From the NCBI RefSeq assembly GCF_000246985.2, contig NC_022084.1, forward strand, positions 682,701 through 746,700: a DNA stretch of 64,000 bases, given 5' to 3'. Made by a program: the position numbers and the translations under genes. Shown piece by piece: positions 1-64,000 of the stretch. Source of the stretch: Thermococcus litoralis DSM 5473 (GTDB lineage: Archaea > Methanobacteriota_B > Thermococci > Thermococcales > Thermococcaceae). Under the pieces are notes generated by a model, which ran no database searches, was not told the DNA's origin, and saw only the letters and a program-made list of their open reading frames with translations. How positions within the stretch are numbered: position 1 is the stretch's first letter; every line of letters begins with the position of its first letter.

Positions 1-423
1 AACAAAACATACCTAAAAACAGCAAAACTCCTCCTCAATTCCTTTAAGATCCCCTACAAAGGAGGAGGATTTGTAGTGAATTCTCCATATGGACTTTGGA
101 TTCTAGAGTATGGATACAATTCAAATGAACTGGTTTTAAACGGGCACATTATAGCACTCCAAGGCCTCTACTACTACTGGGAAGTCATAAAAGACCCTTA
201 TGCAAAGGAGCTGTTTGACAACGGGACAGTCTCTGTTGCAAAGGCTCTTCCACACTTTGATAAGGAAGGATGGAGTTTATACTCGAACATTCATGGAAAA
301 GCAATGAGAAAATACCACGAACTCCATATCCAGCTCTTGGAATGGCTCTATGAAAAAACGGAAAATGAGATCTTTAAAGAATATGCAGAAAAATGGAAGA
401 GATCACTCAAGGATGTGCGGTAG
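1..423 (+). CDS. D-glucuronyl C5-epimerase-like protein, C-terminal part (gene truncated by window start)
   Basis: The frame is open from base 1, so only the last 140 residues are present. The visible part, with GGGFVVNSPYGLWILEYGY followed by LNGHIIALQGLYYYWE and a terminal HELHIQLLEWLYE helix, matches the C-terminal (alpha/alpha barrel) domain of D-glucuronyl C5-epimerases, which invert C5 of uronic acids in polysaccharides. In Thermococcales the substrate is unknown, so enzymatic specificity is inference. The end overlaps the convergent ECF transporter gene by 21 bases. Family assignment is from recognised motifs in a fragment only; the N-terminal part that would show a signal peptide or membrane anchor lies outside the window. 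Confidence 0.7.
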   Translation, partial: NKTYLKTAKLLLNSFKIPYKGGGFVVNSPYGLWILEYGYNSNELVLNGHIIALQGLYYYWEVIKDPYAKELFDNGTVSVAKALPHFDKEGWSLYSNIHGKAMRKYHELHIQLLEWLYEKTENEIFKEYAEKWKRSLKDVR

Positions 424-990
424 CGACCTAATAACCGGCAGAGCGACGAGAATACCGATTACAACATCCACAGCACTTTGAATGGCATTTGGAATGCCTA
501 TCACTAGCCAGAATGGAATATGGAACCACTCTTCAATAGTTGGTATTACTTGTTCTCTTGGAATGCCCAGCCACAGCGGTAGGGCATAGTAGTAGTTCAT
601 TGCAACCATTGCGGGGATCCTTATTGCAATTCCTATCAGATACGCCACAAGCACAAATATTACAAGGTCTCTCTCCCTCTTGTAGTTCTTGAAGTCAAAC
701 CTTGTGATCCTTTTAGCAATTTCAAGGCCTATTACCACACTCAAGGTTGCAAAGAACTTCATACTGGCTCCCAACCAAGAGGCAGACGATACTAAACTCA
801 AACCCAAAAACAATAATACTAAGGCCGTTACACTGCCCCAAAAGCCCAACAAAATGTAGATAACCACTATCGGGACGGCTACAAGATCAATTGTCATTCC
901 CCATTGAGTCGGAACCTTAAGCGGGGAAATCTGCAATACCAACGATAAGCTCAGCAGCAGTCCGATTAATCCTATCTCCCTAGCCTTCAT
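403..990 (-). CDS. ECF transporter substrate-binding (S) component, RibU-like
   Basis: A 195-residue integral membrane protein with about six hydrophobic helices. The N-terminal half (SPLKVPTQWGMTIDLVAVPI then a long hydrophobic stretch) has the layout of S components of energy-coupling-factor vitamin transporters, most like the riboflavin type. These bind a vitamin in the membrane and dock on a shared EcfAAT energising module, which is not encoded here. The ATG at 990 has a good GGTGG site. A palindrome and half-site flank the TATA box (separate entry), implying specific repression, as usual for vitamin uptake. The actual ligand cannot be read from the sequence; biotin or another vitamin remains possible. 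Confidence 0.6.
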   Translation of the reverse strand: MKAREIGLIGLLLSLSLVLQISPLKVPTQWGMTIDLVAVPIVVIYILLGFWGSVTALVLLFLGLSLVSSASWLGASMKFFATLSVVIGLEIAKRITRFDFKNYKRERDLVIFVLVAYLIGIAIRIPAMVAMNYYYALPLWLGIPREQVIPTIEEWFHIPFWLVIGIPNAIQSAVDVVIGILVALPVIRSLPHILE

Positions 991-1012
991 TTAAACCACC
1001 ATCCGTGCTTTT

Positions 1013-1049
1013 GTTCCAATCTTTATAAAATTTTGTTCCATAATTGGAA
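1013..1049 (-). promoter_or_regulatory. Promoter with flanking operator-like repeats for the ECF transporter gene
   Basis: On the minus strand a TATA-like TTTTATAAAG lies at 1021-1030. Immediately upstream is the perfect dyad TTCCA-TAAT-TGGAA (1036-1049, plus-strand reading), and immediately downstream a half-site GTTCCAAT (1013-1020). A repressor bound here would cover the TATA box. The regulator is not identified. Confidence 0.5.
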
Positions 1050-1080
1050 TATTTGAACGGACAAAAATGAGAAGCAAAGC

Positions 1081-1120
1081 ATTTATATGTTCCATGAAAA
1101 TAAATTCTACGGTGGTTGGC
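1081..1120 (+). promoter_or_regulatory. Promoter and ribosome site of the cysteine desulfurase gene
   Basis: TATA-like ATTTATATG at 1081-1089 and GGTGGT at 1111-1116 precede the ATG at 1121. An upstream in-frame ATG at 1067 lies before the TATA box and is therefore unlikely to be used. Confidence 0.5.
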
Positions 1121-2317
1121 ATGAGAATACCCGAAGATGTTCGGAAAGATATCCCTTTAACGCAGGAGGTCATATATTTTGACAACACCGCAACTTCTCT
1201 AACCCCCAAACCAGTTGTTGAGGCCATGGACGAGTATTATTTGAAATATAGGGCAAACGTCCACCGTGGAGTGCACAGGCTCTCTCAAAAGGCGACCCAT
1301 GAATATGAGAAGGCAAGGGAAATCACAGCAAAGTTCATTGGAGCTAAATTTGAGGAGATTGCCTTCACAAAGAACACGAGTGAAAGCTTGAATTTAACGG
1401 CTCTTGGTTTGGAGGGGATTTTTAAGAAAGGAGACAAGATAGTGACAACTCCCTACGAACATCACTCCGACTTGCTCCCTTGGCAGAGATTAGCCAAAAA
1501 ACTTGGACTGAAACTGGAGATAATCGAAGGAGACAACGAAGGAAACTTGGATTTAGCGGATGCGGAGAAGAAAATCAAGGGAGCAAAGCTTGTAGCCATA
1601 CAGCATGTCTCCAATGCCCTTGGAGTCATCCACGAGGTAGAAGAAATCGGAAAGATGGCGAAAGAGGAAGGAGCAATATTTGTTGTCGATGCAGCCCAAA
1701 GCGTCGGGCACATGGAGGTTAACGTTAACAAACTTCACGCAGACTTCTTGGCATTTTCGGGACACAAAGGACCAATGGGCCCAACTGGAATAGGAGTGCT
1801 TTACATAAGGGAGGAATTCTTCGATGTGTTCGAGCCCCCGTTAATAGGTGGGGGAACAATTGAAGACGTTGATCTTTATGATTACAAGCTCACCGAACCA
1901 CCAGAGCGCTATGAAGCCGGTACGCCAAATATTGGAGGGGCAATAGGTCTTGCTGCTGGAATAAAGTACATTGAAAAAATAGGCATAGACAAAATCGAAA
2001 AGCAAGAACACAAGCTTGTGAAAAGAACAACTGAAGGCTTAACAGAGCTTGAAGTTCCATGGTACGGACCAAGAGACCTCAAAAAGCATGCTGGAGTTGT
2101 GAGTTTTAACGTCCCTCCGCTTCATCCCCACGACGTTGCCGCCGTTCTGGATGAGCACAACATTATGGTAAGGAGCGGTCATCACTGTGCATTGCCGGTA
2201 ATGAAAAAGCTTGGCATAAATGGAACTGTTAGGGCTTCTTTCCATGTGTACAACAGCATTGAAGAAGTTGAAACGTTCCTTGGGGTTATGGAGGAGCTTG
2301 TGAAAAGTTTAAGGTAA
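1121..2317 (+). CDS. Cysteine desulfurase, SufS/CsdA-like (group II)
   Basis: A 398-residue PLP-dependent class V aminotransferase-fold enzyme expected to take sulfur from cysteine for Fe-S cluster and thiocofactor assembly. Visible signatures are VIYFDNTATSLTPKP at the N-terminus, FVVDAAQS with the PLP-ring Asp at 190, SGHKGPMGPTG with the Schiff-base Lys at 216, and RSGHHCA with the sulfur-accepting Cys at 356. The length and the short active-site loop fit group II (SufS) enzymes. The start at 1121 is chosen because it follows GGTGGT and lies downstream of the TATA box. No suf scaffold genes are adjacent. A T-rich terminator follows directly. Confidence 0.9.
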   Translation: MRIPEDVRKDIPLTQEVIYFDNTATSLTPKPVVEAMDEYYLKYRANVHRGVHRLSQKATHEYEKAREITAKFIGAKFEEIAFTKNTSESLNLTALGLEGIFKKGDKIVTTPYEHHSDLLPWQRLAKKLGLKLEIIEGDNEGNLDLADAEKKIKGAKLVAIQHVSNALGVIHEVEEIGKMAKEEGAIFVVDAAQSVGHMEVNVNKLHADFLAFSGHKGPMGPTGIGVLYIREEFFDVFEPPLIGGGTIEDVDLYDYKLTEPPERYEAGTPNIGGAIGLAAGIKYIEKIGIDKIEKQEHKLVKRTTEGLTELEVPWYGPRDLKKHAGVVSFNVPPLHPHDVAAVLDEHNIMVRSGHHCALPVMKKLGINGTVRASFHVYNSIEEVETFLGVMEELVKSLR

Positions 2318-2332
2318 TTTTTTCTTTTTTAA
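2318..2332 (+). terminator. T-rich terminator after the cysteine desulfurase gene
   Basis: Two runs of six or more T separated by a single C follow the stop codon immediately, the usual archaeal termination signal. The following 200 bases (to about 2540) hold no gene I can support. Confidence 0.6.
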
Positions 2333-2540
2333 ACTTTTGGAGGAGTTTGCTTAGGGATAGGAGAACTTCCGCTTCAAGTGCACACCTCCAAGACAGCAAA
2401 GTTCAAGACCCACCGTTTAAAGAATGCTAGAGCTTTTATTAAGCCCTAAAAAGGATCTAAGCTCCATTTACCCAAAAATATCGTCTCTCATCGTTCACAT
2501 GCAGATTTTTCATGATTTTTAATGGATTGTATGTGTAGAA

Positions 2541-2590
2541 GGCTGTTTATAAAAGCTCATACAAAAAATGAAACGTTCCGAAACGTTCTT
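2541..2590 (+). promoter_or_regulatory. Promoter with tandem 10-bp repeat at the transcription start
   Basis: TATA-like TTTATAAAA at 2546-2554. About 20 bases downstream, at the expected transcription start, GAAACGTTCC and GAAACGTTCT stand in tandem (2570-2589), one helical turn apart, each with an AACGTT dyad. Position and phasing suggest a repressor site; the regulator is unknown. Confidence 0.5.
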
Positions 2591-2642
2591 TTCACCGGGT
2601 TCCTAAAATAGGTAAAGAGCCTAGTTAAGAATGGTGATGAAC

Positions 2643-3845
2643 ATGAGATGGTTGAAAGTTTGGGTGTTAATAGCCCTGTTGGTTGGGAGCATAATACCAG
2701 CGGGATTGAGCCTGGCAGATGAAAACACCACCATAGAAAATGAAACAGAGCCTTTGCCACCAGAAATACAAAACATAACGCAGGAGGAGAGGATAGCCGA
2801 GCATACTGTTGCAGTCCTTGAAAGATTAAGCAATATAACAACAAGACTAATTAACAATACAAACTTGCCAGATAACTCAAGCGTTATGAGACACTACCAA
2901 CTGGCCGAAGAGTATAAGGAAGATGCCCTCGCTGCTTATGAAAGCGGCGACTATTACAACACCATAATCAATGGCTTAACGGCAATGCATCACTACAGAG
3001 AAGTTCTGAAGAGCTTTGAAAGAGGAAAAGAGGAGCTCAAAGAAAGGTTGCCAGAGGAAATAAAGAGAATGGAAGGCTACTTTAGAATGGCTGAGAGAAC
3101 TATAGAGATCGCTCAAAAACAGGGGATTGATGTAGAAAACGCAACAATGCTTTTACAAGAAACTAAGGAGGCTTACAAGACTGTGTTGGAGGACATAAAA
3201 GCCAAAGATTTCGAGAAAGCTAAAGAAGACTTCGAAGTTGCGAGGGAGAAAAAAGCGGCGCTAGATGAGGAACTAAAGAGAATAAGAAAGGAACTTGTAG
3301 AAGCAAACGCTGACAAGATAGTAAATGAGTTCTTGGAGAAAGGTGCAAGGGGAATAGAAGTGGCAGAGAAGGTAATTGAGGAGGCAGAAGAAAAGGGCTA
3401 CGATGCAAGTGAACTTCAAGAAAGGCTTGAAGCGTTTAGAGAAGTCTACGATAAGGTTAAAGCTCTAGCGGATGAAGGAAAATACGACGAAGCCCTTCAA
3501 GTCATAAGAGATAACGCAGAGACCATAAAAGAATTTCACAAGGCAATGGCATTTATCCAGAGAAAGTTCCACGAGAGAGAAGCCCAAGAAAAGATGAGAA
3601 ACATGAGAACATTTCTCAGAGAGATTAACGGCAGAATTCAGAAGGATGCAAAGGCCTTGAGAGAGCTCAAGAGGAGAGGAGTAGATACAAGAAAGGCAGA
3701 ACTGCAGCTTAAAACTTCGATACAAGAGGTAAGACTTGGAATCGAGCTCCTAAAACACAAAAAGCCAGCAGAAGCAAAGATGCACTTTGCAATCGCCCTG
3801 GACATGTTCCATAGAGTGGATGAGTTCATCTTAAGGCACCTCTGA
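2643..3845 (+). CDS. Secreted alpha-helical (coiled-coil) protein of unknown function
   Basis: A 400-residue protein with a clear signal peptide (MRWLKVWVLIALLVGSIIPA, cleavage near GLSLA-DE). The remainder is almost entirely charged helices rich in Glu, Lys and Arg, with repeated blocks of the type YKEDALAAYESGDY and KVKALADEGKYDEALQVI that look like degenerate helical hairpin repeats. There is no membrane anchor or lipobox after the signal peptide, so it is probably released or held in the envelope by a partner. The ATG at 2643 is chosen because GGTGAT lies just before it; two in-frame ATGs slightly upstream (2631, 2637) overlap that site. The next gene, also exported, is 28 bases away and likely co-transcribed. 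I do not recognise a named family. Confidence 0.75.
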   Translation: MRWLKVWVLIALLVGSIIPAGLSLADENTTIENETEPLPPEIQNITQEERIAEHTVAVLERLSNITTRLINNTNLPDNSSVMRHYQLAEEYKEDALAAYESGDYYNTIINGLTAMHHYREVLKSFERGKEELKERLPEEIKRMEGYFRMAERTIEIAQKQGIDVENATMLLQETKEAYKTVLEDIKAKDFEKAKEDFEVAREKKAALDEELKRIRKELVEANADKIVNEFLEKGARGIEVAEKVIEEAEEKGYDASELQERLEAFREVYDKVKALADEGKYDEALQVIRDNAETIKEFHKAMAFIQRKFHEREAQEKMRNMRTFLREINGRIQKDAKALRELKRRGVDTRKAELQLKTSIQEVRLGIELLKHKKPAEAKMHFAIALDMFHRVDEFILRHL

Positions 3846-3873
3846 TTTCTAATTTTTTATGGAGGTGGAAAGT

Positions 3874-4446
3874 ATGAAAAAGGATTTACTTGCCTTATTG
3901 ATTTTTATTCCCCTTGTAAGTGCAGGGAACGTAAACATAACCCCCTATGGAGACGGATACGCAACTGTAGAAATTGAAGTGCCCGTTGATGACTATGCAA
4001 CGCAGGTTACATTATCTTTGATTGGGGATCATTACGAAGACGTCTTTGTTACCGACGAAAACGATAATCCTCTTGAATATTACCTAAACGGAAATGAGAT
4101 TACCGTAAACGCTCAAGATGCCCAGATAGTGAAGATAACCTATACTACTCCAGATTTGATTAAGCAAGAGGGCCTTGTTTGGACAATCTCATTGAGATCA
4201 GACAATCCAGTGAGCGTTATATTACCAGAAGGGGCAAGTTTGGTGGACATGAGTGATGTCCCCCTCGAAGTTGAGGGCAATAAAATAACACTTCTAGCGG
4301 GAGAAATTGAGGTAAGTTTCACCCTTGAAGAGGGAACAGACACCCCGAATCTCGCAAAAGAAAAGAGTGCCCCAACAAAAATTATCCTTTCACTGGGGGT
4401 GCTTTTGCTGATTTCAATTTTGGGGTTTGCCCTCTGGAAGAGATGA
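3874..4446 (+). CDS. Membrane-anchored extracytoplasmic beta protein
   Basis: A 190-residue protein with an N-terminal signal peptide (MKKDLLALLIFIPLVSAG), an acidic beta-rich domain, a spacer with TPNLAKEKSAPTK, and a C-terminal transmembrane helix ending in LWKR. This is a type I topology, with the domain outside the cell. The strong GGAGGTGG at 3861-3868 fixes the ATG at 3874 rather than the upstream in-frame ATG at 3859. It follows the coiled-coil exported protein and probably forms an operon and a surface complex with it, the anchored protein holding the soluble one. Function is not known. Confidence 0.7.
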   Translation: MKKDLLALLIFIPLVSAGNVNITPYGDGYATVEIEVPVDDYATQVTLSLIGDHYEDVFVTDENDNPLEYYLNGNEITVNAQDAQIVKITYTTPDLIKQEGLVWTISLRSDNPVSVILPEGASLVDMSDVPLEVEGNKITLLAGEIEVSFTLEEGTDTPNLAKEKSAPTKIILSLGVLLLISILGFALWKR

Positions 4447-4510
4447 TGTTCGACCTTTTCTTTCAATAAATTTTATGAAGTATGGTTCATAAATTCTGGT
4501 TGGTGATTCT

Positions 4511-4786
4511 ATGCTGGTTGCAAAGCCATGTACAAGCATGAAGGCAATAAACGTAACCCCTAAAGAAAAGTTTGATTTAGACCTCGAAGAGGTCTGCGAA
4601 TGCTTAGCGGAGAAAGGCTACCAGATAAAGCGGGTAACCAAGTTCTTAGCTCTTGTTAGAAAGACATATGACATAAGCATATTCCCGAGCGGAAAAATTA
4701 TAGTCAAGGAAACAAACAACAAAGAGGAAGCTTTAAAAATTGCCCAGGAAATCTACGAGTGCATCAAGGCGTACAAGGTGAGCTAA
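4511..4786 (+). CDS. Small conserved protein of unknown function
   Basis: A 91-residue protein with good GGTTGGTGATT ribosome site before the ATG. The order strand-helix-strand-strand-strand-helix, with DISIFPSGKIIVKETNNKEEALKIAQEIYE at the end, loosely recalls one repeat of the TATA-binding-protein fold, but that is only a secondary-structure impression. It contains three Cys (C7, C29, C31 and one more near the end). Its stop overlaps the next start (TAATG), so translation is coupled to the downstream 266-residue protein, pointing to a shared task. Confidence 0.65.
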   Translation: MLVAKPCTSMKAINVTPKEKFDLDLEEVCECLAEKGYQIKRVTKFLALVRKTYDISIFPSGKIIVKETNNKEEALKIAQEIYECIKAYKVS

Positions 4787-5586
4787 TGTTTACAATAGAA
4801 GAGATAAGTGAGAAGGTCAACAGAATAAGAAAAGAAAACGGTTTTCCCCTAGTGCCATTTGTAATAGATGAAATCAGATATGACAAGGAAAGAGATAAGC
4901 TGTTTATAATAGGCAGAGATAGAAGTGATAAAAGTGCAATAATCGGGAACAGCTTTGTAATCGGAAAGCTTAGAGAAGAACTCGGTGTGAAGCAAGTTAC
5001 AGTATATTCAAAGCTTGACCTGCTTATAAAGCAAAAAAAGCTCGAAAAAAATTTGGAAAGAATTAAAGGAACTTTTTTGGAATTTTTGGAACCAATCATC
5101 CAAGCAGAGTTCAAATTTCCTCCCCGAAAGTGGCCCGAGATAAAAGCAGACGAGAAAGCCCTTGTTTTTCTCAGCTTTAATGCAAAGGCCATGATAGGCT
5201 TTGCTGAAAAATTAGGGTTAAAAACTGAGAAAATCGGCATCAAGTACACATTTCCAAAAATAAGCTATGAACCAATAGACGGCTCCCTTAGAGAGTTGTT
5301 TTACCCAGATGAGGAAAAGCTGAAAGATATCGCCAAAGAAAGGGGAATCAATCTCGTCATTGCAGATTTTCCATTCGATTTGAAGTTTATTGAGGATGTG
5401 GCACTGCTAAATCCCCTAAGGTTTCTCCACATTGGGTTCTTTGAGGCCAAGTACTTTTTCGGCTTTGAAAAGCCTGTCAGGATTGACAAGGATGCCATGA
5501 TAGACTTTGTAGTGGATATGGTTGCTGAAGGATTAATGGAGTCCACAGATGGGGCAAACTTAATATGGTGGGCATGGAAAAAGTAA
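4786..5586 (+). CDS. Conserved archaeal protein of unknown function, 266 residues
   Basis: The start MFTIEEISEKVNRIR at 4786 overlaps the previous stop by one base and has GGTGAG upstream. The protein is soluble, mixed alpha/beta, with no signal peptide or recognised catalytic motif; the C-terminal half contains NLVIADFPFDLKFIEDVALLNPLRFLHIGFFEA and ends GANLIWWAWKK. It sits in the middle of a three-gene operon (4511-6174) with a small protein and a P-loop kinase. I do not recognise the family. Confidence 0.65.
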   Translation: MFTIEEISEKVNRIRKENGFPLVPFVIDEIRYDKERDKLFIIGRDRSDKSAIIGNSFVIGKLREELGVKQVTVYSKLDLLIKQKKLEKNLERIKGTFLEFLEPIIQAEFKFPPRKWPEIKADEKALVFLSFNAKAMIGFAEKLGLKTEKIGIKYTFPKISYEPIDGSLRELFYPDEEKLKDIAKERGINLVIADFPFDLKFIEDVALLNPLRFLHIGFFEAKYFFGFEKPVRIDKDAMIDFVVDMVAEGLMESTDGANLIWWAWKK

Positions 5587-5598
5587 CCTGGTGGTTAG

Positions 5599-6174
5599 AT
5601 GATAATAGGAGTTGTTGGTAAAATCGCAGCTGGAAAAACAACAATTGCAAAGTTTTTCGAGGAGAGAGGTTTTTGCAGGGTTTCATGCAGTGATCCGTTA
5701 ATTGATCTTTTAACCCACAACCTAAGCGAGTACTCATGGCTCCCAGAAGTTCCAGAAAAGAGCGAACCAACAAGAGATAAACTCATTGAATACGGTAGAT
5801 ACCTAAAGGAAACCTACGGGGAAGATATCCTGATAAGACTCGCATTGGACAAGAAAAGAAACTGCGAAAACGTTGTCATTGACGGGGTTCGCTCAAGAGG
5901 AGAAATAGAGGCGATAAAAAAGCGAGGCGGGTTTATAATCTATGTTGAAGCGAGGCCAGAGATAAGGTATGAACGCTTAAAGAAGAGAAACGCAGGTAAA
6001 GATAAGGTGATAAAAAGCTTTGAGGATTTCTTAAAGGCTGATGAAGCTGAGGAGGAGCTTTATCACACGAGCAAGCTTAAAGATTTGGCTGACTTTTTGA
6101 TTGTAAATGAAGGAACTTTGGAAGAGCTGAAGGCAAAGGTCGAGGACATAATAAGGAAGCTCACTCGCACATGA
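5599..6174 (+). CDS. P-loop nucleotide kinase-like protein (UPF0200/dephospho-CoA kinase-like)
   Basis: A 191-residue protein opening with MIIGVVGKIAAGKTTIAKFF, a Walker A loop at residues 8-15. Downstream are a VIDGVRSRGEIEAI block corresponding to the second nucleotide motif of NMP-kinase-like enzymes, and a lid-like basic stretch RYERLKKRN. The closest architecture I know is the archaeal UPF0200 family, distantly related to adenylate and dephospho-CoA kinases. Archaeal dephospho-CoA kinase activity has been assigned to a different family, so the substrate is open. It is the third gene of the operon, 12 bases after the previous stop, with GGTGGTTAG as ribosome site. Confidence 0.65.
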   Translation: MIIGVVGKIAAGKTTIAKFFEERGFCRVSCSDPLIDLLTHNLSEYSWLPEVPEKSEPTRDKLIEYGRYLKETYGEDILIRLALDKKRNCENVVIDGVRSRGEIEAIKKRGGFIIYVEARPEIRYERLKKRNAGKDKVIKSFEDFLKADEAEEELYHTSKLKDLADFLIVNEGTLEELKAKVEDIIRKLTRT

Positions 6175-6237
6175 ACTTGCTGAAGAGAGTGGCAACAAAG
6201 GAAGGATCGTTTTTTGATCTGAGTTTAAACATCGAAA

Positions 6238-6280
6238 CCCTTAAATAGTTTACTCGCAAGTAAATTACTGGTGAGTAAAC
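6238..6280 (+). promoter_or_regulatory. Promoter with two tandem dyads overlapping the start of the DUF234 ATPase gene
   Basis: TATA-like CCTTAAATAG ends at 6248. It is followed at once by TTTACT-CGCA-AGTAAA (6249-6264) and TTACT-GGTG-AGTAA (6265-6278), whose centres are 15 bp apart; the outer arms GTTTACTC and GAGTAAAC (6248-6255 and 6273-6280) are also a perfect inverted repeat. The second dyad contains the GGTGAG ribosome site, so binding would block both transcription start and translation. Confidence 0.65.
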
Positions 6281-6282
6281 AA

Positions 6283-7677
6283 ATGTTCATAGACAGGGAG
6301 GAGGAGCTGGCCCTCCTTGAGGAGAGGCTGAGGAGCGGTAAGACCCAGTTCATCGTGATCTACGGCAGGAGAAGGGTGGGAAAGACTACTCTCATCCTTG
6401 AGTTCCTCCGGAGACACGGCGGCGTTTACCTGCTCGCGAGGGAGACGAGCGAAGCGGAAAACCTTGAGCGCTTCTCTCTCCGCCTCGCTGAATATTTCAA
6501 CGATTCGTTCCTCAAAAAGAACCCCCTGAGGAGCTGGGATGCGTTCTTCGAGTATATCTCAACTAAGGCCGAAAAGCCCCTCATCGTAGCCATAGACGAG
6601 TTCCCCTACCTCGTGAAGGGCAACAAAGCCCTGCCCTCAATCCTCCAGGAGTACTGGGAGATGAGGCTCTCAAAAGGGAAAATCTTCCTCATAATCTCCG
6701 GCTCAAGCGTCTCCATGATGGAGAGGCTCTTGGGCTACAAGAGCCCCCTCTACGGCAGAAGAACCGCCCAGCTCAAGCTCAAACCCCTCGACTTCTTCAA
6801 TGCAAGAGAGTTCCTCCCAAAATACCCGCTCGAGGACTTCGTGAGGGTCTACGGAATTTTGGGAGGCACGCCGGCTTATCTCCTTGAGTTCAGCGATGAA
6901 AAAAGCATTGAGGAGAACCTTAAGGGTTACTTCCGCGTTGATTCCTTCCTCTACGGCGATGCCCTCTTCGTCCTCCGCGAGGAGCTTGACGAGCCGAGGA
7001 ACTACTTCGCCATAATGGAGGCGATAGCGAGGGGAAAGACGACGCTTGGCGAGATAACCAACGATACCGGCCTTGAGAGGGCCACGGTCGGGAAGTACCT
7101 CAGCGTGCTCATAGACCTCGACCTCGTGAGGAGAGAACTGCCCGTAACGGCGAGCAGGAAGAGCAGGAAGGGGCGGTACTACATAGCCGACAACTACTTC
7201 GCCTTCTGGTTCCGCTACGTTTACCCCAACGCCGACATGATCGAGAGCGGTAACGGGGAGCTCCTCGTTGATGCCGTCATGGCCGACATAGACCACTACA
7301 CGGGAGGAGTGTTTGAAGGAGTTGCCAAGGAGTTTTTGCTAAGGTTGAACAAGCACGGAGAGCTTCCGTTTAAGTTCACCAAGATTGGAAGGTGGTGGCA
7401 CAAAGGGGAAGAGATAGACCTCGTTGCCCTGAACGAGCGGGAGAAAAAAGCCCTCTTCGTTGAGGTGAAGTGGAAGGAGCTCAAAGAGAAGGAGGCGAGG
7501 GGAATTCTGAAAGACCTTGAGAGAAAGGCGGAGCTCGTTGGACTGGAAGAGTGGGAGAAGTATTACGGACTTGTGGCAAAGAGGGTGGAGGGAAAGGGAG
7601 AGCTCAGAGAAGAGGGCTGGCAGGTTTGGGATTTGAGGGACTTCGAAAGGCTTATTTCCTCAAAGGCCCAACTTTAG
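6283..7677 (+). CDS. ATPase with C-terminal DUF234 (PD-(D/E)XK nuclease-like) domain
   Basis: A 464-residue archaeal ATPase_2-type protein. Walker A is GRRRVGKT at 28-35 and Walker B VAIDEFPYL near 102-110. The middle (about 250-300) reads as a winged helix: TTLGEITNDTGLERATVGKYLSVLIDLDLV. The C-terminus has RWWHKGEEIDLVAL followed by ALFVEVKWKEL, the D...ExK spacing of PD-(D/E)XK nucleases. These STAND-like ATPases are numerous and mobile in archaea, with unknown function. Codon use is much richer in GC than the flanking operon, suggesting transfer. A paralogue lies at 23804. The ATG at 6283 is preferred over the GTG at 6271 because GGTGAG precedes it. The wHTH could autoregulate through the start-codon dyads. 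Confidence 0.85.
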   Translation: MFIDREEELALLEERLRSGKTQFIVIYGRRRVGKTTLILEFLRRHGGVYLLARETSEAENLERFSLRLAEYFNDSFLKKNPLRSWDAFFEYISTKAEKPLIVAIDEFPYLVKGNKALPSILQEYWEMRLSKGKIFLIISGSSVSMMERLLGYKSPLYGRRTAQLKLKPLDFFNAREFLPKYPLEDFVRVYGILGGTPAYLLEFSDEKSIEENLKGYFRVDSFLYGDALFVLREELDEPRNYFAIMEAIARGKTTLGEITNDTGLERATVGKYLSVLIDLDLVRRELPVTASRKSRKGRYYIADNYFAFWFRYVYPNADMIESGNGELLVDAVMADIDHYTGGVFEGVAKEFLLRLNKHGELPFKFTKIGRWWHKGEEIDLVALNEREKKALFVEVKWKELKEKEARGILKDLERKAELVGLEEWEKYYGLVAKRVEGKGELREEGWQVWDLRDFERLISSKAQL

Positions 7678-7689
7678 AGGGTGGTGGTC

Positions 7690-7881
7690 TTGTCGCTCTT
7701 GCCGCTCGTCGGGATGTTCATATTCGGGAAGAAGAAGGGCGAAGATCTGGAGAAGATAGCGAAGCAGTACGGGCTTACAGAGAAGGATTTACATAAAATT
7801 AACGCATTAAGCATAGAGTTATCTAGTTACGATACACACGAGATCGTATCCAAGTTAACGGGAATAGATGCAAAAAAATAA
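7690..7881 (+). CDS. Short unknown protein, probable upstream half of a frameshifted gene
   Basis: Begins a few bases after the ATPase stop; GTGGTGG is followed by a TTG at 7690, the likely start, giving 63 residues (ATG at 7714 is an alternative). The product, with GKKKGEDLEKIAKQYGLTEK, ends at a TAA at 7879-7881 placed directly after an A7 tract. In the -1 frame the reading continues without a stop into the next open frame, and the joined sequence DAKK-IKKTREGKY reads smoothly. The zero-frame codons at the tract are A AAA AAA followed by TAA, a classic -1 slippery arrangement. A simple indel in A7 (real mutation or sequence error) is equally possible. Confidence 0.5.
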   Translation: MSLLPLVGMFIFGKKKGEDLEKIAKQYGLTEKDLHKINALSIELSSYDTHEIVSKLTGIDAKK

Positions 7882-7940
7882 AGAAAACGAGGGAAGGTAA
7901 ATACACGCCACATACTTTTGACCTGTATCACCCACACAGA

Positions 7941-8672
7941 ATGGCAGATAACCCACATGCTGCTGCAATCATTCTCTTCACGGAACTCATGATGCCCCTT
8001 GCGGCAGAGATGGCAAAAAAGCACAGCCCAGGAGTGGGAATGCGTGTTGCTAAGGAAATAGCATACCTCGTAGACGACCCACACGCGACCTTCGATCAGA
8101 TACTCAACACCGACGACGAGGTTATAGCAAATCGCATAGCATCGCATATAGAGGACGTGAGAGGCAGGCCATTGAGCGAGGAGGAAAGAAAGCGCTTAAT
8201 AAAGGCAGTGCGCACCGTAAAAAAGGTGACTGAAAAGGTTCACAAGAGTGCCTTTAATATGCCTGCAGAGACATATAGCGCTTTCAAAAGAGCGGACGTA
8301 GACCGTGCCCTAGTAGAGGTGGGAATCCTAACAGAGCAGGACATCCAAGAGCTACGGCAGGTTTACAGCGAAATAAGGGGGAAGAAAGCAAAGACCAGAG
8401 GAAAAAAGAAAGCCCTTGCTGGAGAAACCCTTGAACTCCCCTCAGAGACTCTCCTTGAAGTCCTTTCCATCCTTCAAGCTTTAGAGTTCGCCGACTACTC
8501 CGAGAAAGCTAAAGAAAAAGCCCTCCAGAAGCTCTCCTCAGCAATCAAGGAGCTCTCAAGGGAAAAACCCACGCCGGAGAACCTCCTCAAGCTCGGCCTC
8601 TACGCCTATGCGGTGGAGCTGATAAAGCGGGGCGAATTCGAGAAGGTTGAGGAGCTCAAAAAGCTCCAATGA
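7941..8672 (+). CDS. Unknown protein, probable downstream half of the frameshifted gene
   Basis: The first ATG at 7941 gives 243 residues but has no ribosome site. The same frame is open back through 7882 with protein-like sequence (REGKYTPHTFDLYHPHRMAD), so translation probably enters from the gene upstream by a -1 shift at 7872-7878, giving about 327 residues in all. The protein is helical; a basic linker RGKKAKTRGKKKA near residue 150 separates an N-terminal part from a C-terminal helical domain rich in Leu, Glu and Lys whose codon use differs from the N-terminal part. I do not recognise either. It follows the DUF234 ATPase in what looks like an acquired segment; a proviral or plasmid origin is possible but not shown. 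Confidence 0.55.
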   Translation: MADNPHAAAIILFTELMMPLAAEMAKKHSPGVGMRVAKEIAYLVDDPHATFDQILNTDDEVIANRIASHIEDVRGRPLSEEERKRLIKAVRTVKKVTEKVHKSAFNMPAETYSAFKRADVDRALVEVGILTEQDIQELRQVYSEIRGKKAKTRGKKKALAGETLELPSETLLEVLSILQALEFADYSEKAKEKALQKLSSAIKELSREKPTPENLLKLGLYAYAVELIKRGEFEKVEELKKLQ

Positions 8673-8731
8673 AAGGCATCTTTTCCAACAGAGATATAAA
8701 GGTGAACTCTCAATAGCCCTTAGGTGATAGT

Positions 8732-9310
8732 ATGAAGCTCCTCATTATGGCACCATGCCTCCTCAGCCCCTTCTACGTTTATCGAGGAGCAAAGGAAAAA
8801 GAGTACAAGACAAGTGAAAAGCTCCTAAGCTTTCTTGCAGAGCACAAAGGGGAGATGAAAATCTTAACCTATCCCTGCCCAGAATATGAGCTCATAGGCT
8901 GGCCAAGGCCTCCGATGAGCAAGGAAGTTTTTGAAAAGCTTGGAATGGGAGAGAAAGCCGAAAACATTGCGGACTTCATTGGGAGAGTTTTAACGGAAGA
9001 AAAGCCCGAAAAAATAATCTTTCTTGGAGTTAAGGGCTCGCCAACGTGTGGAGTATTTCACACAACCTCCAGCAACCCAGAGACATTTCCTTACAAAGCT
9101 ATCCAAGAGTTCTTTTATCTGCCAAAGGAGGAGAGAATAAATAGATCAAAAGAGCTGATAAAAGAGCAAAGCTTTGAGGTAGTTCCAGGAGAAGGTGTAC
9201 TATTTGAAGTCCTAAAGAGAAGATTCCCGGATGCCGTTTATCTAGAATTTGACAAGGACAGCATTGAGAAAAGTATTGAAAAGCTGAAGGAAGCCGTGGA
9301 GGGGTTGTGA
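8732..9310 (+). CDS. Cysteine-containing protein related to DUF523-type proteins
   Basis: A 192-residue protein with conserved-looking cysteine motifs: MAPCLLSP at the N-terminus, TYPCPEYELIGWPRPPM near 47-62, and LGVKGSPTCGVFHT near 97-110. The CLLx, and GSPxCG motifs resemble DUF523-family proteins, which are thought to bind metal or Fe-S through such cysteines; this is a family-level impression. GGTGAT precedes the ATG and a TATA-like GATATAAAG lies at 8691-8700. The stop overlaps the start of a flavodoxin-like gene by one base, which strengthens a redox connection. Confidence 0.55.
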   Translation: MKLLIMAPCLLSPFYVYRGAKEKEYKTSEKLLSFLAEHKGEMKILTYPCPEYELIGWPRPPMSKEVFEKLGMGEKAENIADFIGRVLTEEKPEKIIFLGVKGSPTCGVFHTTSSNPETFPYKAIQEFFYLPKEERINRSKELIKEQSFEVVPGEGVLFEVLKRRFPDAVYLEFDKDSIEKSIEKLKEAVEGL

Positions 9311-9792
9311 TGAGCGCTATAGTTGTTTACGTCTCTATCCACCACAAAAACACGGAGAAGATAGCCAAAGCAATAGCAGAAGTTCTTAATGCGAAGCTCG
9401 TCAAGCCATGGGAAGTAAAACCTGAAGAGCTCCTGAAATATGATCTCATAGGCTTTGGCTCCGGCATCTACTACTGGAAACACCATAGGGCGCTCTTTAA
9501 GCTTATAGATAACCTTCCAGAAGTGAAAGGAAAGAAAGCGTTTATTTTCTCGACAGCAGGGATAAATATCCCATTTATCAACCACCGAAAGCTAAGAAGG
9601 GCTTTAAGGAGGAAAGGATTTGAAATAGTTGGAGAGTTCTCCTGCAGGGGCTGGGACACCAACGGATGGCTGGAGAAGATTGGGGGAATTAGTAAGGGGC
9701 ATCCAAATGAAAAGGATTTGGAAAGAGCAAGAAGGTTTGCAAAAAGGTTAGCCTCACTTCAGCGAGACCAAGATAGCACCGATAACTATTAA
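9310..9792 (+). CDS. Flavodoxin-family protein
   Basis: A 160-residue flavodoxin-like protein. The N-terminus IVVYVSIHHKNTEKIAKAIA is the phosphate-binding loop region of flavodoxins, and FGSGIYYWKHH and KKAFIFSTAGIN correspond to the loops around the isoalloxazine ring. It is expected to bind FMN and carry electrons or act as an FMN-dependent reductase in the cytosol. The ATG at 9310 overlaps the previous stop (TGATG) with GGAGGGG upstream, so the two genes are coupled. The last 39 bases overlap the convergent EamA transporter gene, an unusually long antisense overlap. Confidence 0.8.
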   Translation: MSAIVVYVSIHHKNTEKIAKAIAEVLNAKLVKPWEVKPEELLKYDLIGFGSGIYYWKHHRALFKLIDNLPEVKGKKAFIFSTAGINIPFINHRKLRRALRRKGFEIVGEFSCRGWDTNGWLEKIGGISKGHPNEKDLERARRFAKRLASLQRDQDSTDNY

Positions 9793-10176
9793 TAAAGCCC
9801 CAATAAAAGCCCTCAAAGTTACCTCTTCTCCAAGCAAAAGCCATGCAAACGCTATTGCAAAGACCACACTAGTCCTGTCTATAGCCACAACAGCTTTAAC
9901 AGTCCCCGTTTTTAGTGCCAAAAAGTAGAAAAGCCAAGAAAGCGCCCCAGCAACGCCAGACAATACTATAAAGGCAAATTGCCTTGAAGTTATTCCTCCT
10001 TTCAGCTTTCCTTGAAAGGCTGAGACCAGAAGCAGGAACACAAACATGATAAACGCTCTAATCGTAGTGGCCAGAGTTGAATCTATCCCCTCAAGACCAA
10101 TTTTTCCAAATATCGCAACCAAAGCGGCAAATATAGCGGATAGGAGAGCATAAAATATGTAAATGGGAATTTCCAA
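9754..10176 (-). CDS. EamA/DMT family transporter, half-size
   Basis: A 140-residue membrane protein with four to five transmembrane helices and one EamA domain (ALSWLFYFLALKTGTVKAVVAIDRTSVVFAIAFAWLLLGE is the conserved second half). Most DMT transporters have two such domains; single-domain forms work as dimers, as in the SMR group. Substrate unknown. Translation probably starts at a TTG (10176) with GGGAGG eight bases upstream; there is no suitable ATG. It follows the phosphoglucosamine mutase gene by two bases, so it is in that operon. Confidence 0.8.
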   Translation of the reverse strand: MEIPIYIFYALLSAIFAALVAIFGKIGLEGIDSTLATTIRAFIMFVFLLLVSAFQGKLKGGITSRQFAFIVLSGVAGALSWLFYFLALKTGTVKAVVAIDRTSVVFAIAFAWLLLGEEVTLRAFIGALLIVIGAILVSLK

Positions 10177-10178
10177 GT

Positions 10179-11528
10179 CTAAGCCTCCCTTATAGCCCTT
10201 TCCACAAGTTCTTTCGCTTTGTTCATTAGCTCTCTTGCTTTCTCCTCTGTGTGTGCCTCAAGGGTTATGCGCATTATCGGCTCGGTTCCACTAGGCCTGA
10301 AAAGGATCCACCACTCGTCGTTTTCAATCCTTACCCCATCGATGTCGATCAGTCTTTTGTAGTCAAAGTTCTCCAGAGCTTCCTTGGCTATGAGCTCCAT
10401 TGCCTTTGCCTTCTTCTCGTTAGGGCAGGGAATCTTAGCCCTCAAAGTTACATATCTTGGCACTTCTTTAGCTAGCTCGCTTATTGGGCCGAGCTTGTCA
10501 ATCATCTCCAGAACCAAAGCCCCAGCAAATATTCCATCGGGAGTGAGATTCCACTGTGGAATTATCCAGGTTCCAGAGGGCTCTCCGCCAAAGATTGCTT
10601 TTTCCCTTGTTATTCCTTCCGCAACTGCAACATCTCCAACCCTTACCCTAACAACCTCTCCGCCCAAAGGTTTAACGTAATCATCCAAGGCAAAACCGGC
10701 ATCAACTGTGGTGATAATCTTTCCCTTTCCAAACTTTCTAAGCATGTAGCCGCTTATGAGGGAAAGCATGACCTCATACTCAACAAAGTTCCCTTGATCG
10801 TCAACGACGCCAATCCTATCTGCATCTCCATCGTGTGCTATGCCGACATCAGCCCCAAAGGACTTGACAGCCTTCGAAAGGGCTGAAAGGCTTTTAGCAT
10901 TTGGCTCAAGTTCCCTCACAAAAAATCCAGACGGGTGGGAGTTGAGTGAGACAACCTTATTTCCAAGCTCCCTCTGAAGATAAGGCGAAACTATGCTCCC
11001 GGCGCCGTTTCCACAGTCAACAACAACCTTATAGCTTTTTGAAAGTTCTACCATTTCGAGGGCTTTTTTTATGTACTCCTTTTTTGGATCAGCCTTTGTT
11101 AGCTTCCCTATTCTATCCCAAGATGCCTGCTGGAACTTCTCCTCTTCAAGAATTCTCTCCAGCTCACTCTCCATCTCGCTTGTATAGGCCATTCCATTCG
11201 GCTGCCACACCTTTATGCCGTTGTACTGGGGGGGATTGTGGGAAGCGGTGATGGTTACTCCCGCATCTGCCTCATAGAGCCTTATTGCAAAGCCCGTTAA
11301 TGGAGTGGGAGAAAGGCCGATGTCAATAACATCCACTCCAGTGCCCAAAAGACCCGAGATTAGGGCGTTTTTAAGCATCTCGCCGCTAGTTCTAGTGTCC
11401 ATCCCGACAACTACTCTCCCCTCGCCAAGGAAAGTCCCTAATGCCTTTCCGACCTTCAGAGCGAGATCCGGGGTTAATTTCTCATTAACGACTTCCCTTA
11501 TACCACTCGTCCCAAAGTACTTCCCCAT
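10179..11528 (-). CDS. glmM: Phosphoglucosamine mutase / phosphohexomutase, archaeal type
   Basis: A 449-residue alpha-D-phosphohexomutase. The phosphoserine loop is [13 protein letters not shown] with Ser96, the metal loop [14 protein letters not shown], the sugar-binding loop [10 protein letters not shown], and the phosphate-binding C-terminal domain [15 protein letters not shown], so all four domains and key residues are present. Archaeal enzymes of this size interconvert glucosamine-6-P and -1-P for UDP-GlcNAc synthesis and often accept glucose or mannose phosphates. The ATG at 11528 follows GGTGAT; an in-frame codon 27 bases upstream has no site. Confidence 0.9.
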
Positions 11529-11600
11529 GAGAATCACCCTATGAACGCTAAACACTAAGAAGTACGAGGCTAAGTTAAAAGATTTTTTACTTCATCTCTC

Positions 11601-12056
11601 TCAAAATCTCCTCACATAGGTTTTCTTTTTAACGACTCTACCCTCTTCAAGCTTATAAACGTCAACTCTATCCATTCCCATAGTCTCACGCTTGTAAGCG
11701 ACCAGATAATCCACTAAATCCTTGAGGGCATATCTAAAAAGGGAGTCTCTGAAGTACTTGGGCTCGTATATAAGGATAAGTTTATCCCTATGTTCTGCTA
11801 TGAACGAATAATACTTGGCTCTCTCTGATTTTGGTCTGGAGAGAAGTGAATAGAGCACATAGCCATCAAATTCAAATCCTTCTTCAATGCCCCCTATAAA
11901 GACTTTCTCTGGGTAATCCACCTCAAAAGGAAGGTATTCCGCAAGGAAAACTTTACCTTTAGAAAGCCATAAGTTGAGAAATATCTTTGCGAGCTTCTTG
12001 GCATCCCCCGTAAGTAAAACCACGCCCCTTTCAAGGCTCGCTATCTCTTTAAGCAT
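11601..12056 (-). CDS. Conserved protein of unknown function
   Basis: A 151-residue soluble alpha/beta protein (SLERGVVLLTGDAKKLAKIFL, then YVLYSLLSRPKSERAKYYSFIAEHRDKLILIYEPK). The beginning resembles a RecA-like strand-helix unit but without a Walker A lysine loop. An earlier ATG at 12122 exists, but a TATA-like ATATATAC at 12126-12133 would start transcription inside it, whereas GGGGGAGGGAT stands directly before the ATG at 12056, so I use that. No family recognised. Confidence 0.6.
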   Translation of the reverse strand: MLKEIASLERGVVLLTGDAKKLAKIFLNLWLSKGKVFLAEYLPFEVDYPEKVFIGGIEEGFEFDGYVLYSLLSRPKSERAKYYSFIAEHRDKLILIYEPKYFRDSLFRYALKDLVDYLVAYKRETMGMDRVDVYKLEEGRVVKKKTYVRRF

Positions 12057-12181
12057 ATCCCTCCCCCACTCAGTAGAATTAAACCCTTTAAAAACCTGAG
12101 GCAGTTGCCCAAAAATGACCATAAAGTATATATTCTTATTGTTCTCACTCTCATACGATAAATCCCATGGAGGTCGATCTA

Positions 12182-13447
12182 ATGAAGAATAAAGGATTAG
12201 CAGTGTTTTTAGTAGGAATTTTACTATTTAGCGTTGCTGTAAGTGGTTGTATTGGCGGAGGAGGGACAGAAACACAAACAAGCACCCCCCAATACGCGGG
12301 AAAAATTGCAGTGGTTTATGATGTCGGTGGAAGAGGTGATCTTAGCTTCAACGATATGGCATACCTAGGTGCTTCAAGGGCTGCAAAGGACTTCAATCTT
12401 GAACTTAAGGAAGTACAAAGCAACAGTGAGTCTGATTACTTACCAAACCTCAGAAGCTTAGCCCGAAAGGGAGAATACGACATCATTATCGCAGTTGGAT
12501 TTATGATGACCGATGCAATAAAGCAAGTAGCAGATGAGTTCCCCAACCAAAAGTTCGCCATAGTTGATGGGTTTGTTCCAGACAAGCCAAATGTCATGAG
12601 CATTCTCTTTAAAGAAAACGAGGGCTCTGCTTTAATTGGAGCTTTAGCCGGTTTAATTGCAGCTAACGACGGCAAAGACAGAGTAGGAGCTGTTCTTGGT
12701 ATTGAAATCCCAGTGCTTTACAAGTTCGAAAGTGGATACAGGTTTGGTGTGGCCTGGGCAGAGGATTACTACAAGCAAAAGACTGGAAAAGACGTGAACA
12801 TCGAAGTTCTCTCTACTTACACTGGCGAATTTAACGACCCTGCAAAGGGTAAAACAGCTGCTCAAGCCCAGCTCGGGCAGGGAGCATGGGTCATCTACCA
12901 GATTGCAGGTGCAACTGGACAGGGTGTCTTCGATGCCGTCTATGAGTACCTCCAGAGCCAAGGAAAAGACATGGGGCCACCGTTTGCAGTAGGTGTCGAT
13001 TCAGCTCAAGATTGGATTAAACCGGGAGTTATAATTGCTTCAATGATGAAGAGAGTTGATGTAGGTGTATACAAGGCTGTAGAGATGGCCGTCAAGGGCA
13101 ACTGGCAAGGAGGAGTAATGGAGCTTGGACTAAAAGAAGGTGGTGTTGGGGTAAGCACTATCGATGATGTCAAAGAGATGTTTAACTCACTGTCAGAGGA
13201 AACCAAGAAGCAGAAGCTCAAGGAGCTCGGCTTTACCAGCGAAGATGAGCTATTTGCCAAGCTCGAGGAGACAAGAAAGCAAGTTCCAGACTGGATCTGG
13301 AATGCAGTAAAAGAACTTGAAGAGAAGATCAAGAGCGGAGAGATAAAGGTTCCAATGGCAACCACAAAAGACCAAATAGAAGCCTTAAGAAACGCCCAAA
13401 CATGGCAAGAAATGGAGGAGTTAGCAAAGCAGTGGGAAAGCAGCTGA
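12182..13447 (+). CDS. BMP-family ABC transporter substrate-binding lipoprotein (nucleoside-type)
   Basis: A 421-residue lipoprotein: signal peptide then lipobox VAVSGC with the lipidated Cys, a Gly/Thr linker, and a periplasmic-binding-like domain with KIAVVYDVGGRGDLSFNDMA, the signature of the basic membrane protein/PnrA family that binds purine nucleosides in bacteria. The C-terminal 100 residues are a charged helical extension absent from short family members. The ATG at 12182 follows GGAGGT. It heads a four-gene operon with an ATPase and two permeases, together a complete importer. Nucleoside as substrate is inferred from the family. Confidence 0.85.
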   Translation: MKNKGLAVFLVGILLFSVAVSGCIGGGGTETQTSTPQYAGKIAVVYDVGGRGDLSFNDMAYLGASRAAKDFNLELKEVQSNSESDYLPNLRSLARKGEYDIIIAVGFMMTDAIKQVADEFPNQKFAIVDGFVPDKPNVMSILFKENEGSALIGALAGLIAANDGKDRVGAVLGIEIPVLYKFESGYRFGVAWAEDYYKQKTGKDVNIEVLSTYTGEFNDPAKGKTAAQAQLGQGAWVIYQIAGATGQGVFDAVYEYLQSQGKDMGPPFAVGVDSAQDWIKPGVIIASMMKRVDVGVYKAVEMAVKGNWQGGVMELGLKEGGVGVSTIDDVKEMFNSLSEETKKQKLKELGFTSEDELFAKLEETRKQVPDWIWNAVKELEEKIKSGEIKVPMATTKDQIEALRNAQTWQEMEELAKQWESS

Positions 13448-13493
13448 TTTCTCCTTTCTATTTTAAATTTCACAGCTTCTTGGGGGTGCATTT

Positions 13494-15023
13494 ATGGAAG
13501 AAGTTCCAATTATCGAGATGAAAGGGATCGTCAAGATATATCCAGACGGAACAAAGGCCCTGAAAGGTGTTGATTTTTCCGTAAAAAAAGGTGAGATTCA
13601 CGGTTTGTTGGGTGAGAATGGAGCTGGAAAAACAACTTTAATGAAAATACTCTCTGGAATGCTCCATCCAACAGAGGGTAAAATCTTTGTTAATGGTAAA
13701 GAAGTGAGATTTAAGAGCCCCGCAGATGCTCTTGCGAATGGAATTGGTATGGTTCATCAGCATTTTACTCTCGTTGATGTTTTTGATGGTCTTCATAATA
13801 TTATACTTGGAATGGAAGGTCACGGGCTTTTCTCAAGGATAGATGTTGAGAAAGCAAAGGAGAAGTTGCAAAAACTTATGGATGAGCTGAACTTTCAAGT
13901 TCCCCTCGATGTACCCGTTGAAAACCTTCCGGTGGGCGTTCAGCAGAGAATCGAGATATTAAAAACCCTATATAGAGATGTTGATGTTCTTATTTTGGAT
14001 GAGCCAACTGCAGTGTTAACACCAATAGAGGTCAAGGAGCTCTTTGATGTTCTTAGAAAGCTAAAAGCACAGGGTACAACGATAATATTCATAAGCCACA
14101 AGCTAAGAGAAGTCATGGAGATAACCGACAGGGTAACCGTTCTGAGAAAGGGAGAGGTAATAGGAACCGTCAACACAAGCGAGACATCCCCAAAAGAACT
14201 CGCCAAAATGATGGTTGGGAGAGAAGTTGCTCTCAGGATAGAGAAACCACCAAAAGAAGCTGGGAAACCCGTTCTTGAAGTAAAGAACCTATGGGTAAAG
14301 GGGGACAGAGGCGAAGATGCAGTAAAAGGACTGACATTTGAAGTGAGGGCAGGGGAAATATTCGGAATAGCTGGTGTAGAGGGTAACGGGCAAACCGAGC
14401 TTATAGAAGCGATAAGCGGGTTAAGGAGAATAGAAAAGGGCAAGGTAATCCTCAACGGCAAAGATATAACTGGTAGACCACCAAGGGAGCTCTATGATCT
14501 CGGAGTGGCACATATTCCAGAGGACAGAATCCATATGGGACTAGTCACAGAAATGAGTGTAGCCGAAAATTCAATTCTCGGGCTCCACTGGAGAGAGACT
14601 TTTAGAGGGCCGTTGGGACTTATAAGGTGGGACAAGGTTAAAGAACATGCGGCAAAGCTCGTGAAGGATTTTGAAGTTGTTGTCCCAAGTATAGATGCTC
14701 CCGTAAAGAGCCTGAGCGGAGGAAATCAGCAAAAGCTCATAGTTGCAAGGGAAGTTAGCAAAGAGCCCGAATTTATAATTGCATCTCAACCAACGAGAGG
14801 TGTAGACGTTGCATCAACCGAATATATAAGAAACTACCTGATAAAGCTTAGAAACGAAAACAAGGCTGTTCTTTTGGTTTCTGCTGATCTCGACGAAGTA
14901 CTGCAACTCAGTGATAGAATGGCAATAATCTATGAGGGCGAATTTGTAGGCATAGTAAAGCCTGAAGAGGTTACCGAAGAGCAAATAGGACTAATGATGG
15001 GAGGTATCAAGCATGAGGGTTGA
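13494..15023 (+). CDS. ABC transporter ATP-binding protein, tandem ATPase (nucleoside type)
   Basis: A 509-residue protein with two ABC ATPase cassettes. The first has Walker A GENGAGKTT near 41-49 and Walker B VLILDEPTAVLTP; its signature is the family-typical diverged LPVGVQQRIEI. The second has a diverged P-loop GVEGNGQTEL and a good signature LSGGNQQKLIVAREV followed by ASQPTRGVD in place of a normal Walker B. This asymmetric pattern is standard for the YufO/RbsA-like importers of nucleosides and sugars. ATG at 13494 with GGGGTG upstream; overlaps the next gene by 11 bases. Confidence 0.9.
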   Translation: MEEVPIIEMKGIVKIYPDGTKALKGVDFSVKKGEIHGLLGENGAGKTTLMKILSGMLHPTEGKIFVNGKEVRFKSPADALANGIGMVHQHFTLVDVFDGLHNIILGMEGHGLFSRIDVEKAKEKLQKLMDELNFQVPLDVPVENLPVGVQQRIEILKTLYRDVDVLILDEPTAVLTPIEVKELFDVLRKLKAQGTTIIFISHKLREVMEITDRVTVLRKGEVIGTVNTSETSPKELAKMMVGREVALRIEKPPKEAGKPVLEVKNLWVKGDRGEDAVKGLTFEVRAGEIFGIAGVEGNGQTELIEAISGLRRIEKGKVILNGKDITGRPPRELYDLGVAHIPEDRIHMGLVTEMSVAENSILGLHWRETFRGPLGLIRWDKVKEHAAKLVKDFEVVVPSIDAPVKSLSGGNQQKLIVAREVSKEPEFIIASQPTRGVDVASTEYIRNYLIKLRNENKAVLLVSADLDEVLQLSDRMAIIYEGEFVGIVKPEEVTEEQIGLMMGGIKHEG

Positions 15024-16044
15024 CATCAAAGGATTTGCAAAGCCACTTGTAGAGAGCCTGATAGCGATAGTGATTGGAATTGTAGTTGGAGGAATTATAC
15101 TAGCGTTCTCAGGCTACAGCCCAGTTAAGGCTTACGTGGCACTTTTTGACGGAGCCGTGGGCTCAAAGTACGGATGGGCCATGACACTAAGTGCAGCAAC
15201 CCCCATAATATTAACCGCTTTGACCTTTGGAATAGGAGCGAGAACAGGACTTTTTAACATTGGCGGAGAAGGTACAGTATATTTTGGAGCTATAGCGGCA
15301 ATCCTGCTAACAAACCTCTGGGGAAACATTTTAATGGGCCTTCTTGGTGGAATAATAGCGGGAATCGCATGGATGGCAATTCCTGCCTTCCTAAAGGTTC
15401 TAAGAGGAGTAAATGAAGTTGTATCTACAATCATGCTCAACTGGATGGCCTACTTCATAGCCCTCTACATAGTCCTGCAAAAAATACCAAATCCAGAGGA
15501 TCCGAATAAGACAATAGCAGTACCGGCTAGTGCAAGGTTTCCGATAATAATGAAAGGAAGTGAGCTTTCATGGGCCTTTGCGATTTCGGTAATAGCAGCC
15601 CTCATCACATACTACATCCTCTGGCACACTGAGTTGGGGTATGAACTTAGAGTAAGCGGATACAATGAGAGAGCAGCTCGTTATGGTGGGATAAACCCAA
15701 AGAAAGCAGTTATATGGTCTTTCCTACTTGGAGGCATCATGAGCGGCCTTGCTGGTGCAACGGAAGTCATGGGAAGACCTCCAAGCTATGCAATAAGCCA
15801 AGGAATGGCGAACATCTACGGCTACGGATTTGATGGAATAGGTGTTTCCCTAGTAGGAAGAAATCACCCGCTTGGAATAATATTCAGCGGCATATTCTTT
15901 GGAATGCTTAAAGCTGGAGCCACGGCTATGCAGATTGAAGCAGGAGTCCCGTTAGAGATGGTGAGAATGGTTCAGGGTGTGATAGTTGTTGCCGTTGCAG
16001 TCCCAGGACTTTTAGACCTTCTAAAGAGGGTGGTGAGAAGATGA
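15013..16044 (+). CDS. ABC transporter permease (YufP-like)
   Basis: A 343-residue permease with about ten hydrophobic helices, of the BPD_transp_2 family, carrying GARTGLFNIGGEGTVYFGA and the EAA-like cytoplasmic loop GYNERAARYGGINPKKAV that contacts the ATPase. Start ATG at 15013 lies inside the end of the ATPase gene, indicating translational coupling. With the next gene it forms the heterodimeric channel of the BMP-type importer. Confidence 0.9.
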   Translation: MRVDIKGFAKPLVESLIAIVIGIVVGGIILAFSGYSPVKAYVALFDGAVGSKYGWAMTLSAATPIILTALTFGIGARTGLFNIGGEGTVYFGAIAAILLTNLWGNILMGLLGGIIAGIAWMAIPAFLKVLRGVNEVVSTIMLNWMAYFIALYIVLQKIPNPEDPNKTIAVPASARFPIIMKGSELSWAFAISVIAALITYYILWHTELGYELRVSGYNERAARYGGINPKKAVIWSFLLGGIMSGLAGATEVMGRPPSYAISQGMANIYGYGFDGIGVSLVGRNHPLGIIFSGIFFGMLKAGATAMQIEAGVPLEMVRMVQGVIVVAVAVPGLLDLLKRVVRR

Positions 16045-16946
16045 TTGAGGCAGTCATTTCAACACTTATAGGAGCACTAACGGCAATGGTTCCACTGGTG
16101 CTTACAAGCGTGGGGGCTGTAGTGAGCGAGAGAGCCGGTGTTGTAAACATAGGATATGAGGGAATACTCCTTATGAGTGCCTTCTTTGGAGCAATATTCG
16201 CAGAAATAACCGGAAGTCCATGGATCGGCCTTCTTGGTGGGGCTTTTATAGGGATGCTTTTAGGGATGCTCCACGGATTTATTACCGTTTATCTAAAGGG
16301 AGATCATGTGATTCCGGGTATAGGAGTTAACCTTCTTGCATTAGGTGTTGTAGCCTTTGGAATTCCAGCATACTGGGGAACGGCAGGTCAGCATCAAGTT
16401 CCGACGAACTTCAGGGTTACACCGATAATAAACACCCCCTACGGAAGTTTAAGCCCAATGGTTCTTGTGACAATTGCCATAGCAATCCTGACCCACTGGG
16501 TTCTCTTCAGAACTCCATTAGGACTTAGAATAAGAGCGGTAGGTGAAAATCCGGAAGCAGCGGATGCACTAGGTATAAATGTTGAGCGCTATAGATTTCT
16601 AGCCACAGTGTATGGAGCAACGCTTGCAGGACTTGGCGGGGCATTCATGAGTGTAGACTGGCTTGGAACGGTCACAAAGCAGCTTTCAGCAGGTAGAGGA
16701 TTTATCGCCCTGGCAAATATGGTCTTTAGCGGATGGAACCCATTAAGGGCTCTCCTTGGAGGATTCATCTTTGGATTCTTCGACAACCTCTCAGTGTGGG
16801 TAAGAACAAATCCAGAGGTTCAGAGAATCATCCCATGGCAGTTTGTTGCTACACTTCCATACCTAGTGACATTGATCATTGTGGCAGGAATAATAGGAAA
16901 AGTAAGACCTCCAAAGGCCGATGGAAAGCCCTACAAGAGAGAGTGA
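16041..16946 (+). CDS. ABC transporter permease (YufQ-like)
   Basis: A 301-residue permease of the same family, with SERAGVVNIGYEGILLMSAFFGA near the N-terminus and GENPEAADALGINVERYRF as coupling loop. ATGA overlap with the preceding gene. Completes the importer operon 12182-16946; the last 16 bases overlap the convergent metal-receptor gene. Confidence 0.9.
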   Translation: MIEAVISTLIGALTAMVPLVLTSVGAVVSERAGVVNIGYEGILLMSAFFGAIFAEITGSPWIGLLGGAFIGMLLGMLHGFITVYLKGDHVIPGIGVNLLALGVVAFGIPAYWGTAGQHQVPTNFRVTPIINTPYGSLSPMVLVTIAIAILTHWVLFRTPLGLRIRAVGENPEAADALGINVERYRFLATVYGATLAGLGGAFMSVDWLGTVTKQLSAGRGFIALANMVFSGWNPLRALLGGFIFGFFDNLSVWVRTNPEVQRIIPWQFVATLPYLVTLIIVAGIIGKVRPPKADGKPYKRE

Positions 16947-17923
16947 GCTCTCTTACTTTTTATTATTACACCGAGAGCTGTTCCGAGGGTAATCCCTACC
17001 ACGAGGGCAAGAAGGATATACGTTGTGTTGAGGTTTGTTTGCTGGAATGTCTGCCCTTGCTCCGGAGCACAGCTTCTAAATGCGGATGCTATATTGGCAG
17101 AATTTTGGGCTAAAACTTCGGTATAATTTCTCCCGCTCCACATAACCGAAACTTTGACCGCTGGGACTCCTGTTCTTTTTGAAAGCTCAAGGGCAGCACT
17201 TTTCAAAGGTTCTGGGGATTCCTCCGAGTAAACTATTACATCAACTGTTTTTGCAACAGTAAGGAGCTCATCCACACTCTTAGCTGGGACTTCTTCTTCA
17301 GGTTTTATAGAGTCAACCCCTATAATTCCCATCCACTCCAAAGTGTACTGTTGAGAGGGGAGCTCTATCAATGCCTTCTTCCCTTCCAAGCCTAATTTTT
17401 GATATGCCAAGACAATCCCTTCGAGTTTTGCCTCAAACTCTGAAAACCGAGAATCTAGGGAAGTGTATGCAGGGGAGTTAGCTAAAGCATCCTTTACGGC
17501 TTCAGCTATGGCAAGGACATTGTAGGGGTCAAGCCAAATACCGTGGGGATTGTACTTGTTGTTGTACCACCTTTCAGGAAGATAGCGAAAGCCGTATCTC
17601 TGATAATCCTCTATCCCAAGAACCTTACCTTTCAAGATGCCTTCTCGCTTGAGCTCCTCTATTTTTTCTTCAGCTGGCAAGTGACCAATTGTAACTATAA
17701 CATCTGCCCTTTGAATCTCTTTAATCTGCTCCGGTGTAAGCTGGTATTGATGAGGATCAACGCCAAGGGGAACCAGATATTCCACCTGAACGGTATCTCC
17801 AAATGCCTCCCTAAGTATCTCCGCTATTGGGGCTATGCTCGTGACCACTAAAGGCTTCTCCTGAGCGGTAGTTAATGGAGCTAGAAGAAGGATAAGTACA
17901 AACAGTAACACCATTCTCTTCAT
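16931..17923 (-). CDS. Metal ABC transporter substrate-binding protein (ZnuA-like), membrane-anchored
   Basis: A 330-residue protein with an N-terminal signal peptide ending LTTAQ, a cluster A-I fold (VVTSIAPIAEILREAFGD, VPLGVDPHQYQLTPEQIKEIQRADVIV) and a C-terminal transmembrane helix, so it is held at the outer membrane face by a tail anchor rather than a lipid. His in VDPHQY and NPHGIWLDP are the expected metal ligands. Family members bind zinc, manganese or iron. No cognate ATPase or permease is adjacent; an orphan receptor or a distant partner is implied. TATA-like sequence lies in 17940-17985, shared with the divergent protease gene. Confidence 0.8.
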   Translation of the reverse strand: MKRMVLLFVLILLLAPLTTAQEKPLVVTSIAPIAEILREAFGDTVQVEYLVPLGVDPHQYQLTPEQIKEIQRADVIVTIGHLPAEEKIEELKREGILKGKVLGIEDYQRYGFRYLPERWYNNKYNPHGIWLDPYNVLAIAEAVKDALANSPAYTSLDSRFSEFEAKLEGIVLAYQKLGLEGKKALIELPSQQYTLEWMGIIGVDSIKPEEEVPAKSVDELLTVAKTVDVIVYSEESPEPLKSAALELSKRTGVPAVKVSVMWSGRNYTEVLAQNSANIASAFRSCAPEQGQTFQQTNLNTTYILLALVVGITLGTALGVIIKSKRAHSLL

Positions 17924-18003
17924 TTTAGGTCACCCTAATAGAGTTGGAGCATGGTATTTTAAAGTTTTGCAGAGAGTTTAAATATGTCTAATGAAAAATT
18001 AGT

Positions 18004-19785
18004 ATGATGCCTATGAAGCGCAGGCTCTTGGCACTCCTAATTATTTTTCTCCTGGCTCCAAACGTTAGTGCGTACCAGTTTCAGCGAAATAGTGTTCTAA
18101 TAAAGATAAACCCAAATGAAGAGCTCCTATCCATTGTTTACTACCTTGCATTTGGTCACGATGAGTTCGTCCTCAATAGAGAGGGGTACATCAACGATGT
18201 AAAACAATGGTTTTGGAAATACAGAAACCACAGGGCGGTAGAGATACTTAGGAAATATTTCAAGGATGCAAAAACTGTTCCGGAGAGGGACTATAGGCTA
18301 TTCATCATTGACGCGTACCTTCTGCAGTTCTCAGAGCCACCGGAGATGAAGAGAATCTATATGGGATGGCAGGATCAAGAGCTTGACGAAATAGTGGACG
18401 CCCTGAGGGAGTTTTCCCAAGATACAAACTTCATGGAATTCTTTAGGAGCCATGAGAATTACTACAATGAAGACCTAGAAGTTTATGCTTCTGCCATAAC
18501 TCTACTCCCACCAGATGAGTTCATGGAATCATATATGAACTTGACCAACGTTCGCTTCGAGTTTCATTTTCCATATCTGGTCTGTATTCATGGACACAAC
18601 TTCAGAGAAAAAGTGAATGAGACTGTAATCTATGGCTCCGGAGGAATGCTTCCATTGGTCAGAAGAAACCCTCCCAAAACATACTGGGGCTTTCTTAGAG
18701 CAAGGGATACTATATTTGGACTTCCGCTGAACAGCGTTTATGTGAACAATTCAGAATTTGACAGATTGTGGATTCTGGAGTTTATCTATCACGAGCTTGG
18801 ACACGACCTAACTACAGCCAAGCTCAACGAGTATTACGGGTACAAAGTAAAGCCCCTCAAATACCTTGAAGACACCATAGAGGAGGACATGCCCTACTTG
18901 GCAACCTATGACATACACTTTTGGAGCGATACAGCCATGATATACGAAAGCTTTGCAGATGCCTGGGCGTACTTTGCCCTAAGCGGAATAAACAAAGACT
19001 ATGCCGAGCTTTCCCTTCAGATGGAGAAAGCATGGGGAGAATTTTGGATCGAGGATGTTGTGGAGCTATACAAAAAATATGCCAAGATTGCCGTTGAGAA
19101 TAACAGGCCCTTGGAGGAGTACATCTTTAATATGTTAACGGAGTTAGCCCATATGGTGCCTGAAAGCGAAGCAAAAGCCCTTTATGAAGAAAAAGTACCG
19201 GTAACTCCATTGAGAGCACTGGACGATGGAGTGAAGGAGGGAGAAATAATCATAGTTTACGGCACACAGAATCCTGACAAAAATGGTGTGGATTACGATA
19301 GAGAAACAGCCGAAATCGTTAAATATTATCTCCAGAGGTTCTACTCTCAGTGGATGGGGGAGGTAAAAGTCGAAATAAAGAGCGATATGGAGATAACTAA
19401 GGAAGATTTAGAGAAGGATATGATCCTCATAGGCGGTCCTTTGAGTAATAAAGTTGTTGATCAGCTGGATGAAGACTTCCCCTTAAGGTTTGTGCTCTCA
19501 AACGGAACATGGATTTTGGAGAAAAATGCCGAATTCGAAAACGTCAGAACGTTCTTAATAACGGATCCATACATAAAAGAGATTGAATTCGCCGAAAAAA
19601 CTTACAGCTCACCCTTTACATCCGTAATAATGGCAATAAGAAACCCATATCGGGAAGACAACTACATAATATGGATCGCCGGGGCAGATAGATATGGAAC
19701 AAGAAAATACAAAAATCCAACATACTACCTAGTAAGCTATCAAGTATACGACGGAAGAGTCATTGAAGATGGGTTTTACTCCTGA
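18004..19785 (+). CDS. Secreted zinc metalloprotease-like protein (DUF4932-type)
   Basis: A 593-residue exported protein with signal peptide (LLALLIIFLLAPNVSA). The zinc site is FIYHELGHDL with His263, Glu264, His267; a downstream ESFADAWAYFAL supplies the likely third ligand Glu, as in gluzincins. The N-terminal half matches DUF4932 proteins. The last 180 residues form a separate domain (IIVYGTQNPDKNGVDYDRETAEIV, MILIGGPLSNKVV) resembling domains found in thermococcal surface proteins. Three in-frame ATGs (18004, 18007, 18013) lie just after a TTTAAATATG box, so the mRNA may be nearly leaderless. Proteolytic activity is inferred. Confidence 0.7.
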   Translation: MMPMKRRLLALLIIFLLAPNVSAYQFQRNSVLIKINPNEELLSIVYYLAFGHDEFVLNREGYINDVKQWFWKYRNHRAVEILRKYFKDAKTVPERDYRLFIIDAYLLQFSEPPEMKRIYMGWQDQELDEIVDALREFSQDTNFMEFFRSHENYYNEDLEVYASAITLLPPDEFMESYMNLTNVRFEFHFPYLVCIHGHNFREKVNETVIYGSGGMLPLVRRNPPKTYWGFLRARDTIFGLPLNSVYVNNSEFDRLWILEFIYHELGHDLTTAKLNEYYGYKVKPLKYLEDTIEEDMPYLATYDIHFWSDTAMIYESFADAWAYFALSGINKDYAELSLQMEKAWGEFWIEDVVELYKKYAKIAVENNRPLEEYIFNMLTELAHMVPESEAKALYEEKVPVTPLRALDDGVKEGEIIIVYGTQNPDKNGVDYDRETAEIVKYYLQRFYSQWMGEVKVEIKSDMEITKEDLEKDMILIGGPLSNKVVDQLDEDFPLRFVLSNGTWILEKNAEFENVRTFLITDPYIKEIEFAEKTYSSPFTSVIMAIRNPYREDNYIIWIAGADRYGTRKYKNPTYYLVSYQVYDGRVIEDGFYS

Positions 19786-20069
19786 TGCCCGTTGCTCTTT
19801 CCATTCTTTATATAGGGCTTGCCTATTGCTATGCTGAAGCCTTTAAATGAATCATCCTTCCGATGGAACTCTATAGCCAACGGCAAATTATTATCCTCGT
19901 TTATCACGATTCTAACGATTCTAGCACGCGAATGGTCATTTAAATATTCTTCTTTCAGCTCGTCATAATGTTCTAGGGCCTCGTTTATAACGTCCTCGTG
20001 CATATCGTAAATTTCTCTAGAGTAGTTGCTGTGCTCCCTTATTGATTTTATCATATCCTCCTTATCCAA
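19776..20069 (-). CDS. Small conserved protein of unknown function
   Basis: A 97-residue acidic protein: an N-terminal helical part rich in Asp, Glu and His, then RARIVRIVINEDNNLPLAIEFHRKDDSFKGFSIAIG, a likely beta sheet. The start is either TTG (20069) with GGTTGTGAT upstream, or ATG (20054) with GGAGG only two bases upstream; the first has the better spacing. The last ten bases overlap the convergent protease gene; 12 bases separate it from the phosphoribosyltransferase gene upstream, so they are co-transcribed. Confidence 0.55.
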   Translation of the reverse strand: MDKEDMIKSIREHSNYSREIYDMHEDVINEALEHYDELKEEYLNDHSRARIVRIVINEDNNLPLAIEFHRKDDSFKGFSIAIGKPYIKNGKSNGHQE

Positions 20070-20081
20070 GATATCACAACC

Positions 20082-20729
20082 TTAAGCTTTGCGCCAAGAT
20101 TGCCCATCCCATTTAAATATTTTTCTCATCTGGGCAAATTTTAAAGCCTCCTCAAGCTTCTCCTTCGGAACCTCCATACCATGGAGCTCTTTAAACAGCT
20201 CAATTATTTCATCCGAAGTAAGGGCATCCTTCTCCTCAAACAGGTTGTTTACGAGGTTTATCATATCCTCAACAAAGTTCCACGGAAAGACTATCCATGC
20301 CCAATCAATCTCCTCTCCAAAGTAATCTGGCCTAAACTTTGAGGTTTTTATCGTCAAAAGAGTTGCAACTTTTATTTCAGCTGGATTTTTGCTCTCGACG
20401 TAGTTCTTTGCCAAGGTTAAGCTTTCTCCAGTATCCGCTATGTCATCAACTATCAGGACTTTCTTGCCCCCAAAATTGTATTGCGTGCCGTACTTGAGTT
20501 TGGCTTTTCCGTCTGGAGTTGCCGTAACTCCCCAATGCTCCACTTTAACGCTCACGAGATCTTTAACTCCCAAATAGTCGCAGTAAAGCCTTGCCGCAAC
20601 CCAGCCGCCTCTTGCAAGGCCCACAACAACATCCGGCATCCAGCCTTCTTCAAGAACTTTAATTGCTCCTTCTTTAGCCCACTTCTCTATGTCGTCCCAA
20701 GAAGCCAAGTATGCTGGAAACTTCTTCAT
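20082..20729 (-). CDS. Phosphoribosyltransferase (purine salvage type)
   Basis: A 215-residue protein with a type I PRTase core: VGLARGGWVAARLYCDYLG and the PRPP-binding motif KVLIVDDIADTGESLTLAKNY, plus a C-terminal extension of about 80 helical residues. Such archaeal proteins act on hypoxanthine, guanine or xanthine; the base cannot be assigned. The ATG at 20729 has GGGAAATC upstream, and a TATA-like CTTAAATATTCC at 20758-20770 lies beyond it, so the longer frame starting at 20792 is excluded. Confidence 0.8.
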   Translation of the reverse strand: MKKFPAYLASWDDIEKWAKEGAIKVLEEGWMPDVVVGLARGGWVAARLYCDYLGVKDLVSVKVEHWGVTATPDGKAKLKYGTQYNFGGKKVLIVDDIADTGESLTLAKNYVESKNPAEIKVATLLTIKTSKFRPDYFGEEIDWAWIVFPWNFVEDMINLVNNLFEEKDALTSDEIIELFKELHGMEVPKEKLEEALKFAQMRKIFKWDGQSWRKA

Positions 20730-20778
20730 GATTTCCCTTAATGACGTTAATAAACAAGGAATATTTAAGCTTTTCCCG

Positions 20779-21104
20779 AAGAAGACATACATCTACACTA
20801 TCTCCAAATGGAAGTGGAAGGTCGTCGAAGTTGTCACCCAGATAAAAGACTTCAAAGTAGCAAGGAGCTAATGGAAGACCCGGAGATGAAGAGGCACGGC
20901 AAAAGAGTGAGCAAGCTCATACAGCGCCTCATAAAGAAGAGGGCCTTCGAAATAAAGAGGATCAACGAGGAGAAAGCCTTAGAGGAGGCGAAGAACTTCA
21001 TGGAGAAAGAGCTCGACATCGAGATAGCCATCAACCCCGAGGAGGACAAGGGCGGAAAGAAGAGGCAAGCTATGCCGCTGAAGCCTGCGGTGTTTGTGGA
21101 GTGA
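20779..21104 (+). pseudogene. leuS: Relic of the 3' end of a leucyl-tRNA synthetase gene
   Basis: Two adjoining frames encode the C-terminal 108 or so residues of an archaeal LeuRS: TYIYTISKWKWKVVEVV then, after a frame change near 20866-20871, LMEDPEMKRHGKRVSKLIQ and the typical last residues MPLKPAVFVE. The first frame ends in TAA at 20869-20871. There is no catalytic domain (no HIGH or KMSKS), no start codon with a ribosome site, and the fragment begins immediately behind the phosphoribosyltransferase promoter. It is a partial copy left by recombination; the functional gene must lie elsewhere. Confidence 0.75.
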
Positions 21105-21120
21105 GGGGTTTCCCTTTACT

Positions 21121-21639
21121 TTATTCCCTCCGCTCCAGCGATGTCAGCTCACACCCCTCCTCCCGACAGTTAAGGGCCATGTCAACTCTCTCATGGTGGG
21201 GGATCGCTACTCCTATCCACCAAACATCTAAAATGGTGATATCAAGCTTTATTTCCAATTCTCCCCTTGAATCAGGTAATATTTTCAAGATCAAGTCCCC
21301 GCCTGCACTCTCGAACCGGATGTCTGGGTCAGAAGACGAAAACCCCACCTTTATCCCCCTGCTGACAGGCAGTTTCTCAAGGACACTGAACCGGCAGGAA
21401 AGGTAGCGGTATCCGACTGCATCTCTTGTTGAGTTCCAGCACGAAAAGAGGGCGCGATAGGTTTTCCCTCCTAGTTCAACATGTTTGCCAAATTCCTGTC
21501 CGGGTGTCGAATCTACTGCCGGTGCTACCAGCGAGGTTGAAGGTATGAGTAGATTGAAGAGTATGCAGTATATGAAATAAAGGGCAAGGAGCTCCCTATG
21601 GTTTCGCCTTAACCAACGTGCTAATGATGCCAATTGCAT
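21121..21639 (-). CDS. Anchored extracytoplasmic protein of unknown function
   Basis: About 172 residues: a basic N-terminus (LARWLRRNHREL), one hydrophobic helix LLALYFIYCILFNLLI, then a beta-rich outer domain with cysteines (FSCWNST, LSCRFS, NCREEGCEL) that could pair. GGGTGAT precedes a cluster of possible starts (ATG 21639 or TTG 21633). It is the third gene of a minus-strand cluster behind a secreted-peptide precursor and a 52-residue membrane protein. No family recognised; a role in processing or immunity of the secreted peptide is inference from position. Confidence 0.55.
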   Translation of the reverse strand: MQLASLARWLRRNHRELLALYFIYCILFNLLIPSTSLVAPAVDSTPGQEFGKHVELGGKTYRALFSCWNSTRDAVGYRYLSCRFSVLEKLPVSRGIKVGFSSSDPDIRFESAGGDLILKILPDSRGELEIKLDITILDVWWIGVAIPHHERVDMALNCREEGCELTSLERRE

Positions 21640-21661
21640 CACCCTAAGGTACTTTCTAGTC

Positions 21662-21820
21662 TCATCTACCGAGCAACCACACTAAGATGAATGCTACTAC
21701 CCCTATCTCCCATAGAGTGTCTAAAGGCAATTGGTGGTCTTTGTACTTTGTATGTTTAAGAACGAACACTATCAATATGTAAAAAAAGATTAAAAAATCT
21801 ATCACCATCGAACGATTCAT
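21662..21820 (-). CDS. Small two-helix membrane protein (candidate immunity protein)
   Basis: A 52-residue open frame read directly from the minus strand: ATG at 21818-21820, TGA at 21662-21664. It consists of a hydrophobic helix (MVIDFLIFFYILIVFVL), a short polar loop with KHTKYKDHQ, and a second helix (VVAFILVWLLG). GGGGG stands about ten bases before the ATG. It starts 16 bases after the stop of the secreted-peptide precursor gene and ends 22 bases before the next gene, so it is translated from the same message. Size, topology and position match immunity proteins of bacteriocin operons; that role is inferred. Confidence 0.5.
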   Translation of the reverse strand: MNRSMVIDFLIFFYILIVFVLKHTKYKDHQLPLDTLWEIGVVAFILVWLLGR

Positions 21821-21836
21821 TGTGTGGTACCCCCAA

Positions 21837-22658
21837 CTAATTGTGCCAGATTATAGTTGGACCCCCTAGTATTTGTTCTATGTAAATGCCCTTGTTGCCT
21901 CCCATATCATCAACTACTTTAATGTATGCACCAGCCAATATGAGCACTTCGGCTATTCCTTCTAGGGTGCTTTTCGCGATAGTGATCCCAAGTCTTTCCA
22001 AAGATGAGATAAGTGCTGCCCTTCCCACCTTTGTTCCTCCTCCTGCTATCCCAACCCCATGAAGTCCAAGAGCTTCTGAGTTTCATGCTTGTTCAACGTG
22101 AGTTTCCAGCCCCACCAGTGGTGTTCCCAGTGCCACTGTGGAGTGAATCCCTTAATTTCATTGGGTTCCTCAAGCACAGTCTCGGGGCCATAGTTAGTAA
22201 GTTGGTACATAACAACGTTGTCAGTTATCTGCTTAAGGTTATTGATGGCTGTGGTGTTGTAGTACTCATAATGCACTCGTCCATTTTCTAAAGTTTCCAC
22301 AGTGATCTGATCAGATGTGCTATTAACGAGTAGCGCCATGTCCAACAAGCCGTCTTTGTATGTTCCAACGATAGTTCCTTTTGTTGTCTCGATGAAAAAC
22401 ACATATTTTCCATTGCTTTTAACCCCCTGATACTGACTTGATAGAAGCTTTTTGTACCCCGAACTTTTTGAGATCTTTCTGAGCAATAGATAGAACGAAG
22501 GTTTTTTCCTGTGGATTCAGGTCATGGAGATTCAGAAATACTGGACCCATTCCCATTGTTTTAGTGCTGGGCGCAGTAGCACTTGCGCTTCCAGCCGTTA
22601 CTCCAACCATCAGCAGTCCAAGCAGGACTACAAACAAGGGTTTCCACTTCAGGGACAA
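21837..22658 (-). pseudogene. Secreted peptide precursor, bacteriocin-like, split by two compensating frameshifts
   Basis: Three collinear pieces join into one protein of about 270 residues. Piece one (22658-22425) has a signal peptide (LFVVLLGLLMVGVTAGSASA). Piece two (about 22430-22046) continues with KSNGKYVFFIETTKG to HHWWGWKLTLNKHETQKLL. Piece three (about 22060-21837) gives GGGTKVGRAALISSLE and ends VVDDMGGNKGIYIEQI. Pieces one and three share a frame; the middle is shifted, at a G5 tract (22427-22431 region) and at a G4/G3 tract (22047-22060). The WGW...LLD...small-residue helix...GGNKGIYI ending recalls secreted bacteriocin-like proteins with an N-terminal pro-domain (as in halocin C8 precursors). 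Piece three also has its own GTG start with GGAGGAGG upstream (22028), so it could be made alone as a 63-residue peptide. Confidence 0.5.
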
Positions 22659-22700
22659 GCCTCCTTACAGTTGTTTGCACTACATTTTACGGTAGACACT

Positions 22701-22708
22701 TTTATAAG
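22701..22708 (-). promoter_or_regulatory. TATA box of the secreted-peptide gene cluster
   Basis: CTTATAAA on the minus strand, about 43 bases before the TTG at 22658, with GGAGG in between. The 250 bases between this box and the divergent methyltransferase gene hold nothing else I can support apart from that gene's own TATA box (CTTATAAAAC, about 22897-22906). Confidence 0.5.
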
Positions 22709-22957
22709 TTTTACCATTCAAAGTTTTTAACATGGCTATGTCAATGGTAATTTTATTAATACCCCAAATTTCGACTTCTCTGGGAAGATAAGCCATGAGT
22801 AAAAGTGTTGCATGGGGATGTAAGTGAGCCGTAGAGACTTATCTTTTTGAGAAAATCCCAAAGTTTTGCCTCCGCCATTAATTCAACACTGCCTTATAAA
22901 ACTTTTTCTCCAAGAACGCTTTAAGTATAGGTACTTTAGTTTTCTCTGGTGTTCTCC

Positions 22958-23779
22958 ATGCCTGCCAACGAAGAAAAGTTCAAAGAAGAGATTCTTTCCA
23001 AAATCCCACCCCGGAACGAGCCGTCTTTGCCTCCCGACTGGCTTAGCCTTGAAATGCTCGAACGCTTCCGCGTACTCAGGTTCGCGTCCCTGGAAGAGGG
23101 CATGAACGTCCTCGAAATCGGCTGTGGCGCCCATGCAATAACAACAGTTCCGCTCGCTTACCTCGTTGGTGAGACCGGCAGAGTAGTTGCCGTGGATAAA
23201 GCCCGCTGGCGCTTCTTCGAAGAAATAACGTCTGCCGCGGGGCTGAAGCACAGGATACTCCCCATAAAACTCGACGCAAAAGAACTGCCCTTTCCCTTTA
23301 AAGCGTTTGACCTGGCCGTTCTCGTTCACGGCATCAGAAGTCTGAAAAACGAGGAAACCATCGTAAAGGTCATATCTGAGATGCTCCGAATTTCCGAGAG
23401 GATTTTCATAGCCGAGAGCCTCCCAATAGCAAACAACGAACGCCAGAGGGCACACCTTGAGCTGTACAACCTGAGGCAGGAAATTTTCGAGGCTTTGTTC
23501 GGTGAGAAGGATGACCTGCACTACTTCCCGCTGGAAAAGCTGGAGGAGTTTGTGGAGCGCGCCGGAGGAAGGATCGTTGATAGTGGAACCTTTGAGCCCA
23601 ACCTGCCGCACTACCTCGCATACATACCGCGGGAGTACTTGGGGCAGATAAAAGACGAGAAAAAGCGCTCTGAACTCCTGAAGCGATGGGATAAAGCCTA
23701 TGAAAAGTGGAAGAACGGAGCCGAGCACCCTCCAGTAGGATGGCTGGTTGCCGAAAGCGATGCCCACCGAAAACCTTAA
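22958..23779 (+). CDS. SAM-dependent methyltransferase, class I
   Basis: A 273-residue methyltransferase. Motif I is GMNVLEIGCGAHAITTVPLAYLVG, motif II VVAVDKARWRFFEE, and a motif IV-like FDLAVLVHGIRSLKNEE follows. The C-terminal 90 residues are an additional helical part. Substrate unknown. The ATG at 22958 follows GGTG. Codon use is markedly rich in GC relative to the preceding cluster and like that of the DUF234 ATPase gene 24 bases downstream, so these two may have arrived together. Confidence 0.8.
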   Translation: MPANEEKFKEEILSKIPPRNEPSLPPDWLSLEMLERFRVLRFASLEEGMNVLEIGCGAHAITTVPLAYLVGETGRVVAVDKARWRFFEEITSAAGLKHRILPIKLDAKELPFPFKAFDLAVLVHGIRSLKNEETIVKVISEMLRISERIFIAESLPIANNERQRAHLELYNLRQEIFEALFGEKDDLHYFPLEKLEEFVERAGGRIVDSGTFEPNLPHYLAYIPREYLGQIKDEKKRSELLKRWDKAYEKWKNGAEHPPVGWLVAESDAHRKP

Positions 23780-23814
23780 ATTAATAACGCGATATTAAAT
23801 ACTATGATATTAAA
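23774..23814 (+). promoter_or_regulatory. Tandem dyads overlapping the start of the second DUF234 ATPase gene
   Basis: TTAATA-ACGCGA-TATTAA (23781-23798) is followed 15 bp later by a second copy of GATATTAAA (23791-23799 and 23806-23814), the latter inside the coding sequence just after ATG. The two 19-base units match at 14 positions. The layout and the 15-bp offset are the same as at 6249-6279 although the sequences differ. Confidence 0.6.
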
Positions 23815-25171
23815 ATTCATCGACCGGGAGGAGGAACTCCATGCACTTGAGGAGCTTTACGCCCAGGATAAAGCCCACCTCGTCCTTATCTACGGCAGGA
23901 GAAGGGTGGGAAAGACCGAGCTCGTGAAGCAGTTCATAGATGGGAAGAAGGCCTTCTACTTCTTAGCTAAAAAAGAGCCAATGGAGCTTGAGCTGGATAG
24001 GCTCGTAAGGGCCTTCAACAGGAAGTTCAACGTCTTCATCGAGGCTGAGAACCTTGAAGAGTTCTTTGAGAGAGTAAAAGAATTCGGAAAGATAGCCTTC
24101 GTAATAGACGAGTTCCCCTACTGGGTTGAGGAAGATAAAGGGATTCCCTCGACATTCCAGTACATCTGGGATGAAGTGCTGAAGGACTCAAAGGTTTTCC
24201 TCATTCTGCTCGGCTCCTCGATATCGACGATGGAGAGCCTCATGAGTTACAAGAACCCGCTCTACGGCAGGAGGACTGGTCAGATAAAGCTCCGCCCCCT
24301 TGAATTCTTCCACCTGAGGGAGGCTTTCCCCCGCTACAGCTGGGAGGAGCTCGTTAAGGTCTATGGAAATATAGACGGAATTCCAGCTTACTTCCAGTAC
24401 TTCGATGACTCCCTTCCAGTGGAGAAAAATATCGAGAACAACTTCTACAATAAAGTGAGCGTCCTCTATGAAGACGCCGAGAGGTTGCTGAAAGACGAGC
24501 TGAGGGAACCGATTACGTACCTCAACATCCTGAAGGCCATAAACGACGGAAAGACGAAGCTCAAGGAGATAGCTAATGAGACGAGGGTCGCCGTGACGAA
24601 CCTCCCAAAGTACCTCAAAGTCCTCCAGACCCTCGACCTCGTGAAGAAGGAGTATCCGATAAACCAGAGAAAGCGCGGGCGCGGCGTTTACAGGGTGAAA
24701 GACTTTTACTACCGCTTCTGGCTCCGCTTTGTCTACCCCTACCGCGATGACATAGAGATTGGAGCAATAAGCTTCGAGGACTTTCAGAGCGACTTCAACC
24801 GCTACCTCGGCGAGGTCTTCGAGAGCGTTGCCGGACAGTTCCTGATTAGGACGAACCGTCTCGGAAAGCTGCCCTTCAGGTTCACGAAGCTTGGAAGATG
24901 GTGGCACAAGGGGGAGGAGATTGACTTGGTTGCCCTCAACAGCATCACAGGAGAAGCGGGCTTTTTCGAGACCAAGTGGAAGAACTTGAGCGAAAGGGAA
25001 GCGAGGGGAATTCTGAAAGACCTTAAAAGAAAAGCAGGGCTCACAGGAATACCGGGGAGCTACTTCGGACTGATTGGGAAGAGGATAGAAGGAAAAGAGA
25101 ACCTTAGAGAGGAAGGCTACCTCGTCTTTGACCTCGAGGATTTCAACGAAGTTAGAGAGAAAGAGAGCTGA
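23804..25171 (+). CDS. ATPase with C-terminal DUF234 (PD-(D/E)XK nuclease-like) domain, second copy
   Basis: A 455-residue paralogue of the gene at 6283. Walker A GRRRVGKTELVKQF near 30-43, Walker B VIDEFPYWVEE near 105, winged helix TKLKEIANETRVAVTNLPKYLKVLQTLDLV near 245-275, and C-terminal RWWHKGEEIDLVALN with FFETKWKNLSEREARGILKDL; here the nuclease-like motif is ETK. Stretches near both ends are very similar between the two copies, while the middles differ, as expected of diverged specificities. The stop abuts the convergent M20 peptidase stop with no gap. Confidence 0.85.
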   Translation: MILKFIDREEELHALEELYAQDKAHLVLIYGRRRVGKTELVKQFIDGKKAFYFLAKKEPMELELDRLVRAFNRKFNVFIEAENLEEFFERVKEFGKIAFVIDEFPYWVEEDKGIPSTFQYIWDEVLKDSKVFLILLGSSISTMESLMSYKNPLYGRRTGQIKLRPLEFFHLREAFPRYSWEELVKVYGNIDGIPAYFQYFDDSLPVEKNIENNFYNKVSVLYEDAERLLKDELREPITYLNILKAINDGKTKLKEIANETRVAVTNLPKYLKVLQTLDLVKKEYPINQRKRGRGVYRVKDFYYRFWLRFVYPYRDDIEIGAISFEDFQSDFNRYLGEVFESVAGQFLIRTNRLGKLPFRFTKLGRWWHKGEEIDLVALNSITGEAGFFETKWKNLSEREARGILKDLKRKAGLTGIPGSYFGLIGKRIEGKENLREEGYLVFDLEDFNEVREKES

Positions 25172-26491
25172 CTACTCTCTCACCATCCTCCTCGCCAGCT
25201 CAGCGTAGAGCTCCGGCATCCTGCGGAGCGAGTCTATCTCAACGTACTCATTCGGCCCGTGAATATCGCCTCCTCTCGGTCCAAAGTCTATTGCCTTAAC
25301 TCCATAAGGTGTGAAGAACCTTGAGTCCGCCGCTCCAGGCCCTTCAACGGGTTCGGCTTTCTCGCCAAATTTTTCAAGCGTTTCAAGCATTGCCCTCACT
25401 ATCTCCTCCTCCGGATGGGTAAAGAGGTAACCGGCTTTCTCGTTGCTGCTTACGATAACCTCTGCCTCTGGGATGTTAAAAGCAACAACCTCTTTTATAG
25501 TGCTCTCGATGTCTTTATGGGAATAGCTCATTGCCCTTATGTCTAGCCTCAGAACATGCTTGCCATCCTTAAAGGAATAGAGGTTGGGCGTTATCGATAC
25601 TCCATAATCGCTGTACTTCTCAGGCTTTATTGGAGCTCTCACCAAAGGCACTATCGCCTTTAAAAGCTTCGTTAAGCCCATATCTGCTTCAACTTCCTCT
25701 CCCTCTCCGGGCTCAAGATACTTGAGCGTTACCTCACTCGGGACGACGTTTCCCTTGAGGAACTTCCCTTCAAGAGAGACCGCCAAAGCGTTTGAATTCC
25801 TCAAAAAGTGCGACAGTGCTATCATCGGATGAGTATCAACTCCAGGAAGGAAATATGCCGCATGCCTCGTTTCGAGAATTGGGGTGTTTACCTTAAACTT
25901 CCTCTCTTTTAGGACTCCTATGAGCTTGATTCTTTCAGAAGGCACGCCTATGGTGACTCCAAACCCCTTTCTCCTGCGTATTATGGGTTTCATGCCAATG
26001 CCATCTGCGTTGATCATGTATTCCGGAAGGTTATTTTCGCTCTTCAGCTTTTCAGCAATGTGCATTGCCATTTTTCCACCAATTTCTTCATCACCGGTAA
26101 ATGCGAACAGAATCTTTCCCTCAAGCTTCATTTTTGAGAGCTCTTTCAATGCTAACATTACCGAAGCTACGTTTCCCTTGTCATCGGCACTTCCCCTTCC
26201 GTATGCTCTGCTACCTTTAATGGTCAGCTCAAACGGTTCAGTCTCCCACTCTTCCCTGTTTACGGGGACTACATCAAAGTGAGCCATGAAGAGGAGCTTT
26301 GGTTTCCCACTTCCTATTTCACCATAGACTGCATAATAACCGTCCCTTTCTATCAGCTCAGCTTCAATGCCCCAAGAAGACAGCGTATCCATTATAAACT
26401 TCGGGCAGTCCTTTGAGGGTTTTATACCTTTTGCCGGGTCGTTTGTTGTGTCGAATTTCACCAGTTCGGAAAGGAGCTCCACAACGTCCAT
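25172..26491 (-). CDS. M20 family metallopeptidase (ArgE/DapE/carboxypeptidase-like)
   Basis: A 439-residue di-zinc aminoacylase-fold protein: FMAHFDVVPV (first metal ligand His), YGRGSADDKGNVA (bridging Asp), FTGDEEIGGK (catalytic Glu and ligand), and GPGAADSRFFTPYG and RGGDIHGPNEYVE near the end with further ligands. An inserted dimerisation domain is present in the middle. Specificity, whether peptidase, deacylase or deacetylase, cannot be read. The start at 26491 (MDVVELLSELVKFDT) is chosen for GGTGTCAT upstream; two earlier in-frame ATGs exist. Confidence 0.85.
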   Translation of the reverse strand: MDVVELLSELVKFDTTNDPAKGIKPSKDCPKFIMDTLSSWGIEAELIERDGYYAVYGEIGSGKPKLLFMAHFDVVPVNREEWETEPFELTIKGSRAYGRGSADDKGNVASVMLALKELSKMKLEGKILFAFTGDEEIGGKMAMHIAEKLKSENNLPEYMINADGIGMKPIIRRRKGFGVTIGVPSERIKLIGVLKERKFKVNTPILETRHAAYFLPGVDTHPMIALSHFLRNSNALAVSLEGKFLKGNVVPSEVTLKYLEPGEGEEVEADMGLTKLLKAIVPLVRAPIKPEKYSDYGVSITPNLYSFKDGKHVLRLDIRAMSYSHKDIESTIKEVVAFNIPEAEVIVSSNEKAGYLFTHPEEEIVRAMLETLEKFGEKAEPVEGPGAADSRFFTPYGVKAIDFGPRGGDIHGPNEYVEIDSLRRMPELYAELARRMVRE

Positions 26492-26627
26492 AGATGACAC
26501 CATTAAAATCTTCATCGAAATGATATTTAAGAGTTTTCACCCTCGTTCACTGGTGTTAAAGAGAAAAGTTTACGATTCTCCAAGTCATCTCTCTAAAAGG
26601 GCGAAGCTCTCACGAGATAAACGCAAA

Positions 26628-26673
26628 TTTTATATACTTCGTATTGCATAATGTATTTCAGGTGGTATTGCAT
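26628..26673 (+). promoter_or_regulatory. vapBC promoter and operator-like repeats
   Basis: TATA-like TTTTATATAC (26628-26637) overlaps the dyad ATAC-TTC-GTAT (26634-26644). GTATTGCAT occurs twice, at 26641-26649 and 26665-26673, 24 bp apart, the second copy running into the start codon. Autoregulation by a ribbon-helix-helix antitoxin is expected at such sites. Confidence 0.5.
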
Positions 26674-26893
26674 GGCTGTCATTACAGTTAGGGTTCCAGA
26701 TGAGATAAAAGCAAAGATGAAGGGAATAAATATAAACTGGAGTGAAGAAATAAGGAGGTTCATAATCCAGCGCATAGAAGAGGAAGAAAGGAAGAAAAAC
26801 CTCCAAAAAGCCCTCGAAATCCTTAAGGGGAGAAAGAACGTTGAGAAAGGTTTTTCAGCGAGATCTGTGAGGGAGGATCGTGATAGTAATTGA
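26672..26893 (+). CDS. VapB-like ribbon-helix-helix antitoxin
   Basis: A 73-residue protein starting MAVITVRVPDEIKAKM, the beta strand and first helix of a ribbon-helix-helix DNA-binding fold, then WSEEIRRFIIQRIEEEERKK and a basic, probably disordered tail that would wrap the toxin. The ATG at 26672 has GGTGG upstream. Overlaps the PIN toxin gene by 14 bases. Confidence 0.85.
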   Translation: MAVITVRVPDEIKAKMKGININWSEEIRRFIIQRIEEEERKKNLQKALEILKGRKNVEKGFSARSVREDRDSN

Positions 26894-27272
26894 TGCCTCT
26901 GCTCTCGCTAAAGTGATCCTTCAAGAAGAGAACTGGGATAGTGTTCCACTAACGGAAAAAACTGCAACGCTGGATTACGCTCTTGTTGAGGCACTAAACG
27001 CTATTTGGAAGGCTGTTATCCAAAAACGGCTAGATGAAGAAGACGCAAAAGACAGAACTGAAGCACTGAAGTATCTCGCCAAAAGCCTGTTGCTCTTCGA
27101 AGCCAAGAATTACTTTGAGCGTGCTTTGGAGATAGCGCTGAAGGAAAAAATTACCGTTTACGATGCCCTCTACATAGCCCTTGCGGAAGAACTAAAAGCT
27201 GATCTCTACACCTCTGACGTTAAACAGTTTGAGGCAGCAAAAAAATACGTGAGAGTAAAGCTCATCCAATAA
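26880..27272 (+). CDS. VapC-like PIN domain ribonuclease toxin
   Basis: A 130-residue PIN-domain protein. Acidic active-site residues are Asp5 in MIVIDASALAK, Glu in YALVEALNAIWK, Asp in ITVYDALYIALAEE and Asp in LYTSDVKQF, the complete four-residue set, so it should be an active Mg-dependent RNase. Starts at GTG with GGAGGATC upstream, inside the antitoxin gene. Target RNA unknown. Confidence 0.85.
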   Translation: MIVIDASALAKVILQEENWDSVPLTEKTATLDYALVEALNAIWKAVIQKRLDEEDAKDRTEALKYLAKSLLLFEAKNYFERALEIALKEKITVYDALYIALAEELKADLYTSDVKQFEAAKKYVRVKLIQ

Positions 27273-27314
27273 ATTTATTTTGCAAGAACCTCAAATCCAT
27301 GAGGAGGTGAAAAA

Positions 27315-27569
27315 ATGAAGCCAAAACCAATGCTCTTTGAGGAGATACCAAACGAGGTCATAGCGGCTGAAGAGGGAGATGAGGGAGTGGAAGAGGAAAC
27401 AACTGTGGAGCAGTTTTTTGCCGAGAGCAAGGGCAACACGCTGTATTTCTCCTACGCAACGACAAACGCAAAGATAACTATAGGCATAACCCACGACAGA
27501 GCAAGCCTAGAAGAAATGGTAAAGGCGGCAAAGGAACTCTTGGCAGAATTTAAGAAGAAAAAGGAATAA
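27315..27569 (+). CDS. Small acidic protein of unknown function
   Basis: An 84-residue protein with GGAGGTG before the ATG. An acidic N-terminal half (VIAAEEGDEGVEEETT) is followed by LYFSYATTNAKITIGITHD and a lysine-rich terminal helix. The stop is immediately adjacent to the convergent cysteinyl-tRNA synthetase gene. Family not recognised. Confidence 0.65.
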   Translation: MKPKPMLFEEIPNEVIAAEEGDEGVEEETTVEQFFAESKGNTLYFSYATTNAKITIGITHDRASLEEMVKAAKELLAEFKKKKE

Positions 27570-29003
27570 TCAAACGTTTATCCTTTTCCATATTGTTCCT
27601 TGGGGTGTGTCTTCGAGTTGAATACCAAGCTCTCTGAGCTCGCTCCTTATTTTGTCTGCCAGCTCAAAGTTTTTCTGTTTTCTAAGTGCGCTTCTCACTT
27701 CAATTAAGAGCTCTATTAGTTCTTCCTCCTTTGTCTCTTTGGCCTCTTTGAAGTAGTCCTCAAATATTCCAAAGACTTCGCTTACCATCTTGAAGAACTC
27801 GAGGGCTTTTCTAAGAACGCTTTCCTTTGGCTTCTCAACCTTCTCCAGATACCTGTTTACGGCATTTGCCACCTCAAATATTGGCTTCATAGCCTCAGCC
27901 GTGTTGAAGTCATCGTCCATCGCTTCATAGAACTTCTTCCTCGCATCCCTTACCACTTCATAAAGCTCGAACTCCTCTTTGTCCCATTTGAACGGTGTTT
28001 CTGCCTTTTCAAGGGCTATCCTAATATTCTCAAGGGTGTTGTAAAGCCTCTCAAGGTTGTTCTTGGCGTGCTGAATTCCCTCTTCCGTGTAATCTAACGG
28101 GGAGCGATAGTGCTTTTGAAGGACAAAGAACCTGATGACCTCTGCCGAGTATCTTTGAAGGAGCTCCCTGATGGTAACGAAGTTTCCAAGGCTTTTGCTC
28201 ATTTTCTCTCCTTTGACCATTACAAAGCCCGTGTGAAGCCAGTAGCGCACCCATTCTTTGCCGGTGCATGCCTCTGTTTGAGCTATCTCGTTTTCGTGGT
28301 GTGGGAAAATTAAATCATTTCCTCCTCCGTGAATGTCAAAGCTCTCGCCGAGGTATTTGGTGCTCATGGTGGAACACTCTATGTGCCATCCAGGCCTCCC
28401 CTTACCCCAGGGGCTTTCCCATTTGGGCTCCCCAGGTTTTGCCTTCTTCCACAGGGCAAAGTCCTCTGGATTCTTCTTCCCTTCTCCAGGCTCTACTCTG
28501 ACTCCTTTTCTAAGATCCTCGGGGTTTATCTTGCTCAATTTTCCGTATTCTTGGTACTTTCTAACTTCAAAATAAACGCCATCGCTTCCTTCGTATGCAT
28601 AGCCTTTTTCCTCAAGCTTCTTCACGAAGTCTATTATATCCTGAATGTGCTCCGTTACCCTTGGGTAAATGTCGGCAGGCTTTACCTTCAAAGCCTTCAT
28701 ATCCTCAAGGAAATACTTCAAGAACTTTTCAGCCAGCTCTTTTGGATCTTCACCGGTTTCATTTGCCCTTCTGATAATCTTGTCATCTATGTCGGTGAAA
28801 TTCATCACCATTAAAACCGTGTACCCCTTATGCTCCAGGTATCTTCTAATAACATCAAAGGCAATATAAGTCCTTGCATGGCCGAGATGGGTGTAATCGT
28901 AAACAGTCGGTCCACACACGTACATTCTAACCTCGCCATCCCTCAAAGGCTTAAACTCCTCCTTTTGCTTGGACATCGTGTTATAAACCTTCACCCCAAT
29001 CAC
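27570..29003 (-). CDS. cysS: Cysteinyl-tRNA synthetase
   Basis: A class I aminoacyl-tRNA synthetase of 477 residues. CGPTVYDYTHLGHARTYIAFD contains the zinc Cys and the HIGH-type motif (HLGH), HIECSTMS and HHENEIAQTEA the remaining zinc ligands, and GEKMSKSLGNF the KMSKS loop. The C-terminal anticodon-binding domain is complete. Starts at a GTG, either 29003 or 28994; GGTGATT overlaps the first and precedes the second, so the shorter form (V-K-V-Y-N-T start) is possible. Confidence 0.95.
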   Translation of the reverse strand: MIGVKVYNTMSKQKEEFKPLRDGEVRMYVCGPTVYDYTHLGHARTYIAFDVIRRYLEHKGYTVLMVMNFTDIDDKIIRRANETGEDPKELAEKFLKYFLEDMKALKVKPADIYPRVTEHIQDIIDFVKKLEEKGYAYEGSDGVYFEVRKYQEYGKLSKINPEDLRKGVRVEPGEGKKNPEDFALWKKAKPGEPKWESPWGKGRPGWHIECSTMSTKYLGESFDIHGGGNDLIFPHHENEIAQTEACTGKEWVRYWLHTGFVMVKGEKMSKSLGNFVTIRELLQRYSAEVIRFFVLQKHYRSPLDYTEEGIQHAKNNLERLYNTLENIRIALEKAETPFKWDKEEFELYEVVRDARKKFYEAMDDDFNTAEAMKPIFEVANAVNRYLEKVEKPKESVLRKALEFFKMVSEVFGIFEDYFKEAKETKEEELIELLIEVRSALRKQKNFELADKIRSELRELGIQLEDTPQGTIWKRINV

Positions 29004-29122
29004 CTAGAGAGAGTTCTCCGAAGTTTTTATTAGATTATCGCTTCCGGCAAGTGCAAAGCTTAAAAACCCCCTCCCATAATCTAAACCAGTTTTTGAAAAA
29101 AGGAAAGAGGGAGGTCATGATT

Positions 29123-30037
29123 ATGAAAGTTGCAAAGAAAGACGTAATAAGGCTCCACTACACCGGAAAGATAAAAGAAACAGGAGAGATATTTGACACG
29201 ACTTATGAGGATGTTGCAAAGGAAGCTGGAATCTACAGCGAGAAGGGAATTTACGGGCCAGTTCCGATAGCGGTTGGTGCTGGGCACGTTATAAAAGGCC
29301 TTGATGAAGCCCTTGAGGGTTTGGAGGTTGGAAAGAAGTACACCATTGAGCTCCCGCCAGAGAAGGCATTTGGAAAGAGAGACCCAAAGCTCATAAAGAC
29401 ATTCACAATCGGTCAGTTCAGACGACAGGGAATCTACCCCTTCCCGGGACTTGATGTGGAAATCGAAACGGAGAGTGGAAAGAAGCTCAAGGGCAGAGTA
29501 ATGAGCGTATCCAGCGGTAGGGTTAGAGTTGACTTCAATCATCCATACGCTGGAAAAACCGTTGTTTATGAAGTTGAGATACTTGAAAAGATAGACGATC
29601 CAATAGAGAAAGTAAAAGCCTTAATCGAGCTCAGAATTCCAAGGATAGACTTTGAAAAAGTGCAGATCGAAGTGGGCGAAAACGATGTTAAAATAGACTT
29701 TGGAGAACAGACAATAGACCCAAGGACTCTCGTTTTAGGCGAAATCCTTCTTGAGAGCGACCTCAAGTTCCTTGGGTATGAGAAGATTGAGTTCAAGCCA
29801 AGCGTCGAAGAGCTTTTGAAGCCACCAGAGGCCAAGGTAGAGGAGGAACTCGAAGAAGAAGCCAAAGAGGAAGTGAAAGCAGAAACAGAAGAAAAAGCTG
29901 AGGAAACAAAAGAGGAAGCCGAGGAGACAACGGGAACAGTAAAAGAAGAGACAACAAAAGAAGAAAAGATCGAAGAACAAGAGAAAAAACCAGAAGAAAG
30001 CGAAGAAGAAAGCAAAGCATCTCAAGATAGAGAATAA
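29123..30037 (+). CDS. FKBP-type peptidyl-prolyl isomerase, long archaeal form with acidic tail
   Basis: A 304-residue protein. The FKBP core is KKDVIRLHYTGKIKETGEIFDTT with VGAGHVIKGLDEALEGLEVG; the SlyD-type chaperone flap domain (IEL...FGKRDPKLIKTF) is inserted. Residues from about 165 to 240 form a further domain, and the last 65 residues are almost all Glu and Lys (EEELEEEAKEEVKAETEEKA and similar). The tail is unusual and may hold other proteins or nascent chains. The ATG at 29123 has GGGAGGTC at suitable distance; an ATG at 29117 is too close. A T-rich terminator (30045-30062) follows. Confidence 0.9.
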   Translation: MKVAKKDVIRLHYTGKIKETGEIFDTTYEDVAKEAGIYSEKGIYGPVPIAVGAGHVIKGLDEALEGLEVGKKYTIELPPEKAFGKRDPKLIKTFTIGQFRRQGIYPFPGLDVEIETESGKKLKGRVMSVSSGRVRVDFNHPYAGKTVVYEVEILEKIDDPIEKVKALIELRIPRIDFEKVQIEVGENDVKIDFGEQTIDPRTLVLGEILLESDLKFLGYEKIEFKPSVEELLKPPEAKVEEELEEEAKEEVKAETEEKAEETKEEAEETTGTVKEETTKEEKIEEQEKKPEESEEESKASQDRE

Positions 30038-30043
30038 CGTCCA

Positions 30044-30062
30044 TTCTTTTTCTTCTTTGTTT
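30044..30062 (+). terminator. T-rich terminator after the FKBP gene
   Basis: The stretch following the stop is TTCTTTTTCTTCTTTGTTT, a pyrimidine run typical of archaeal termination. Confidence 0.5.
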
Positions 30063-30144
30063 AAGTTACTTATGCTATTTTGGCTCGCTTAAACAGCAAC
30101 AGCAAACTTTTAATTACTTTATTAGAATGGTATTAGGGAGGCCT

Positions 30145-31044
30145 ATGGTAAGGGAAGACATGCTTGTTAAAGACCTTAGATACCATTTCCCCCAAGAGTA
30201 TGAGGAAAAGATAAGATCGGCTATCAAAATCTTCAAAGACATAATTAAAGTGCCCATATCTCCATTTAATCCTTCGAAAGGTTATCATCCCGTTCTGATA
30301 TTTAGAAAATACTTCGGGACTGTAAAAAAAGAAGTCCCAATATCAATTCTAGAGTTAAAAACCCTCAACAAATACAACATGCCACCTTGGAAAAGAACAA
30401 TAGTATTTGATTTAGACTCAGACACAGCAGGGAGTTATACTTTCAACGACGTTCACATCATGTACATTGGAAATTCCCGAAGCATAGAGGATACCACAAA
30501 AAAACTGCAGGAAATCCTAAAGCTAGCACGAAAAACACCTTTAAGAGTCATGATATGTTATGAAAGCATATACATCGAATACGAAAACAATAAGTTCATT
30601 AAAATAGAAATAAAAGGTGGGGAATTTATTATAGAACCTGGAGCTGCAGAGTACGGGGTATTGATTAGAATGTTTGGAAGAGCTCTACCATACATTGAGT
30701 CTACATTTCGCAGCAAAAACAAAGAGTTCTATAAGTTATTATTTGTATACTCCCTGGAAAGTAGGTTGGATTTTGAATCTTTTTTTATAAGATATGTGTA
30801 TCCTAAGTTAAATCCAGAACAGAAAGAGTTCTTAGAAGAAATGCATGACTACAGAAACTTCATTACACTTTTATATGACAATCTCAAAAGGCTAAACAAG
30901 AACACATTTCAGGATGAAGTCAGCGTGAGAATTAACAGAAGAGCTCCTCACACTAGACCCCTGGATATTGTAATTAAATTTACAGGCAGTGGAATTCAAG
31001 TAGAGAGGGAAGCTTCTAATCCCACCGTAACTATATACGTATAG
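30145..31044 (+). CDS. Unknown protein, 299 residues, AT-rich gene
   Basis: No domain recognised. The protein is soluble, with KRTIVFDLDSDTAGSYTFND, FDLESRLDFESFFIRYVYP-like helices and a C-terminal beta part (DIVIKFTGSGIQVEREASN). The gene is visibly richer in A and T than its neighbours. A TATA-like CTTTTAATTAC at 30107-30117 would start transcription near 30140, so the ATG at 30145 (just after GGGAGG) is a better start than the ATG at 30127. The next gene follows within ten bases. Confidence 0.65.
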   Translation: MVREDMLVKDLRYHFPQEYEEKIRSAIKIFKDIIKVPISPFNPSKGYHPVLIFRKYFGTVKKEVPISILELKTLNKYNMPPWKRTIVFDLDSDTAGSYTFNDVHIMYIGNSRSIEDTTKKLQEILKLARKTPLRVMICYESIYIEYENNKFIKIEIKGGEFIIEPGAAEYGVLIRMFGRALPYIESTFRSKNKEFYKLLFVYSLESRLDFESFFIRYVYPKLNPEQKEFLEEMHDYRNFITLLYDNLKRLNKNTFQDEVSVRINRRAPHTRPLDIVIKFTGSGIQVEREASNPTVTIYV

Positions 31045-31053
31045 GTGTGCAAA

Positions 31054-31647
31054 TTGAGACTCATAGTCCTATATTCAATTTCAGTTTTTCTTATTCTTTT
31101 CAGTCATAACCTCGGGAGAAACGTTTATGAGTGGGCATTTTACGATGTCCTCTTCTACGTACTCATACCTCTCACCGTTACTTATCTGCTTGGCTTCAAA
31201 CCTAAAGAGCTTGGCTTTAAAATAGGAAAAAGAGACGGCTATATCTGGGCTCTTGCCCTCTTTCTCCTCTCTCTTCCTATAAGTGTTTATGCCTCCCAGC
31301 TAGAAAGCTTCAAGGCATATTACCCGATATTTGCCTACTCTTCTTGGGAGGATTTCCTCCTTAAGGAGCTTTTGATTGGCGTTATCATGTTTGCCCACGA
31401 GGCATTTTACAGGGGGATTCTTCTCTTCTCCCTTGCAAGAAAGAACGAATTAGCTGCCATAATTGCCCAAAACATCCCATACACTCTCGTTCACATAGGC
31501 AAACCACTCTTGGAAATCCCATATTCCTTCATAGCAGGAATAGTCTTTGCAAAAATGGATTTAAAGAGCGAAAGCTTTCTGCCGAGCTTCCTTCTTCACT
31601 GGATTGGTGCGGTTGTTTTTGACATCCTCTGCACTATAGGAGCCTGA
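31054..31647 (+). CDS. CPBP-family intramembrane metalloprotease
   Basis: About 197 residues with six to seven hydrophobic helices. The CPBP/Abi signatures are present: FAHEAFYRGILLFSLA (motif 1, usually EExxxR, here HEAFYRG), YTLVHIGKP (motif 2, FxxxH-like) and LLHWIGAVVFD (motif 3 His). The first Glu of the EE pair is replaced by His, worth noting. The family includes CAAX-type prenyl proteases and bacteriocin immunity proteins. GTG (31045) or TTG (31054) is the start; GGTG precedes the TTG at proper distance. Confidence 0.75.
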   Translation: MRLIVLYSISVFLILFSHNLGRNVYEWAFYDVLFYVLIPLTVTYLLGFKPKELGFKIGKRDGYIWALALFLLSLPISVYASQLESFKAYYPIFAYSSWEDFLLKELLIGVIMFAHEAFYRGILLFSLARKNELAAIIAQNIPYTLVHIGKPLLEIPYSFIAGIVFAKMDLKSESFLPSFLLHWIGAVVFDILCTIGA

Positions 31648-32305
31648 GGGAGATGTTGCCGTTTACGGTAGATAGCACAACCTCGTATTTACCGCTTCCA
31701 AGAACAGCACTGAAAGATTTTGGACCATGAACCGGGGGCTTCGAAAGCTCCCCTGGGATCTCTGAGTCTATTTTTCCGTTAACAGTGGTAGCTTTGATTA
31801 CTGCATCGGCATCTTTTGGAATGTAGGCTTCAATTCTTCCGTTAACTGTAGAAATCTTGACATTGTTGTTTATGCGAGACAGCAGGGCTGTTATTGAACC
31901 ATTCACAGCAGATATTTTTTCAGCAGAAGTGTTTTTTATGGAAATGTTCCCATTCACAGTGCTAACTTTCCCGACTTTTTTAACGTTCTTTATGGATATT
32001 GTGCCGTTAACGTTTCCAGCTTTTTCTATTTCAACGCCTTTTGGCACGCGGATATCGAAGTTAACAGCACTTCCTCCAATGTTAATGCCAAAGTTCTTTT
32101 TCTGTTCAACTTTAATCGTAAGAGTATTTCCCTCTTTTTTGACCTTTATCTTTGGCTCTGCACCCAAAAGCCCCCACTTTTTCTCGGCTTTCAGTTTTAT
32201 AGTTTCGCCCTCATAACCTTCGATCTTTATGGTGCCGTTTACGTTTCCAATCTTCAGCTTTGTTCCTTCTCCTACCTTGTATTCTCTCACAACAACTTCT
32301 ATCAT
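31634..32305 (-). CDS. DUF4097-type beta-strand repeat protein
   Basis: A 223-residue protein made of repeated beta strands, each turn marked by V-N-G: GNVNGTIKIEG, GNVNGTISIKN, STVNGNISIKN, SAVNGSITALL, STVNGRIEAYI, TTVNGKIDSEI, STVNGNISLRLL. This is the DUF4097/adhesin-like right-handed beta-helix architecture. No signal peptide. GAGGTGG precedes the ATG at 32305. The end overlaps the convergent protease gene by 14 bases. Function unknown. Confidence 0.8.
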   Translation of the reverse strand: MIEVVVREYKVGEGTKLKIGNVNGTIKIEGYEGETIKLKAEKKWGLLGAEPKIKVKKEGNTLTIKVEQKKNFGINIGGSAVNFDIRVPKGVEIEKAGNVNGTISIKNVKKVGKVSTVNGNISIKNTSAEKISAVNGSITALLSRINNNVKISTVNGRIEAYIPKDADAVIKATTVNGKIDSEIPGELSKPPVHGPKSFSAVLGSGKYEVVLSTVNGNISLRLL

Positions 32306-32357
32306 ATTTCCCACCTCTAATTAAATATGGTGTGGTCAAAGGAAAAGAAAAATGTGG

Positions 32358-34241
32358 TCAAAATTGATCAGTTAGCTTTGCAGTTCCATAGCCCACAAAA
32401 AGAACTTTGTCCGGATCGAGGGCTTTGACTACTTCCGGCCTGTGGGTTATTATCAAAGCTGTTATGCCAGCTTCCCTTAGAATTTCACTTACCTTTTTGG
32501 CGACCCTCATAGCGGTGAGAGTGTCAAGATGTGCCGCAAATTCGTCCATTAGTAGAAGATTCGGCTTCTCCGCAAGTAAAGACGCTATCTTTGCCCTCTC
32601 CTTTTGGCCAGTGGAGAGCTCACTGAACTTTGCCCTATAAAGAACGGCATCACTCAATCCAGAACGGTTTAGAACTTCAACGGCAGCATTTAAATCCCCT
32701 ATTTTTCTGTAAACGTGCTCCAAAATGCTTTCATCGCCAAAGAGGGGTTCCTGTTCCCCGGGCAACAGGGCTGAGACCTTGACGTTATCCGGCACCTTAA
32801 TCTCTCCACTCGTAGGTCTGTATTTCTCTTCCCAATAGCCAAGTGCTGCACCAAGGAGAAGCCTAATGAGAGTCGTCTTTCCAGCTCCACTTGCCCCAAC
32901 CACCGAAACTATTTCGCCAGGCTTAATTTCAAAGTTTAGGTTCCTCAAAACAGGCCTCTGTATTACCCTATGTCTAACTCCAAAGGCTTCCAGAAGGAAC
33001 CTTATCTCCTCCGGGAGACCCTTTATGTCCAGTTCGCTCTCAAACACCTTACTGACATTCTTAAACACTATCGGCTCCTTTAGAGGTTCAACCTTTCCAT
33101 AGCTCGGCTTCCATAACCTACCATCCTTGGGAGCATATGGGTCTTCTCTGAGGAATCTTTCGATGTATTCTTTGGCTTCTTCTGTTAGTGGGTAGAAAAG
33201 TACGGGTCTTCCGCTTGCTGTTTCCCAGAGAAACTTAAACCCAACTTTCTCAAAGAACGGATTGAAGCGGGCCATCTGGGCTATGGTTTCCACTATATGT
33301 TTTCTTTTCCTCATCTCCGGGACTCTTCTCTCATTTATCCACTCGAGGGCAGCTTTAACGCTTAACTGTCCAAGCCCGTCGCTTCTATAGTCCGGATGCA
33401 CAACAACCCTCGCTATTCTAGCTCCAGCCGTGTTGCTTTCTCTTAAAGCCTGCCACTTAGCCTTCTCCCATAGCAAATGGCGTGCAATCTTTTTTGTGTG
33501 CTTTTTCTTGAGCTCTTCATAAAGCTCTTTCATGATTTTCTCTGGCCAGAAGGATGGGTTAAACCACTCCTCTGGAAAAACCTTTTCTCTTATATTCTTT
33601 TCTATTTCTCCATTGGGTAAACGACGGTGCATTAGCGGAATAGGCGGGTCAACTCTTACATAAGCCAAAATCCTCGGCTCGTATTCCTCCCTGTTTTCAA
33701 GTTCAAGGAGCAAAAACCTCGATGCTGGAGTGGAACCCTTAATCTCAAGAATGTGAACGTCTTCACTTCCACAGACTGGGCACGGTTGCTTCGTGTTTGC
33801 CTCGAAGATGTGGTTGTTCTCACACCTCCAAAGGGCAACCTTCTCCTTTTGTGATGCGTAGTGATACTGCTCAAGCTCCGCTATTGCCTCAAAGTCGCTT
33901 TCATAAGTTGCTTCCCTTGCCCTTATCTTATAGGTGTACAAAAGCTCTCCAGTCAGGGGAGAAAAGCGCTTCGCCTCATACTCCTTTTCCCACAACGGCC
34001 AGACCTTTATTTTGTCCCCTTCGTAAAACTTGTAGAGCTCATAATCGTCAAAGTCGAGCACATTACCTTTTTTGGGTTTGTTCTTGATGTGTATCTCCAC
34101 TTCATCCCCCGTTACAAACCATTGAGCGATACCGCTCATGTAAAGCTTGTACTTCTCCCCGGCATCTACCTCAAGAACCCCAAACCATCTGTGCTTGAAG
34201 CGAGGAACTTCGCTCCCCACGACCTTTCCCCTAATTATCAT
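32358..34241 (-). CDS. ABC-type ATPase fused to an acetyltransferase-like domain (COG2401-type)
   Basis: A 627-residue fusion. The N-terminal 120 residues are beta-rich (VPRFKHRWFGVLEVDAGEKY). A zinc ribbon follows (LWRCENNHIF...PCPVCGSED, four Cys). The centre (about 215-360) resembles a GNAT acetyltransferase: ARIARVVVHPDYRSDGLGQLSVKAALEWI carries the acetyl-CoA loop (RxxGxG-like, here RSDGLG). The C-terminal third is an ABC ATPase: VVGASGAGKTTLIRLLLG, LSTGQKERAKIASLLAEKPNLLLMDEFAAHLD, ITHRP. No membrane helices, so it is not a transporter; a nucleic acid or ribosome role is plausible. ATG at 34241 after GGTGG. Confidence 0.8.
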   Translation of the reverse strand: MIIRGKVVGSEVPRFKHRWFGVLEVDAGEKYKLYMSGIAQWFVTGDEVEIHIKNKPKKGNVLDFDDYELYKFYEGDKIKVWPLWEKEYEAKRFSPLTGELLYTYKIRAREATYESDFEAIAELEQYHYASQKEKVALWRCENNHIFEANTKQPCPVCGSEDVHILEIKGSTPASRFLLLELENREEYEPRILAYVRVDPPIPLMHRRLPNGEIEKNIREKVFPEEWFNPSFWPEKIMKELYEELKKKHTKKIARHLLWEKAKWQALRESNTAGARIARVVVHPDYRSDGLGQLSVKAALEWINERRVPEMRKRKHIVETIAQMARFNPFFEKVGFKFLWETASGRPVLFYPLTEEAKEYIERFLREDPYAPKDGRLWKPSYGKVEPLKEPIVFKNVSKVFESELDIKGLPEEIRFLLEAFGVRHRVIQRPVLRNLNFEIKPGEIVSVVGASGAGKTTLIRLLLGAALGYWEEKYRPTSGEIKVPDNVKVSALLPGEQEPLFGDESILEHVYRKIGDLNAAVEVLNRSGLSDAVLYRAKFSELSTGQKERAKIASLLAEKPNLLLMDEFAAHLDTLTAMRVAKKVSEILREAGITALIITHRPEVVKALDPDKVLFVGYGTAKLTDQF

Positions 34242-34337
34242 CCAACCACCCAAGAGATTTGGGCGAAGTGATATTTAAGTGTTGAGCGGGGCAATAGGTT
34301 TAATAACGCTAAGGTATATATCTGAACGGTGATGACC

Positions 34338-36197
34338 ATGGGAGATCCTTATATCTGGATGGAAAACCTAAGTGACGAGAGGGTTTTAAAATTTGTTAAT
34401 GAAGAAAACACCCGTCTTAGAGAGTTCTTGAGCGATTTGTCCGATAAATTGATCGAAGAGGTTAGAGAACACTATTACCTCCCCAACATTGTTGAAGCCC
34501 ACGTAACAGAGAGAGGGACTTTTGTAAGGGTAAACGAAAAGGGAAGGCAGATAATAAAGATTCTCGAAACAAGCGAAGTCATAGTCGATTCAAAGCACCT
34601 TGAAGAGGAACTTAAGGATGAAATTCTTCTGCAAAATTTCACCGTAGACAGAGAGAGGAAAAGGTTAGCGTACAGCTTCTCAATAGGCGGGGCTGATGAA
34701 GGCATTACAAGGATAGTTGACCTAGAGAAAGGCGAGGTAATTGAAGAGATAAAACCATCACTCTGGAACATCGTTTTCCTTGATGACGGCTACTATTTTG
34801 CACGCTTCTATAGAAAGGGGAAAACACCTGACGGAGTTGATGCTCCTGCGGAGAGAATCTTCCTCAAAAAGGGCGGAGAAGAGAGAATGGTCTTTGGAGA
34901 AGGATTGGGCTCAGGATACTTTATGAGCATCCGCAAGAGCAACTACGGTAATTATGCGTTAATAACGCTCTCACTAGGATGGAACAAGAGTGAGATTTAT
35001 TTTGGCCCCCTTGAAGAGCCGGAAAAATGGGAAAAGGTGTATTCAAGCGAAGTTCCAGCATATCCAATTGATTACGTGGATGGAAAACTTTACATTTACA
35101 CAAGGGAAGGAAAAGGACTCGGCAAGGTCATTGCCATTGAAAATGGAAACGTAAGAGAAGTCATCCCAGAAGACGAGTTCCCGCTGGAGTGGGCTATAAT
35201 AGCTGGCGATAAAATCCTTGCCGGCTATCTCGTGCATGCTTCATCACTGCTGAAGGTCTTCACCCTCAATGGGGAACTTCTTGAGGAGATTAAATTTGAC
35301 ATGCCCGGACAGGTTCAACCCCTCGATACTAATGAAGAAAAGGCGATACTGAGGTATGAGAGCTTCACAACCCCCTATCGCCTCTATCTCTTCAAGGAAA
35401 GGCTTGAGCTAATTGATGAAGTGAAAGTTGAAGGTAGCTTTAAGGTTGGCGAAGACTTTGCAACGTCAAAGGATGGAACTAGGGTACATTACTTCACTGT
35501 AAAAGGAGAAAAAGACGAAAAGAAGGCATGGGTCTTTGGTTACGGCGGCTTTAACATTGCCCTAAAGCCCAGGTTCTTCCCACATGCAATACCTTTCATA
35601 AAGCGCGGTGGAACCTTTGTAATGGCAAACCTCAGGGGAGGAAGCGAATACGGCGAAGAATGGCATAGAGCCGGAATGAGGGAGAACAAGCAGAACGTCT
35701 TTGACGACTTTATCGCAGTTCTCGAGAAGTTCAAAAAAGAGGGCTATAAAACTGCCGCCTGGGGAAGAAGCAACGGCGGTCTTTTGGTTTCAGCTGTTTT
35801 AGTCCAAAGGCCAGAGGTCATGGATGCGGCTTTAATAGGGTATCCGGTTATAGACATGCTGAGGTTCCATAAACTTTACATCGGAAGCGTCTGGATTCCA
35901 GAATATGGCAACCCAGATGACCCAAAGGACAGGGAGTTTCTCCTCAAGTATTCCCCATATCACAACGTAAAGCCCCAAAAGTATCCCCCAACACTAATCT
36001 ATACCGGCTTGTACGATGACAGAGTTCACCCTGCACATGCACTTAAGTTCGCAAAGAAGCTCAAAGACCTCGGAGCTCCCGTTTATCTGAGGGTAGAAAC
36101 AAAAAGCGGACACATGGGGGCTTCACCAGAGACGAGGATTAAAGAACTGACAGACCTGCTCGCTTTCGTGGCTAAGACCTTGGAGATTAGGGTTTAG
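34338..36197 (+). CDS. Prolyl oligopeptidase (family S9)
   Basis: A 619-residue cytosolic serine peptidase cutting small peptides after proline. The N-terminal 350 residues form the beta propeller; the alpha/beta hydrolase domain carries the nucleophile in AAWGRSNGGLLVSA, the Asp in TGLYDDRVHPAHALKF and the His in TKSGHMGASPETR. GSEYGEEWHRAGM is the conserved loop of the family. Length equals the known Pyrococcus enzyme. The ATG at 34338 follows GGTGAT; two upstream starts overlap that site. Confidence 0.93.
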   Translation: MGDPYIWMENLSDERVLKFVNEENTRLREFLSDLSDKLIEEVREHYYLPNIVEAHVTERGTFVRVNEKGRQIIKILETSEVIVDSKHLEEELKDEILLQNFTVDRERKRLAYSFSIGGADEGITRIVDLEKGEVIEEIKPSLWNIVFLDDGYYFARFYRKGKTPDGVDAPAERIFLKKGGEERMVFGEGLGSGYFMSIRKSNYGNYALITLSLGWNKSEIYFGPLEEPEKWEKVYSSEVPAYPIDYVDGKLYIYTREGKGLGKVIAIENGNVREVIPEDEFPLEWAIIAGDKILAGYLVHASSLLKVFTLNGELLEEIKFDMPGQVQPLDTNEEKAILRYESFTTPYRLYLFKERLELIDEVKVEGSFKVGEDFATSKDGTRVHYFTVKGEKDEKKAWVFGYGGFNIALKPRFFPHAIPFIKRGGTFVMANLRGGSEYGEEWHRAGMRENKQNVFDDFIAVLEKFKKEGYKTAAWGRSNGGLLVSAVLVQRPEVMDAALIGYPVIDMLRFHKLYIGSVWIPEYGNPDDPKDREFLLKYSPYHNVKPQKYPPTLIYTGLYDDRVHPAHALKFAKKLKDLGAPVYLRVETKSGHMGASPETRIKELTDLLAFVAKTLEIRV

Positions 36198-36200
36198 AAT

Positions 36201-37358
36201 TTAAGGCGCTTTTAATTTCTTCATATCTTTTTCTAGATTTTTCCCTTTCCTTTTACAGTTTTTTACCCAGAACGCGGAAGTACCCACAATGACAGTCAGA
36301 AGAATTCTGTAGAAGAGATCATTGTTTATAGGAAGAGGGTCGCTTTCGTCTATGATTCCGTCTTTATCACAGTCAAAGAGAGGATTTAAGACCAGATTTA
36401 CCCCAGAAACTCCATAAGCTATGTACTTTTCGTCTTTAGAAATTGCGATTCTTCCCAACACCAAGCTCGGATAATAATGCTCATTACTCCAGAGAGTTCT
36501 TCCAGAGAAGTCGAGAATATGCAATGCATTACTATGAACCAAGATATAGTTTTGGGACACTGTAAAGTCTTGTATAAAGGGAAAATTTCTTCCCCAGAGA
36601 AGGTTACCGTCTTCGTCATAAACCTCCAAGTATGAACCATCCCTTGAGTAGAAAGCCACGATAATCTTTCCGTCTTTTGTAAGTTTGATAGAGCTTATAT
36701 GTCCTTTCCAGGGCTCAATGACCCGTATAAGGTTTCCTTCTCTTGAGTAGAGATAGATTTTGCCTTTCTCTCCAACCGCAACGATTTTTCCGTTTGTTGC
36801 TACTTTCTCACCGAAGTTCAAGCTCCAGAGCTCTTCGCCCTTTATGTCAAAAACCTTAACCACGCTGCCATTCTTCAAATAGCCTCTCGCTACGATCAAA
36901 TCACCAGCCGCGCTTACCGATGTTGTGTTAAACTCCTTCCTCCATAGCTCAGAACCTTCAGAAGAATAAGCCACAAGATACGAAGGTGAAAAAGTGAAGG
37001 TAGATTCACTAAGCCATCTAATCCCATAGGTTCCGAGAACTATAACGTTTCCTGATACGTCAAATGCTCCATAATGATCAAAAGGCAGAAGAGTTATGTT
37101 TTTAACGATTTTTCCATCCTTTATAAAAAGCAGGCTCCCGTTTTCGGGGTTCTTCGAAATTCCATAATATACGGTCTTAACAACGAGTGCGTCATTTTGA
37201 AATCCTATCCCCACTACTTCATGCTCGATGCTAAACTCAATCTGAGATATTCTGTTCAAGAGAGGGTCTTTGTTGGAAACTTCCTCAAAATAGTCCAGCG
37301 ACCAAAGTAGTAGAAGAACAAACAAGATGAGCAATAGACTCGATATCTTTCTGTTCAT
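36201..37358 (-). CDS. Membrane-anchored beta-propeller (PQQ/WD-like) protein with Ca-binding loop
   Basis: A 385-residue protein with an N-terminal anchor helix (ISSLLLILFVLLLLWSLDYF), six or so propeller blades with repeats of the pattern G-x-L-W-S-L-N-F (e.g. GEELWSLNFGEKVATNGKIVAVG and GRTLWSNEHY), then LFDCDKDGIIDESDPLPIN, a thrombospondin type-3-like calcium loop, and a C-terminal transmembrane helix with a basic tail. The propeller is outside the cell. It lies three bases from the convergent prolyl oligopeptidase stop. Function unknown. Confidence 0.7.
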   Translation of the reverse strand: MNRKISSLLLILFVLLLLWSLDYFEEVSNKDPLLNRISQIEFSIEHEVVGIGFQNDALVVKTVYYGISKNPENGSLLFIKDGKIVKNITLLPFDHYGAFDVSGNVIVLGTYGIRWLSESTFTFSPSYLVAYSSEGSELWRKEFNTTSVSAAGDLIVARGYLKNGSVVKVFDIKGEELWSLNFGEKVATNGKIVAVGEKGKIYLYSREGNLIRVIEPWKGHISSIKLTKDGKIIVAFYSRDGSYLEVYDEDGNLLWGRNFPFIQDFTVSQNYILVHSNALHILDFSGRTLWSNEHYYPSLVLGRIAISKDEKYIAYGVSGVNLVLNPLFDCDKDGIIDESDPLPINNDLFYRILLTVIVGTSAFWVKNCKRKGKNLEKDMKKLKAP

Positions 37359-37389
37359 TTCAATCAGTAATTACTTCACAAGATAGTAT

Positions 37390-39981
37390 TTAAGCCTTTT
37401 CCTCTATCAGCTTCATAATCTTGCTGTGCAGCTGCTTAATTAGCTCCCTTCTATCCTCCATGAGGACAACGTCGCTCGCTCCGATTACATCAAGGTTGAA
37501 GGCAAATGGACTCGGAAGCTCGTTGTGCTCTATAACGACCTTTATCTTCCCCTCTTTCACCCAGCTCAAAAAGAGCTCCGCGTTTTCTATGTCCATCTTG
37601 TCCTCCATTATTTCCCTGTAAACTTCCTTTAAAAGCGGAAAATCAGGATAGTTCTTCTTCAAGAGCCTCAAAAGGGTTTGTGCATTCAGCTGTTGCCTGC
37701 TTAAGCTCTTCTTTCTCCCCATGTACCTCCTGAGGATGAGCAACCCCCTGTTTGCCACATGCCTAAAGCGTCTCTTTAAGAGCTCCGTGTTGTCTAATGC
37801 TCTCTTTAAAGTCTCTCTTAAGTCCTCAACCTGAAACAGCTCCTTAATTTCCTCTTCGCTTAGGGGCTTCTCCTTAGGGAGGATAAGCATAAAGCCGTTA
37901 TCGCTTATTGCTATTCTCACGTTTGTTCTCTTCTTCTTGCTGATAAGGTATGCAAAAGCCCTGCTGAGGGCTTCGTTTGCTCTGCGCCCTATCAAAGTAT
38001 GGAAGAAATACTTAGCCCTTCTCTCGTCAAAGACCTCCTCAACTAAAAGAATTTTGTCATCTGGAATTGTGGAATACTTCTCCTGCTCCCTGAAATATCC
38101 TAAAATTGCCTTTGCAGCTTTTTCATCGATTTGATACTTTTTCATGAGGAAACTTTTATCCCTTCTGTTGTTTAAGATACCCTTAACTTCTCTTCTAAAC
38201 CGCTGAACGTCTATAGCCAAATCAAAGCTCAGCGGCAGCATCTCAGAAAACCACGCCGGGATTGTGGGCTTCGCCCCTTCCTTTGGCACAACATATATTC
38301 TGTTGCCCCTAGATTTTTTAAACTCATACGTCCTGCCGGCTAAAACGAAGATATCCCCAGGCATTAACCTCTCGGCAAATTCTTCCTCAACCGTTCCTAT
38401 GAAGCGCTTATCGAGAGTGTAAACTTCAATTTTTGCCTCATCCGGAATAGTGCCGGTGTTCATGTAGTAGATTGCCCTCGTCATTTTCCCTCTCTTACCG
38501 AACTTGCCTTCTTCCTTATCGAGCCAGATTTTTGCATAAACCTTCTTTTCCTCTAAACCTGCGTATTCCCCAGCGAGATAGCGCAAAACGCTCATGAAGT
38601 CTTCAAAACTCAGATCATGATAAGGATAAGCCCTCTTCACAAGGGAGTACGCTTCGTTTATATCCCATACCCTTTCAAGAGCCATGCCGAGGAGGTGCTG
38701 CACAAGAACATCCAGCGGATTATGGGGGATTTTAATTCTATCCAGCCTTCTATTTCTCGCGTTATGGGCTAAAACCGTACATTCCACTAAATCATCTCTA
38801 TCCAAAACAAGGATCACGCCTTTGCTGACCTCATGCAACCTGTGCCCAGCCCTTCCAATTCTTTGAAGTGCTCTGTTGACGCTCTTGGGGGAGCCTATTA
38901 AAACAACAAGATCAATGCTTCCGATATCGATGCCAAGCTCCAGAGAGGTGCTTGAAACTACCGCCTTGAGCTCCCCTCTCTTCAGTTTCTCCTCAACTTC
39001 AAGCCTAACATCCCTAGAAAGGCTTGAGTGATGTGCTTCAATTAGCTCAGCATATTTTGGAAACTTCTTCTTGAGGTGATAAGCTACTCTTTCAGCACCG
39101 CTTCGTGTGTTTGTAAATATTAAAGTCGTCCGATGCTGCTCTATAAGCTCATCCAACCGTTTATACAATGCCTCGCTGAGTTCACTAGCTGGGGCGTAGA
39201 TGAGATCCTCAACTACGCTCTCAACCGTAATTTCAGTCTGCTTTGCAAAGCTAACATCAACTATTGAACCAGACCTTGGACTTCCATCATCGTTGTAGCC
39301 AAAGACAAACTTGGCAACCTCCTCCAAGGGATGTATCGTCGCACTTAGGCCAATTCTCACAAAATCCCCAGCAAGATTTTGAAGCCTCTCAAGGCTTAAG
39401 GTCAAATGAGTGCCCCTTTTGTTTTCAGCCAAAGCGTGGACTTCATCAATGATCACGTATTTAACTGTTTTCAGCCTTTGGCTAAATTTAGGAGCATTTA
39501 GGGCTATTGCCAGGCTTTCAGGAGTGGTTATCAAAATATGGGGCGGCTTTTTTACCATCTTCTGCTTTTCATAGCTTGAGGTATCGCTAGTTCTAACAGC
39601 CACCCTTATCTCCGGCAATTCATACCCGAGCTCTTTGTAAACTTCTCTTATCTCACTTAACGGCTCCTCAAGGTTCCTTCTTATATCGTTGTTCAAGGCC
39701 CTCAGCGGAGAAACGTAGAGAACGTAAATCTGATCTTCCAGCTTACCCTCTTTTCCAAGAAGAACAAGCTCGTTTATAGCAGCTAAAAAAGCCGATAAGG
39801 TTTTTCCACTACCCGTTGGAGAGGATATTAGGACGTTTTCTCCCTTGTGGATTTCTACAACGGCGTATCTCTGGGGAGGGGTAAAAGTACCGAACTTACG
39901 CCTAAACCACTCTGCAATGGGCTTATCGAGTATGGCATAGATTTCCTCATCGCTGTATTCCCTGTTTGCAAACCTTATCAT
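37390..39981 (-). CDS. Lhr-family superfamily 2 DNA/RNA helicase
   Basis: An 863-residue helicase. Q-motif region FTPPQRYAVVEIHKGENVLISSPTGSGKT (motif I), VSPLRAL (Ia), ITTPESL (Ib), VIDEVHAL (II, DEVH), GLSATI (III), LIFTNTRSGAE (IV), STSLELGIDIG (V) and RIGRAGHR (VI) are all present, followed by the winged helix and the long Lhr-core C-terminal domain. Archaeal Lhr proteins unwind nucleic acids in 3'-5' direction and are linked to repair. The size fits the shorter archaeal type rather than the long bacterial form. Start ATG 39981, in-frame codon 9 bases upstream also possible. Confidence 0.9.
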   Translation of the reverse strand: MIRFANREYSDEEIYAILDKPIAEWFRRKFGTFTPPQRYAVVEIHKGENVLISSPTGSGKTLSAFLAAINELVLLGKEGKLEDQIYVLYVSPLRALNNDIRRNLEEPLSEIREVYKELGYELPEIRVAVRTSDTSSYEKQKMVKKPPHILITTPESLAIALNAPKFSQRLKTVKYVIIDEVHALAENKRGTHLTLSLERLQNLAGDFVRIGLSATIHPLEEVAKFVFGYNDDGSPRSGSIVDVSFAKQTEITVESVVEDLIYAPASELSEALYKRLDELIEQHRTTLIFTNTRSGAERVAYHLKKKFPKYAELIEAHHSSLSRDVRLEVEEKLKRGELKAVVSSTSLELGIDIGSIDLVVLIGSPKSVNRALQRIGRAGHRLHEVSKGVILVLDRDDLVECTVLAHNARNRRLDRIKIPHNPLDVLVQHLLGMALERVWDINEAYSLVKRAYPYHDLSFEDFMSVLRYLAGEYAGLEEKKVYAKIWLDKEEGKFGKRGKMTRAIYYMNTGTIPDEAKIEVYTLDKRFIGTVEEEFAERLMPGDIFVLAGRTYEFKKSRGNRIYVVPKEGAKPTIPAWFSEMLPLSFDLAIDVQRFRREVKGILNNRRDKSFLMKKYQIDEKAAKAILGYFREQEKYSTIPDDKILLVEEVFDERRAKYFFHTLIGRRANEALSRAFAYLISKKKRTNVRIAISDNGFMLILPKEKPLSEEEIKELFQVEDLRETLKRALDNTELLKRRFRHVANRGLLILRRYMGRKKSLSRQQLNAQTLLRLLKKNYPDFPLLKEVYREIMEDKMDIENAELFLSWVKEGKIKVVIEHNELPSPFAFNLDVIGASDVVLMEDRRELIKQLHSKIMKLIEEKA

Positions 39982-40081
39982 AGCTCTCAATCATCCTACA
40001 TAGCCGGACTTTAAAAATTTTGATACGATTTTCGAACAAAATCATTTAAAGACCCAAAACCAAATTTCGGTAGGGAAAAGC

Positions 40082-40363
40082 ATGGAGAAGCTTAAGAAGG
40101 CCGTTAAAGAGTTTAACAGACTTCATGGAAGCGAGGCTCAGGCTGAGATAATAAAAGTAAAAGAGGATGAGGCAATAATTGAATTTAAAGGCTCCTTCTG
40201 CAAGACCTGCGGATTATTTGACTATTTTGAGGACATTACATGGGAAGCTATGGAATTCGGACTAAAAGTGGAGCCGGTTGAGATTGTTGAAATGGAGGAG
40301 GACTTTGAAAAAGGAAGGTACGTGGTAAAATACAAAATTTATCCCAAGGAGACAATTGAATAG
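40082..40363 (+). CDS. Small conserved protein with a CxxC motif
   Basis: A 93-residue alpha/beta protein: KAVKEFNRLHGSEAQAEIIKVKEDEAIIEFKGSFCKTCGLFDYF, then an acidic helix and a final beta hairpin. The single CKTCG pair could be redox active or bind metal as a dimer. Divergent from the Lhr helicase gene; its end overlaps the convergent permease gene by 25 bases. Family not named. Confidence 0.7.
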   Translation: MEKLKKAVKEFNRLHGSEAQAEIIKVKEDEAIIEFKGSFCKTCGLFDYFEDITWEAMEFGLKVEPVEIVEMEEDFEKGRYVVKYKIYPKETIE

Positions 40364-41448
40364 AGGAAAAGTACAAGGAAAATCAGTCCAGAGAGGTAAG
40401 CGATCGAATGTGGTAGATTAAGATGAAAGCTCTCTTGCTTTCTCTTTGCCTTTAGATACATCGCCGTTGGTAGTATGCCTGCATAGAGTATTCCGCCAAA
40501 AGTTCCAGCCAGCCATAGAGCATTTACAAAGCTCTTGAGACCGGCAAAGTATATTAGCAAAGGCGGAAGTACTGTTAGCAGCCATGCATAAAGCCTACCT
40601 ATTCCTAAAACATCTTTCATGTTATCCATCTCTGAGAGCGCAACACCTATGTAACTTGTACATATTGCTGCAAGGGGCAGAACAAGACCTAGAATCCTTC
40701 CCAGATTTCCGTATAACCTTTCAAGTGCGCTTGTTGCAAGCTCGGGCGCATCTGAACCAAAGGCTCCCACAAATGAAAGGACAAAGAAAGCATAAAACAC
40801 CATTGGAACAAGGTAGCCTATAAAGACCGCTTTTGTGGTTGTTTTTATGTCTTCGAGTCCTTTGAGGAGTTCAGGGATTACCATGTGGCTGACGTAAGCA
40901 AAAATCACAACTCCCAATCCGTTTAAAGCTGCAGAGGTGTTGAAAGTGGACAAATTATTTACGTCAATCCTTCCCAAAACAAGACCTATCGAGACTGCAA
41001 GGACTAAAAGAAGAAGCCCCGTAAGAGCCAATTCCGCCTCCCCAGAGACTTTAAGCCCCATAAAGACTATCAGGCTCATTAAAATCCAGAAGGCTAAAGC
41101 AGCGAACTCAGGCTTAACCCCGGTTAAGGAAGATAAAATATCAGCACTCCCTGCAATGTATGCTATGAGAGCCCCATAAGCCAAAGCAGAGATGCTGAGA
41201 AACATTGAAACTCCACCTATCTTTCCCAAATGCTCCTCAGAGAGTTTTGAAAGGCTTTTTCCGGGATTTTTGGATGAGACTTCAAGGACGAACAGGGCAG
41301 TAAGGAGTGTCATCAGCCCAGCTAAAATTACAATAAAAATCCCAAGAACTCCTGCTTCCCTCAGTGCATACGGTAAGCCCAAAACACCCGCACCAATTTG
41401 AGTACCTATAAGTATTGCACTTGCCTCAGCTAATCTCAGCCTCCTCAT
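40339..41448 (-). CDS. Aromatic amino acid permease-like transporter (HAAAP/APC superfamily)
   Basis: A 369-residue protein with 11 predicted transmembrane helices. The N-terminal AILIGTQIGAGVLGLPYALREAG carries the GxGxxxLP substrate and sodium/proton-binding unwound helix of the TyrP/Mtr-type family. A cofactor-like aromatic substrate fits the aromatic pyruvate oxidoreductase genes at 61-64 kb but this is inference. GGTGGGAG precedes the ATG, and a TATA-like TTTTATAT lies at about 41485-41492, upstream of which the IS element ends. Confidence 0.8.
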   Translation of the reverse strand: MRRLRLAEASAILIGTQIGAGVLGLPYALREAGVLGIFIVILAGLMTLLTALFVLEVSSKNPGKSLSKLSEEHLGKIGGVSMFLSISALAYGALIAYIAGSADILSSLTGVKPEFAALAFWILMSLIVFMGLKVSGEAELALTGLLLLVLAVSIGLVLGRIDVNNLSTFNTSAALNGLGVVIFAYVSHMVIPELLKGLEDIKTTTKAVFIGYLVPMVFYAFFVLSFVGAFGSDAPELATSALERLYGNLGRILGLVLPLAAICTSYIGVALSEMDNMKDVLGIGRLYAWLLTVLPPLLIYFAGLKSFVNALWLAGTFGGILYAGILPTAMYLKAKRKQESFHLNLPHSIAYLSGLIFLVLFLYSIVSLG

Positions 41449-41559
41449 GCTCCCACCGATTATGAAAGGAATTTCATGGATATAAAAGGCTTGCTATATG
41501 TAAAGAGAAGGACTCCAAAAGACAAATGAATGCACCCAGGTATACTTGTACACAGTGAA

Positions 41560-42768
41560 CTACCCCGGCCTTTCGGGCGGGGCTTCCTGCTTCATAAGGA
41601 AGACTTGCCCCGTGATGACTGCCTCAAAAGGCACGACACGGGGTAGAGGTCTTCCCTCCACAGGCAATCCGGGTCGTCCCAACCCTTCATCCAAACCCCT
41701 TCTCAATATGTTGAAGGAAGCGTTCAAATCTCTATCCATCACCAGCCCACACTTCGGACAGCGAAAAACCCTCTCCGAAAGAGGCAATTCCTCCACAACG
41801 AACCCACAACGGGAGCAAGTCCTCGAAGTGTAGGCTGGCTCAACAAAAACAACCCTCCGACCAGCTCTCTCAGCCTTGTCGGAGAGTATCCTAATGAAAG
41901 CACCAAGAGAGGAATCGAGCAAACGACGGTTGAGACTTCTATGACCGTTCTCAACCATATTCTTCGGTTTTAGGCTCTCCACGACAATAATGTCGTAATT
42001 CCTGACGTAGTAGAGGGCGAGCTTATGGAGAAAATCATTTCGCTGGTTCGTTAGCTTTTCATAAGCTTTAGCTAATTTTATCCTCTCCTTCTCCCAGTTC
42101 TTCGAACCTTTTTGCTTCCTTGAGAGCCTTCTCTGTATCTTCTTAATCCTTTCGAGGGATTTCTCAAGGAACAGAGGGTTTTCAAAAGCGTTGCCGTCGC
42201 TATCAACGACGAAATTAGCCACCCCCAAATCAATCCCGACTGCTCTACCCGTTTTAGGTAGCGGTTCTGGTTCTTCCTCAACCTGAAAGATAGCATACCA
42301 TTTTCCACTCTTCGTCCGTTTTATGATTACTCCTTTAATCCTGCCCTTAATTTTCCTGTGGAGCTTTATGGGAACTTCTCCAATTTTGGAAAGGTGCAGT
42401 CTCTTCCTCCCTTCATCGAGCTTGAACCCGCTTTGATTGTAGTTCAGAGTCTTCCAGCTATTCGGCGAGGTTTTGTATCTTAGCTTTCCTATCTTATGCC
42501 CGTTCTTTTTTAGAACCTTCAGGACGGTCAGGTTGTTCCAGAGTTGGTGGTTCACCATTTGGAGAACTTTAGAGTAGACTTCCTTGAGTTCTGGCTTTTC
42601 CTTCTTCAGCTCGACGATTAGCCTTTGGGTGTCGGTTCTCCTGAGTGAAGGGTTTTCCCGTATTGCCCTCAATAACTCGTTATAGAGCCAGCGACAGAGT
42701 TCCATATGTTGGAGCATCCTTTCCTGCTGTGCTTTTGAGGGATAGATTCTGAAGCGGTAGGAACGCAT
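41560..42768 (-). CDS. tnpB: TnpB, RNA-guided nuclease of IS200/IS605 element
   Basis: A 402-residue TnpB with the complete RuvC-like active site: Asp180 in VGIDLGVANFVVD, Glu264 in IIVVESLKPKNM and Asp347 in GLVMDRDLNASFNI. The zinc ribbon CSRCGFVVEE...FRCPKCG (Cys318, 321, 337, 340) is intact, as is the N-terminal basic helix-turn-helix. TnpB proteins cut DNA next to the target motif guided by an RNA made from the element's right end. ATG at 42768 overlaps the tnpA stop. Confidence 0.93.
   Translation of the reverse strand: MRSYRFRIYPSKAQQERMLQHMELCRWLYNELLRAIRENPSLRRTDTQRLIVELKKEKPELKEVYSKVLQMVNHQLWNNLTVLKVLKKNGHKIGKLRYKTSPNSWKTLNYNQSGFKLDEGRKRLHLSKIGEVPIKLHRKIKGRIKGVIIKRTKSGKWYAIFQVEEEPEPLPKTGRAVGIDLGVANFVVDSDGNAFENPLFLEKSLERIKKIQRRLSRKQKGSKNWEKERIKLAKAYEKLTNQRNDFLHKLALYYVRNYDIIVVESLKPKNMVENGHRSLNRRLLDSSLGAFIRILSDKAERAGRRVVFVEPAYTSRTCSRCGFVVEELPLSERVFRCPKCGLVMDRDLNASFNILRRGLDEGLGRPGLPVEGRPLPRVVPFEAVITGQVFLMKQEAPPERPG
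41563..41582 (-). repeat. Right-end hairpin of the IS element (guide RNA region)
   Basis: CCCCGGCC-TTTC-GGGCGGGG-type hairpin overlapping the tnpB stop codon. In this family the right end is transcribed with the tnpB 3' end into the guide RNA, so about 41550-41700 probably encodes it, with the guide taken from the flanking DNA near 41530-41550. Confidence 0.6.
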
Positions 42769-43178
42769 CAACTTTCCTCACCCTGACTCTCAACGTAGGC
42801 TTTGAGAACGTCGAGGGTCACTTGCCCAGAGGTTGCGAGGAAGTATGAGGGCGACCAGAAGGCGTTTCTCCAGAGTTTTTCCTTCACTTCGGGGAAGTTC
42901 CTGCGTATTTCCCTTGATGTGATTGTCTTTAGGCCGTTGATGTATTTTGGTATGTTGAGGGTGGGTTTTGCCTTGAAGAGGATGTGAATGTGGTCTTGGT
43001 CTGTCTCGATAGCGAGAACTTCTACCTCGTGGGTCTCCGATATTTCGTGGATTTTCTGTTTAAGAAAGTCTATTATCCTGTCGTTGGTGAAAACTTTTCT
43101 GCGGTATTTTACGACTAAAATGAGGTGGTAGTAGAGTTAATAGACTGAGTGTGCTCCCTTGTCGAGTTTGTATTTCAT
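42768..43178 (-). pseudogene. tnpA: TnpA Y1 transposase, inactivated by an internal stop
   Basis: Reading from ATG 43178 gives MKYKLDKGAHSVY, then TAA (43139-43137) where the family has Ser, then LYYHLILVVKYRRKVF continuing without another interruption for about 120 residues to the TGA at 42768. The HUH motif (DQDHIHILF) and the catalytic Tyr region (SPSYFLATSGQVT) are intact. One C-to-A change in a TCA codon would explain the stop. No plausible internal restart was found before the HUH motif, so the protein is presumably not made. Confidence 0.85.
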
Positions 43179-43205
43179 AGTTATCCCAAATTTTGTGTAA
43201 CTATG
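43176..43205. repeat. Perfect 8-bp inverted repeat at the tnpA start
   Basis: CATAGTTA (43176-43183) and TAACTATG (43198-43205) with a 14-base spacer; the inner arm includes the tnpA start codon. Could be a translational control hairpin or binding site. Confidence 0.5.
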
Positions 43206-43221
43206 AAAGTATTTTAAGTGT

Positions 43222-43268
43222 TTCGGGCTTTCATTCCCTCCCTATCGGAAGGGGACTTCCCGCCCGAA
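43222..43268 (-). repeat. Left-end hairpin of the IS element
   Basis: TTCGGGC (43222-43228) pairs with GCCCGAA (43262-43268), enclosing a smaller GGAAG...CTTCC stem. Position at the element boundary fits the single-strand hairpin recognised by TnpA. Confidence 0.55.
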
Positions 43269-43272
43269 TGTG

Positions 43273-44307
43273 TTAAAAGACATGGATCGCCGTTGCTTTA
43301 AAGCTTAGGTAAACCTCTTTTCCCTCTTGAATCCCCATCTCTACAAGAGAAGAGCGGGTTATAAAAGCTCTAAGCTCAATTCCACCAATATCAAGGGTTA
43401 CCCTCACCAGCGAGCCCAGATCTTCAACCGCTAACACCTTGGCTTTGAACTCGTTTCTTGCAGAGGTTTTTATGGACTCATTGGATATAACGATGTCCTC
43501 CGGCCTTATTCCAACTCTCAGCTTCCCTTTAAACTCCCCCGGTAGCTCTATTGAAATTCCGTTTGCCCTTAATATCCTCCCTTCCGCAATCCCCTCTATT
43601 ATGTTTTCAAACCCAAGAAATCTCGCGACTTCTTCATTTTTAGGCTTGGAAAAGACTTCCCTAACTTCTCCGGTTTGGATCAATTTTCCGTTCAGCATTA
43701 CACCAACTCTATCCCCTAAACTGACAGCCTCTTCAAAAGAATGCGTTACGTGTAAAGCCGTGAAGCTAAGCTCCCTTCTCCAGCGTTTCATCTCTTGAAT
43801 GAGCTTAGCCCTAGTTTGAACGTCCAGATTTGCAAAAGGCTCATCAAGAAGTATAAGCCTTGGCTCCAGTACTAAAGCCCTCGCAATGGCAACCCTTTGA
43901 GCTTCACCGCCGCTCAGCGTTTTTGGTTTTCTGTGCAAAAGATGTGAGATTTCAAGAATCTCTGCAATCTCCCTAATCCTCTTATTGATTTCATTTTTTG
44001 GAATTTTTCTGAGCTTCAATCCGTAGGCTATGTTGTCGTAAACTTTCATATGAGGAAAGAGGGCGTAGTTTTGAGGAATATAAGCTAGATCCCTCTTCTC
44101 CGGTGGAAGAAAAGTTATCTCCTTCTCATCCATAAAGATTTTTCCAGAATCTGGTGTAAAGATGCCAGCGATGAGTTCGAGGAGAAGGGTCTTTCCAGCA
44201 CCACTAGGGCCCAAAATTATGAAGTACTCTCCCCTCTCAACTGAAAATGTTATGTCTCTGAGGTGAAATTCCTTGTAGTCCTTGGAAATATTTTGAACTT
44301 CAAGCAT
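43273..44307 (-). CDS. wtpC: Tungstate/molybdate ABC transporter ATP-binding protein
   Basis: A 344-residue ABC ATPase: [18 protein letters not shown] (Walker A), [32 protein letters not shown] (signature and Walker B), HVTHS (switch), and a C-terminal TOBE-type oxyanion-binding domain. The ATG at 44307 follows GGTGAT. It belongs to the wtpABC importer but is separated from wtpB by two unrelated genes; the stop of the TOPRIM gene lies seven bases before its start, so it is still read on the same message. The IS element begins four bases after its stop. Confidence 0.88.
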
Positions 44308-44314
44308 GACGTTA

Positions 44315-45040
44315 TCACCGGGCAATAGTCTCTAAAAATGTCCTCAACCCCGACTCATCCAAAAACTCCTCAATAAGCCCACGGTTTTCTCTGATTAATT
44401 TCTCAATGAAGTTTCTGTATAGTCCCGACATGGAGTCTCCTTTGTAGTTCCTGGCAATTGCCAAGAGATGCATGACGTCTTTTGGAGTAAGCTTTCTTTC
44501 CAAGTCTTTGCTGAGCTGACTTATTGAGTTTTCTAGCCTTGAAAGATTACTCTCCTTCTTAGCAAGAAGAGTCATTAAGAGCTCAAGTTCTTTTTTTGGT
44601 TCGATGTCTTTTGCATCAAAAGTAACATCTCCAATTCCGAATGGAACAATCGTTATCCCATTTACTAGGAGGTAACCATTTTTTACTTCAGGTTCAAAGC
44701 CTCCTGCCTGCAAGGTGCTTTTAGCCCAGTTTAGAATGTTTTCCTCTGTATCAACGTCTCTAGCCACTCCAATAATAGTAGGCCTATCCTCAAATCTCTC
44801 AACTGCTCTGAAAACTGCCTTAAGAGCCTTTTTAAGGTTATCTTTCCCATTAGCATGCAGTATCACCAACAAAGTTTTGTACTTAATTAAACAGATAGGT
44901 CTTGATAGCTCCTTGTCCTTCGAAAACGGCAGAATCTCACACCCTGCATTGCTCTCCCTAAACCTATAAAACTCCTTTATTAAGGGAAGAAAGAAGCTAA
45001 CATCTGTTCTGCCCTCTAAGAGCAAGAGTCTCACTTCCAT
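44315..45040 (-). CDS. Small TOPRIM-like protein (DUF3226-type)
   Basis: A 241-residue protein. The beginning [19 protein letters not shown] has the TOPRIM glutamate (Glu9) and an Asp (Asp13), and [16 protein letters not shown] contains the DxD (Asp95, Asp97), followed by [25 protein letters not shown] with a further acidic strand. These are the metal-binding residues of TOPRIM nucleases and DUF3226 proteins. The remainder is helical. It starts two bases after the ATPase stop, with GAGGGGAT upstream. Paired with an OLD-like ATPase, it is probably the nuclease subunit of a two-protein system; the nuclease activity is inferred. Confidence 0.7.
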
Positions 45041-45043
45041 TTT

Positions 45044-46129
45044 TCATCCCCTCAGGTCTAGTCCAAGAGTTTCTCTTAGTTCTTGCGATTCTTCAAAGGT
45101 CTCTATTGAGGCTTTTACGTTTCCGTTCTCACGCTTCATATAAATGACCCTTCCCTCTACTTTGCTTTCTAGACCATATTTGATTAGCATGTCAATAAGC
45201 TCAAGACTGTGGGTCGTTAGAAATACTTGGACATTGTTTTCTTTTGCTCCCCTGACAAGAGTCTTAGACATAACTCTTAGAGACTTTGGATGATGGAAGG
45301 CTTCGGCGGAGTCTATGAGAAGATAACCATTTTTCAGAGAGGAAACTACAAGTGCCATGGCTGTCAATGCTTTAAATCCATCTCCCATCACATAATAAGG
45401 TATAGCCTTTTTTGTCCACTTAATGTCTACGTACATAACAGGAGTAATGTTCTCAGGTAATGGACTTAGATTTTGAAACTCTGGATAACCTTTTTTGATT
45501 ATTGAAAAAGCTCTTTCGGTTCCTTTCTCCTTAAATGCCCAAGAATGAGCCCTTTCAATGAACCCGGGAGAAATTATGTCGAAAGGTGTTAAGAATCGTA
45601 CAGGCATTTCAACAAGATACATATCATCACTAGTTGAGAACACTGTAAGTAAGTCACCTTCCTTGGGAAAACCTACATTAACTAGCACAGAGTATGTCTT
45701 TTTTAAAGGGCCAGCTTTCACGATTCCGGGAAGTATAATAAACTTTCCGAGGCCAATGCGTCTTATTGTATCATCATCAATCTTAAGTTCACCCCCCAAG
45801 ATGTCAACGATATTACCCTGTTTTCTGATTTCTACCGAGAATGGAGTGTTATTCTCAACGAATTTGATCTTAGTAGCAAGATAATCTTGATAAAACAGGG
45901 AAGTTACTGAATTTTTTCCAAACCACCCTCTCCAAGTCAATACCTTTGTTAGCACTTCTTGCAATGGATCGTTTTCACTATTCACACCTGCAATACCAAT
46001 AGAAAACGCTTCAATTATGCTTGATTTACCCGCATTGTTTTTGCCCGCAATTACGTTAATTTGGCCAAGATTATTTAGTTCCAACTTCTTTATGCCCCTA
46101 AAATTCTCAATCCTAAAAGATGTTATCAT
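45044..46129 (-). CDS. OLD-like AAA ATPase (AAA_15/AAA_21)
   Basis: A 361-residue ABC-type/SMC-like ATPase: MITSFRIENFRGIKKLEL then Walker A GKNNAGKS (29-36), signature-like YYVMGDGFKALTAM (near 246-259), Walker B LLIDSAEAFHHP (271-281, an altered DEPE) and the His switch TTHSLELID (His307). The central 150 residues are specific. Such ATPases partner with or are fused to TOPRIM nucleases in OLD, Gabija and PARIS systems. A TATA-like CTTTAATTTGG (46160-46170) in the 47 bases after wtpB may give it its own promoter. ATG at 46129 follows GGGG. Confidence 0.8.
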   Translation of the reverse strand: MITSFRIENFRGIKKLELNNLGQINVIAGKNNAGKSSIIEAFSIGIAGVNSENDPLQEVLTKVLTWRGWFGKNSVTSLFYQDYLATKIKFVENNTPFSVEIRKQGNIVDILGGELKIDDDTIRRIGLGKFIILPGIVKAGPLKKTYSVLVNVGFPKEGDLLTVFSTSDDMYLVEMPVRFLTPFDIISPGFIERAHSWAFKEKGTERAFSIIKKGYPEFQNLSPLPENITPVMYVDIKWTKKAIPYYVMGDGFKALTAMALVVSSLKNGYLLIDSAEAFHHPKSLRVMSKTLVRGAKENNVQVFLTTHSLELIDMLIKYGLESKVEGRVIYMKRENGNVKASIETFEESQELRETLGLDLRG

Positions 46130-46176
46130 GAGCATCCCCTTTCAGTATTGGTATTAACCAAATTAAAGCTTTGTCC

Positions 46177-46920
46177 TCAAGCATTTCTCGACCTCCCTAC
46201 AATCCACCTTAGAACAACGAAGATGCTCAAGCTCAGCAGTACAAGGATAACGGAAATCGGCCTTGAAGCCCTCAAACCATAGTTGTTAAAGTACTCCATG
46301 ACCAGAACCTGTGCAGTTTTTGGGTAATATGCAACGATTAGAATCGCACCCACTTCGCTTATCGCCCTTGCCCACGTCATGATGGCACCGCTCAAGATAG
46401 AGGGCATCGCAATGGGAAGCGAAATCGTCAAGAATGCCTTAAGCCTACCCGCCCCTAAGGTTCTTGCCACATGCTCAAGCTTCTCATCTACCGCCAAAAA
46501 CCCGTCTCTGGCGGCATTGATTGTGAAAGGTGCAGAGACAAAAAGCATTGCCATTATTATTCCGAGATAGCTATCCAAAATTTTGTTTGAAAATGTCACA
46601 AGAAGCATTATGCCAACAACGGAGTGTGGGATAACTATTGGGACGTCAACAACGGCCTGAACAAAACTCTTCCCCACAAAATCCTTCCTTGCGAGTATAT
46701 AGCCAAGGGGGACTCCAAAAAGGAGAGAAATAAGCATTGTAGCCGTGGACGTTAGGAGGGAATTCCTAAGAGCCTCTAAGACAATATCATCGTGGAGAAC
46801 ATTTATAATCATTTCCCAGTCCAAAAGCTGCTTCCCTATGATAACGGCTAACGGAAGGAGGATGTACAGAACAAGGAACGTGCCGAGCAGAGCGAAGAAC
46901 CATGTTACGTAATCCCTCAT
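46177..46920 (-). CDS. wtpB: Tungstate/molybdate ABC transporter permease
   Basis: A 247-residue permease with five to six hydrophobic helices and the EAA loop [28 protein letters not shown], of the ModB/WtpB type. Preceded by GAGGTGAG. Follows wtpA by 31 bases in the same operon. Confidence 0.88.
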
Positions 46921-46951
46921 ATCCTCACCTCTGAAGAAAAAGATAAAAAGT

Positions 46952-48074
<1,123 letters not shown>

Positions 48075-48088
48075 AATAGACGTGTTGA

Positions 48089-48130
48089 AGTTAAGCTAGT
48101 TTGCTTAACTCCAGAAGGATTTTATACCTA
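48089..48130 (+). promoter_or_regulatory. cDPG operon promoter with inverted repeat
   Basis: AGTTAAGC-TAGTTT-GCTTAACT (48089-48110) is a perfect 8-6-8 inverted repeat directly upstream of a TATA-like ATTTTATACC (48119-48128). The site is well placed for an activator or repressor of the diphosphoglycerate genes. Confidence 0.55.
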
Positions 48131-48158
48131 AACTAACTAAACTTCTAAAGGTGGGAGA

Positions 48159-49463
48159 ATGAGAATGGTGCTTATTGATGGGGAGCACTATCCAGATGTA
48201 ACTGCGTGGGCTATAAAAGGGCTCGGAGATGTATGCTGTGCAGTGTTTTTGGGAGGCACGGAAAAAATAGGTGATATGAAGTCCTTGGAGAAAAAAATAG
48301 GGGTCAAGCTGTACTACGGTAAAGACTACCTTCTTGAAATCGAGAGGGCTATTAGGGAGAACAAAATTGAGGAAGTCGTTGACCTGAGCGACGAGCCTGT
48401 TCTGAACTATGAGGACAGATTTAGAATAGCAGCAGTGCTCTTAAAGAACGGTGTAAAATACAAGGGTGCTGATTTTGAATTCTCTCCCAAAAAGATCACC
48501 AAAATCAACAAACCGAGTATTACAATACTAGGGACCGGCAAAAGAGTTGGAAAAACAGCGGTAAGTGGTTTTGTTGCAAGGACTCTAAAACAAATTGCAA
48601 AGCCCATAATAGTAACAATGGGCAGGGGAGGACCAGAAGAGCCGGAGATAATTGAGGGAGATAAGATAGAGATAACTCCCGAGTTTCTGGTAAAAATTGC
48701 GGAGTCAGGTAAGCACGCTGCATCCGATCATTTTGAAGACGCTTTAACGGCTAGAGTTTTAACTATCGGATGCAGAAGATGCGGAGGCGGAATGGCAGGC
48801 TTTAGCTTTTTTGATATCGTTGACAAAGGAATAAAACTCGCGGAGAAGCTTGAAGGAGATATAGTGATACTCGAGGGAAGCGGCGCAACTTTCCCCGCGG
48901 TTAAGGCAGATAAATACATAACCGTCGTCGGTGCAACTCAGAGAATTGAGTTCATAAGGAGCTATTTCGGGCCCTTCAGAGTGGGACTCGCGGACTTAAT
49001 CGTGGTCACACTTGCCGATATGGTAAGCAAAGAGAAGCTTGAAGAGCTCCAAAGAGTTTTAAGGGAAATAAACCCAAAGGCTGAAGTTCATTTAACGGCC
49101 TTTAGGCCAAGACCCTTGGGAGATGTAAGGGGCAAAAAAGCCCTCCTTGTTATGACTGCACCTCCAGAAGGACTTAAAAAAGCCGCGAAGTACTTGGAAG
49201 ATCATTATGAGGTCGAGATAGTTGGAAAAAGCCCAAACTTAGCAAACAGAGAAAAACTCAGAGAGGACTTGAAACGCTTTGTTAACTACGATACGGTTGT
49301 AGTAGAACTAAAAGCAGCTGCTGTAGACGTGGTTACAAGGGAAGCTCTCAAGCATGGAAAGGAAATAATATACCTAGACAATGAACCGGTGAATATAGAC
49401 GGAAAGGACTTGAAGGAAGCTGTTTTGAAAATCGGAAGGGAGCTCAAAGGTGAGGACAAATGA
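48159..49463 (+). CDS. Cyclic 2,3-diphosphoglycerate synthetase
   Basis: A 434-residue ATP-dependent enzyme closing the intramolecular phosphoanhydride of 2,3-diphosphoglycerate. Residues 1-115 (MVLIDGEHYPDVTAWAIKGL) are the N-terminal domain; ITILGTGKRVGKTAVSGFVAR (about 123-143) is the P-loop; IIVTMGRGGPEEPEIIEGD, SGKHAASDHFEDALTARV and CRRCGGGMAGFSFFD are conserved blocks of the family; FPAVKADKYITVVGATQ follows. Length equals the methanogen enzyme. GGTGG before ATG. The downstream gene, overlapping by four bases, makes the substrate, which supports the assignment. Confidence 0.85.
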   Translation: MRMVLIDGEHYPDVTAWAIKGLGDVCCAVFLGGTEKIGDMKSLEKKIGVKLYYGKDYLLEIERAIRENKIEEVVDLSDEPVLNYEDRFRIAAVLLKNGVKYKGADFEFSPKKITKINKPSITILGTGKRVGKTAVSGFVARTLKQIAKPIIVTMGRGGPEEPEIIEGDKIEITPEFLVKIAESGKHAASDHFEDALTARVLTIGCRRCGGGMAGFSFFDIVDKGIKLAEKLEGDIVILEGSGATFPAVKADKYITVVGATQRIEFIRSYFGPFRVGLADLIVVTLADMVSKEKLEELQRVLREINPKAEVHLTAFRPRPLGDVRGKKALLVMTAPPEGLKKAAKYLEDHYEVEIVGKSPNLANREKLREDLKRFVNYDTVVVELKAAAVDVVTREALKHGKEIIYLDNEPVNIDGKDLKEAVLKIGRELKGEDK

Positions 49464-50359
49464 TAATCGTCGTTGACCCCGAGAAGAAAACCAAAATACC
49501 CTTTTCACGAGGAATCTTAACTAGATCAATAACTTCTACCGGCGTTGACGTTGGGATAGCCTATTCAATAGCGGCAGAGATAGTAAAGGAACTTGAGAGA
49601 AAAAAGGTAAAGGTAATCACCAAGGACGAAATTCGAAAGATGGCCTATAAGAAGCTCTTGGATCATGGGCTGAAAGATGCCGCTAGGAAGTATCTTTTCT
49701 GGCATGAACTTAGAAGGCTGAAGTATCCGATGATAATCCTCCTCGGAGGAGCAACTGGAGTTGGAAAGTCTACGCTGGCAACGGAGTTAGCCTTTAGACT
49801 TGGGATAAGGACTGTAATAGGAACTGACACCGTTAGAGAGGTAATGAGGAAAATAATAAGCAAAGAGCTCCTACCAGCAATCCACACTTCCTCGTTTTTG
49901 GCATGGAGAGAGCTCAGAAACTTGCCAAAAGACGTGGATCCTTTAATATACGGATTTGAGAGTCAAGTTCGGTATGTAACCGTAGGAATTAACGCAGTTG
50001 TAGAGCGTTCATACAAGGAGGGTTTCAACACGATAATAGAGGGAATTCACCTAGTTCCAGGCTATGTGAGCCTAAACGACAGGAGTTTTATGTATCTGAT
50101 AACTGTAAAAAACAGTGAAGCACTTGAAGCAAGGTTTTACGAAAGAGCCCGTTACAGCCTCAGGCCAGCGGAATACTACGTGAAGAATATCGATAACATA
50201 ATGCACATCCAAGAGTATTTAATTGAAAAAGCGAAAGAATACGGGATTCCGATTATAGAGAACATCGAACTTGAGCAGTCTATAAATTCCATAATGAACA
50301 ATCTCATGGAGGAAATACCAAAGCGGCTTAAGGAGAGGGGTATTGAGCTTTCAATTTAA
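49460..50359 (+). CDS. 2-phosphoglycerate kinase
   Basis: A 299-residue enzyme phosphorylating 2-phosphoglycerate to 2,3-diphosphoglycerate. The first 90 residues form an ATP-cone (PFSRGILTRSITSTGVDVGIAYSIAAEIVKEL); ILLGGATGVGKSTLATELA is the P-loop, and IGTDTVREVMRKII and FESQVRYV, EGIHLVPGYV are typical of this family. ATGA overlap with the synthetase gene ensures co-translation. Confidence 0.87.
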   Translation: MIIVVDPEKKTKIPFSRGILTRSITSTGVDVGIAYSIAAEIVKELERKKVKVITKDEIRKMAYKKLLDHGLKDAARKYLFWHELRRLKYPMIILLGGATGVGKSTLATELAFRLGIRTVIGTDTVREVMRKIISKELLPAIHTSSFLAWRELRNLPKDVDPLIYGFESQVRYVTVGINAVVERSYKEGFNTIIEGIHLVPGYVSLNDRSFMYLITVKNSEALEARFYERARYSLRPAEYYVKNIDNIMHIQEYLIEKAKEYGIPIIENIELEQSINSIMNNLMEEIPKRLKERGIELSI

Positions 50360-50421
50360 GGACAAAACTCTTTTATCTTTTTGAGACCAATTAATTTTTG
50401 AGAGCTTTTATGGTGATCCCA

Positions 50422-50832
50422 ATGGATGAAAACGCTCCTATCAAAGTTTATATGACGAAGAAGCTTATAGGGGTAAGGCCAGAAGACACTGTCCAAGAGG
50501 CGTGCAAAGTGATGGTTGATTTTGACATCGGCTCTCTGGTGGTTATTGATGAAAAAGACAACGTTGTGGGTTTCTTTACAAAAAGTGATATTATTAGGAG
50601 GGTAATCGTCCCAGGCTTGCCCTATACAACTCCCGTAAAGGAGATAATGACAAAAGACCTCATTACCGTAGACACGAACACACCGCTAAAGGAAGTGCTG
50701 AAGATTATGGCTGCAAAGAGGATAAAGCACATATTGGTGAGGGAAGAAGGAAAAGTCGTCGGGATTTTTACACTGAGTGATTTGCTCGAGGCAAGTAGGA
50801 GAAAGCTCGAAACTTCAATAGCAGCGGAGTGA
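50422..50832 (+). CDS. CBS-domain pair protein
   Basis: A 136-residue protein with two CBS motifs: KVYMTKKLIGVRPEDTVQEACKVMVDFDIGSLVVID and VKEIMTKDLITVDTNTPLKEVLKIMAAKRIKHILV. Such pairs bind adenine nucleotides and act as sensors. ATG at 50422 follows GGTGAT. Followed within five bases by a metallophosphoesterase gene in the same operon. Confidence 0.85.
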   Translation: MDENAPIKVYMTKKLIGVRPEDTVQEACKVMVDFDIGSLVVIDEKDNVVGFFTKSDIIRRVIVPGLPYTTPVKEIMTKDLITVDTNTPLKEVLKIMAAKRIKHILVREEGKVVGIFTLSDLLEASRRKLETSIAAE

Positions 50833-50837
50833 GGGAT

Positions 50838-52349
50838 ATGAAAATAGCCCACATAAGTGACACCCACATAACCAGCGGAGAAGCCTACAAAGGATATGCC
50901 TTCGATCTAATAGCCAACGAAGTCAACACACTAGACTATGACATGGTTATTCACACGGGAGATGTGACAAACGAGGGATTGAGGGAAGAATACGAGAGGG
51001 CAAGTTATGAACTAAAAAAGATTCAGAAGCCTTTAATAGTCGTTCCTGGAAATCACGATGCAAGAAACGTCGGTTATGAACTCTTTGAGAAGTACATAGG
51101 GCCACTAAATGGGGTTTACGAAAAAGACGACCTCGTTATAATATGGGTAGATTCTACGATCCCTGACTTAAGTGATGGGAGAATAGGGGGCTACAAATTC
51201 CACTGGCTCAAAGAAAGGCTTGAGGAGTATTCCCACAAAAAATTCAAGATAGTTGCTTCCCACCACCATCTAGTCCCTCTACCGGACACGGGGAGGGAAA
51301 GGAACGTTTTATTCAATGCCGGCGACGTGTTGGACTTACTTTTAAAGCACGATGTTAACCTTTACATCTGCGGGCACAAGCACGTGCCCAATATCTACAA
51401 AGTTGAGGGGCTTGTTGTGGCAAATGCCGGCTGTACCTCATGCAGAAAGACCAGAAAAGGTGACGTAAACAGCTACAACATAATCAAAATCAAAGAAGAT
51501 GGAAAAATCTCGGTAAGTATAAAGCGGGTAACAGGAGATATCACAAGAAGAGAGTTTAAAATCAAAAAGCAAAGGATTTTTGTTCCAAAGAAGAGAAGAT
51601 TGCTAAGAATCGTCCAGATGAGCGAGAGCAATGTTTCAGATAGGGTTTATTTCAGAGAGAGAGTTTTGAAAAACGCAATTAAGGCTATCAACGAGAAGTA
51701 CAAACCAGATTTAGTCATACACTGCGGAGACATGGTGGATGTCGGAACCGAGAGGTACTATGCAAAAGCTTACGAATTCTGGGAAAAGATCAAGCCAGAG
51801 AAGATTATAGTGCCCGGTCACAACGACATTACCTATCTCGGCTACGACCTCTTCAAAGAGTATTTTGGGGAGCCAAAAATTCTGGAAATGGAGAATTTTG
51901 CATTCATTCCAATAATTTCAGCCCAATATGAGACTCCTATAGGAGTGGTTGGGAGAATAGGCCAGAAAATTTTGAGAAAACATCTACAGGAACATGAAGA
52001 AAAGTTCAGAGCTGTAATAATGCACCACAACATAATTCCAATACCTAAAAGCAGAGAGATAGGATTTTTAGAAGATGGGGGCAATGTTTTGAAGATATTA
52101 ACAGATGAAAAAGCAAATTTAGTTTTAACGGGTCACGGTGGCAACACATTGGGAATAAAAGTCGAAGAAACACCAATAATAAACGCAGGGTCAATAAGCT
52201 GGGAGCTCCACAGAAATCCCTTTGGAAACTCCTTCAACTTAATAGACATCTATGAAGATATGATAGCAGCATTTGAAATACAGGCAACCTGGGGATCAAG
52301 AAAACTCCTAGGAATATGGAAAATAAAAACAAAAGTGCCATGGGCTTAG
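50838..52349 (+). CDS. Tandem metallophosphoesterase with a degenerate second domain
   Basis: A 503-residue protein made of two calcineurin-like phosphoesterase domains. The first (1-240) has every metal motif: HISDTHIT (Asp8, His10), HTGDVTNEG, VPGNHDARN, ASHHHLVPLP and CGHKHVPN. The second (about 257-500) keeps the fold, as shown by LRIVQMSESNVS, IHCGDMVDVG, VPGHNDITYLG, IMHHNIIPIP and LTGHGGN, but lost the first DxH and the GNHD and GHxH histidines, so it probably binds metal poorly and is regulatory. Substrate unknown; the CBS neighbour suggests nucleotide signalling. Confidence 0.8.
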   Translation: MKIAHISDTHITSGEAYKGYAFDLIANEVNTLDYDMVIHTGDVTNEGLREEYERASYELKKIQKPLIVVPGNHDARNVGYELFEKYIGPLNGVYEKDDLVIIWVDSTIPDLSDGRIGGYKFHWLKERLEEYSHKKFKIVASHHHLVPLPDTGRERNVLFNAGDVLDLLLKHDVNLYICGHKHVPNIYKVEGLVVANAGCTSCRKTRKGDVNSYNIIKIKEDGKISVSIKRVTGDITRREFKIKKQRIFVPKKRRLLRIVQMSESNVSDRVYFRERVLKNAIKAINEKYKPDLVIHCGDMVDVGTERYYAKAYEFWEKIKPEKIIVPGHNDITYLGYDLFKEYFGEPKILEMENFAFIPIISAQYETPIGVVGRIGQKILRKHLQEHEEKFRAVIMHHNIIPIPKSREIGFLEDGGNVLKILTDEKANLVLTGHGGNTLGIKVEETPIINAGSISWELHRNPFGNSFNLIDIYEDMIAAFEIQATWGSRKLLGIWKIKTKVPWA

Positions 52350-52816
52350 CCGAAGAAGGCGCCCATCATGTCCATCTGCTCTTCAGAGAAGCCCTTAACT
52401 TTGAACTCGGGCATCTTAGCAATAAGTTCCTCGTATCTCTTCTCATCTATTTTCTCAACTTCTGTGCCCTTCACATGAAATGCCCTTAAAGTATCCTCTG
52501 ACCTGTATGCAACCAGAAATTCCTCGCTTTCTATATTTTCGAAGTTCACAAAGATAGCGTTTCCACCCGTATAGGGCTTTTTACATTTAAAGGGAAAGCT
52601 TGCAGAGTTCAACATCGCATCTCCAAGGGCAAAGTTAGCTTTTTTGCCGTTTATCTCCGTCCAAAATGGTTTTCCCTCAAAGTCCCCCTCAACAACTACG
52701 AGAGTTTTCTGCCCATCAAACTCTATAATCGGTGCACCTTTCTTCTCAAGGATATCAAAGAGCTCCTCAATTGTTTCAGCGTTTTTTAAACTTGCGACAA
52801 ATCCTTCCACTTTCAT
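52346..52816 (-). CDS. Conserved protein of unknown function
   Basis: A 156-residue cytosolic protein: a helical start SLKNAETIEELFDILEKKGAPIIEFDG, a central beta sheet with KTLVVVEGDFEGKPFWTEINGK, and a terminal acidic helix. No motif recognised. GGAATG precedes the ATG, and the end overlaps the convergent phosphoesterase gene by four bases. Confidence 0.6.
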   Translation of the reverse strand: MKVEGFVASLKNAETIEELFDILEKKGAPIIEFDGQKTLVVVEGDFEGKPFWTEINGKKANFALGDAMLNSASFPFKCKKPYTGGNAIFVNFENIESEEFLVAYRSEDTLRAFHVKGTEVEKIDEKRYEELIAKMPEFKVKGFSEEQMDMMGAFFG

Positions 52817-52867
52817 TCCAAATCCTCCATTTTCTTTTCAAAAATAAGTAACCTAAAGGGTTTATAA

Positions 52868-53464
52868 TCATTCCTCCTCTTCTATGAATTCTCCTTCCTC
52901 TCCTTTTTCGTTGGAGAGTTCTCTCAGGCGATCAATTCCAGAGCCTACGGCTATCAATATGTCCCCCTCTTCAATTTTCTCGTCCTTGGAGGGGTTGTAA
53001 ATATATCTTCCTCCCCTCTTTATCGCTATTAACCTTACACCCACTTTGGTTGGAAGCTTAAGCTGTTTGAGGGGTTGTCCTATTAGTATTGACCCCTTGT
53101 TAACCTTTATGCGCCCTATTTCTTCATCAACATCGTGCATTATTTTCCTTATTATGGGGTGAGGCTCAACATCCCTGAGAACAAGGTCTGCTATCTCATA
53201 GGCGGAATCGCTTATCTGCTCGTTTATTGTAGCCATCTCAATTATACTTAGGAGCTTTTCGGGATTTTCTTCATACTTGGCAGCCCTCAAAGCAAGTTTT
53301 TTGACTTTTAATGTGAGCTCATCCATTTTTTCTTCCAGGATATAAACCTCATCGGCTATGTCCTCACTATCGTACATGACTGAGGAGAAGGCAAGGTCAA
53401 CCATAAGAGAAGAAAGGTTTTTCATTTCTATGAGACAATCTTTTATCTCTTCAAGCTCTTTCAT
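52868..53464 (-). CDS. PhoU-like/TrkA_C-domain regulatory protein
   Basis: A 198-residue protein: an N-terminal helical bundle of the PhoU type (ECLIE-like KNLSSLMVDLAFSSVMYDSEDIADEVYILEEKMDELTLKV) and a C-terminal TrkA_C domain (ILIGQPLKQLKLPTKVGVRLIAIKRGGRYIYNPSKDEKIEEGDILIAVGS) that senses a ligand. ATG at 53464 with GGTTGGTG; starts inside the end of the preceding gene. Third gene of the MgtE-type operon, hence likely regulating ion transport. Confidence 0.8.
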   Translation of the reverse strand: MKELEEIKDCLIEMKNLSSLMVDLAFSSVMYDSEDIADEVYILEEKMDELTLKVKKLALRAAKYEENPEKLLSIIEMATINEQISDSAYEIADLVLRDVEPHPIIRKIMHDVDEEIGRIKVNKGSILIGQPLKQLKLPTKVGVRLIAIKRGGRYIYNPSKDEKIEEGDILIAVGSGIDRLRELSNEKGEEGEFIEEEE

Positions 53465-54068
53465 CACCAACCACCCTGATAATTCCTCTCGCAATCTCTT
53501 TAAGGTGTTCAACAGAGGTGTGAGTTCCCCTTCCTATCAAAATATCTCCCGGCTTTATCTTGAAGTCCTTATCCGGGGCAAAAATCCACCTTTTACCCCT
53601 TTTCACCGCTATTATCCAAACCCCAGTGTTTGTGGCAAGATCAAGCTCCCCAAGTGTTTTTCCTACGATGACAGAATCTGCAGAGACTGGAACCTTTGCT
53701 ATTACTTCCTCGCTTTCCATAATTGCCTCTGTAATAACTGGATGAAGTTCAACTCCTTCAAGAACCATCTTTGCAAGGTCTCCAGCGGCGTTTGAGATGT
53801 CCTCTATTGAATTTGCCATCTGCAGAACAGAAGTTATCTGCTCCGCCTCCTTTGGATTTCTTGCTGCCAAAACAGCGTGTGTCATAAGGTGGTAGTTAAG
53901 GAGATCCATTCTCTCCTCGAGATCGAGCACTTCCTCGGCTATCTCTTTATCCCCGAAGAGGATTGCTGTGTAAGCAAGATCAACCATGAGCTCGACGATG
54001 TTTTTCATCTCAATGAAAATTTCTTTAACGCTCTTAGGCTGATACTCAAACTCCTCAAACTCTTCCAT
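53451..54068 (-). CDS. PhoU-like/TrkA_C-domain regulatory protein
   Basis: A 205-residue paralogue of the neighbouring protein with the same two domains: NIVELMVDLAYTAILFGDKEIAEEVLDLEERMDLLNYHLM and VIVGKTLGELDLATNTGVWIIAVKRGKRWIFAPDKDFKIKPGDILIGRG. GGGGAGGACAAAGGG precedes the ATG. It follows the transporter gene by 57 bases. The two paralogues probably form heteromers with ligand-binding TrkA_C domains, controlling the channel. Confidence 0.8.
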   Translation of the reverse strand: MEEFEEFEYQPKSVKEIFIEMKNIVELMVDLAYTAILFGDKEIAEEVLDLEERMDLLNYHLMTHAVLAARNPKEAEQITSVLQMANSIEDISNAAGDLAKMVLEGVELHPVITEAIMESEEVIAKVPVSADSVIVGKTLGELDLATNTGVWIIAVKRGKRWIFAPDKDFKIKPGDILIGRGTHTSVEHLKEIARGIIRVVGDERA

Positions 54069-54125
54069 CCCTTTGTCCTCCCCGTTTTTATCTCATATCT
54101 CATTTTCTTTTAAGGTTTTCTTAGA

Positions 54126-55310
54126 CTAAACAATCAGATGAGCAACCCCCACAGTGAAGAGTGTGGAAAATATATCTGCTAAAGTTGTTATCGTTGGAAC
54201 GGTGGCATTATCAGGATCTAACCCAAGTCTATCAAAGACTATTGCGAGGAAGTATCCAATGAACATGTTAAACAAGACCAAGAAAGGATAAAGAAAGATA
54301 AACGGGAAAACAAGTCCAATGCTCTTTCCCAAGCTTAGTTTTACCACACCTATTGCCACTAAGTTCATTAGGACTGCTATGAAAAAACTCGTCACAAAGT
54401 ACACAAAAATATCTAGTATGGAATCCCGGTTAAGAAAGCCCTCGATTTCCCCAAGATGAAGCTTCGTTGAGGTTTTTGCTCCAATAATTGATCCATAGTT
54501 TCCAGCAGTGCCAAGTATTGCAGGGTACATGACGCTGAACACAACAGAAGCATAAATAATTTCGCTGTAAGATTCGAGCAGTCCTCCCGAAATGCTTGAC
54601 AACAATGCTAAAGCCCCAATAATTCCTAGAATTTCTCTAATCATGCGCTTCTCTTCGCTTTCAAATTTTGTTTTGATGAACATAGCTAGCAAAAGCAAAA
54701 ACGCCAAAACTACTAAGCTACCGAAGACATGGGGAATATCTTCATAAAGGAGAATAAAGAAGACCAGAAAAGGCATTGTGACGAGATCTCCAGCGGAAGT
54801 TACCAAAGGTGCCGCCACGGTGTCTGGATCAATGCCCTTCTTGAAGGGCAATACGGTGGCAAGTGCTGTTGCATAACCCATTATCAAGCTTACGAAAATA
54901 GTCGAAGTTAGCACTATTAAAAGCACAATCATTCCGGATATGGCGTTTCCCACTTTAAGAACTCCCACAATCCAGAGCACAATAACAGGGAGGAGAGATA
55001 GGAGAATGCTCAAGAAAATGTTTTTCAAAACATTTTTATCTCTCAGCTTTGGCTCCATCTCACCTAGATGGAGCATTGTAGTAAAGCGAGAAGCCATTGC
55101 CCCAAAAATGTTGCCTCTCAACCCCATAAGTCCCGGGAGAATCACGAATATGACCGGGTAACTCAGCATAATCTTTTCAAAAAATCTACCCAAGAACGCT
55201 CCGGCAAAGAAGTCCATAAGAAGACAAACTATTAGCGCTGGAACTGCTATCAATGCTTCTCTGAATTTCTCTGAAAGCTCCCTTCCAAGAACTACTTGGA
55301 GGCTTTTCAT
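54126..55310 (-). CDS. MgtE/SLC41-type divalent cation transporter
   Basis: A 394-residue membrane protein with about ten helices and two MgtE membrane domains in tandem: YPVIFVILPGLMGLRGNIFGAMASRFTTMLHLGEME and MYPAILGTAGNYGSIIGAKTSTKLHLGEIE mark the equivalent pore helices, each followed by the LHLGE motif. No cytosolic CBS or N domains, as in the eukaryotic SLC41 carriers. Magnesium or another divalent ion is the expected substrate. First gene of the operon; GGGGGGAGG precedes the ATG and a TATA-like TTTTTATATAAC lies at about 55380-55391. Confidence 0.85.
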   Translation of the reverse strand: MKSLQVVLGRELSEKFREALIAVPALIVCLLMDFFAGAFLGRFFEKIMLSYPVIFVILPGLMGLRGNIFGAMASRFTTMLHLGEMEPKLRDKNVLKNIFLSILLSLLPVIVLWIVGVLKVGNAISGMIVLLIVLTSTIFVSLIMGYATALATVLPFKKGIDPDTVAAPLVTSAGDLVTMPFLVFFILLYEDIPHVFGSLVVLAFLLLLAMFIKTKFESEEKRMIREILGIIGALALLSSISGGLLESYSEIIYASVVFSVMYPAILGTAGNYGSIIGAKTSTKLHLGEIEGFLNRDSILDIFVYFVTSFFIAVLMNLVAIGVVKLSLGKSIGLVFPFIFLYPFLVLFNMFIGYFLAIVFDRLGLDPDNATVPTITTLADIFSTLFTVGVAHLIV

Positions 55311-55447
55311 ATTCCTCCCCCCTCATTTCTGCTCCCTCCTTGCCACTGTCTTTTACCTTACCGAGTAACTCTCCGAAAAGTTATATAAAAAGGTTTTGGT
55401 GACCCTAACCGAAGAAAAAAGAAGTAAAAGACGGATTTTCTTATATG

Positions 55448-57322
55448 TTAGCTCTTTTCTAGCTGGAATGGGGATATATAGTCTCCATACTCCTCTTTCG
55501 CCTTTAGGAGTCTTTGTCTTTCTTCCTCTAAAATCTTAAAGAGCTCTTCTGGGATGTTGCCAACATCCTTGTAAATCTTTTCAATCCTTTCTATCTTGGC
55601 AAGGAACTCGGGAACTCTGATGGTAAACTGCTTTTCATAGTCTTCTCTGCTGTAATCCTTGTTGAGGACTTCCTTAAAGAGTCTCTTCAGGTCTTCGTAT
55701 TTTGGAATGTATCCAACGGGAGTTTCTATCGCATCAACATCCCCATGAACCCTAAGCTCCATCCATTTGAGCCACACTGCCTTGTCGAGCTTATGATTCA
55801 GCCATCTGCCGTCTTTATCTCTAAGGAAGTAGTTAACGGCAAATATTTTCGGCTTTATCCTTAGCTTTTTCTCGAATTCAAGATAGTTCCTAAGATAGTC
55901 CCCAATATGAACACTCAGGAAATCCAAAATAGCCATTGGATTGAATGCCCTCACTCCCTCCTTTCCAAGGGTGGCTGCGGTTGTTTCACTTTCCAACGCC
56001 GCTCCCATAGTAATGACTCCATGTGCCCAGTCAAACGCTTCCCTCACCGGGGGCCAGGTATCTGCATCTCTGCCACCAAATATCATGCCACCGATTCTAA
56101 CGCCACAAGGAGCTTCAAGGGCCTCTAAATCAACGTTTGGAAATGCCTCAAGGCTGACTGTGAAGCGAGCATTTTTGTGGCTCGGTGGTATCTCGTTACC
56201 CTCGGCATCTTTCTTTCCTCTCCACCACTTCCCGCTGTGGTTCTCGCCTTCGTCTGGAATCGGAATGCCCATGTCATTCCAGTAGGGCTTTCCATCTTTA
56301 ACGAGAACGTTCGAGAAGATTATCTCATTCGGTGAGTGAAGAACCTGCCATATTATTGGATCATCCTCCTGGTTGACTCCCTGGATTATTCCAAAAACAC
56401 CCTTCTCGACGTTAGCCCCTCTGGCTTCACCTTTCATGTCAACTATGAACGTGAGGTCATCGCCCACTATGTTCTCCCATGGAAGCATTGCTGTTGAGGT
56501 TTTGCCGCACATAGATGGATAAGCTCCCGTGAAATAAGTTTTTCTCCCATTAGGTCCGTTCACGCGCATAAGAAACATATGCTCGCTCAGCCAACCTTCT
56601 TGGACAGCTCTTCTAATCGTAAGCCTGAAGGCGAGCTTTTTGAGCCCTATTGTATTGCCACCGTACTGTGTGTTTGCTGAATAGACAGTCTCTCCTTCAA
56701 GGTCAATGTAAATCCTTCTCTTATCTATGTTCTTGCTGGTCTTTCTTTCGTCAAGTTCCCCCGCAGAATGGACAAACTTCAAAAACTTTGCATCTCTTCC
56801 AAGGCGTTTAAACTCCTCGTAACCTTTTCTGTAAAGGATAAACTCACTGTGAGCAACATATGCGGAATCGGTGAGCTGAACAGCGGGAATCGTGAAGATT
56901 GAGTTCTTAGGGCCGAGCACAAAGAAACATACAAACAGCTCCTTACCTTTTGCAATATCTCTCATGATTTCATGAATCTCCTTAAGCCCTTCTTCCCTGT
57001 CCATAGTATTTATGAACGGAATCTCCACCCCCTTAGGAACCAAGATTTTAGTCCTAGCTTTATCTCTAGCTTGATCGTAATAGCCATCGTAGTGGACGGT
57101 ATGCCCTTCCATCGCGAGGGGCTTCTCCTCCCCGTATTCAATTGCCTTTCTCCTTACATAGTCCTCATCTTCCTTCGAGTCTGTGCAAACAAAAACTTTT
57201 GCAGGATTCAAAAGATCAATGTACTTTGCCAAAAATTCATGAAGTTCAGGATTGTCAATTACCTTAATTTTCTCAAACTGTTCTGGATCAAGTCTATTTT
57301 GAAGATATTCCAAAGGCTCCAT
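55448..57322 (-). CDS. pckG: Phosphoenolpyruvate carboxykinase (GTP)
   Basis: A 624-residue GTP-dependent enzyme converting oxaloacetate to PEP. YPSMCGKTSTAMLPW carries the reactive Cys and the P-loop (kinase-1a), LTFIVDMKGEARGANVEKGVFGI the kinase-2 region, and FGGRDADTWPPVREAF the nucleotide base contact. The N-terminal PEP-binding QYGGNTIGLKK is also present. GGTGATGTAA precedes the ATG. Promoter has a palindrome (57340-57354). Confidence 0.94.
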   Translation of the reverse strand: MEPLEYLQNRLDPEQFEKIKVIDNPELHEFLAKYIDLLNPAKVFVCTDSKEDEDYVRRKAIEYGEEKPLAMEGHTVHYDGYYDQARDKARTKILVPKGVEIPFINTMDREEGLKEIHEIMRDIAKGKELFVCFFVLGPKNSIFTIPAVQLTDSAYVAHSEFILYRKGYEEFKRLGRDAKFLKFVHSAGELDERKTSKNIDKRRIYIDLEGETVYSANTQYGGNTIGLKKLAFRLTIRRAVQEGWLSEHMFLMRVNGPNGRKTYFTGAYPSMCGKTSTAMLPWENIVGDDLTFIVDMKGEARGANVEKGVFGIIQGVNQEDDPIIWQVLHSPNEIIFSNVLVKDGKPYWNDMGIPIPDEGENHSGKWWRGKKDAEGNEIPPSHKNARFTVSLEAFPNVDLEALEAPCGVRIGGMIFGGRDADTWPPVREAFDWAHGVITMGAALESETTAATLGKEGVRAFNPMAILDFLSVHIGDYLRNYLEFEKKLRIKPKIFAVNYFLRDKDGRWLNHKLDKAVWLKWMELRVHGDVDAIETPVGYIPKYEDLKRLFKEVLNKDYSREDYEKQFTIRVPEFLAKIERIEKIYKDVGNIPEELFKILEEERQRLLKAKEEYGDYISPFQLEKS

Positions 57323-57339
57323 TTACATCACCGTAAAAA

Positions 57340-57366
57340 TTGTCATTATGACAAATTAAAAAGATT
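57340..57366 (-). promoter_or_regulatory. pckG promoter with near-perfect palindrome
   Basis: TTGTCAT-T-ATGACAA (57340-57354) is adjacent to a TATA-like TCTTTTTAATTT (57355-57366, minus strand), placing it over the transcription start. It is not the known Thermococcales glycolytic motif (TATCAC-N5-GTGATA), of which I found no copy in the window. Suggests control of gluconeogenesis by a separate regulator. Confidence 0.55.
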
Positions 57367-57429
57367 TCCAATAAAACCACCATAAATTATATTAACTGGG
57401 AAATCCCTAAACTTTATGGTGGCAGTTAC

Positions 57430-58515
57430 ATGCAAGCAGTTATTCTAGCGGGCGGAAAAGGCACAAGATTGCTTCCTCTAACCGTCTACCGCCCCAAACC
57501 AATGATTCCATTTTTCAACAAACCCATGATGGAGTACATAGTCAACGCCCTAGTAAACGCTGGAGTGGAAGAGATATTCGTACTCGTTGGATACCTAAAA
57601 GAGAGAATCATGGAGTATTTTGGAGACGGAAGTGATTTTGGGGTTGAGATTCACTATTCAAATGGAGAAAACATAAAGCTTGGAACCGCAGGAGCAACAA
57701 AAAAGGTTGTGGACAAAATAGAGGACACGTTTATAGTCGCTTCAAGTGATGTTCTCACTAATTTAAACATTAGAGCTCTCTATGAGTACCACAAAAAAAA
57801 GAAAGCCCTCGCAACAATAGCCCTCTCGCAGGTTGAAGATCCAACCCAGTATGGGATAGCGATTGTAGATTCAGAGAACAGAATAATAAGGTTCAAGGAA
57901 AAACCAAAGCCGGAAGAGGCATTTAGCAACCTTGTAAATGCAGGCATCTACGTCTTCGAACCAGAGGCATTCGATCTAGTACCCAAAGGGGAAAACTTTG
58001 ATTTCTCACTCAATCTGTTTCCCAAAATGCTCGAAGAGAATTTACCCCTTTATGGTTTTCCGTTTAAAGAATACTGGAACGACGTGGGGAGGCCATCAAG
58101 CTACCTTCAAGCAACTGAGGACGTGTTCTTGGGGAGACTGAGACTCCCACAATTAAGAACGGAATCCTTAAAAGGGAACCTAGAATATGGAGGCTCTCTT
58201 TACAGCGGAAGGAGATGTCAAATCAGAAACCCAAGCATAAGGGGATTTGCCGTACTGGGAGATAACGTTAAAATAGGCAGAAACGTTAAAATAGAACGGT
58301 CGGTAATATTCTCCAATGTGACTATCGAGGAAGGAGCAGAGATCTACGAAGCAATAATTGGAGAGAACGTTTACATCGGAAAGGGTGTAATTATTGAAAG
58401 TGGTAGCGTTATCGGAGATAACTCCGTGATTGAGGACTTCACAAAAATTGGTGCAAATGTAAAAATCTGGACTGAGTCAAGAATTGGAAAAGAAAGTATA
58501 ATACTTCCTGATTGA
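57430..58515 (+). CDS. Sugar nucleotidyltransferase with left-handed beta-helix domain
   Basis: A 361-residue protein: N-terminal nucleotidyltransferase domain (MQAVILAGGKGTRLLPLTVYRPKPMIPFFNKPMM signature), VASSDVLTNLNI metal loop, EYWNDVGRPSSY active-site loop, and a C-terminal hexapeptide-repeat beta helix (VKIGRNVKIERSVIFSNVTIEEGAEIYEAI). This layout is that of mannose-1-phosphate guanylyltransferase/glucose-1-phosphate transferases fused in many organisms to a phosphomannomutase; here the mutase part is the next gene. Nucleotide and sugar are not certain. Confidence 0.8.
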   Translation: MQAVILAGGKGTRLLPLTVYRPKPMIPFFNKPMMEYIVNALVNAGVEEIFVLVGYLKERIMEYFGDGSDFGVEIHYSNGENIKLGTAGATKKVVDKIEDTFIVASSDVLTNLNIRALYEYHKKKKALATIALSQVEDPTQYGIAIVDSENRIIRFKEKPKPEEAFSNLVNAGIYVFEPEAFDLVPKGENFDFSLNLFPKMLEENLPLYGFPFKEYWNDVGRPSSYLQATEDVFLGRLRLPQLRTESLKGNLEYGGSLYSGRRCQIRNPSIRGFAVLGDNVKIGRNVKIERSVIFSNVTIEEGAEIYEAIIGENVYIGKGVIIESGSVIGDNSVIEDFTKIGANVKIWTESRIGKESIILPD

Positions 58516-58525
58516 GGTGATTATG

Positions 58526-59233
58526 ATGGAGATTTATAGATCCGAGGAATTCAACCCAGAAGAGCTCGCTCTGCTTGGTAGAGCAATAGGAACCGTAGGA
58601 CAGGGAACTATAGTGGTAGGACGAGACGGAAGGGCAATTTCAAGGTATGGAAAGAGGGCACTCGTAGTGGGAATCGTAAGCACCGGGGCAGCAACTATGG
58701 ATGTTAGACTTATTCCGCTAATAGCACTCAAAGATTTTGCCCATAAGAGGGGCCTACCCCTAGTATATGTTTACTATCACAATGGGGTAAGGGTGGAGAT
58801 TAGTGGCTTTGACCCCGATGAAATAAAGGCCATACTGGAGAGTAAGAAGTTTATAGAGGCACATCCCAACGATATAGGAGCTACTGTTTATTATCCCAAC
58901 GCCCTAGACGACTTTCTGCAGGATATTTTCAGGCACTATAACTTCAAGATAGAGGGAAGCGCATTAGTGGATTGCATGAATACTCCAGCAGTACTCTTCT
59001 TCCCCAGATTAAATGAACACTTTGGGTTTGAAGTGGAGCTTCTCAACGATATGATGACCAGCTATTTGCCTCCAAAACCTAAGGAGGTTTACCTTCAAAA
59101 GCTCAAAAAAGGAGATTACACCTTTGGACTTCGCTTTAAGCCAAATGGATATGTAGAATTCCACAAAGGAGAAGAAGAAAAAGAGTTTGGTAGCATGTGG
59201 AAGCTCTTAGATTATATGAAGAAGACCCTCTGA
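58526..59233 (+). CDS. Catalytically degenerate phosphomannomutase-like protein
   Basis: About 236 residues resembling the phosphohexomutase domains attached to sugar nucleotidyltransferases. [41 protein letters not shown] is domain I, but the phosphoserine loop (normally TASHNP) is [11 protein letters not shown] and the metal loop (normally DGDGDR) is [14 protein letters not shown], so no catalysis is expected. The fourth, phosphate-binding, domain is absent. Probably a regulatory or structural partner of the adjacent transferase. ATG at 58526 with GAGGTGATT upstream. Confidence 0.75.
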
Positions 59234-59315
59234 ATTCAACTCTAAGAAGAAATACAAAAGACAAAAAGCATTAAAAAGAAAGGATCAGGTAAGTTGCAAC
59301 TCTGGAGGTGTATTT

Positions 59316-59945
59316 ATGGGCATGTTCATCGTCTTAGAAGGAATTGACGGAGCAGGAAAATCAACTCAAGCTAAAATGCTTGCGAAGTGGTTTGAAAATA
59401 AGGGATACGAAGTCGTTCTCACCAAAGAACCTACAGACACTGCTTTTGGAAAGCTAATAAGGAGACTCGTACTGACGGGAGGAAAAGAGGGAATAATCGA
59501 TGGTGCGCGGATAAGCAAAGAAGCGGAGGCACTACTTTTTGCCGCAGATAGAGCCGAGCACGTTAAAAAACTCATAGAGCCTTCTCTAAAAGCCGGAAAA
59601 GTGGTTATATCGGATAGGTATTTCTACTCCTCCCTAGCTTACCAGTGGGCAAGGGGGCTTGACTTGGAGTGGCTTATCAACTTGAATGCCTTTGCTCCAA
59701 GGGCTGACCTCGTAATCCTTCTCGACTTGCCAGTTAAGGAGAGCATAAAACGCATAAACGGTAGGAGCATCAGGTCAGAGTTTGATAAGATCGTGGAGCT
59801 CCAGAAAAAGGTGAGGGAAAACTACCTAAAGCTTGCCGAGAAGTTTGAGGAGATAAGGATTATAAACGCCCTAGCCCCTGTTGAGGATATTCACAACGAT
59901 ATAGTGGCTCTGGTTGAGCATGAACTCCTTGAAAAAAGAGAGTAG
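59316..59945 (+). CDS. tmk: Thymidylate kinase
   Basis: A 209-residue kinase phosphorylating d[26 protein letters not shown] (P-loop), [14 protein letters not shown] (substrate loop), [20 protein letters not shown] (DR motif, base recognition) and [17 protein letters not shown] lid. GGAGGTG precedes the ATG at 59316. Confidence 0.93.
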
Positions 59946-60003
59946 AGGTCAGACAGTGCCGATCTCATCATCTATCAGACCGGTAAACGCACATCATCCC
60001 AAA
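59945..60003 (-). ncRNA. C/D box guide RNA (2'-O-methylation)
   Basis: Read on the minus strand, the elements follow one another in canonical order and spacing: C-like box ATGATGT (59997-59991), 12-base guide GCGTTTACCGGT (59990-59979), D' box CTGA (59978-59975), three-base spacer TAG, C' box ATGATGA (59971-59965), 12-base guide GATCGGCACTGT (59964-59953), D box CTGA (59952-59949), flanked by GGG and CCTC that can pair poorly. Both guides are 12 bases and the C'-D' spacer is three, exactly as in Thermococcales sRNAs. Targets in rRNA or tRNA were not searched. It lies antisense to the end of nothing else; the plus-strand tmk stop is at its edge. Confidence 0.75.
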
Positions 60004-60044
60004 CCTTTTAACTCCCTATTCTTTAAAAAGTGTTAGCCGATGAC

Positions 60045-60176
60045 GAGCGTTAGCCACTCTGATGAGTGATGACAAGAGGGTTAGCCGAGGCTTTGCCTTG
60101 TGAAGGCATATTACTCGGAGTGATGATGCATCCGTGTCGCTTTATGCTCATCAAAGACTAATTCGTGCTTTTTTAT
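60045..60176 (+). ncRNA. Candidate structured RNA between tmk and the fermentation operon
   Basis: A TATA-like CTTTAAAAAG (60021-60030) precedes and a T6 tract (60170-60175, after GTGC) ends a 120-base region without a gene. Inside, TGATGAG (60060-60066) and CTCATCA (60147-60153) are perfectly complementary and enclose a hairpin CCGAG...GCCTT-GTG-AAGGC...CTCGG (60085-60118). GTTAGCC occurs three times (60033, 60050, 60081). Not a recognisable tRNA, RNase P or SRP RNA. The strand and existence are inferred. Confidence 0.4.
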
Positions 60177-60253
60177 GGTCAAGATTGCCTAACTGCGCTT
60201 TCTCGGAAAGCTTATATAGACTTTTACCGATATGAAACTCGGTGATTGTAAAA

Positions 60254-61621
60254 ATGCTTGATTATTTCTTCACCCCAAGGAGCGTTGCGGTGCTGGGAGC
60301 ATCTAATGACCCTCTGAAACTCGGTTATGAGGTCTTCAAAAACCTTAAAGAGTACAAAGGGAAGGTTTATCCAGTAAATATAAAAGACGAAGTCGTTCAA
60401 GGAGTTAAAGCATACAAGAACGTCAAGGACATTCCAGATGAGGTCGACCTGGCTGTCATAGTCGTACCCAAAAGATTTGTCAAACAATCACTCATCGATT
60501 GCGGAGAAAAAGGCGTAAAAGGCGTCATAATAATAACAGCAGGATTCGGCGAAATGGGTGAAGAGGGAAAGAAAGAAGAGAGAGAACTCGTTGAAATAGC
60601 CCATAAATATGGAATGAGAATCATAGGGCCTAACTGTGTAGGAGTAATGGACACTCACAGCAATCTCAATGCAACGTTTATCATGAATGCCAAGAAAGGC
60701 AGCGTTGCTTTCATATCCCAAAGCGGAGCCTTAGGAGCTGGAATAGTTTACAAGACTATCAAAGAGGACATCGGCTTTTCCAAGTTCATAAGCGTCGGGA
60801 ATATGAGTGACGTGGACTTTGCAGACCTTATGGAGTATTTGGCTGAGGATGAAAACAGCAAAGCCATCGCCCTTTATATAGAGGGTATAAAAGACGGAAG
60901 GAGATTCATGGAAGTTGCGAAAAGAGTCAGCAAGAAGAAGCCAATAATAGCCCTAAAAGCCGGAAAGAGCGAAAGTGGTGCAAGGGCTGCCTCATCCCAT
61001 ACGGGTTCTTTGGCCGGAAGTTACGCTATTTATGAAGCTGCATTCAAGCAAAGCGGAATTTTAGTTGCAAACACTATAGACGAAATGTTGAGCATGGCAA
61101 GGGCTTTCACCCAACCACTGCCAAAAGGAAAGAGAGTCGCAATAATGACCAACGCAGGTGGTCCAGGGGTTTTAACGGCAGATGAAATAGACAAGAGAGG
61201 ATTAAAGTTAGCTAACTTGGAAGAGGAGACAATGCAAAAGCTCCGCTCATTCTTGCCCCCAATGGCGGCAGTTAAAAACCCAGTTGACATGATAGCCTCA
61301 GCCAGGGGAGAAGAGTACTACAAGACAGCAAAGCTCCTTTTAGAGGATGAAAACGTTGATATGCTCATCGCTATTTGTGTTGTGCCAACTTTTGCGGGGA
61401 TGACTCCAACAGAGCATGCGGAGGGAGTCATAAGGGCGGTAAAAGAGGTTACCAATGGAAAACCGGTTTTGGCATTGTTCATGGCTGGATACGTTAGCGA
61501 GAAAGCCAAGGAACTTCTTGAAAAGGAAGAGATTCCAACTTATGAACGACCCGAAGACGTTGGGGTAGCTGCTTACGCTCTGGCGGAGTTTGCCAAGTCA
61601 AAGGGTGTTGTTAAAGAATGA
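60254..61621 (+). CDS. Acyl-CoA synthetase (ADP-forming), alpha subunit
   Basis: A 455-residue subunit of the ADP-forming ligase that turns acyl-CoA, ADP and phosphate into acid, ATP and CoA. The CoA-binding domain begins LDYFFTPRSVAVLGASNDPLKLGYEVFKNL; the CoA-ligase domains carry the phosphohistidine loop AASSHTGSLAGS. Because iorAB follows directly, the substrate is probably arylacetyl-CoA, such as indoleacetyl-CoA, from aromatic amino acids. GGTGATT precedes the ATG at 60254; TATA-like CTTATATAGA at 60211-60220. The beta subunit is not in the window. Confidence 0.88.
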   Translation: MLDYFFTPRSVAVLGASNDPLKLGYEVFKNLKEYKGKVYPVNIKDEVVQGVKAYKNVKDIPDEVDLAVIVVPKRFVKQSLIDCGEKGVKGVIIITAGFGEMGEEGKKEERELVEIAHKYGMRIIGPNCVGVMDTHSNLNATFIMNAKKGSVAFISQSGALGAGIVYKTIKEDIGFSKFISVGNMSDVDFADLMEYLAEDENSKAIALYIEGIKDGRRFMEVAKRVSKKKPIIALKAGKSESGARAASSHTGSLAGSYAIYEAAFKQSGILVANTIDEMLSMARAFTQPLPKGKRVAIMTNAGGPGVLTADEIDKRGLKLANLEEETMQKLRSFLPPMAAVKNPVDMIASARGEEYYKTAKLLLEDENVDMLIAICVVPTFAGMTPTEHAEGVIRAVKEVTNGKPVLALFMAGYVSEKAKELLEKEEIPTYERPEDVGVAAYALAEFAKSKGVVKE

Positions 61622-61631
61622 GGTGGTGTGG

Positions 61632-63572
61632 ATGGCTAAAGTTAGTGATATTGTTTTATGGGACAAACCCGGAGAAAGGGTTTTGCTTTTAGGAAACCAG
61701 GCAATAGCTAGGGGAGCACTTGAGGCAAACATAGCGGTTTATGCCGCTTATCCTGGAACTCCAAGCTCTGAGCTCACCGATACAATGGCTGTTGTAAGCA
61801 AAAAAGCTGGAGTCTACATGGAGTATTCCACAAACGAAAAGGTAGCTTTTGAGACCGCTTTAGCCGCAGCTTGGAGTGGCCTTAGAGCAATGACCGCAAT
61901 GAAGCACGTTGGTTTGAACGTTGCTGCCGATACTTTCATGAGTGCTGTTGGAATGGGAGTAGAGGGTGGATTCGTCATAATGGTGGCAGACGACCCAAGC
62001 ATGTGGTCTTCACAGAATGAACAAGATACTAGGATTTATGCAAAGTTTGCAAATGTTCCAGTCCTTGAGCCAAGCGATCCCCATGAGGCAAAGGAGATGA
62101 CAAAGTATGCCTTTGAGCTTAGTGAGAAGTTTAAGCACTTTGTGATTTTAAGGACAACGACGAGGACTTCCCACGCGAGAGGAGATGTAGTACTAGGAGA
62201 ACTGCCAGAGGAAATAAAGCAAGGAAAGAGAAAGTTTGGAAAGTTTAAAAAAGATCCAAACAGGTTTGTCGACGTCCCAGCTAACGCAAGAAAATTCCAC
62301 CCAATAATCCTTGAGAAGATTGAGAAAATAAGAGAGGAACTCAACAACTGTCCATTCAATTGGATAGAAGGCGACGAGAACGCCAAGGTCGGTATAATCG
62401 CTCCGGGTTTGAGCTACGCCTATGTGAAAGAAGCTCTCGCCTGGCTTGGCGTTGACGATGTCAAGATTCTCAAACTTGGAACACCGTTCCCTGTTCCCTA
62501 TGGTTTGTTAGAGAAGTTCTTTGAGGGACTTGAGAAGGTTCTTATCGTAGAGGAGCTCGAGCCGGTTGTTGAGGAGCAGGTAAAAACGTGGGCTTACGAC
62601 AAAGGGCTTACTATCCCAATCCACGGCAAAGATCTCGTGCCCAGAGTTTACGAGATGACAACAAGGAGGGCAGTAACTGCTATAGCAAAGTTCCTTGGAG
62701 TTGACACGCCAATAAACTTTGAAGAGCTTGACGCAAAGTACGAAAAGGTTAAGCCACTCTTACCCCCAAGACCCCCATCATTATGCCCAGCCTGCCCGCA
62801 CAGAAACAGCTTCTACGCAATAAAGAAAGCCACAAGGGCTAGGGCAATCTACCCGAGCGATATAGGATGTTATACCCTAGGATTGCTTCCGCCTCTCCAA
62901 ACGGTTGATACAACGGTTGCAATGGGTGCTTCAATTGGAATTGCCCATGGATTGAGCATAGCCCAAAACGGAAGCCTAAGTGAAGAACAGAGAAATCCAG
63001 AGAAGCAGGTAATAGTTGCCACAATTGGTGATTCAACGTTCTACCACACTGGATTACCGGCTTTGGCAAACGCAATCTACAACCGCTCAAACGTGCTGAT
63101 AGTGGTTTTGGATAACCTCGTCACTGCAATGACCGGTGATCAGCCAAATCCAAGCACCGGACAGACCCCGCATGGTATGGGCAAGAGGATACCCATTGAG
63201 GATGTTGCAAAAGCCATGGGAGCCGACTTTGTAGCAGTGGTTGACCCATATGACATAAAGACAACCTATGAAACCATAAAGAAAGCCTTAGAGGTTGAAG
63301 GAGTTAGCGTTGTGGTATCAAGACAAGTCTGTGCTCTCTACAAAGTGGGACAAATGAGAAGAAGAGGCGAAAAGTGGCCAATCTACCAAGTCAATGAGGA
63401 GAAGTGTACAGGATGTAGGGTATGTATCAACGCCTACGGCTGTCCAGCGATTTACTGGGACGAGGAGAAGAGACAGGCAAGAGTTGAGCCAACAATGTGC
63501 TGGGGATGTGGAGGTTGTGCCCAAGTATGTCCATTCGGAGCTTTTGAGCCTGTAAAGGAGGGAGCAGAATGA
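61632..63572 (+). CDS. iorA: Indolepyruvate ferredoxin oxidoreductase, alpha subunit
   Basis: A 646-residue subunit. The N-terminal half is the pyrimidine-binding TPP domain ([16 protein letters not shown]), the middle the TPP pyrophosphate domain with [17 protein letters not shown] and [19 protein letters not shown], and the C-terminus holds two 4Fe-4S motifs [14 protein letters not shown] and [13 protein letters not shown]. Oxidises aryl pyruvates from Trp, Phe and Tyr to aryl-CoA with ferredoxin. GAGGTGGTG before ATG; overlaps iorB (ATGA). Confidence 0.94.
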
Positions 63573-64000
63573 GGGAGTATAACATAGTTATCACTGGAGT
63601 AGGAGGTCAGGGAGTTTTAACGGCCGCAAACATTCTTGGCTGGGCTGCCTTAAGAGCGGGATACAAGGTAAGATTAGGTGAAGTCCACGGAATGAGCCAG
63701 AGGTTTGGGTCAGTTATAAGCTATGTGCGCTTTGGCGAAGACGTTTACGGCTCAATGGTGCCAGAGGGAAAAGCAGATGTTATGCTTTCCTTCGAGCCTG
63801 TCGAGGCCTTAAGATACATTAACTACCTCAAAGAGGGTGGAATGGTAGTTGTTAACACAAAGCCAATAGTTCCAGTGCAGGTTTCGATGGGAATGGCAAA
63901 GTACCCGAGCTTGGACGAGATAAGGAAAGTCTTCGAAGAGGACTTCAAGGCAAAATGGATTGGCTTTAATGCTGAAGAGCTTGCGGAAAAAGCAGGGCAC
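63569..64000 (+). CDS. iorB: Indolepyruvate ferredoxin oxidoreductase, beta subunit (truncated by window end)
   Basis: The ATG at 63569 overlaps the iorA stop by four bases (ATGA). The 144 residues present, [20 protein letters not shown] and [21 protein letters not shown], are the gamma-type pyruvate oxidoreductase domain that pairs with IorA. The rest lies beyond the window. Confidence 0.93.

Follow-up and report, generated by a model that had tools for sequence, protein, structure and literature searches.

Gene content of the interrupted wtp operon

In the window, the 64,000-nt stretch of the Thermococcus litoralis DSM 5473 genome (G000) analyzed here, a complete tungstate transporter operon is interrupted by two genes. 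The order, on the minus strand throughout, is wtpA, wtpB, a gene for an ABC/OLD-type ATPase, a gene for a DUF3226 TOPRIM protein, and wtpC (Table 1). The gene order and the NCBIfam equivalogs backing the identities of WtpA, WtpB, and WtpC confirmed the original prediction that an ATPase-TOPRIM pair is placed inside an otherwise standard wtp operon. The two inserted genes are separated by 3 nt, and 7 nt lie between the TOPRIM stop and the wtpC start. The ATPase probably starts at its second ATG, at 46129, since AAGGGG lies just before this codon and the resulting start agrees with the MITS start of the homologues. The motifs cited in the original prediction were present, and their positions were right in the numbering from this start. 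The GC content of the insert was only mildly low (37-41% versus about 41-46%) and was therefore left out as evidence of foreign origin. A TnpB-like gene (41560-42771) and an apparent TnpA remnant of the IS200/IS605 type (window 41560-43200) end just downstream of wtpC.

Table 1. Features of the wtp operon and of the inserted gene pair in the window
Feature	Position	Strand	Evidence
wtpA, tungstate-binding protein	46952-48028	-	TIGR03730, NF003196
wtpB, tungstate permease, left homology arm	46177-46920	-	NF040839
BRE/TATA-like box AAAGCTTTAAT, putative promoter private to the pair	46160-46172	-	TTTAA core shared among loci
ATPase gene, 363 aa, SMC/OLD-type ABC ATPase, PDC-M38A/AbiLi-like	45044-46135	-	Profiles, AlphaFold model, Foldseek
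Walker A GKNNAGKS	46022-46045	-	G31, N33, N34, K37, and S38 invariant in 16 homologues
Hypervariable, cassette-swapped ATPase centre, residues about 81-180, proposed sensor	45596-45895	-	Identity profile
Altered Walker B, IDSAE in place of IDExE (LLIDSAEAFHHP)	45302-45316	-	Conserved in relatives
H-loop histidine (TTHS)	45209-45211	-	H309 invariant
TOPRIM gene, 241 aa, DUF3226, proposed effector nuclease	44315-45040	-	Profiles, fold, likeness to PH0156
Glu9, TOPRIM metal ligand	45014-45016	-	Invariant in 15 aligned homologues
Asp95-x-Asp97, TOPRIM DxD motif	44750-44758	-	Invariant in 15 aligned homologues
wtpC, ATPase of the tungstate transporter, right homology arm	43273-44307 (ATG 44307)	-	NF040840
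Start of wtpC (~100 nt), recombination tract that came in with the pair	44208-44307	-	58-68% identity to G075, 96-99% beyond

A possible private promoter had been suggested near 46160-46170, and a TATA-like box is indeed found there, at about 46162-46172. Its TTTAA core, often AAAGCTTTAA, occurs just past the wtpB stop in 12 of the 17 loci with a pair (by visual count), which belong to different genera, while the other bases of the gap between wtpB and the ATPase gene vary between loci. The pyrococcal pair loci do not have the core, and the gap there is short, different, or absent. The recurrent core resembles an archaeal BRE/TATA box and thus supports a putative private promoter of the pair.

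Motifs and relatives of the two proteins

The ATPase is of the AAA_15/AAA_21 type (Pfam AAA_15, 1.8e-20). In its Walker B motif, Asp-Ser stands in place of the canonical Asp-Glu, with Ser at the position expected for the catalytic Glu; many distant bacterial relatives retain DE at this site (DEFE). GajA has lost hydrolysis and kept nucleotide binding (PMC12796447), and this parallel, together with the Ser residue, makes a nucleotide-gated switch plausible for the ATPase. In the Foldseek search with the AlphaFold model (pLDDT 86), the best matches were retron/Septu PtuA-type ATPases (retron IA and retron Ec83/Ec78), SMC, and Rad50 heads.

Sequence conservation along the ATPase was strongly uneven. 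In blocks of 20 residues, averaged over all pairs of 15 aligned proteins, identity was 65-71% at the start, dropped to 16-27% in residues 81-180, and rose to as much as 80% around the H-loop. Between G000 and G024, the ATPases were 87% identical in residues 1-40, 10-34% identical over most of the centre, and 82-98% identical at the end, with a TOPRIM identity of 77%. The variable centre corresponds to the beta-rich lobe of the ABC ATPase in the AlphaFold model and may recognize a fast-changing partner, for example, a viral trigger. The close pairs are under purifying selection (dN/dS 0.12-0.24).

The product of the second gene matched Pfam DUF3226 (4.6e-14) and has the TOPRIM arrangement of a Glu after strand 1, a DxD after strand 3, and the expected Rossmann-like secondary structure. 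The predicted metal residues withstood the alignment, as Glu9, Asp95, and Asp97 were unchanged, and not missing, across the 15 homologues. The TOPRIM alignment matched the TOPRIM domains of fused OLD proteins (hhalign E 9e-6) and the partners of distant ATPases, a set including PDC-M38B members (hhalign 3.7e-10). In Foldseek, PH0156 was the sole strong match of the TOPRIM model, and no other TOPRIM protein appeared in the top 50. The window protein is 38% identical to the PH0156 crystal structure (PDB 2P62, Pyrococcus horikoshii), with a model TM-score of 0.90. The G006 TOPRIM protein (L047), which has the same operon position as that of the window, matches PH0156 throughout, so 2P62 is the wtp-inserted TOPRIM protein of P. 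horikoshii or of a near relative. PH0156, deposited as a hypothetical protein, thus belongs to the same family as the window TOPRIM, and an orphan structure gains a function hypothesis.

The two proteins were compared with known and candidate defense systems. Among the PADLOC profiles, PDC-M38A was the best match of the window ATPase (1.5e-40, residues 3-362) and AbiLi the second (1.4e-36), and both match 16 of 16 ATPases; the best profile scores therefore fell on defense candidates, in agreement with the original prediction. The kinship it had proposed with PARIS, Gabija, or OLD themselves was not borne out, because PDC-M38 and then AbiLi gave the best profiles, AriB is not the partner, and the two proteins are unfused. 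PDC-M38B matched 12 of 15 TOPRIM proteins, weakly and at the N terminus (2e-4 in the window protein), and MAD4 matched nine of 15 (best 9e-20). PDC-M38 likewise consists of two adjacent genes, an OLD-type ATPase followed by a TOPRIM-like protein, from which the window pair differs by its DUF3226 C-terminal half, its Walker B without Glu, and its fixed wtp address. PDC-M38 is itself only a PADLOC candidate, and our literature search found no functional test of it. The two-gene ATPase and TOPRIM design is also common to AbiL (AbiLi and AbiLii); AbiLii was rejected as the partner, its profile matching one of 15 TOPRIM proteins (E 0.009). For MADS (MAD3/MAD4), the MAD4 profile resembles the TOPRIM proteins, no other MADS genes are present in the wtp operon, and only unrelated papers were found. 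Searches on DUF3226, PDC-M38, PH0156, wtp genes, and Thermococcales TOPRIM defense returned nothing.

In PARIS (AriA and AriB; OLD class 4), the ATPase and TOPRIM genes are split, as they are here, and the ATPase holds and then releases the TOPRIM effector (PMC12409363). The PARIS TOPRIM effector cuts tRNA once a trigger has induced its release. By analogy, the window pair would work in a similar manner, with a putative sensor ATPase and a putative TOPRIM effector. Membership in PARIS was rejected, as AriA (7.7e-21) scored below PDC-M38A and AbiLi, and AriB did not match the window protein and matched one of 15 homologues at 0.002. Gabija GajA and OLD classes 1-3 have the ATPase N terminus and the TOPRIM motif in common with the window pair; membership in Gabija or the fused OLD proteins was likewise rejected, as the window genes are separate and flanked by wtpB and wtpC, with no helicase (UvrD-like GajB) or reverse transcriptase alongside. 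A survey of OLD proteins reported split ATPase-TOPRIM defense (class 4) only from bacteria (PMC12796447), and the present loci form a natural allele series in hyperthermophilic archaea.

Consistent with the original prediction, ATPase and TOPRIM genes are paired in further genomic settings as well. The 58-kb plasmid of Methanocaldococcus jannaschii carries a pair (ATPase 39% and TOPRIM 41% identical; L203:7994-9726) whose neighbors are AbrB and MCM genes, not wtp genes, and whose ATPase is annotated as two ORFs. Among 20 inspected loci of distant ATPases (330-760 aa, bacteria and archaea), 17 have a second gene within a few nt, and nearly all of these partners carry the TOPRIM EGxxD motif; in L133, the called ORF of the partner does not have the motif, and in L145 and L135, the partner appears broken. 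Related pairs adjoin caspase and SIR2-like genes in Methanocorpusculum (L142) and a PDC-S01 candidate in G007 (L121). The window's genome itself encodes a second ATPase and DUF3226-like pair (454 and 238 aa; G000:C1 1761900-1763998; L120:5901-7998), located about 1 kb after a type II C5-cytosine DNA methyltransferase gene, and PDC-M38A is the best PADLOC match of its ATPase. The distant loci and neighborhoods sampled are few and come without a background control. The searched viral contigs gave no TOPRIM relatives and one weak ATPase relative, and the searched phages gave only short, weak ATPase matches.

Distribution of the pair and recombination through the wtp flanks

The close pair was found in 17 of 94 Thermococcales genomes, and the ATPase alone was found in one. 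With the comparison restricted to the 76 genomes with a usable wtpB, the pair was present in 17 (about one in five); it is therefore missing from most wtpABC loci and is not a part of the operon in all Thermococcales. Presence and absence of the pair required at least 13 changes on the tree of the 76 WtpB proteins, which was used as a stand-in for the species tree. All 17 carriers have the pair precisely at the wtpB-wtpC junction, and none of the close copies in Thermococcales is in a recognizable defense island. In 56 of the 59 wtpB loci without the pair, wtpC is directly adjacent with no inserted gene and usually overlaps; the remaining three are G003, with no wtpC beside wtpB, and G081 and G050, in which the contig is cut.

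Two atypical loci were observed. In G023, a lone family ATPase with the Walker B IDLAE lies directly behind wtpC, without a TOPRIM partner (L092:7563-8594). In G001, the ATPase gene is frameshifted at an A-rich stretch, by mutation or sequencing error, and the TOPRIM gene is intact (L035:9285-10350).

Comparison of G000 with its closest sister, G075, revealed a clean insertion, with wtpB 98% identical. Per 100-nt window, the identity was 91-100% over wtpA and wtpB and, on the other side of the insert, 95-100% over wtpC past its first ~100 nt, which fell to 58-68% (about 63%). The first 50 nt of the foreign wtpC start are 88% identical to those of G073, whereas the rest of the G073 wtpC is about 66% identical. 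G073 is a pair carrier of another genus and holds the ATPase closest to that of the window (74%). Foreign edges on both sides were found in G083 compared with its sister G078 (65% at the wtpB end and 59% at the wtpC start). The sisters G018 and G052 agree in wtpB (96-100%), the C-terminal third to half of TOPRIM (98-100%), and the beginning of wtpC (96-98%), and between these shared stretches they carry different alleles (36-75%). In the pyrococci G011 and G007, dS was 0.00 for TOPRIM compared with 0.27 for the ATPase, 0.30 for wtpB, and 0.15 for wtpC. Furthermore, the ATPase and TOPRIM trees disagree on G000, which groups with G073 in the former and with G001 and G024 in the latter, both with good support.

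These sequence comparisons indicate that homologous recombination carries the module between species and exchanges it in situ, with wtpB and wtpC as homology arms. The recombination tracts at the wtp flanks account for both the constant location and the horizontal spread, with no integrase or repeat needed, and a small system can thus keep one address yet move horizontally. In the core defense hotspots of Pseudomonas aeruginosa, defense genes lie between fixed core genes, and homologous recombination has been proposed (PMC10250203); in comparison, the slot described here lies within one operon and holds one system, and the recombination tracts are visible.

The constant position might also reflect a tungsten-tied job, in which the pair acts as a sensor or regulator of tungstate/molybdate import, or as a guard of the wtp system, and hence stays in the operon. 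The 17 pairs between wtpB and wtpC, the lone G023 ATPase just behind wtpC, and the tightly packed, operon-like genes are in line with such a role. We nevertheless consider it rather improbable, because 56 of the 59 other wtpB loci have wtpC adjacent without the pair, the Methanocaldococcus plasmid pair and the bacterial pairs have other neighbors, and a hypervariable ATPase centre would not be expected in the sensor of a single small ion. Moreover, homologous recombination through the flanks explains the address, so no tungsten role is needed. The fixed location is better explained by recombination through wtpB and wtpC than by the earlier suggestion that the operon keeps the module expressed, and the module appears to have a TATA-like box of its own.

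Proposed function of the pair

We consider it fairly likely that the pair is a mobile two-component antivirus (or antiplasmid) ATPase and TOPRIM module, an archaeal DUF3226-type PDC-M38 variant related to AbiL. For such a module, we infer complex formation, trigger sensing, nuclease activity, and a role in defense. The SMC/OLD-type ATPase would bind ATP and hold the TOPRIM protein inactive, and the altered Walker B hints that ATP is bound and not turned over quickly. The variable lobe at the centre of the ATPase would sense a viral protein or nucleic acid state and free or activate the TOPRIM protein, which would then cleave tRNA, other RNA, or DNA by two-metal catalysis and stop the infected cell. 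In favor of the defense reading are the pairing maintained outside Thermococcales, the profile matches, the invariant metal residues, the patchy distribution with horizontal import and allele swaps, the discordant ATPase and TOPRIM trees, the hypervariable ATPase centre, the plasmid-borne pair, the defense-related neighbors of related pairs, and the purifying selection. Against it count the location of all close Thermococcales copies in the wtp operon and outside recognizable defense islands, the recovery of no TOPRIM protein besides PH0156 in the top 50 of the TOPRIM fold search, and the candidate status of PDC-M38.

A toxin-antitoxin or selfish addiction pair with no virus-specific role, in which the ATPase restrains a TOPRIM toxin and recombination spreads both, would have the same anatomy and a similarly wide horizontal spread, and broken copies do exist (the frameshifted ATPase of G001 and the split ATPase on the M. 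jannaschii plasmid). This reading overlaps with the defense reading, but on its own it appears unlikely, as hypervariability confined to the ATPase centre fits trigger recognition better and the profile matches go to defense families.

More speculatively, the antivirus module might constitute a fixed-address, allele-swapping immune locus, in which the trigger-sensing ATPase centre is exchanged across genera and the halves of a metabolic operon serve as permanent homology arms, without an integrase, repeat, or mobile element. The tungsten supply or the transporter might be what is guarded, a target for which the tight operon packing leaves room. Some of these hyperthermophilic archaea are genetically tractable. 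With sister genomes that are set apart by the module alone, or by nothing but its presumed sensor half, allele exchange offers a direct test of trigger specificity.

A housekeeping DNA-repair or cell-cycle pair, composed of a Rad50/SMC-like ATPase and a nuclease, was also weighed. The archaeal OLD protein Cran1, which has a cell-cycle role and not a defense role (PMC12796447), provides a precedent and counts against the defense reading; the resemblance of the ATPase model to Rad50 and SMC heads and the almost universal presence of a DUF3226 paralogue near polB in non-Pyrococcus Thermococcales point in the same direction. By contrast, Cran1 tracks the species tree, whereas the pair is missing from most genomes, nearest relatives included, and shows frequent gain, loss, and allele swap, which makes a housekeeping role very unlikely.

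The DUF3226 paralogue is a protein of ~340 aa that has conserved metal residues and an additional domain of about 100 aa at its N terminus (L050:8145-9176, L052:8176-9180), and its gene adjoins a HAD-phosphatase gene and polB. It was rejected as the partner or source of the pair, as it is related (E 1.5e-26) but lies elsewhere in the genome without a neighboring ATPase (two loci inspected). In G000, the paralogue is split into two frames with an inserted stretch (C1 about 1405150-1406070; L053:7149-8067), which possibly leaves the TOPRIM protein of the wtp operon as the main DUF3226 protein that is still intact in this genome.
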